The translations under genes and the position numbers were made by a program. The notes beneath the pieces were generated by a model that was not told the origin of the DNA, did no database searches, and was given only the letters and a program-made list of their open reading frames with translations. Below are positions 1 through 21,151 of a stretch of DNA of 21,151 bases, piece after piece. Positions within the stretch are counted from its first letter, which is position 1; each line of letters opens with the position of its first letter. This stretch comes from a virus: IMG/VR virus record IMGVR_UViG_3300046011_009924, positions 1 to 21,151 of that record; one strand, given 5' to 3'.

Positions 1-1
1 G

Positions 2-46
2 TATGAAGAAAGAATTGAATTTATTAAAAAAAATCTAGGGAGTTAG
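2..46 (+). CDS. 3' end of an unidentified gene (partial)
   Basis: The window opens inside a reading frame that ends YEERIEFIKKNLGS followed by TAG at 44-46. The fragment is charged and helix-like, as protein C-termini often are, and is followed by a candidate promoter element and the HNH gene. Only 14 residues are visible, so it may be a chance frame, and no family or function can be assigned. Confidence 0.35.
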   Translation, partial: YEERIEFIKKNLGS

Positions 47-57
47 AGAAACTTTAA

Positions 58-65
58 TATTTATA
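58..65 (+). promoter_or_regulatory. TATTTATA element upstream of first HNH gene
   Basis: An exact TATTTATA lies 9 nt before the ATG at 75 (15 nt before the alternative ATG at 81). It is one of eight exact intergenic copies in the window. It matches T4 late box TATAAATA at 6 of 8 positions. No -35-like partner is evident. The promoter role is inferred from position and recurrence. Confidence 0.5.
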
Positions 66-74
66 ATCAAATAT

Positions 75-668
75 ATGATTATGACTAAAGAAGAAAGAAA
101 ACTTTATATGCAAGAATATAGAAAAACTGAAAAGTGGAAAACATCAAAGAAAGAATCTGATAAAAAGTATTATCAAAGAAATAAAAATCAACAAAAAATT
201 CGTTCTCAAAAATGGAAAGAAGAAAATCTTGAAAAATTTTATGAGTATACCAAAGAATGGAGTAAAAATAATCCTGATAAAATAAAATATTCTCAAAAAT
301 TATATAGAGAAAATAACCCTCATTATAAGATTAGAAATTTATTCCATAATTTAAAAAAACAAAATTATCAAAATCTAATCAAACCCCAATTTGAACTTAT
401 AAAAAAACATATAGAAAATCAATTTAATAAAAATATGAATTGGGGTAATATTGAAATAGACCACAAAATACCAATTAGTTGGTTCAACAAAGAAACCCCA
501 GATAACTTAATTAATGATTTAAGAAATTTACATCCTCTTCTTAAAGAAGATAATCGTAAAAAGGCTGCTAGTTATTGCAATGTAATTTCTCTTGAATATT
601 TTTATGATATAAAAATGTATGTTAAAGAGGATAGGATCAAACAGATAATAGAAACCCTTTCTTTATAA
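75..668 (+). CDS. HNH endonuclease, probable homing endonuclease
   Basis: This 197-residue basic protein probably makes DNA breaks that spread its own gene. The C-terminal half carries an HNH signature: EIDHKIP (D129, H130), then NDLRNLHPL (N151, H153) and EDNRKK (N160). Residues 110-130 resemble the same part of the second HNH protein in this window (HxExQF...MNWxN...EIDH), so the two belong to one family. The N-terminal 80 residues are Lys/Tyr-rich short motifs (ERKLYMQEYRK, KKYYQRNK) common in phage HNH proteins and probably contact DNA. ATG 75 gives MIMTKEE; ATG 81 is an equally plausible start. The gene sits alone between two TATTTATA elements ahead of the gene preceding terminase, a typical free-standing endonuclease position. 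HNH assignment is firm; homing activity is inferred. Confidence 0.85.
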   Translation: MIMTKEERKLYMQEYRKTEKWKTSKKESDKKYYQRNKNQQKIRSQKWKEENLEKFYEYTKEWSKNNPDKIKYSQKLYRENNPHYKIRNLFHNLKKQNYQNLIKPQFELIKKHIENQFNKNMNWGNIEIDHKIPISWFNKETPDNLINDLRNLHPLLKEDNRKKAASYCNVISLEYFYDIKMYVKEDRIKQIIETLSL

Positions 669-676
669 TATTTATA
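669..676 (+). promoter_or_regulatory. TATTTATA element upstream of the tandem-repeat gene
   Basis: This exact copy begins directly after the HNH stop codon at 666-668 and ends 33 nt before the ATG at 710. The intervening leader is A-rich and has no Shine-Dalgarno sequence. It could launch a transcript covering the repeat protein and terminase, because no further copy lies before the terminase gene. Confidence 0.5.
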
Positions 677-709
677 TCAAAAATACTAAATTTAAAACAT
701 TAAAATAAA

Positions 710-1699
710 ATGAACTTTAACGACAATTTTGATTTAAAAAAAGCTAAATCTTTTCTGTTAACTGAAAATTTCCAAATGGATGAAACAGAAAATTTGGAAG
801 AAATGGCATCTTTCTATAGTATTAAACCAGGTATGGAAGATGAAGCTAAAGAAGCTATAGCTACAGTAAAAGCTAAATACAGACCAGGTACTGCTTTTTA
901 TCAAACTTTAGATGCTTTAGAAAAAGAAGGTGAAGTAGATTATAAAAAATTAGCTAAAGAAACAGGTAAAGATATCGCTACTTGGAATAAACCTGAAACT
1001 AGAAATGTACTAGAAAAAGATGGTCCATTAGCTCAATTCCTTAATGCTGGTTCATCTCCATTAGCAATTAGAACAGGTCGCCCTAAAGTTGAAAAAGGTG
1101 AAGAAGGTGAAGAAAAATTAGATGAAAATGAAATGTTAGACGAAATGGCTACATTTTATAAAATCAAACCAGGTATGGAAGATCAAGCTAAAGAGGTTAT
1201 TGCCACTGTAAAAGCTAAATTAAGACCTGGAACTAATTTTTACAATACTCTAGACTCATTAGAAACTTCAGGTGAAGTTGATTATCAAAAACTAGCTAAA
1301 GAAACTGGTAAGGATGTAGCAACATGGAATAATCCAACAACTAGAGGAGTATTAGAAAAAGATGGTCCTTTAGCTCAATTCTTAGATGCAGGTTCATCAC
1401 CTAGTGCTATTAGAACAGGTCGTCCTAAAGGTAAAAAAGGTGAAGAAACAGCAGCTCCTGTTATATCTAAAACAGACACTATAAAAATTACTACTCCTAA
1501 AACATCTACACCTACAGAAAAAGCACCTGTTAAAGCTGCTTCAACTGAAAGAGATTTAGCTAAAGAAATAAAAGATGCTGAAGCTGAAGTAAAAAAATTA
1601 GGATTAGCTGCTTTAAAAAGTCAAGATCCAAAAGATATGGCTAAAGCTAAAGAAGCAACTACTAAATTAAAAGCCTTAAATAAAGAAGCAGGAAGATAA
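710..1699 (+). CDS. tandem-duplicated protein upstream of terminase; possible small terminase or DNA-binding protein
   Basis: I do not recognise this 329-residue protein. Its core is two copies of a 98-residue unit at residues 29-126 and 143-240. Each begins LxEMAxFYxIKPGMED, contains VDYxKLAKETGKDxATWN (a possible helix-turn-helix-like stretch) and ends SSPxAIRTGRPK. The terminal GRPK, followed by lysines in copy 2, resembles an AT-hook core, which would suit DNA binding. Residues 241-280 are a Thr/Pro/Ala-rich linker, and 281-329 are a charged Ala/Lys-rich helix. The terminase gene starts 14 nt downstream without its own TATTTATA, so the two are probably co-transcribed. In T4 the small terminase gp16 occupies this slot. 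That makes a packaging role attractive, but the length (T4 gp16 is about 164 residues) and sequence do not prove it. A scaffold or internal head protein is an alternative. Confidence 0.8.
   Translation: MNFNDNFDLKKAKSFLLTENFQMDETENLEEMASFYSIKPGMEDEAKEAIATVKAKYRPGTAFYQTLDALEKEGEVDYKKLAKETGKDIATWNKPETRNVLEKDGPLAQFLNAGSSPLAIRTGRPKVEKGEEGEEKLDENEMLDEMATFYKIKPGMEDQAKEVIATVKAKLRPGTNFYNTLDSLETSGEVDYQKLAKETGKDVATWNNPTTRGVLEKDGPLAQFLDAGSSPSAIRTGRPKGKKGEETAAPVISKTDTIKITTPKTSTPTEKAPVKAASTERDLAKEIKDAEAEVKKLGLAALKSQDPKDMAKAKEATTKLKALNKEAGR
794..1087 (+). repeat. protein-level repeat unit 1 of 2
   Basis: This encodes residues 29-126 of the repeat protein. It is colinear and without gaps relative to the second unit, 114 residues further on, with most positions identical or conservatively changed. 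The nucleotide sequences have drifted at synonymous sites, so the duplication is not recent. Confidence 0.9.
1136..1429 (+). repeat. protein-level repeat unit 2 of 2
   Basis: This encodes residues 143-240, the second copy of the 98-residue unit, again ending in RTGRPK. A 16-residue acidic linker rich in Glu separates it from unit 1. Confidence 0.9.
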
Positions 1700-1713
1700 T
1701 ATGAATTACAGTT

Positions 1714-3315
1714 ATGTCTGAAAACCAACAACTTCCCTTAAAGGAAATCATAAAACAAGAATGGGTTCGCTGCTATGGCGACCCAATCTATTTTATGAAG
1801 AAATATTATTGGATCCAACATCCACAACGAGGAAGAATTCAATTTAATTTATACCCATTCCAAGAAAAAGTATTACAGCAAATCCAAAAAAATGAGTATA
1901 CTATTATTAACAAATCAAGACAGCTAGGTATATCAACATTAGCATCAGCTTATGCTTTATGGTTAATGTTATTTCAAAAAGATAAAAACATACTTTGTAT
2001 AGCAACCAAGCAGGAAACTGCTAAAAACATGGTTACTAAAGTACGTTTTGCTTACGATAATTTACCTAAATGGATGAAATCAGGTGAAAAACCTGCTGAA
2101 AATAATAAATTATCACTTAAATTAACTAATGGTTCTCAAATTAAAGCAGTAGGAGCTACAGCAGATGCAGGTAGATCCGAAGCTGTTTCATTTCTTATTA
2201 TTGATGAGGCTGCTTTTATTGAAGGAATTGATGAGATTTTTGCTTCTGCACAACAAACTTTAGCAACTGGAGGGCAATGTTTAGCATTATCTACACCTTA
2301 TGGTACAGGTAATTGGTTCCATAAATCCTTTACTAAAGCACAAGCTAAAGAAAACAAATTTGTTCCATTAAGATTACCTTGGACTGTTCATCCTGAACGA
2401 AATCAAACATGGAGAGACGCTCAAGACGAAATTCTAGGATTAAGACACGCAGCACAAGAGTGTGATTGCGATTTTAGTACATCTGGAGATACTGTTATTG
2501 AACCTGATATGCTTAACTTTTTAGAATCTGCATTTGTAGCAGATCCTATGGAAAGAAGGGGACCTGGAGGTGATTTATGGATTTGGGAACTACCTGATTA
2601 TTCAAAATCATATATGGTAGTAGCTGACGTTGCTCGTGGAGATGGAACTGACTACTCTGCGTTCCATATTTTTGATGTAGCTGAAGCTAAACAAGTAGCT
2701 GAATTTAGATCACAAGTTCAAACTAAAGATTATGCTCACATATTATTTGCAATAGCAACAGAATATAATGATGCTTTACTAGTAGTGGAAAACGCCAATA
2801 TTGGATGGAGTGTAATTGAACAATTAATAGATAGAGGTTATAGAAACTTATATTACTCTTCTAAAGCTGATACTACAATGGGTGCTAATGAGAATCAATT
2901 AGCTAGAATGGAAAATGGTCAAGGTATGATACCAGGTTTTACTACATCAATGAAGACAAGACCACTTTGTGTCTCAAAATTAGTTTCGTATATTCAAGAG
3001 AAATCAGTTACAATACAATCTAAAAGATTATTAGATGAATTAAGAACTTTTGTTTGGAAAAATGGTAAAGCGCAATCTCAAAGTGGATACAATGATGACT
3101 TAGTAATGGCATTTAGTATTGGTTTATTTTTACGTGATACTGCTTTACGTTTTAGACAACAAGGTTTAGATTTAACTAGAGCTACTTTAGGAAGTTTTCA
3201 TGTTTCATCACAACAAGCTCCTGGAGTATTTTCACACAATAACTCAGCAGATAACCCATACAAAATGGATGATGGGGCAGGAGGGACTGAAGACTTCAGT
3301 TGGCTTCTTGGTTAA
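1714..3315 (+). CDS. 17: terminase large subunit, T4 gp17-like DNA packaging ATPase/nuclease
   Basis: This is the motor that pumps DNA into the prohead through the portal and cuts concatemers. The 533 residues have both expected domains. In the N-terminal ATPase, YPFQ (47-50) is the adenine-binding Q motif, SRQLGIS (68-74) is the Walker A variant of T4-like terminases, FLIIDEAAF (160-168) is Walker B with catalytic E165, and LSTPYGTGN (192-200) is the coupling motif. In the C-terminal RNase H-like nuclease, the acidic residues are D305 in VADVARGDGTDYS, E359 in VVENANIGW and D461/D462 in GYNDDLVMAFS. T4 gp17 is 610 residues, so this is somewhat shorter but complete. Translation probably continues from the upstream repeat-protein transcript. 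The start ATG at 1714 lacks a Shine-Dalgarno sequence, as elsewhere here. The portal gene follows. Confidence 0.97.
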   Translation: MSENQQLPLKEIIKQEWVRCYGDPIYFMKKYYWIQHPQRGRIQFNLYPFQEKVLQQIQKNEYTIINKSRQLGISTLASAYALWLMLFQKDKNILCIATKQETAKNMVTKVRFAYDNLPKWMKSGEKPAENNKLSLKLTNGSQIKAVGATADAGRSEAVSFLIIDEAAFIEGIDEIFASAQQTLATGGQCLALSTPYGTGNWFHKSFTKAQAKENKFVPLRLPWTVHPERNQTWRDAQDEILGLRHAAQECDCDFSTSGDTVIEPDMLNFLESAFVADPMERRGPGGDLWIWELPDYSKSYMVVADVARGDGTDYSAFHIFDVAEAKQVAEFRSQVQTKDYAHILFAIATEYNDALLVVENANIGWSVIEQLIDRGYRNLYYSSKADTTMGANENQLARMENGQGMIPGFTTSMKTRPLCVSKLVSYIQEKSVTIQSKRLLDELRTFVWKNGKAQSQSGYNDDLVMAFSIGLFLRDTALRFRQQGLDLTRATLGSFHVSSQQAPGVFSHNNSADNPYKMDDGAGGTEDFSWLLG

Positions 3316-3323
3316 AATCCAAA

Positions 3324-3331
3324 TATTTATA
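3324..3331 (+). promoter_or_regulatory. TATTTATA element upstream of portal gene
   Basis: This exact copy lies 17 nt before the portal ATG at 3349, in the 33-nt gap after the terminase stop. The flanking sequence is A/T only, with no discernible -35 box. Confidence 0.5.
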
Positions 3332-3348
3332 ATATATAATAGAATTTT

Positions 3349-5283
3349 ATGGTAGATACTTCATTTTTTGGTAGATTACAACGATTATTTTCAACAGACG
3401 TTATAATAAGAAACGTTGGAGGTAATCAATTAAAAGTAATGGATACAGATCGTATCCAACAACTTGGTACTATCCAAACAAACTCACTTTATGACAGATA
3501 TAATAAAGTATACACTACAACAGGTGGATTAAACTTTAATTATAATAATGATTTATCTTATCCTACAACTCGTATTCAATTATACACTGATTATGAATTA
3601 ATGGATAGTGATTCTATTATTGCTTCTACACTAGATATACTATCTGATGAAACTTGTTTAAGAAATGATTTAGGAGAAGTATTACAAATACGTTCTTCTG
3701 ATGAAACTATACAAAAAATACTTTATAACTTATTTTATGATGTATTAAACATTGAGTTTAATCTTTGGTCATGGACTCGTAACATGTGTAAGTATGGTGA
3801 CTTTTACCTCAAATTAGAAATTTCAGAAAAATTTGGTGTTTACAATGTAATACCATTTTCTTCTTACTCTATTATTAGGTTAGAAGGTAAAAATCCTGAA
3901 AAACCTCAAGAAGTAAAATTTAAATACGATCCAACTTTTACATCTCAACAATCACCATTAGGCCCTCAAGTTATTTCTAACTATAATAGAAATACTAATG
4001 AGGGTATAATTTTTGATAATTATGAAATGGCTCACTTCAGATTATTATCTGATTTTAATTATTTACCTTATGGTAGATCCTATATTGAACCTGCTCGTAA
4101 AATCTTTAAACAATTAACATTGATGGAAGATGCGATGTTAATACATCGTATTGTAAGAGCACCTGAAAAACGTACATTCTTTATTAATGTTGGTAATATT
4201 CCACCTAATGAAGTAGAAAACTTCATGCAGCGTACTATCAACAAAATGAAGAAAACTCCATATGTTGATCATCAAACAGGTGAATATAATTTAAAGTATA
4301 ATATGCAAAACATTCTTGAGGATTTTTATATTCCTGTAAGAGGTGGTGATGCAACTACTAGAATTGAAACTACAAAAGGATTAGAATATACTGCTATTGA
4401 AGATGTTCAATATTTAAGAGATAAATTATTCGCCGCTCTTAAAGTACCTAAAGCTTATTTCGGATTTGAAAAAGACTTAACAGGTAAAGCAACATTAGCT
4501 GCTGAAGATATTAGATTTGCTAGAACAGTAGAAAGAATCCAAAAAATATTAATATCTGAATTAACTAAAATTGCATTAGTTCATTTATATTCACAAGGAT
4601 ATGATGGTGAATCATTAACTAATTTTGAATTATCATTAACTGTTCCTTCAATTATATATGAACAAGAAAAAATAGCTTTATTAAAAGAAAAATCATCATT
4701 AGCTACTGAATTATTACAAAATAAAATTGTACCTAGTGATTGGGTTTATGACCATATTTTCCATTTTAGTGAAGATCAATTTGATGAATACCGAGATTTA
4801 ATGCTTGAAGACGCTAAACGTAAGTTTAGAATAGATCAAATTGAAACTGAAGGTAATGACCCCTATAGAACCGGAGAAGCCTATGGTACACCACATGCAT
4901 TAGCATCTCTTTATGGATCTAGCAGATACCCAGGTACTGAAGGAGTACCAAAAGGGTATAATGAAGATGGTGATACATATCCTGATCAAGTATTAGGTCG
5001 ACCTAAAGAAAAAGCATCTAGTTATAATACTCAAGATAGTGCATTAGGTAAAGATAGATTAGGTAGAGATGGAATGAAAAAAGATGATTCTGAATCTAAA
5101 GGATTTAGAACAGCCTACAAAGGTGGTTCTCCATTAGCTTTAGAAAACGCAGCAACACAAGCTATATATCATCAAATTTCAGGTAATCTAAAAAATATGT
5201 TCCCTCAACGTAAAGTAAGTTTATTTGAAGAAAGTAATTTATTAAATGAAGATAACCTTTTAAAAGAAGATAAACAAAATTAA
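3349..5283 (+). CDS. 20: portal vertex protein, T4 gp20-like
   Basis: This subunit of the dodecameric portal ring nucleates prohead assembly, gates DNA entry and docks terminase and neck. The 644-residue length is close to the usual 520-600 of T4-like portals, with a longer tail. The N-terminus (FGRLQRLFSTDVIIRNVGG) and the central block starting HRIVRAPEKRTFFINVGNI, through KMKKTPYVDHQTGEY, LEDFYIPVRGG and TKGLEYTAIEDVQYLRDKLF, follow the conserved gp20 core. The next stretch, ALKVPKAYFGFEKDLTGKA, is also typical of the family. The last ~150 residues are hydrophilic and low in complexity (Gly, Ser, Lys, Asp), and end with a Leu/Asn/Glu-rich tail. A TATTTATA element precedes the gene. Unlike in T4, no tail sheath or tube genes lie between terminase and portal. 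Confidence 0.96.
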   Translation: MVDTSFFGRLQRLFSTDVIIRNVGGNQLKVMDTDRIQQLGTIQTNSLYDRYNKVYTTTGGLNFNYNNDLSYPTTRIQLYTDYELMDSDSIIASTLDILSDETCLRNDLGEVLQIRSSDETIQKILYNLFYDVLNIEFNLWSWTRNMCKYGDFYLKLEISEKFGVYNVIPFSSYSIIRLEGKNPEKPQEVKFKYDPTFTSQQSPLGPQVISNYNRNTNEGIIFDNYEMAHFRLLSDFNYLPYGRSYIEPARKIFKQLTLMEDAMLIHRIVRAPEKRTFFINVGNIPPNEVENFMQRTINKMKKTPYVDHQTGEYNLKYNMQNILEDFYIPVRGGDATTRIETTKGLEYTAIEDVQYLRDKLFAALKVPKAYFGFEKDLTGKATLAAEDIRFARTVERIQKILISELTKIALVHLYSQGYDGESLTNFELSLTVPSIIYEQEKIALLKEKSSLATELLQNKIVPSDWVYDHIFHFSEDQFDEYRDLMLEDAKRKFRIDQIETEGNDPYRTGEAYGTPHALASLYGSSRYPGTEGVPKGYNEDGDTYPDQVLGRPKEKASSYNTQDSALGKDRLGRDGMKKDDSESKGFRTAYKGGSPLALENAATQAIYHQISGNLKNMFPQRKVSLFEESNLLNEDNLLKEDKQN

Positions 5284-5291
5284 TATTTATA
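5284..5291 (+). promoter_or_regulatory. TATTTATA element upstream of 5319 gene
   Basis: This exact copy begins one base after the portal stop codon (TAA, 5281-5283) and ends 27 nt before the ATG at 5319. It could drive a three-gene unit (genes at 5319, 6169 and 6846), because those genes overlap and the next copy is at 6995. Confidence 0.5.
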
Positions 5292-5318
5292 ATTAGTAGT
5301 TAACTATATATTGAATAA

Positions 5319-6176
5319 ATGGCTAATATAAAGCATAACAAATATAAAAATACCGGAATACTATTCGAATTGCTAGTAAGAAAAATTACAGCGGATACTA
5401 TGTCCAGTCAAGACTCTAAAGCTGTTTCTTTAATTAAAAAGTATTTTGTTAATACTGAACTATCTAAAGAAAATAAACTTTACCAATCTATATCTAAATC
5501 ACAGAATATTAGTGAAGCCCAAGCAGAGTCAATCCTTTCAACTATTTTAGAAGTAAATAAAACTCTAAATAGAAATCAATTAGCTAAAGAAAAGTATAAT
5601 TTGATTAAAGAAATTAAAAATAATTTTGATATTGATGACTTTTTTAAAGCTAAGATTAATAATTATAAACTATTATCTTCAACTTATACTTTATTAGAAG
5701 CACATATATCTCCTACTAAAAATTTAGATGATATTCTTAGTTCTAAAATGAATATTTTAGAACATATAGCCCAAATTAATGCTATAATCCCTCCACCTCC
5801 TCCATCAGTGAGTGAATTTGAAACTTTAGATAAAGGAACTCGTGCGTTAGTTTATAAAATAATGTTAGAAAAATTTAATGAAAGATTTAATACATTATCT
5901 GATGATCAGAAAGATGTATTGAAAGAATACATTAATAATATTTCTAATACTACTAATTTAAAAAAATATGTGGATACTAAATTCACATCATTAAAAGAAT
6001 CTCTTTTAAAATTCTTACCTAAAATAGAAGATGCTACTATTAAAATTAAAGTAAATGAGACAATAAATCTTATTAATCCTATTTTAGAATCTAAAACATT
6101 AAAAGACGATAATATAGTTGCTTTACTACAATATCAAGAATTGCATAGTGAATTAACAAAAATTCATAATGGATAA
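5319..6176 (+). CDS. conserved head-region protein of unknown function
   Basis: This 285-residue, mostly helical protein has no catalytic motif I can identify. The N-terminus (KHNKYKNTGILFELLVRKI) resembles a conserved hypothetical I associate with marine T4-like phages, where it also lies near the portal; I cannot name its role. Residues 40-150 are amphipathic Lys/Asn/Leu helices. A proline run, IIPPPPPS (156-163), separates them from a second helical half, so two helical domains joined by a rigid linker are likely. No signal peptide or membrane segment is present. In T4 the portal-protease interval holds core proteins gp67 and gp68, so a prohead core or internal role is a reasonable guess from position alone. 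The 3' end overlaps the next gene by 8 nt, implying translational coupling. Confidence 0.8.
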   Translation: MANIKHNKYKNTGILFELLVRKITADTMSSQDSKAVSLIKKYFVNTELSKENKLYQSISKSQNISEAQAESILSTILEVNKTLNRNQLAKEKYNLIKEIKNNFDIDDFFKAKINNYKLLSSTYTLLEAHISPTKNLDDILSSKMNILEHIAQINAIIPPPPPSVSEFETLDKGTRALVYKIMLEKFNERFNTLSDDQKDVLKEYINNISNTTNLKKYVDTKFTSLKESLLKFLPKIEDATIKIKVNETINLINPILESKTLKDDNIVALLQYQELHSELTKIHNG

Positions 6177-6846
6177 AGATAAACTAAAAGAATTAGTACT
6201 AAAACATCTAGCTGAACTTCTAGATGAAGACTCAGCTTCTAGCAGCGCTGGAGGATATTTAACTAAAGCTTTTGCTAGAAAACCAACTAATCAAGATAAA
6301 AATGCTCCTACAGGATTTGAATCAATGCCTAAATCTGGTGAGGTGTATAAAAAAATGGGATTTAGAATTATCAAACCTAGTGAAAGAATTGATGCTAAGG
6401 ATTTATGGAAGGGGCAACATCTTGAAGAAAGAATAGGATATGCCACTCCTAAAGCCTTTAGAAAATCTAAAAAACAACATGAAACCTCTAAATCAGGACA
6501 TGAAGATTTACCTAACCCTGATAAATACTTTGAACTAGTGAAATTTAAAATAGTTGAACCCCAAAAAGAAAAAAGTAAAGAGCCAATTAATGAAGTTCGT
6601 TATTCTCAATTTAAGGCTCAATCTAAAACTAGAACTCCTCAAGAACAATTACATATGGGAGTTAAAAAAATTCAACATACTTTAGATGAAGTCAATAAGT
6701 TAGTTGAATTTGCTACTAGAATGAAAACAGAATTAAAAGGTGATGCTGATCAAATGAATTATTTAAAGCGTACACATAATGCTTTATTTAAAATAAATGA
6801 AAAAATACAAGATATTAATAATAAAATTAAAGGTTTAACTGAATAA
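6169..6846 (+). CDS. unknown head-region protein with degenerate internal repeat
   Basis: This 225-residue hydrophilic protein is not one I recognise. It contains two degenerate copies of a ~43-residue unit, at residues 28-70 and 89-131. Both follow the pattern GYxT-KAF-(R)K ... G(F/H)E(S/D)(M/L)P ... Y ... F(R/K)I(I/V)(K/E)P. Residues 160-222 look like a coiled coil or long helical hairpin rich in Lys, Asn and Leu (VKKIQHTLDEVNKL, then ALFKINEKIQDINNKI). ATG 6169 overlaps the upstream gene by 8 nt (ATGGATAA), and the stop overlaps the next start (TAATG). It is therefore in a tightly coupled operon between portal and protease genes, the place of prohead core components in T4. A core or scaffold-accessory role is an inference from that location. 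Confidence 0.78.
   Translation: MDKDKLKELVLKHLAELLDEDSASSSAGGYLTKAFARKPTNQDKNAPTGFESMPKSGEVYKKMGFRIIKPSERIDAKDLWKGQHLEERIGYATPKAFRKSKKQHETSKSGHEDLPNPDKYFELVKFKIVEPQKEKSKEPINEVRYSQFKAQSKTRTPQEQLHMGVKKIQHTLDEVNKLVEFATRMKTELKGDADQMNYLKRTHNALFKINEKIQDINNKIKGLTE
6250..6378 (+). repeat. degenerate protein repeat, unit 1
   Basis: This encodes residues 28-70 of the 6169 protein. Landmarks are GY (29-30), KAF (33-35), GFESMP (49-54), Y60 and RIIKP (66-70). The partner unit lies about 61 residues downstream. Confidence 0.6.
6433..6561 (+). repeat. degenerate protein repeat, unit 2
   Basis: This encodes residues 89-131. Landmarks are GY (90-91), KAF (95-97), GHEDLP (110-115), Y120 and KIVEP (127-131), in the same order and nearly the same spacing as unit 1. 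Confidence 0.6.
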
Positions 6847-6992
6847 TGGCAGCAGCAAAATCAAAGGTCAGTTCTACTCCAACTAAAGTAGATAGACCAA
6901 AAGTTTCTAGACCAGGTGTTCATGCAAAATGTAAAACATCTAAATTAAAAAGTTCTAAAAACTACAAAAAATTATATAGAGGACAAGGATAA
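6846..6992 (+). CDS. very small basic protein (48 aa), unknown
   Basis: The start ATG overlaps the preceding stop (TAATG at 6844-6848), and the frame runs to TAA at 6990-6992. The 48 residues begin MAAAKSKVSS and end SKNYKKLYRGQG. They contain 11 Lys, 3 Arg, no Glu and one Asp, so the protein is strongly basic and probably binds nucleic acid or an acidic scaffold. The C-terminal half (VHAKCKTSKLKSSKNYKK) resembles a short conserved peptide I recall from other environmental T4-like phages, but I cannot name a function. It lies in the portal-to-protease interval, where T4 encodes the small core protein gp67. The coupled start, codon pattern matching its neighbours, and a TATTTATA element just after its stop support a real gene. 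Confidence 0.75.
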   Translation: MAAAKSKVSSTPTKVDRPKVSRPGVHAKCKTSKLKSSKNYKKLYRGQG

Positions 6993-6994
6993 AA

Positions 6995-7002
6995 TATTTA
7001 TA
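6995..7002 (+). promoter_or_regulatory. TATTTATA element immediately before the 7006 gene
   Basis: This exact copy starts 3 nt after the small-gene stop and ends only 3 nt before ATG 7006. If it works like a T4 late box, with initiation several bases downstream, the transcript would start at or inside the start codon. Otherwise upstream transcription serves this gene. Confidence 0.45.
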
Positions 7003-7005
7003 CTC

Positions 7006-8328
7006 ATGACAATACAAGATTTATATACTCAATACTTAGATGGTAAGGTAACTAAACAAAAATTTCTTTATGAAGCTCGTAGAGATCAAAATCTTACTAT
7101 GATATCTCCTAACAACTCATTTGATGATGTTGTTAAGATATTAAAAAACAAATCAATAATTTCTGAAAAAGCTCATAAAGAGGCTAAACAAGCAGAAGGT
7201 AAGCAAGATGTAGAAATTATAGCTAAAACTATTGATATGGTTAACCCATATGAGTATGCTAATGGTATGGATTATGAATTGGGAATCATAGATATACCTG
7301 CGCCTGATGGAGATTTAGATGAAGGTAATGTACTTAGAGCACAGAAAAAAGTACTAGCTAATCTTACTAAAAATCCTTCATACTATACTGAAAAATTATA
7401 TGGTAGAGTTAAATTTGATGGTGATAAAACTGTTGAAATTAATAAAAAATCAATTGACGCTATTGGTAAAGGTAAGAAAAATATAATTAGAGAAGGAATA
7501 GTAGATACAAAAACTCTTAAAAACGTAAAGCTTAAAAACGGTAAGGTTTATAAAAATGTTAGATTTCATATGTCAAATGATCCTAACTCCTTTGTAACTT
7601 CTGATGGAGGTTATATGATAAATCAAGAGATAGCAAACGTAGTTGATGCTAATCAAGAACTTAAAGAAAATTATACTCCATTTACTATAAATGAAGAGCA
7701 AGAAGCCATACTTCAAAGATATGCTGAAGCTACAGGTATACCATTAGACAATTTAAAAAATATGGTTGCTGAAGCTAGAGCAAAAAAAGCTAAAAAAGAT
7801 TATGATGGAGATGGTAAAATAGAATCATCTGAAGAAGAATATAAAGGCTCTCGTGATAAAGCTATAAAAGGTGTAAAAGAACATGGGCAATACTATGATA
7901 GAGTATCTAAAGTTATTGGTGATTCATCTCCTATAAATGAAGAGTGTGGTGATTGTAAAAGAGGTGATGACTTAGATTTAGGTCATCAAGATAATGAACC
8001 ACGTATGATTAAAGGTGAGTTATATCAAATAGCTAAACAAGCTACTGAATTATATAAAATGATTGATGCTGTAGATAATATGGGAGAAGTTGATTTTCCT
8101 CATTGGTGGCAAGCAAAAATTGTTTTAGCTAAAAATTATTTACAAGGATCTAAAGACTATTTAGAAAGTGCTTTAGCAGTAGGTAATGAAGAAGGAGAAA
8201 TGGAAGAAGCTATTGCTTTAAAAGATAAAGCAGGTAATACACAATATGCTAAAGATTCAACTGAAGCATCAAACATAGAAAGAGCAGCTAAAACTAAAGG
8301 TGTAATCTTAACTAAAATGAACGTATAA
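7006..8328 (+). CDS. conserved head-region protein with EF-hand-like loop, possible prohead core protein
   Basis: This 440-residue hydrophilic protein resembles conserved hypotheticals of T4-like environmental phages. Residues 1-55 (IQDLYTQYLDGKVTKQKFLYEARRD region) are a recognisable N-terminal module. Residues 265-276 are DYDGDGKIESSE, a complete EF-hand-type Ca-binding loop pattern (D1, D3, D5, G6, I8, E12), followed by EEYKGSRDKAIK. A CGDC pair (314-317) precedes a third module at about 327-390 (GHQDNEPRMIKGEL, then EVDFPHWWQAKIVLAKNYL). The C-terminus (DKAGNTQYAKDSTEASNIER region) is a further conserved-looking segment. The stop overlaps the protease start by one base (TAATG), so expression is coupled to gp21. 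A role as an internal core component cleaved by gp21 is inferred from location. No enzyme motif is visible. Confidence 0.82.
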   Translation: MTIQDLYTQYLDGKVTKQKFLYEARRDQNLTMISPNNSFDDVVKILKNKSIISEKAHKEAKQAEGKQDVEIIAKTIDMVNPYEYANGMDYELGIIDIPAPDGDLDEGNVLRAQKKVLANLTKNPSYYTEKLYGRVKFDGDKTVEINKKSIDAIGKGKKNIIREGIVDTKTLKNVKLKNGKVYKNVRFHMSNDPNSFVTSDGGYMINQEIANVVDANQELKENYTPFTINEEQEAILQRYAEATGIPLDNLKNMVAEARAKKAKKDYDGDGKIESSEEEYKGSRDKAIKGVKEHGQYYDRVSKVIGDSSPINEECGDCKRGDDLDLGHQDNEPRMIKGELYQIAKQATELYKMIDAVDNMGEVDFPHWWQAKIVLAKNYLQGSKDYLESALAVGNEEGEMEEAIALKDKAGNTQYAKDSTEASNIERAAKTKGVILTKMNV

Positions 8329-8951
8329 TGAGTAAATCATTATTAATAGAATACGCCTTATTTACACCTAAATCTGCAGTATTAACTGAGGGTAAAGGTG
8401 ATAGAAACTTAATGGTTGAAGGTGTTATTCAAAGAGCTGATGCCAAAAATCAAAATGGTCGAGTTTACCCTAAAACTATTCTAGAACGTGAAGTTGAAAA
8501 ATACATTGATGGCCCTGTAGCTGAAAATAGAGCATTAGGTGAATTAGATCACCCTGAATCAATGGTAATCAACTTAAAAAATGTATCTCATAATATTAAA
8601 AAATTATGGTGGAATGGAGATGATTTAATGGGTAAAGTAGAAGTATTACCAACACCTTCAGGTAACATCTTAAAAGAATTATTCTTAAATAAAATTACAG
8701 TAGGAATTTCTTCTCGTGGTATGGGTTCAGTTCAACCATTAGGAGAAGGTACAGTTGAAGTACAAGACGATTTCGAACTATTAGCCTGGGACTTTGTAAG
8801 TACCCCATCTACACAAGGTGCCTTTATGAGACCTGTTGGTTTATCTGAAAGTTATAATCCTAATACTATTGAGGTTTCTAAGTATGCTAAAATAAATACT
8901 TTAATATCTGATATAATTTGCAGTCAATCAGGTGTATGTTGTATTAGATAA
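8328..8951 (+). CDS. 21: prohead core protease, T4 gp21-like
   Basis: This serine protease of the herpesvirus-assemblin/T4 gp21 fold cleaves scaffold and capsid precursors inside the prohead and then itself, making room for DNA. The 207 residues match the 212 of T4 gp21. Conserved features are QRADAKNQNGRVYPKTIL (35-52), GELDHPES (71-78) with catalytic His75, VGISSRGMG (125-133) with the serine pair S128/S129, and LLAWDFVSTPS (151-161). The order of His then Ser and the GISSRG context are diagnostic. The C-terminal tail is odd: after residue 190 it becomes hydrophobic with three cysteines (SDIICSQSGVCCIR). It overlaps the upstream gene by one base and is followed by a strong terminator, so it ends an operon. 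Confidence 0.93.
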   Translation: MSKSLLIEYALFTPKSAVLTEGKGDRNLMVEGVIQRADAKNQNGRVYPKTILEREVEKYIDGPVAENRALGELDHPESMVINLKNVSHNIKKLWWNGDDLMGKVEVLPTPSGNILKELFLNKITVGISSRGMGSVQPLGEGTVEVQDDFELLAWDFVSTPSTQGAFMRPVGLSESYNPNTIEVSKYAKINTLISDIICSQSGVCCIR

Positions 8952-8990
8952 AAATACTCTCCCAATTTTACAAGTCTATTGTAAAAGACT

Positions 8991-9020
8991 AACGCACTCC
9001 TTAAAAAGAGTGCGTTTTTT
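8991..9020 (+). terminator. rho-independent terminator after protease gene
   Basis: A 9-bp perfect stem AACGCACTC/GAGTGCGTT (8991-8999 and 9008-9016) has an 8-nt loop and runs into a T tract ending about 9020. It lies 39 nt after the gp21 stop and separates the portal-protease operon from scaffold and capsid. Confidence 0.92.
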
Positions 9021-9137
9021 ATCTCCCTGTACATATTTATGAATGTCTTATGATAGATTATCCTAATATAATCTCCCTCGCAATAAAAAATTCTATATTA
9101 CTTCTCAATAAGTAATCACAAACAATCACAAATTATT
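9021..9137 (+). promoter_or_regulatory. structured 5' leader of scaffold/capsid transcript with TATTTAT box
   Basis: This is the longest leader in the window. TATTTATG at 9034-9041 is a one-mismatch copy of the TATTTATA element. Two hairpins follow, each with a 7-bp stem and 6-nt loop: AGATTAT/ATAATCT (9055-9074) and ATTACTT/AAGTAAT (9097-9116). ATCTCCCT occurs at 9021-9028 and 9071-9078, and AATCACAAA repeats at 9114-9122 and 9124-9132, just before the ATG. It may stabilise or tune the most abundant late mRNA. The structure is read from sequence; the function is inferred. Confidence 0.5.
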
Positions 9138-10100
9138 ATGGCAAACGAAAACACTAAAATCTTTAGTGAAGCAATCGCTGAAGCAAAAGCTATTAGAGAA
9201 ACCGCTATGGCTAACGCAAAACTTGCTCTTGAAGAAGCTTTCACTCCTCGTATTCAAGAAATGATGAATAATAGATTAGCATCATTATCTGAAGAAGAAG
9301 AAATGGACGAAGAATTTAAAAAATCAAATGGTGCTTCACCCGATGATCAAATGGATGAAATTTCATTAGAAGAATTATTAGCTGAACTTGAAGGTCTTGA
9401 AGAAAGCAGCTATTCAGAAAAAGATGGATATGTTGATCCTGGAGTAAATGACCCTTACATGGAAGAAAACGAAATTTTTGAAGTTGAAGATGACGACACA
9501 GTAGCTGAAATTACAGTTGATGATTTAAAAGATATCATCAGAGATGTAGTAGCAGATCTATTAGGTGGTCCAGAAGAAGAAGAAATAGCAGATGAAGAAG
9601 AAATGGCAGGTGAAGAAGAAGAAGCTGAAAACAGTGAAATGGAAGATGAATTAAGTTTAGAAGAAATTTTAGCTGAACTTGATTTAGATGAAACTTACGC
9701 ATATGACGATGTCCCTGAAGATAATCCAGATGATATTGAAGATGATAAAGAACTTGAAGAAGCTATGTCAACTATCGCTCAACTACGTTCTGAATTAAAT
9801 GAAGTTAATCTTCTAAATGCAAAATTACTTTACGTTAACAAGTTGTTCAAATCTAAAAACTTAACAGAAGCTCAAAAAGTAAAAGTTATTAATGCTTTTG
9901 ATAGAGCTGAAACTGTAAAAGAAACTAAGAACATTTTTGAAACGTTACAAGAATCATTAACAGCTACTCAAGCTAAAAAGAATCCAATTAAAGAATCTCT
10001 TTCATTTGCTTCTAAACCAGCGGGTGTTGCTGATAGAAAACCAATCGTTGAAAACAACGATTTTGTAGCAAGAATGCAAAAACTTGCTGGAATTATTTAA
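9138..10100 (+). CDS. 22: prohead core scaffold protein, T4 gp22-like
   Basis: This is the major scaffold around which the capsid shell assembles, later degraded by gp21. The protein is 320 residues and extremely acidic in the middle (Glu/Asp runs at 50-60, 113-121, 145-173 and 190-208), as expected for T4-type scaffolds. The N-terminus (SEAIAEAKAIRETAMANAKL, then EEAFTPRIQEMM) and C-terminus (NNDFVARMQKLAGI) match scaffolds of environmental T4-like phages. Residues 210-275 form the conserved Leu-rich coiled coil (LRSELNEVNLLNAKLLYVNK, then AQKVKVINAFDRAETVKETK). Two near-copies of SLEE(L/I)LAEL, at 76-84 and 173-181, sit in the acidic region. The gene lies between gp21 and gp23, as in T4. 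It has its own terminator-isolated, structured leader and probably shares its mRNA with the capsid gene. Confidence 0.9.
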   Translation: MANENTKIFSEAIAEAKAIRETAMANAKLALEEAFTPRIQEMMNNRLASLSEEEEMDEEFKKSNGASPDDQMDEISLEELLAELEGLEESSYSEKDGYVDPGVNDPYMEENEIFEVEDDDTVAEITVDDLKDIIRDVVADLLGGPEEEEIADEEEMAGEEEEAENSEMEDELSLEEILAELDLDETYAYDDVPEDNPDDIEDDKELEEAMSTIAQLRSELNEVNLLNAKLLYVNKLFKSKNLTEAQKVKVINAFDRAETVKETKNIFETLQESLTATQAKKNPIKESLSFASKPAGVADRKPIVENNDFVARMQKLAGII

Positions 10101-10137
10101 AAAATTAAAAACAACAAAAAATTAAAAAATTAAAAAC
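10101..10137 (+). promoter_or_regulatory. A-rich translation leader of major capsid gene
   Basis: The 37-nt gap before the capsid ATG is almost entirely A and T with repeated AATTAAAAA blocks and no Shine-Dalgarno sequence or TATTTATA. In Bacteroidota, A-rich upstream regions favour strong initiation, which would suit the most abundant virion protein. The effect is inferred. Confidence 0.4.
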
Positions 10138-11820
10138 ATGTCAAATTTAGTAAATTCACTATTAGAGACTGCTAACCCATATACATCTATTCAAAAAGAT
10201 GCAGCTAGACTAGCTGGAAAATGGGGTAAGTCAGGTCTTTTAGAAGGTATTTCTAATGAAACTGATAAGTCTAACATGGCTATCATCTTAGAAAACCAAG
10301 CAAAACAATTAGTAGTAGAGTCTTCAAACACAGGTACTGGAGCATCTTTTACTGCAGGAACAGGTGAGCAATATGCTGCTGTAGCGTTACCATTAGTACG
10401 TAAAGTATTTGGTCAATTAGCCGCTAAAGAATTCGTTTCTGTTCAACCAATGAGCTTACCAGCTGGTTTGGTATTCTTCTTAGATTTCCAATATGGAACT
10501 AACATAGAACCATTTTCAACTGCAGCAGGTACTAACTCAATGTACGGTAACAACTCAGCTAACTTCGGTAACGAAAGAGCAGGTGGTTTATATGGTGCTG
10601 GTAGATTTGGATACTCATCTAACCAATTTTCAGGTTCACACGTTTCTGGTACCCTTTTACAAGCTGCCGCGACAAAAGCAACTTTAACAGCTACTACAGC
10701 TTCATGGGCTGATATTTATTTTGATGCTGATTTATCTGCTTCTCAAGCTGCTGGTTTAATTAAAGCTTTAACTTTACCAACTTCAAGTATTACAAGTTGT
10801 GATGTAAACGCTATCCGTGCTTTTGCGGTAAGTGGTTCAGGATCATTTACTACAGCTAAACAATTACCACAATTTACTCAATTAAACTTAGTACCAGGTA
10901 ACATTACTTACTTCTTTACAGCTTCAACTGCTGAGGTAGTAGCTGCGCTTTCTGGTTTAACTACTGTATTCTATAGTAAACAAACTGCTGATAATGCAAG
11001 AGGTGACTTCGAAGATGCATCAGGTGCTGGATATCCAAACGCTGAATCTCAAACTGCAATTGTTATCCCAGAAATTAATGTTCAAATGAGATCAGAAGCT
11101 ATTGTTGCTAAAACACGTAAGTTAAAAGCTCAATGGACCCCAGAGTTCTCTCAAGATTTAAATGCATTCCATTCACTTGATGCTGAAGCTGAATTAACTT
11201 CTATCTTATCAGAGTATATCTCATTAGAGATTGATCTTGAAATTTTAGATATGTTAATCCAAAACGTTCCAGCTAACCAAGTTGAATTTTGGTCTGCAAA
11301 AGTAGGTACAGCTGTTGCAAACGGTGCTGTTACAACTAACACAGCAGGTGTTTATTACACTCAAATGTCTTGGTTCCAAACTTTAGGAATTAAATTACAA
11401 AAGATTTCTAACATTATTCACCAAAGAACTTTAAGAGGTGGTGCTAACTTTATGGTAGTATCTCCAACAGTTGCTACAGTATTAGAATCAATCCCAGGAT
11501 TTGCTGCTGATACAGATGGCGATGCAGCTAAAATGAACTATGCATTTGGTGTTCAGAAAATTGGTTCATTAAATTCTAGATACAAAGTTTACAAAAACCC
11601 TTACATGTTAGAAAACACTATCTTGTTAGGATTTAGAGGTAACCAATTCTTAGAATCAGGTGCAGTTTATGCTCCATATGTTCCACTTATCATGACTCCA
11701 TTAGTATACGATCCAAATACTTTCACTCCTCGCAAGGGGATAATGACAAGATATGCTAAGAAAATGGTACGTCCGGAATTTTACGGAAAAGTAATGGTAT
11801 TAGATACCAACCTTATCTAA
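10138..11820 (+). CDS. 23: major capsid protein precursor, T4 gp23-like
   Basis: This protein forms the hexamers of the head shell. At 560 residues it is a little longer than T4 gp23 (521). An N-terminal propeptide of about 60 residues contains LENQAKQLVVE (51-61), corresponding to the T4 region just before gp21 cleavage. Cleavage after an acidic site such as E52 or E61 is likely but unproven. The HK97-fold core is recognisable: RKVFGQLAAKEFVSVQPMSL with PAGLVFFLDFQYGT (88-121), then the family-typical AIVAKTRKLKAQWTPEFSQD (321-340) and LDAEAELTSILSEYISLEID (347-366). Residues ~135-305 form a Gly/Ser/Thr-rich insertion region, variable in the family. The C-terminus ends FYGKVMVLDTNLI. A strong terminator follows 24 nt after the stop. 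The gene lies directly downstream of the scaffold gene, as in T4. Confidence 0.97.
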   Translation: MSNLVNSLLETANPYTSIQKDAARLAGKWGKSGLLEGISNETDKSNMAIILENQAKQLVVESSNTGTGASFTAGTGEQYAAVALPLVRKVFGQLAAKEFVSVQPMSLPAGLVFFLDFQYGTNIEPFSTAAGTNSMYGNNSANFGNERAGGLYGAGRFGYSSNQFSGSHVSGTLLQAAATKATLTATTASWADIYFDADLSASQAAGLIKALTLPTSSITSCDVNAIRAFAVSGSGSFTTAKQLPQFTQLNLVPGNITYFFTASTAEVVAALSGLTTVFYSKQTADNARGDFEDASGAGYPNAESQTAIVIPEINVQMRSEAIVAKTRKLKAQWTPEFSQDLNAFHSLDAEAELTSILSEYISLEIDLEILDMLIQNVPANQVEFWSAKVGTAVANGAVTTNTAGVYYTQMSWFQTLGIKLQKISNIIHQRTLRGGANFMVVSPTVATVLESIPGFAADTDGDAAKMNYAFGVQKIGSLNSRYKVYKNPYMLENTILLGFRGNQFLESGAVYAPYVPLIMTPLVYDPNTFTPRKGIMTRYAKKMVRPEFYGKVMVLDTNLI

Positions 11821-11844
11821 GAATATCTTAAATAATTAAGAAAG

Positions 11845-11872
11845 TGCCTAGCAAAAGCTAGGCATTTTTTTT
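11845..11872 (+). terminator. rho-independent terminator after major capsid gene
   Basis: The stem TGCCTAGC/GCTAGGCA (11845-11852 and 11857-11864) has an AAAA loop and is followed by eight T residues. Its 7-bp core GCCTAGC/GCTAGGC is identical to the terminator after the second HNH gene. Confidence 0.95.
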
Positions 11873-11914
11873 ACATTAAATTAAAACAGATATAATACCT
11901 TTTCTTTTTTTTTA

Positions 11915-11922
11915 TATTTATA
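11915..11922 (+). promoter_or_regulatory. TATTTATA element upstream of second HNH gene
   Basis: This exact copy lies 21 nt before ATG 11944, after a T-rich tract. The following bases (TATTTATATTAAATAATAA, then TTATG) match the leader of the gp13-like gene at 13188-13212 except for one extra A there. Confidence 0.5.
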
Positions 11923-11943
11923 TTAAATAATAATTATGAAAAT

Positions 11944-12447
11944 ATGATTTGTACTATATGCAATATTTCTAAATCATTAGAAAATTTTTATGATTCTTCT
12001 AAACATAAAAATGGTAAGTTACAAGGATGTAAAGAATGTAGAAAAGTTAAAGAACGTTCTAAATACACAGGTGATTATCATAAAATCCGTCTTCAAAATT
12101 TAACTCTTGAACAAAAATTACAACGTACCCAACAATTAACTGAGAATGCTAGGAAGCGTAGAAAAGATCCTAAAACTAGATTAAAAGAATCTCTTAGAGC
12201 TAGAATTTATAATAGTATGAAAGATAATAAGGATCGTAGTACTTTAGAATATTTAGGATGTTCAATAGATCAATATAAAATACATTTAGAATTTCAATTT
12301 ACATTAAAAATGAATTGGGATAATTGGGGAATATATTGGGAAATTGATCATATAATACCATTAAGTAAAGGAGGGACTTTTCACTTTACTAATACCCAAC
12401 CACTTACTATTACTAATAATAGAAGAAAATCAAATAAGATAGCCTAG
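11944..12447 (+). CDS. HNH endonuclease with N-terminal zinc-binding motif, probable homing endonuclease
   Basis: This 167-residue protein probably cuts DNA and mobilises itself next to the capsid gene. Two CxxC pairs (C3/C6 and C29/C32) form a likely zinc finger at the N-terminus. The middle is basic (ENARKRRKDPKTRLKESLRA). A typical phage HNH linker (STLEYLGCSIDQYKIHLEFQ, 99-118) leads into the catalytic block WEIDHIIPLS (D135, H136), with FTNTQPL (N150) and TNNRRK (N159). The family matches the HNH protein near the window start. ATG 11944 is the first usable start, because ATG 11936 opens a three-codon frame that stops at once. The stop codon lies inside the terminator stem that follows. 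The gene interrupts the expected gp23-to-phoH spacing and carries its own element and terminator, so it looks like an inserted cassette. Confidence 0.88.
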   Translation: MICTICNISKSLENFYDSSKHKNGKLQGCKECRKVKERSKYTGDYHKIRLQNLTLEQKLQRTQQLTENARKRRKDPKTRLKESLRARIYNSMKDNKDRSTLEYLGCSIDQYKIHLEFQFTLKMNWDNWGIYWEIDHIIPLSKGGTFHFTNTQPLTITNNRRKSNKIA

Positions 12448-12466
12448 CGAAAGCTAGGCTTTTTTT
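12441..12466 (+). terminator. rho-independent terminator overlapping end of HNH gene
   Basis: The stem AGCCTAGC/GCTAGGCT (12441-12448 and 12453-12460) has a GAAA tetraloop and a T tract to 12466. The TAG stop (12445-12447) lies within the left arm. The stem core is identical to that of the capsid-gene terminator. Confidence 0.94.
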
Positions 12467-12470
12467 ATCA

Positions 12471-12478
12471 TATTTATA
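12471..12478 (+). promoter_or_regulatory. TATTTATA element upstream of phoH
   Basis: This exact copy lies immediately after the HNH terminator T tract and 20 nt before ATG 12499. Because a terminator directly precedes it, phoH most likely needs a promoter here. This is one of the better contextual arguments that the element is a promoter. Confidence 0.6.
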
Positions 12479-12498
12479 CTAAACTAAACGTTACTAAT

Positions 12499-13185
12499 AT
12501 GGCATCAAATCATCACACTGATGAGGTTTTTACTCAAAAAAGAAAACCTAAAAACCCAATTAAGTTCAACCTACAACTTAATGAAGAACAAAAACAAGCA
12601 AAAGCCCTTATTATTGAAAATCCAGTAGTCGTTTTAAAAGGAATGGCAGGTTCAGGAAAAACTTTAGTAGCTGTACAAGCAGCATTAGATATGCTATTTA
12701 GTAGAGAAGTTGAAAAAATTATTATAACTCGACCTACTGTAGCTAAAGAAGAATTAGGATTTCTACCAGGCGATCTTAAAGAAAAGATGGATCCTTGGTT
12801 AGCACCAATATATCATAACTTATACATGTTATATGGTAAGGATAAAATTGAAAAAGAATTAGAATATGGCAATATTGAAATTGTACCCTTTGCATTTATG
12901 AGGGGAAGAACATTTGTTAATTCATTTGTAATTGTAGATGAGGCACAAAACGTGACTCATGATCAAATGGAGACTGTATTAGGACGTTTAGGAAAAGGAT
13001 CTAAAATGGTGGTATGTGGAGATTTAGCTCAAATTGATCTTAAAGTAAAAAAAGAAACAGGATTTTCATTTTTAACTAGAGTTGAAGAGCAAGTGAAAGG
13101 ATTTAGAGTATTCGCATTGCAAGCTAATCATAGACATGATATTGTTGCGCCTATTTTAAAAGTATACCAAGACTTTAGAGATTAA
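12499..13185 (+). CDS. phoH: PhoH-family P-loop ATPase
   Basis: This 228-residue protein is a PhoH-like NTPase, a family widespread in marine and other environmental phages. Its role in infection is unsettled; proposals include phosphate stress and RNA metabolism. Walker A is GMAGSGKT (48-55), ITRPTVAKEELGFLPGDL (76-93) is the family's conserved arginine-containing region, Walker B is VIVDEAQN (144-151), and GDLAQID (174-180) plus ANHRHDIVAPIL (209-220) complete the helicase-like core. There is no N-terminal PIN domain, so it is the short cytoplasmic type. It sits between the capsid and neck genes with its own TATTTATA element, downstream of the HNH cassette terminator. Within a late structural block, its expression is probably late. 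Confidence 0.95.
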   Translation: MASNHHTDEVFTQKRKPKNPIKFNLQLNEEQKQAKALIIENPVVVLKGMAGSGKTLVAVQAALDMLFSREVEKIIITRPTVAKEELGFLPGDLKEKMDPWLAPIYHNLYMLYGKDKIEKELEYGNIEIVPFAFMRGRTFVNSFVIVDEAQNVTHDQMETVLGRLGKGSKMVVCGDLAQIDLKVKKETGFSFLTRVEEQVKGFRVFALQANHRHDIVAPILKVYQDFRD

Positions 13186-13187
13186 AA

Positions 13188-13195
13188 TATTTATA
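13188..13195 (+). promoter_or_regulatory. TATTTATA element upstream of neck genes
   Basis: This exact copy begins 3 nt after the phoH stop and ends 14 nt before ATG 13210. It is the last exact copy in the window. The tightly spaced genes from gp13 to the first fibre follow without another, so they may form one long unit. Confidence 0.5.
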
Positions 13196-13209
13196 TTAAA
13201 TAATAAATT

Positions 13210-14376
13210 ATGGCTAATTCACAAGTTTGGACAGGAATTGCAAACTTTATACCAGGGGCTTCAACTCCCTTTGGTTTTTATGATAATGATTATCAATTCC
13301 AAATAGATGCGGTAAAAGTAGCAAAATTCTGTGCTCAAAGATTAGGGTATCCCTCAATGGATGTTGAGATGGATAGTGGTTCATTTTTCGCTTGTTTTGA
13401 AGAAGCAGTAACAACTTATGGAAATGAACTTTACTTATATCAAATTAGAAATAATTTTATATCATTAGAAGCTAACCCAAATAATGTAACACTTAATAAT
13501 TCAGTAATTACTCCTTCATTAGGTAATATAATTAGAATGGCTTCTGATTATGGTAGTGAAGCAGGAGTAGGAGGACATATAACTTACTATTCAGGCTCAT
13601 TAGATATGATAGCAGGTCAACAAGATTATGACTTAGCAGCTTGGGCTTCAGCTTCAGGAGTAATATCAGGAAATGATTCAATTGAGATAAAAACTATTTT
13701 TTATGAAAACGCTCCTGCTATTGTTCGTTATTTTGACCCTTATGCTGGTACAGGATACGGATCACAACAATTACTAGATGCCTTTGGATTTGGTAATAAA
13801 TCTCCTGCTATTAACTTTATGTTAATGCCTCTTAATTATGATATTGCAACAATTCAAGCAATTGAATTAAATGATCAAATAAGAAGAAGTGCATTCTCAT
13901 TTAATATTATAAATAATAAATTAAAAATATTCCCTATTCCAACATCTGATAAAAAACTATTCTTTGAGTACATCAAAGTATCAGAAAGAAATAGTGTAGT
14001 AGCTGCTTCAGGACCTGGTTCAGGAGATAATTTAATTACAGACATATCAAATGTACCTTATGAGAATCCTACATACATGAATGTAAATGCTCCTGGTAGA
14101 TATTGGATATTTGAATATACTTTAGCACTAGCTGCTGAAACATTAGCATTTATTAGAGGTAAATATACTCAAGTACCTATTCCAGGCGCAGAAGTAACGT
14201 TAAATCAGGCAGATTTACTAGGAAAAGCTAGGGATTTACAACTGGCGTTAATTGAAAAATTACGTTTAGATTTAGACGAGGCTTCACGTAAGAATCAATT
14301 AGAAAGGAAAAAAGCTGAAAATGATGCTATGCAATCTACGTTATCGAATATACCAATGAACATTTATATAGGATAA
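13210..14376 (+). CDS. 13: neck / head completion protein, T4 gp13-like
   Basis: This protein seals the filled head and joins it to the tail with gp14. The 388-residue product is longer than T4 gp13 (309). The N-terminal block around 38-76 (AKFCAQRLGYPSMDVEMDSG, then FFACFEEAVTTYGNELY) is characteristic of gp13 in environmental T4-like phages. So is the C-terminal block IRGKYTQVPIPGAEVTLNQA followed by EKLRLDLDEASRK (about 316-356). A central segment (IAGQQDYDLAAWASASG) is typical of neck or connector proteins that begin a beta-rich region. The short acidic/basic helical tail probably wraps neighbours. The gene begins a run of closely spaced tail-completion genes, with gp14 one base after its stop. 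Confidence 0.85.
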   Translation: MANSQVWTGIANFIPGASTPFGFYDNDYQFQIDAVKVAKFCAQRLGYPSMDVEMDSGSFFACFEEAVTTYGNELYLYQIRNNFISLEANPNNVTLNNSVITPSLGNIIRMASDYGSEAGVGGHITYYSGSLDMIAGQQDYDLAAWASASGVISGNDSIEIKTIFYENAPAIVRYFDPYAGTGYGSQQLLDAFGFGNKSPAINFMLMPLNYDIATIQAIELNDQIRRSAFSFNIINNKLKIFPIPTSDKKLFFEYIKVSERNSVVAASGPGSGDNLITDISNVPYENPTYMNVNAPGRYWIFEYTLALAAETLAFIRGKYTQVPIPGAEVTLNQADLLGKARDLQLALIEKLRLDLDEASRKNQLERKKAENDAMQSTLSNIPMNIYIG

Positions 14377-14377
14377 T

Positions 14378-14902
14378 ATGGCATATTTTGGACGTTCTCG
14401 CGATATAAATACTTTTTCAAATATCAACAATGAGTTGTTGGGACAAGTAATTGAACAAAAAGTTGGTTACTACCAAGTTATTTTAGATGAAACTACACCT
14501 AACATTTACGGTGAAAGTACAAATAAAAAATACAATGGTCCAGTATTATTAACTTGCTTATTAGAAAGAGGTGATACTACTCCATTAACAGATGATTTTG
14601 GAATGGATTTTGAAAGAAAATTAACTGTAAGATTTTTCAGACCTAATTTAATAACAGCTAATGTTGAACCTTCAGTAGGTGATGTAATTTTATGGAATGA
14701 AGATTATTATGAAGTTAATAATGTAAATGAAAATCAATTAGTAGTTGGTAAAGATCCTAATTATGCTTATACAAGTCAAGATTTTGTTCCTGATGCAGGT
14801 ACAAGTTTATCAATAATACTAGAATGTTTCTATATCCGTCCAGAAAAAGTTAATATCAGAGAAAATAGATACCCAGGTGATCCTGGTTCTTTAACAGTTT
14901 AA
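14378..14902 (+). CDS. 14: neck protein, T4 gp14-like
   Basis: This protein probably forms the second neck ring between the gp13-sealed head and the tail. At 174 residues it is shorter than T4 gp14 (256). Residues 1-35 (GRSRDINTFSNINNELLGQV, then IEQKVGYYQVIL) and 78-125 (DFERKLTVRFFRPNLI, VGDVILWNEDYYEVNNV, NQLVVGKDPNY) follow the pattern of this family, in which a beta-barrel segment describes binding of a neighbouring ring. The C-terminal ENRYPGDPGSL is a flexible tail. Its position directly after gp13 and before a gp15-like gene repeats the T4 order 13-14-15 and is the main support beyond sequence feel. A partial TATTTATA match, CATTTATA at 14361, overlaps the gp13 end. Confidence 0.72.
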   Translation: MAYFGRSRDINTFSNINNELLGQVIEQKVGYYQVILDETTPNIYGESTNKKYNGPVLLTCLLERGDTTPLTDDFGMDFERKLTVRFFRPNLITANVEPSVGDVILWNEDYYEVNNVNENQLVVGKDPNYAYTSQDFVPDAGTSLSIILECFYIRPEKVNIRENRYPGDPGSLTV

Positions 14903-14911
14903 TAATTAATA

Positions 14912-15787
14912 ATGGAAAATAAACCACGTCCAATAAATAAAAGAGAATTTTTGACATCTCTTTCGGAACCATACCAACAACCGGAAGTGGCGGTACAACC
15001 TTATACTAATCCTAACTCTACAGAATCATTAAATGCACAACCTGGACAACCTGAATTTAATAGAGCATCACAAGTTTCTTTAAAAAATGAAGAAAACTCT
15101 ACTATTAATATAGGGTTAGAAGAACATGATAATGCAATTTTATATTATTTACAAAATATAATAAGACCTACGGTAATTCAAAATGATAGACAAATAGCAG
15201 TTCCAATTATATATGGTTCGCCGGAAAGATGGAAGTCGATTCAATACGACGGGTTTTATCGTGATAAAAATGGTAAAACAATGGTTCCTTTAATTATGTT
15301 TAAAAGAGAATCATTTGAAAAAAATAGAACTTTAGGTAATAAATTAGATGGTAATGTAGTTCATAATATTCAATATTTTGAAAAACAATATTCGCAGCGA
15401 AATGTATATGATAATTTTGATATTTTAAATAATCAAAAACCACAAAAAGAATATATTTTAGGAGTAATACCTGATTATATTACCTTAACTTATAAATTAT
15501 CTATTTTTACAGATTATGTAGAACAAATGAATCCTATAATAGAGGCGCTAGAATTTGCTTCTGATTCATATTGGGGAGATCCTCAAAAATATCAATTTAG
15601 AGCTATAATAAATTCTTTCCCTACTCCTGTATTATTAGAAAATTCTACTGATAGGGCTAGTAAAAGTGAAATAACTCTAACTTTACAAGGTTATATTATA
15701 CCTAATACAATAAACGTTGCAATGGCAGGACCAAATCCTAAATCATACAACATAACTAAAACAACATTTACAGAAAAAATAATATAA
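14912..15787 (+). CDS. 15: tail completion and sheath stabilizer protein, T4 gp15-like
   Basis: The T4 gp15 hexamer caps the tail tube and sheath and binds the neck. This 291-residue protein (T4 gp15 is 272) shares the family landmarks in order: QNDRQIAVPIIYGSPERWKS (like RVPITYASKEHF in T4), ITLTYKLSIFTDYVEQMNPI (like MIYELSIFTRYEDDMFQI), ITLTLQGYIIP, and a closing ITKTTFTE (like IRTTYTDF). I compared these from memory of the T4 protein. The first ~65 residues are a Pro/Gln/Asn-rich extension, probably flexible. Its position after gp13 and gp14 fits head-tail joining. The next gene starts one base after its stop, so the genes are probably translated as a string. Confidence 0.82.
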   Translation: MENKPRPINKREFLTSLSEPYQQPEVAVQPYTNPNSTESLNAQPGQPEFNRASQVSLKNEENSTINIGLEEHDNAILYYLQNIIRPTVIQNDRQIAVPIIYGSPERWKSIQYDGFYRDKNGKTMVPLIMFKRESFEKNRTLGNKLDGNVVHNIQYFEKQYSQRNVYDNFDILNNQKPQKEYILGVIPDYITLTYKLSIFTDYVEQMNPIIEALEFASDSYWGDPQKYQFRAIINSFPTPVLLENSTDRASKSEITLTLQGYIIPNTINVAMAGPNPKSYNITKTTFTEKII

Positions 15788-15788
15788 A

Positions 15789-16178
15789 ATGGCTGCAGGA
15801 ATATACAATATTTTATTAGAACAGGGTACCACAGTGGATTTTAAAATTCAATATAAAGATGTAAGTGGTAGTGCTATAAACTTAACAGGATATGGGGCTG
15901 CTATGCAAATTAGAAGTAATTACGCTGATAATAATCCTACAACCTATATAACTTTATCAAGTTCATTAGCTTCTGATGGAACTGGTTTAAATATGTCTTC
16001 TGCAAGTACAGGATACATTGGAATTTTTATCTCAGCTTGTTCATCTTCTGCTTTAAATTTTCAATCTGCAAGATATGATTTAGAGATATTTTCGGGTAGT
16101 GCAGCATCATGCCCTATAACAACTCGTATACTAGAAGGTAACGTTCAATTAAGTAAAGAAACAACAAGACCTATATAA
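15789..16178 (+). CDS. small tail- or fibre-associated beta-rich protein
   Basis: This 129-residue protein is not in a family I can name with certainty. The pattern is beta-rich: VDFKIQYKDVSG, INLTGYGAAMQIRSNY, GYIGIFISACSSSALNF, ARYDLEIFSG and TRILEGNVQLSKETTR. This strand plan recalls small baseplate or upper-baseplate-like domains found next to fibre genes in environmental phages, where they act as adaptors. It begins one base after gp15 and overlaps the large fibre start by one base (TAATG at 16176-16180). A role in attaching or assembling the fibre is likely from coupling alone. No membrane or signal segment is visible. Confidence 0.78.
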   Translation: MAAGIYNILLEQGTTVDFKIQYKDVSGSAINLTGYGAAMQIRSNYADNNPTTYITLSSSLASDGTGLNMSSASTGYIGIFISACSSSALNFQSARYDLEIFSGSAASCPITTRILEGNVQLSKETTRPI

Positions 16179-19072
16179 TGTCTCAAGTAAATATAACATT
16201 AAATACTAACACAGTAGATATTAATACAACTAATAATCAAATAGTTGTAACTGATCCTACTAATCCTACTACAGTTAACATAACTCAACCTGTTACTACA
16301 ATAGTAGAAGTAATCACTGCTGGACCACAAGGACCTATAGGACCCCAAGGATTACCAGGCCCATCTGGTTCTATAACAAATACTGGTTCTTTTGTAACTA
16401 CTTCTTCATTTAATGCTTTTACTTCTTCATATAACACTGGTAGTTTTACAGGAAGTTTTACAGGAAATCTAACAGGTACATCATCTTGGGCTATAAATGC
16501 AATAACTGCTTCTTTTGCATTAAATGCTGGAACTACTATTAACACAGGTTCTTTTGTAACTACTTCTTCATTTAATGCTTTTACTTCATCTTATAATACA
16601 GGAAGTTTTACAGGAAGCTTTACTGGCTCTTTATTTGGTACATCATCTTGGTCAAATAATGCTATATCAAGTTCATTTACTATAAGTGCTTCACAAGCAG
16701 TATCAAGCTCATTTGCAATATCAGCTTCTTGGGCACCATTAAATGCTGGAGGAAGTAATACACAAATTCAATTTAATAGCGGAAGTCGTCTTCAGGGTAC
16801 AGGATCATTTACTTTTAATTACTCAAATCAGAGTTTACAACAAGGACTTGCAGTTACAGCAAGTGGTATATACTCACATGTAGAAGGAAGTAGTACAATA
16901 GCAATAGGAGACTACTCCCATGCTGAAGGAATTTCTACAAAAACAGGTATTCAAACTGCATTTGAAAAAGGTACTATAGTAAATGGATTAATAGCTCTAA
17001 CTGGTAATGTAACTTCTTACTTCACACCAGGTGGTTACTTATATGTATTTGATACTAATAATAGTACAAAGACACCTTATTTAATTGACACTGTTACTTT
17101 TAATGGATCTAGCACATTAATACAATTAGTAGATATTACATTAAATGTAACATCAGGTATTATTGGAGATATAACATATCTACTAAACAATAGTGGAACC
17201 TTTGGAAGTACCGGCACTATACCGGGAATATACTCACATGCTGAAGGAAATAACACTAAAGCTGTAGGAGACTACTCCCATGCAGAAGGACAGACTACTA
17301 CTGCCTTAGGAAATTATTCACATACTGAAGGAGGAAACACACAAGCAGTTGGAAATTATTCACATACTGAAGGAGGAAACACACAAGCAGTTGGAACTTA
17401 TTCACATGCAGAAGGAGTATCCACACAAGCAATAGGAGCTGGTTCCCATGCTGAAGGTAGATTCACCCAAGCCATAGGAATCTATTCTCATGCTGAAGGT
17501 CTAGTAACAGTAGCATCTGTAGAGTATCAACATGTACAGGGTCAGTATAATATACCACTTGGATCACCATCTTCGTTTATCCACGGAAATGGTACAGATG
17601 ATGCAAATAGATCAAACTTAATATATGCTCATGATTCTATAGTTGAAATAACAGGATCATTAGATGTAACTGGGGGTATAACTGGAAGTCTTTTAGGATA
17701 TGCTACAAATGCTACAAATGCAGATAACGCCGCTAATGCTACTCAAGCTATAAGTGCATCATATGCTTTAACTGCATCTTTTGCTATAAGCTCTTCATCA
17801 TCAATATCAAGTTCATTTGCAATAAGTGCTTCTTGGGCACCTTCTCAAACTATTAATACAAGTTCACTTGCTACAACTGGTTCAAATACATTTATAGGAA
17901 ATCAAGTAATAACTGGTTCTTTAAATGTAACTCAAGGAATAACAGGTTCTTTATTTGGAACTTCATCATTTGCAGCAACAGCATCTTTTGTAGAAACAGC
18001 TCAAACAGCATCCTTTGTACAAAATGCTATAAGTGCTTCTTATGTTTTACAAGCAGTATCAAGTTCCTTTGCAACAACAGCATCTTATGCATCTAATGGA
18101 GGAGTAACACAACTATTAGCAGGACCAAACATAACATTAGCACCAACAAATGGATTAGGACAAGTTACAATTAGTTCAACTGCTGGTGGAGGTTCAAGTT
18201 TTAATACTGCAACTGGATCTTATGGATCGTTTTATGATACAACAACACAAACAAATCCCGTCGGTAACATACCTCGTTCAATGTCTCTTGACACAACAGA
18301 TATTACAAATGGGGTATCAATATCAGGATCAACAAATCCTTTCAACACTTACATCAAGACAGAAAATGCAGGTGTATACAATATTCAATTTTCTGCTCAA
18401 TTAGATAAAACAGACGCTGGAAAAGACGAGATAGTAATTTGGCTTAGAAAAAATGGAATTGATTTAACCGATACAGCCACTACTATAACATTAACTAACA
18501 ACAATGATAAAGTCGTTGCAGCTTGGAACTGGTTTGTAAATTCAGCAGCTAACGATTACTATCAAATAATATGGTACTCACCTGATACTAATATAAGACT
18601 ATTAGCCGAAACTGCAGGCGGAGGTCACCCTGGAATTCCTTCTGTAATAGTAACAGCAAATAGAGTAGATCAATTTTTATCAAACACAGGTTCATTCTCT
18701 GGATCATTTACAGGACAATTCACAGGTTCATTATTTGGTACTGCATCATTTGCAGTAACAGCATCTTTAGCACCTGCCTACCTACCAATAGCTGTACCAC
18801 AAACAACCGGATTAGTAATTTCGTTTACTGAAGACAGAGTGTACGGAACTTTTGCTTCACCAGAAACAGGTAGTGCAATTACTTCAGATACTGGTTCTGC
18901 TATATTAGGGGTAACAAACCTAATTATACACAGTGCTTCAGCAGCACCAACCACAGGATCTGATTTTAAGAGATTATCCGGAAGTTCTAATTATGTAGCA
19001 GGATTAAATTATATTTATTGTACATACATTGCAGATAATCAAATTATTTATTCAATAAGTCAAGTAACATAA
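16178..19072 (+). CDS. large tail fibre with collagen-like, YadA-head-like and C1q-like modules
   Basis: This 964-residue protein is probably a homotrimeric host-recognition fibre. In order it has: a Thr/Asn-rich N-terminus (1-48); a collagen-like stretch GPQGPIGPQGLPGPSG (49-64); two copies of a Ser/Thr/Phe-rich unit (68-109 and 122-163); a linker NTQIQFNSGS (194-203); two YadA-head-type repeats (229-251); an unrelated ~97-residue beta-rich insert (252-348); and seven more SH(A/T)EG repeats at exact 14-residue spacing (353, 367, 381, 395, 409, 423, 437). A cap-like QHVQGQYNIP segment follows, then GSLFGTSSF / ATASF stalk repeats (490-640). Residues ~684-830 resemble a C1q/TNF-type jelly roll (AGVYNIQFSAQLDK, VIWLRKNGIDL), followed by another stalk repeat and a short C-terminal domain. 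All such elements form trimers in known proteins. Receptor binding is inferred. Confidence 0.88.
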   Translation: MSQVNITLNTNTVDINTTNNQIVVTDPTNPTTVNITQPVTTIVEVITAGPQGPIGPQGLPGPSGSITNTGSFVTTSSFNAFTSSYNTGSFTGSFTGNLTGTSSWAINAITASFALNAGTTINTGSFVTTSSFNAFTSSYNTGSFTGSFTGSLFGTSSWSNNAISSSFTISASQAVSSSFAISASWAPLNAGGSNTQIQFNSGSRLQGTGSFTFNYSNQSLQQGLAVTASGIYSHVEGSSTIAIGDYSHAEGISTKTGIQTAFEKGTIVNGLIALTGNVTSYFTPGGYLYVFDTNNSTKTPYLIDTVTFNGSSTLIQLVDITLNVTSGIIGDITYLLNNSGTFGSTGTIPGIYSHAEGNNTKAVGDYSHAEGQTTTALGNYSHTEGGNTQAVGNYSHTEGGNTQAVGTYSHAEGVSTQAIGAGSHAEGRFTQAIGIYSHAEGLVTVASVEYQHVQGQYNIPLGSPSSFIHGNGTDDANRSNLIYAHDSIVEITGSLDVTGGITGSLLGYATNATNADNAANATQAISASYALTASFAISSSSSISSSFAISASWAPSQTINTSSLATTGSNTFIGNQVITGSLNVTQGITGSLFGTSSFAATASFVETAQTASFVQNAISASYVLQAVSSSFATTASYASNGGVTQLLAGPNITLAPTNGLGQVTISSTAGGGSSFNTATGSYGSFYDTTTQTNPVGNIPRSMSLDTTDITNGVSISGSTNPFNTYIKTENAGVYNIQFSAQLDKTDAGKDEIVIWLRKNGIDLTDTATTITLTNNNDKVVAAWNWFVNSAANDYYQIIWYSPDTNIRLLAETAGGGHPGIPSVIVTANRVDQFLSNTGSFSGSFTGQFTGSLFGTASFAVTASLAPAYLPIAVPQTTGLVISFTEDRVYGTFASPETGSAITSDTGSAILGVTNLIIHSASAAPTTGSDFKRLSGSSNYVAGLNYIYCTYIADNQIIYSISQVT
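16379..16666 (+). repeat. two-copy direct repeat in fibre stalk
   Basis: Units 16379-16504 and 16541-16666 encode NTGSFVTTSSFNAFTSSYNT, then GSFTGSFTG...GTSSW..NAI, 54 residues apart. They are highly similar at DNA level, with scattered synonymous changes, and could recombine. Confidence 0.85.
17222..17530 (+). repeat. array of 42-bp coding repeats (YadA-head type)
   Basis: Seven SH(A/T)EG-centred units with a 42-bp (14-residue) period encode left-handed parallel beta-roll coils like those of YadA adhesin heads. Two further copies lie upstream at 16862-16930. The repeats are coding and in frame. Confidence 0.92.
17309..17392 (+). repeat. perfect 42-bp tandem duplication
   Basis: Bases 17309-17350 and 17351-17392 are identical across all 42 positions, while neighbouring units differ at many sites. 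This indicates a recent gain of one 14-residue coil. Confidence 0.95.
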
Positions 19073-19075
19073 GTT

Positions 19076-19897
19076 ATGAGTTTAAGAAGAATGATGATGT
19101 TTACCTTAGGGGGATATTCACCAGAATTACAATCTTTGATTAATAGGGCAAACACAGAAGGTTTTACCTTACCTTCAGAAAGTACTTTAAATGCGTTAGA
19201 TGTTTTTCTTAAAGAATTAAAATCACAAAATATATTACAAACAAGAGATTATCTAAGAGTTTCAGCGTATAATAATACAGGAGTTGAAAATTTTTCAAGA
19301 ATAAATATCGTAAATCCAACATCAGCATTAACTGACTATAGTGGTAACTACACATATAGAGTTGATGGTGTAAAACTAAACAGTACTACAAGTGGTCAAG
19401 CTAATCAAATTAATACAAAATTTAATCTATCAACGGGGACTTATTATAAACAGAATGATGCAAGTAGGCTTTATGTTTTATCTGTAGCTTTTACGGGCGC
19501 ATTTACATCTATAATTGATGGTGCTACTGTTGGTGGTAACGCAAGCACAGCACATAGAATATCAGCACAAAATAACGCTGAAAAAAGAATCAACCAGAGT
19601 ACTACTAATTTACCCGTATCTGTTGATTTTACTGGGACAGGATTAAGAGCACTTGTTAGAACCTCTAGTACAGCTGTACAATGTTACAGGGGAAATATAC
19701 AAACAGTAACAACAGCAACATCAAGTACGTCGAACTTAAATGCAATATTATTTGAAGGTGTTTCATTTAACTTAAGAGCGAATGGTGGATACGCTTTATC
19801 TATGCACGGTTCTTCTTTAACTCAATCACAAGTAGAGTTTGTTAGAACATCTTTTAATAATTATTTAACATCAATTGGTTTAACAGCATTTGCATAA
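19076..19897 (+). CDS. putative tail fibre or tail-tip structural protein
   Basis: This 273-residue protein resembles a type common in flavobacterial phages, usually annotated as tail or structural protein, with no characterised function I can cite. The N-terminal part (SLINRANTEGFTLPSESTLN, then ALDVFLKELKSQNIL) is a helical head probably attaching to the virion. Next come a short motif RVSAYNNTGVENFSRINIVN (62-81) and then a beta-rich Ser/Thr/Asn domain (about 90-245) that could be a lectin-like sandwich. The C-terminus (HGSSLTQSQVEFVRTSFNNY) is a helix. No catalytic motif is evident. It starts 3 nt after the large fibre gene, inside the receptor-binding cassette, and is probably co-expressed with it. 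A carbohydrate-binding role is inferred from context only. Confidence 0.75.
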   Translation: MSLRRMMMFTLGGYSPELQSLINRANTEGFTLPSESTLNALDVFLKELKSQNILQTRDYLRVSAYNNTGVENFSRINIVNPTSALTDYSGNYTYRVDGVKLNSTTSGQANQINTKFNLSTGTYYKQNDASRLYVLSVAFTGAFTSIIDGATVGGNASTAHRISAQNNAEKRINQSTTNLPVSVDFTGTGLRALVRTSSTAVQCYRGNIQTVTTATSSTSNLNAILFEGVSFNLRANGGYALSMHGSSLTQSQVEFVRTSFNNYLTSIGLTAFA

Positions 19898-19908
19898 AAA
19901 ATAAAAAT

Positions 19909-20097
19909 ATGAAATTTCAAGTAGCAAAAATTAGTGAAGAAAAAGCAAATAAGATTAGAGGTTTAGAATATGATAGCGGATATTTTTTCAATCCGATAAA
20001 AATTGAAGATGGGTATATAGTAACTATAGCCGAAGCTGAATTTTTAGACTTATCTGACTTTGTTTTGTATGAGTTAGAAATAAAAAGTATACAATAA
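19909..20097 (+). CDS. small hypothetical protein (62 aa)
   Basis: This 62-residue acidic/basic mixed protein begins MKFQVAKISEEKANKIRGLE and ends VLYELEIKSIQ. The alternating hydrophobic pattern suggests a small alpha/beta fold. No cysteines, membrane segment or known motif are present. The start follows an A-rich run (AAAAATAAAAATATG) of the kind used by other genes here. It lies between a tail protein and a membrane protein in a closely packed series, which supports a real gene. Its function is unknown; small chaperone-like genes do occur beside fibres, but nothing in the sequence shows that. Confidence 0.62.
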   Translation: MKFQVAKISEEKANKIRGLEYDSGYFFNPIKIEDGYIVTIAEAEFLDLSDFVLYELEIKSIQ

Positions 20098-20112
20098 ATA
20101 AAACAATAAATT

Positions 20113-20469
20113 ATGGAATCATTTAATTCACTATGGCAACACGTATCAAATCCTTTTGTTAGAATAGCAGAGGTTTTTGATGGTAAGTTTTTCTCACAAA
20201 GAAGATACTTACATTTTTTAGTAAGCGGAGTAGCAATCTTTTTTATCTTCTTTTTTGGGAACGGTGTAAAAGACTTACAACTAGAATACATCCCTTGGTT
20301 TATTAAGATTGTGTTTTCTTGGATGGCAGCTTACATTGTAAACTATACAAGAGAGTGGTATTATGGAAAATTCCACGGTGCACCTTGGGATAACACAGAT
20401 CTAGATATGGAGAGTTATGGTGGTATACTAGGAGCAAGTTTATTCCTAATTCTTCAATATTTATTATAA
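20113..20469 (+). CDS. small membrane protein, possible holin
   Basis: This 118-residue protein has three hydrophobic stretches: about 33-50 (LHFLVSGVAIFFIFFFGN), 59-77 (YIPWFIKIVFSWMAAYIVN) and 102-118 (YGGILGASLFLILQYLL). Between the last two is a charged loop with Tyr, Trp and Asp (TREWYYGKFHGAPWDNTDLD). Small three-segment membrane proteins with a loop followed by GGxxGA are often holins or holin-like in Bacteroidota phages. That would fit a timing role in lysis, placing it in the inner membrane. No endolysin is visible next to it in this window, so the call is weak. It lies between two fibre-region genes and may instead be an unrelated membrane modifier. Confidence 0.7.
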   Translation: MESFNSLWQHVSNPFVRIAEVFDGKFFSQRRYLHFLVSGVAIFFIFFFGNGVKDLQLEYIPWFIKIVFSWMAAYIVNYTREWYYGKFHGAPWDNTDLDMESYGGILGASLFLILQYLL

Positions 20470-20484
20470 AACATAACATTATAG

Positions 20485-21151
20485 ATGGCTACAATAAGTA
20501 CTTCAGGAATTTCCCCAGGACAAATAATTCGTTCAGAACATTTACTAAGAGTAATAAACGCGTTAAATGGAGTTACCCCTATTGATATAATCATAACAGG
20601 TTCATTATCAGTTTCAGGCTCAACTTCATTATCAGGTTCAACTTATTTAAGAGGATTACCTAATACTTCAAGAGCCAATGTAATAACATATGATCCTACT
20701 ACAGGACAATTATCATATTTAAATTCCGCTTCTTTAGGCGTAACTATGAGTGTATCTCAACCAGGAGGTTTAAATACTCAAATACAATATAATAGTGGAA
20801 GTGTTCTTGCTGGAAATAGTTCATTTATTTTTAATTACACTCTTCAAAGTTTACAACAAGGGAATAATGTTTCTGCTTCTAGTACTTTTGCTCACGCACA
20901 AGGTAACCAAACAACAGCGTCAGGACAATATTCACATGCTGAAGGAGCAACAACCCAAGCCAAAGGCTTAGGTTCACATGCCGAAGGTATAAATAATATA
21001 GCCTCTGGTTCATACTCACATGCTGAAGGTGCCAATACTATAGCACTAGCTGATCATTCTCATGCTGAAGGAAATAATACAAAAGCTACTCAGTTAGGAG
21101 CTCACGCTGAAGGGGAAAGAACACTAGCTTCAAATTACTATGCCCATGCCG
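20485..21151 (+). CDS. second tail fibre with YadA-head-like repeats (3' truncated by window)
   Basis: The ATG at 20485 opens a frame still open at the window end, with 222 full codons visible. The N-terminus SPGQIIRSEHLLRVINALNG (10-29) is a fibre attachment motif I recognise from environmental phages. A Ser/Gly/Thr stalk (IITGSLSVSGSTSLSGST) follows. Then comes a linker NTQIQYNSGS with FIFNYTLQSLQQG (97-126) that is nearly the same as in the 964-residue fibre. After it run (S/A)HA(E/Q)G repeats at 136, 150, 164, 178, 192 and 206, on a strict 14-residue period. It is therefore a paralogue or module-sharing partner of the first fibre, but lacks the collagen stretch in the visible part. TATTTATT at 20458-20465 is an imperfect copy of the promoter-like element upstream. 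The remainder of the protein is unseen. Confidence 0.85.
   Translation, partial: MATISTSGISPGQIIRSEHLLRVINALNGVTPIDIIITGSLSVSGSTSLSGSTYLRGLPNTSRANVITYDPTTGQLSYLNSASLGVTMSVSQPGGLNTQIQYNSGSVLAGNSSFIFNYTLQSLQQGNNVSASSTFAHAQGNQTTASGQYSHAEGATTQAKGLGSHAEGINNIASGSYSHAEGANTIALADHSHAEGNNTKATQLGAHAEGERTLASNYYAHA

What the first reader, a model, noticed from the sequence alone, without database searches (positions are those of the whole stretch)
11845..12498. HNH cassette bracketed by matching terminators
The terminators before (11845-11872) and after (12441-12466) the HNH gene share the 7-bp stem core GCCTAGC/GCTAGGC, and each is followed by TATTTATA. The unit element-HNH-terminator looks like an insertion between gp23 and phoH in which the capsid terminator was duplicated or copied, so that the downstream gene keeps a promoter and the capsid gene keeps termination. 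This is a possible low-cost insertion strategy for a homing gene.
Basis: partly seen in the sequence, partly recalled or inferred. Interest (0 to 1): 0.56.

Follow-up and report, generated by a model that had tools for sequence, protein, structure and literature searches.

The report
Insulated homing-nuclease cassette beside phage capsid gene
A small DNA-cutting gene has inserted between two genes of a Flavobacterium-type virus, with its own start and stop signals for transcription, and the viruses that carry it have silently rewritten a few codons of their capsid gene, probably so that the enzyme does not cut its own carrier.

Summary
Two near-identical terminators (T1 11845-11872, T2 12441-12466; 23 of 25 nt) bracket an HNH gene (11944-12447), and each is followed by TATTTATA. 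The stem is not a genome-wide repeat: it was found in 8 of 25 relative records, once each, always at this gap.

"Terminator duplicated at the site" is only partly right. In an HNH-bearing phage with an unrelated native terminator (L186), T1 is still the CCTAGC type while T2 resembles that lineage's own. T1 therefore seems to travel with the HNH gene and T2 to be the recipient's. Exception: L050.

The strongest result lies outside the given coordinates. Carriers of this HNH family have synonymously recoded gp23 codons 532-538 (RKGIMTR), 4 of 4 lineages. A second, unrelated nuclease family at the same gap recodes the same codons. No other part of gp23, and no part of phoH, shows this. Some empty relatives keep the recoding plus a chimeric terminator or decayed HNH leader, as expected after loss.

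Best reading: a free-standing homing gene targeting this conserved capsid segment, moving as recoded capsid tail-terminator-late box-HNH. Cleavage was not tested.

The parts
10138..11820 (+). gp23 major capsid gene, upstream neighbour and proposed homing target gene
   Evidence: Pfam PF07068 E 2e-73
11731..11754 (+). recoded capsid codons 532-539 (CGC AAG GGG ATA ATG ACA AGA TAT); proposed altered homing target
   Evidence: codon scans and controls, tree test, prospective pattern scan; only CGC and only GGG codon of this gp23
11845..11872 (+). terminator T1, proposed to be imported with the HNH gene
   Evidence: T1-type scan; foreign in L186
11895..11906 (-). stretch whose reverse complement (AAGAAAAGGTAT) matches the unrecoded capsid target; possible operator, weak evidence
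   Evidence: post hoc
11915..11922 (+). TATTTATA box 21 nt before the HNH start, late-promoter-like
   Evidence: promoter role is inference
11944..12447 (+). HNH endonuclease gene, 167 aa, N-terminal CxxC...CxxC, C-terminal DH...N...NRRKSNK
   Evidence: PF01844 E 5e-4 (20.5 bits, cut-off 21.4); phrog_1035 E 2e-22; relative L186 passes the Pfam cut-offs of PF01844 and PF14279
12441..12466 (+). terminator T2, the resident gp23 terminator; contains the HNH stop codon 12445-12447
   Evidence: identical stem and loop in empty relatives L003, L009, L010; right arm to phoH 55 of 58 nt identical to L003 and to L009
12471..12478 (+). TATTTATA box of phoH
   Evidence: equivalent box in empty sites
12499..13185 (+). 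phoH, downstream neighbour
   Evidence: PF02562 E 6e-66

Best explanation
The cassette is a free-standing (intronless) homing gene. Shown: an HNH gene occupies a gap that is empty in close relatives; it and several unrelated genes use the same gap; its carriers are scattered on the capsid tree; all carriers of this HNH family have the same rare synonymous codons at gp23 532-538. Inferred: the HNH enzyme recognises the ordinary coding of this conserved capsid segment about 200 bp upstream of its own gene, breaks HNH-less genomes there, and repair from the carrier copies the recoded, uncuttable capsid tail together with T1, the late box and the HNH gene. The right-hand join falls just before or in the recipient's own terminator, which stays as T2. 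The carrier so keeps capsid termination (T1), gives the HNH gene its own late box, ends the HNH transcript at T2 and leaves the phoH box untouched. Later the gene can be lost, by recombination between T1 and T2 (L043 lineage) or by deletion (L280/L282/L283), while the recoded capsid remains.
For: (1) Empty sites: one terminator, one box; T2 and the phoH side of the window match empty L003. (2) Independent ascertainment by HNH profile: all 4 contigs with at least 70% HNH identity lie at gp23-phoH and all 4 are recoded. (3) Codon scan of gp23: HNH-A carriers peak only at codons 532-538 (best 8-codon window 31.0, next elsewhere 7.1; three recoded non-carriers left out); with all 84 non-carriers kept, 27.6 against a largest value of 9.8 in 300 random sets of four non-carriers; phoH control 7.2. 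(4) An unrelated nuclease family (C) peaks at the same column, 15.1-17.1. (5) On a tree that excludes the block, 7 independent carrier/non-carrier pairs, recoding follows in 7 of 7, p 0.016. (6) Scan for the recoded DNA: 11 contigs, 7 with a nuclease gene directly after gp23. (7) T1-type scan: 9 of 9 contigs at this gap. (8) L280/L282/L283 keep T1, recoding and a leader remnant (score 66, largest of 500 shuffles 54). (9) L043 lineage: recoded, empty, terminator TGCC...GGCT, half T1 and half T2. (10) In gp23's last 150 nt the window is nearer to carrier L017 (91%) than to L003 (82%); at the phoH start nearer to L003 (97% against 88%).
Against: No cleavage, binding or homing was measured. Capsid-side co-conversion is weak outside the block: of 19 informative sites in the last 106 nt, 16 are L017-like, but 9 of these are the recoded codons, leaving 7 to 3. 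L050 does not fit the T2 rule: its T2 is T1-like while its sisters' terminators are of another type. The distant HNH family B at the same gap is not recoded (1 of 17 at score 3 or more), so the link is not a property of the gap. L267/L268, distant relatives of family C, are not recoded. L178 is recoded without nuclease or known scar. One of the 7 pairs (L184) was found by the recoded block itself; without it 6 of 6, about p 0.03 (my arithmetic).
Confidence: 0.68

Rival explanations
1. The recoded segment is only hitch-hiking: a capsid-tail allele linked to the HNH gene that spread by recombination, with no role in immunity.
For: It is physically linked (about 200 bp) and T1 travels with it.
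Against: Between window and L093 the terminator and spacer next to the HNH gene are unrelated while the farther block keeps 23 identical nt. HNH codons of the same pair agree at only 60 of 114 identical residues. Unrelated family C shows the same recoding. But the two capsid genes agree at 200 of 330 codons overall, so single codon agreements mean little.
Confidence: 0.2
2. True local duplication: the recipient's own terminator was copied as the HNH gene went in.
For: T1 and T2 are 92% alike over 25 nt, and the stem occurs only at this gap in the 25 records tested.
Against: T1's outer T-A pair is absent from the empty sites printed and recurs with the HNH gene in a lineage with another native terminator (L186).
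Confidence: 0.15
3. The HNH gene is a domesticated phage function (for example packaging) and not a homing gene.
For: HNH genes next to terminase can serve packaging in HK97-type phages (passage in PMC10448857).
Against: Optional gene, patchy on the tree, same gap taken by GIY-YIG genes and by unrelated non-nuclease genes.
Confidence: 0.07
4. The recoded block is a regulatory element (promoter or operator) for the downstream nuclease gene, not a cut site.
For: It lies upstream of the gene, and leaders of families A and C carry short matches to the ordinary segment (4 of 8 at p 0.05 or less, against 3 of 107 in B, other inserts and empty sites).
Against: Unrelated nuclease families share it; it persists after loss of the gene.
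Confidence: 0.08

Closest known systems
Free-standing (intronless) homing endonucleases of T4: seg and mob genes (PMC2988022, passages read)
   Same: Optional nuclease gene between conserved genes; proposed target in the neighbouring gene; need to fit the host's transcription; segD lies between genes 23 and 24 in T4.
   Different: Target here is proposed in the capsid 3' end about 200 bp from the gene (the review gives hundreds to thousands of bp); the gene has its own upstream terminator and late-type box and ends in the resident terminator, whereas seven T4 ones are described as promoter-less.
Phage phiPA3 gp210 against phiKZ gp178 (PMC11620839, passages read)
   Same: There 17 silent changes near the target, made in the laboratory, protected the target gene; here a natural counterpart is proposed.
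   Different: gp210 is intron-encoded; its carrier is protected otherwise.
F-CphI and collaborative homing, cyanophage S-PM2 (PMC6083498, passages read)
   Same: Free-standing nuclease beside its target gene; the best PHROG hit of the HNH protein is labelled endonuclease VII.
   Different: There an intron protects the carrier; here synonymous codons would.
PeSLs, promoter-stem-loop cassettes of T4-type phages (cited in PMC4503421, passages read; original papers not held)
   Same: Stem-loop plus promoter as a joint at which genes are exchanged.
   Different: PeSLs use early promoters and are dense in shuffled regions; this stem occurs once per genome in non-carriers and goes with a late-type box.

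Membership tests
Free-standing homing endonuclease | Recognisable nuclease domain | tested here: met
   PF01844 E 5e-4, just under its curated cut-off, residues 131-164; phrog_1035 E 2e-22; relative L186 above cut-off
Free-standing homing endonuclease | Own gene in an intergenic gap between conserved genes, not in an intron | tested here: met
   ORF 11944-12447 between intact gp23 and phoH; no Rfam match that reaches a family's gathering score in 9000-14500
Free-standing homing endonuclease | Optional, with empty sites in close relatives | tested here: met
   45 of 80 PhoH loci have the short gap
Free-standing homing endonuclease | Patchy distribution not following the host-gene tree | tested here: met
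   4 carriers need 4 changes, forced by starred branches
Free-standing homing endonuclease | Carrier allele differs at the target so that it is not cut | tested here: inconclusive
   Recoding tracks the gene but resistance was not assayed
Free-standing homing endonuclease | Cuts HNH-less genomes and is inherited preferentially | not testable with these tools
   needs protein and mixed infection
Free-standing homing endonuclease | Co-conversion of flanking DNA | tested here: inconclusive
PeSL cassette | Stem-loop repeated across the genome | tested here: not met
   one copy of the exact stem per record in the 8 of 25 records that have it
PeSL cassette | Early promoter attached | tested here: not met
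   the attached box is TATTTATA, found before head and capsid genes; its late character is inferred
Group I intron homing gene | Intron RNA around the gene | tested here: not met
   gp23 and phoH uninterrupted

The most novel reading that the evidence does not exclude
Several unrelated homing nucleases have converged on one conserved capsid segment (gp23 RKGIMTRY) of Flavobacterium-type T4-like phages, and carriers protect themselves by natural synonymous recoding. The recoded capsid tail and the insulating terminator travel with the nuclease as one module, and the resident terminator acts as the landing joint and, paired with T1, as an excision joint. The recoding outlives the gene and so records past invasions. 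The nuclease may also bind a copy of its target in its own leader to limit its expression.
Probability: 0.4. Interest if true: 0.75.

Novelty: new variant of a known kind. Interest (0 to 1): 0.62.

Why it matters
If right, sequence alone predicts the cut site of an uncharacterised phage nuclease to about 24 bp and gives a natural example of silent-codon immunity, so far seen by me only as a laboratory construct (PMC11620839). It also gives a fossil record of gain and loss of a homing gene. The search by codon columns that are private to carriers could find targets of other free-standing nucleases in environmental phages. It explains why terminators flank such genes without calling on a special duplication mechanism.

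Tried and rejected
Genome-wide mobile terminator (PeSL) reading: rejected, the stem occurs once per record in the 8 of 25 records that have it. A broader scan for the T2-type 25-mer found 18 contigs: 12 between gp23 and phoH, 1 at a contig edge next to phoH (L293), 1 after gp23 but before another gene (L300) and 4 in unrelated phage contexts (L287, L288, L292, L299), so that stem is not exclusive to this gap.

HNH family B as a second case of the same target: rejected by the codon scan (best window elsewhere, 11.4 at codon 313, not followed up) and by the score table. GIY-YIG inserts: no common recoding (1 of 4 at score 3 or more).

Operator in the leader: tested in two ways. Against the whole gp23 only the window's own leader reached p 0.045, with its best match at the target; against the target alone 4 of 8 A and C leaders reached p 0.05 or less, against 3 of 107 others; the 5 GIY-YIG leaders (1 of 5) were left out of that comparison. 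This was a post hoc idea and the leaders of window, L017 and L186 are homologous. Kept as a lead only.

AlphaFold model of the HNH protein was poor (mean pLDDT 58.7) and was not used for fold searches. PDB sequence search gave only weak Cas9 HNH matches, E 0.014-0.022. Pairwise leader comparison of window with L283 was not significant (p 0.16), with L017 p 0.012; only L186 was clear (shuffles of single letters, not of pairs).

Rows dropped: L091, L002, L081, L082 and L182 are the window or its near-identical twin contig and were not counted as separate carriers. L043, L177 and L178 were left out of non-carriers and put back. Rows with under 350 residues before the block were left out of the tree (113 of 124 kept). 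Random sets were not matched for relatedness.

Family C has no Pfam match (L064, L110) and one PHROG of unknown function; that it is an HNH nuclease is my reading of its DHI...NL...N pattern.

Full report
What is in the window. The window is 21 kb of a T4-like phage head-gene region. PhoH gives the only named close relatives: the Flavobacterium immuto phages, 92% identity; all other named phages are under 60%. Their record shows the order gp20, protease, gp23, inserts, PhoH. The finding lies between gp23 (10138-11820) and phoH (12499-13185). T1 and T2 fold well. The HNH stop codon lies within the T2 stem.

Is the repeat meaningful? Yes. The exact stem pattern was sought in 25 related records and found in 8, once each, at positions that all fall in the gp23-phoH gap. 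Terminators at this gap are otherwise very diverse. T1 and T2 are therefore related by descent from the capsid terminator of this clade and not two draws of a common stem.

Empty sites. Of 80 loci found by PhoH, 45 have a gap of 85-124 bp, 30 a gap of 695-2156 bp or the 681 bp of the window type, and 5 do not reach gp23. Thirty short gaps were printed: by eye each has one hairpin with T run and one ATTTAT-type box. L003, L009 and L010 have exactly the T2 stem and loop. The longer gaps hold different genes: HNH genes, GIY-YIG genes (PF01541) and genes without a Pfam match above cut-off. The gap is an insertion hot spot. In L012 the insert ends in what looks like the 3' half of the resident terminator (by eye), again pointing to the terminator as landing place.

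Which terminator came with the gene? T1 in the window, L017, L007/L008 and L186 has an outer T-A pair that the printed empty sites lack. A scan of viral contigs for this T1 type found 9 contigs, all in the gp23-phoH gap: window twin, L017 and L186 contigs with HNH-A; two with HNH-B; one (L050) where the match is its second terminator; and three (L280, L282, L283) without HNH gene. In L186, whose tree sister is L099, T1 is the CCTAGC type but T2 and the phoH leader resemble L099's own terminator and leader. In the window, the T2-to-phoH arm is 55 of 58 nt identical to L003 and to L009. I infer that T1 is cargo and T2 resident. L050 does not follow this rule. L093 carries the same HNH family (71%) at the same gap behind an unrelated terminator and has no second one, so two terminators are not needed for the gene to persist.

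The capsid codons. Comparison of gp23 tails showed that carriers encode RKGIMTRY as CGC AAR GGG ATA ATG ACA AGA TAY, whereas nearly all others use AGA or CGT, AAA, GGT, ATC or ATT, ATG, ACT, CGT. In the window this is the only CGC and the only GGG of gp23. A column-by-column test along gp23 (4 HNH-A carriers, 82 non-carriers, 397 columns) put the top six columns at codons 532-538, and the best 8-codon window at 31.0 against 7.1 anywhere else. Three recoded non-carriers had been left out there; with all 84 kept the peak is 27.6, against a maximum of 9.8 in 300 random sets of four non-carriers, and the same scan of phoH gives 7.2. Family C, a different nuclease family by sequence, peaks at the same column (17.1, 15.1). 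HNH-B and GIY-YIG carriers do not. Random sets were not matched for relatedness, so a tree was built from gp23 before the block (113 rows): recoding score 3 or more in 4 of 4 HNH-A, 3 of 3 family C, 1 of 17 HNH-B, 1 of 4 GIY-YIG, 0 of 23 other inserts and 2 of 62 empty sites; seven independent pairs, seven agreeing, p 0.016. L184 had been found through the block; L186 was found both ways. As an ascertainment-free check, the HNH profile scan returned exactly four contigs with 70% identity or more, and all four are at this gap and recoded. A prospective scan for the recoded DNA returned 11 contigs: 7 with a nuclease gene directly after gp23, 4 without. A family C scan returned 17 loci: the four closest sit at this gap; three of them are recoded, the fourth (L266) is cut off inside the block but reads AGA at codon 538; two more distant ones at this gap (L267/L268) are not recoded.

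Loss. Two kinds of empty recoded site look like former carriers. The L043 lineage has a terminator that begins like T1 (TGCC) and ends like T2 (GGCT), the product expected from recombination between the two; a single point change could also make it. L280, L282 and L283 keep T1 and, between T1 and the phoH box, a stretch alignable to the L186 HNH leader (score 66, largest of 500 shuffles 54) with a degraded box. L178 is recoded with no scar that I can recognise.

Mechanism. Free-standing homing endonucleases cut the neighbouring conserved gene in genomes that lack them, and the donor copy differs at the target (PMC2988022 and PMC12724721, passages read). The data fit this with the capsid segment as target. 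Shown: insertion, hot spot, recoding and its localisation, T1 linkage. Inferred: cutting, immunity, repair route, transcriptional insulation, excision by T1 x T2. Capsid-side co-conversion has some support (last 150 nt of gp23: L017 91%, L003 82%; start of phoH: L003 97%, L017 88%), but outside the recoded codons only 7 of 10 informative sites in the last 106 nt favour L017. A leader match to the ordinary target, like the I-TevI operator (PMC2988022), is suggestive only.

Novelty. My searches of the open library for free-standing homing nucleases with synonymous or recoded targets listed no paper that, by title or abstract start, reports natural synonymous recoding of a capsid target; I read passages of six papers on phage genomes and nucleases closely (PMC2988022, PMC10448857, PMC6083498, PMC12724721, PMC11620839, PMC4503421) and the library lacks most subscription papers. 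The nearest is an artificial recoding in PMC11620839. I rate it a new variant of a known kind.

Noticed in passing
window 58-676: A second HNH-like gene (75-668; phrog_1035 E 5e-5) between two TATTTATA boxes at 58 and 669, without a matching terminator pair.
   Followed up: no
window, plus strand 58, 669, 3324, 5284, 6995, 11915, 12471, 13188: TATTTATA stands 3-33 nt before ORF starts in all 8 plus-strand cases. It is the reverse complement of the T4 late box TATAAATA (recalled), so this clade may use an inverted or different late motif.
   Followed up: partly
window 11937-11944: An upstream ATG at 11937 is out of frame with the HNH gene by one base compared with L017, which starts three codons earlier; the window copy may start at 11944 or be slightly damaged at its N-terminus.
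   Followed up: no
L060 4352-4954: A GIY-YIG gene whose first residues (MSSNHHTDEVF) are those of PhoH: it seems to have entered the start of phoH and taken over its leader.
   Followed up: no
L184, phoH after gp23: PhoH appears interrupted by an intein-like insertion with a long extra reading frame, next to a recoded capsid tail and a family C nuclease gene.
   Followed up: no
L003-L006: PhoH 96-98% identical to the window while gp23 ranges from 91% down to 53%: capsid genes and phoH are exchanged separately across this gap.
   Followed up: no
gp23 codons 311-320 in HNH-B carriers: Weak codon peak (11.4) in HNH-B carriers, possibly relatedness, possibly another target.
   Followed up: no
immuto_2-6A 128591-130514 (L174): In the named Flavobacterium phage the same gap holds a gene annotated tail fiber protein and a hypothetical protein.
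   Followed up: partly
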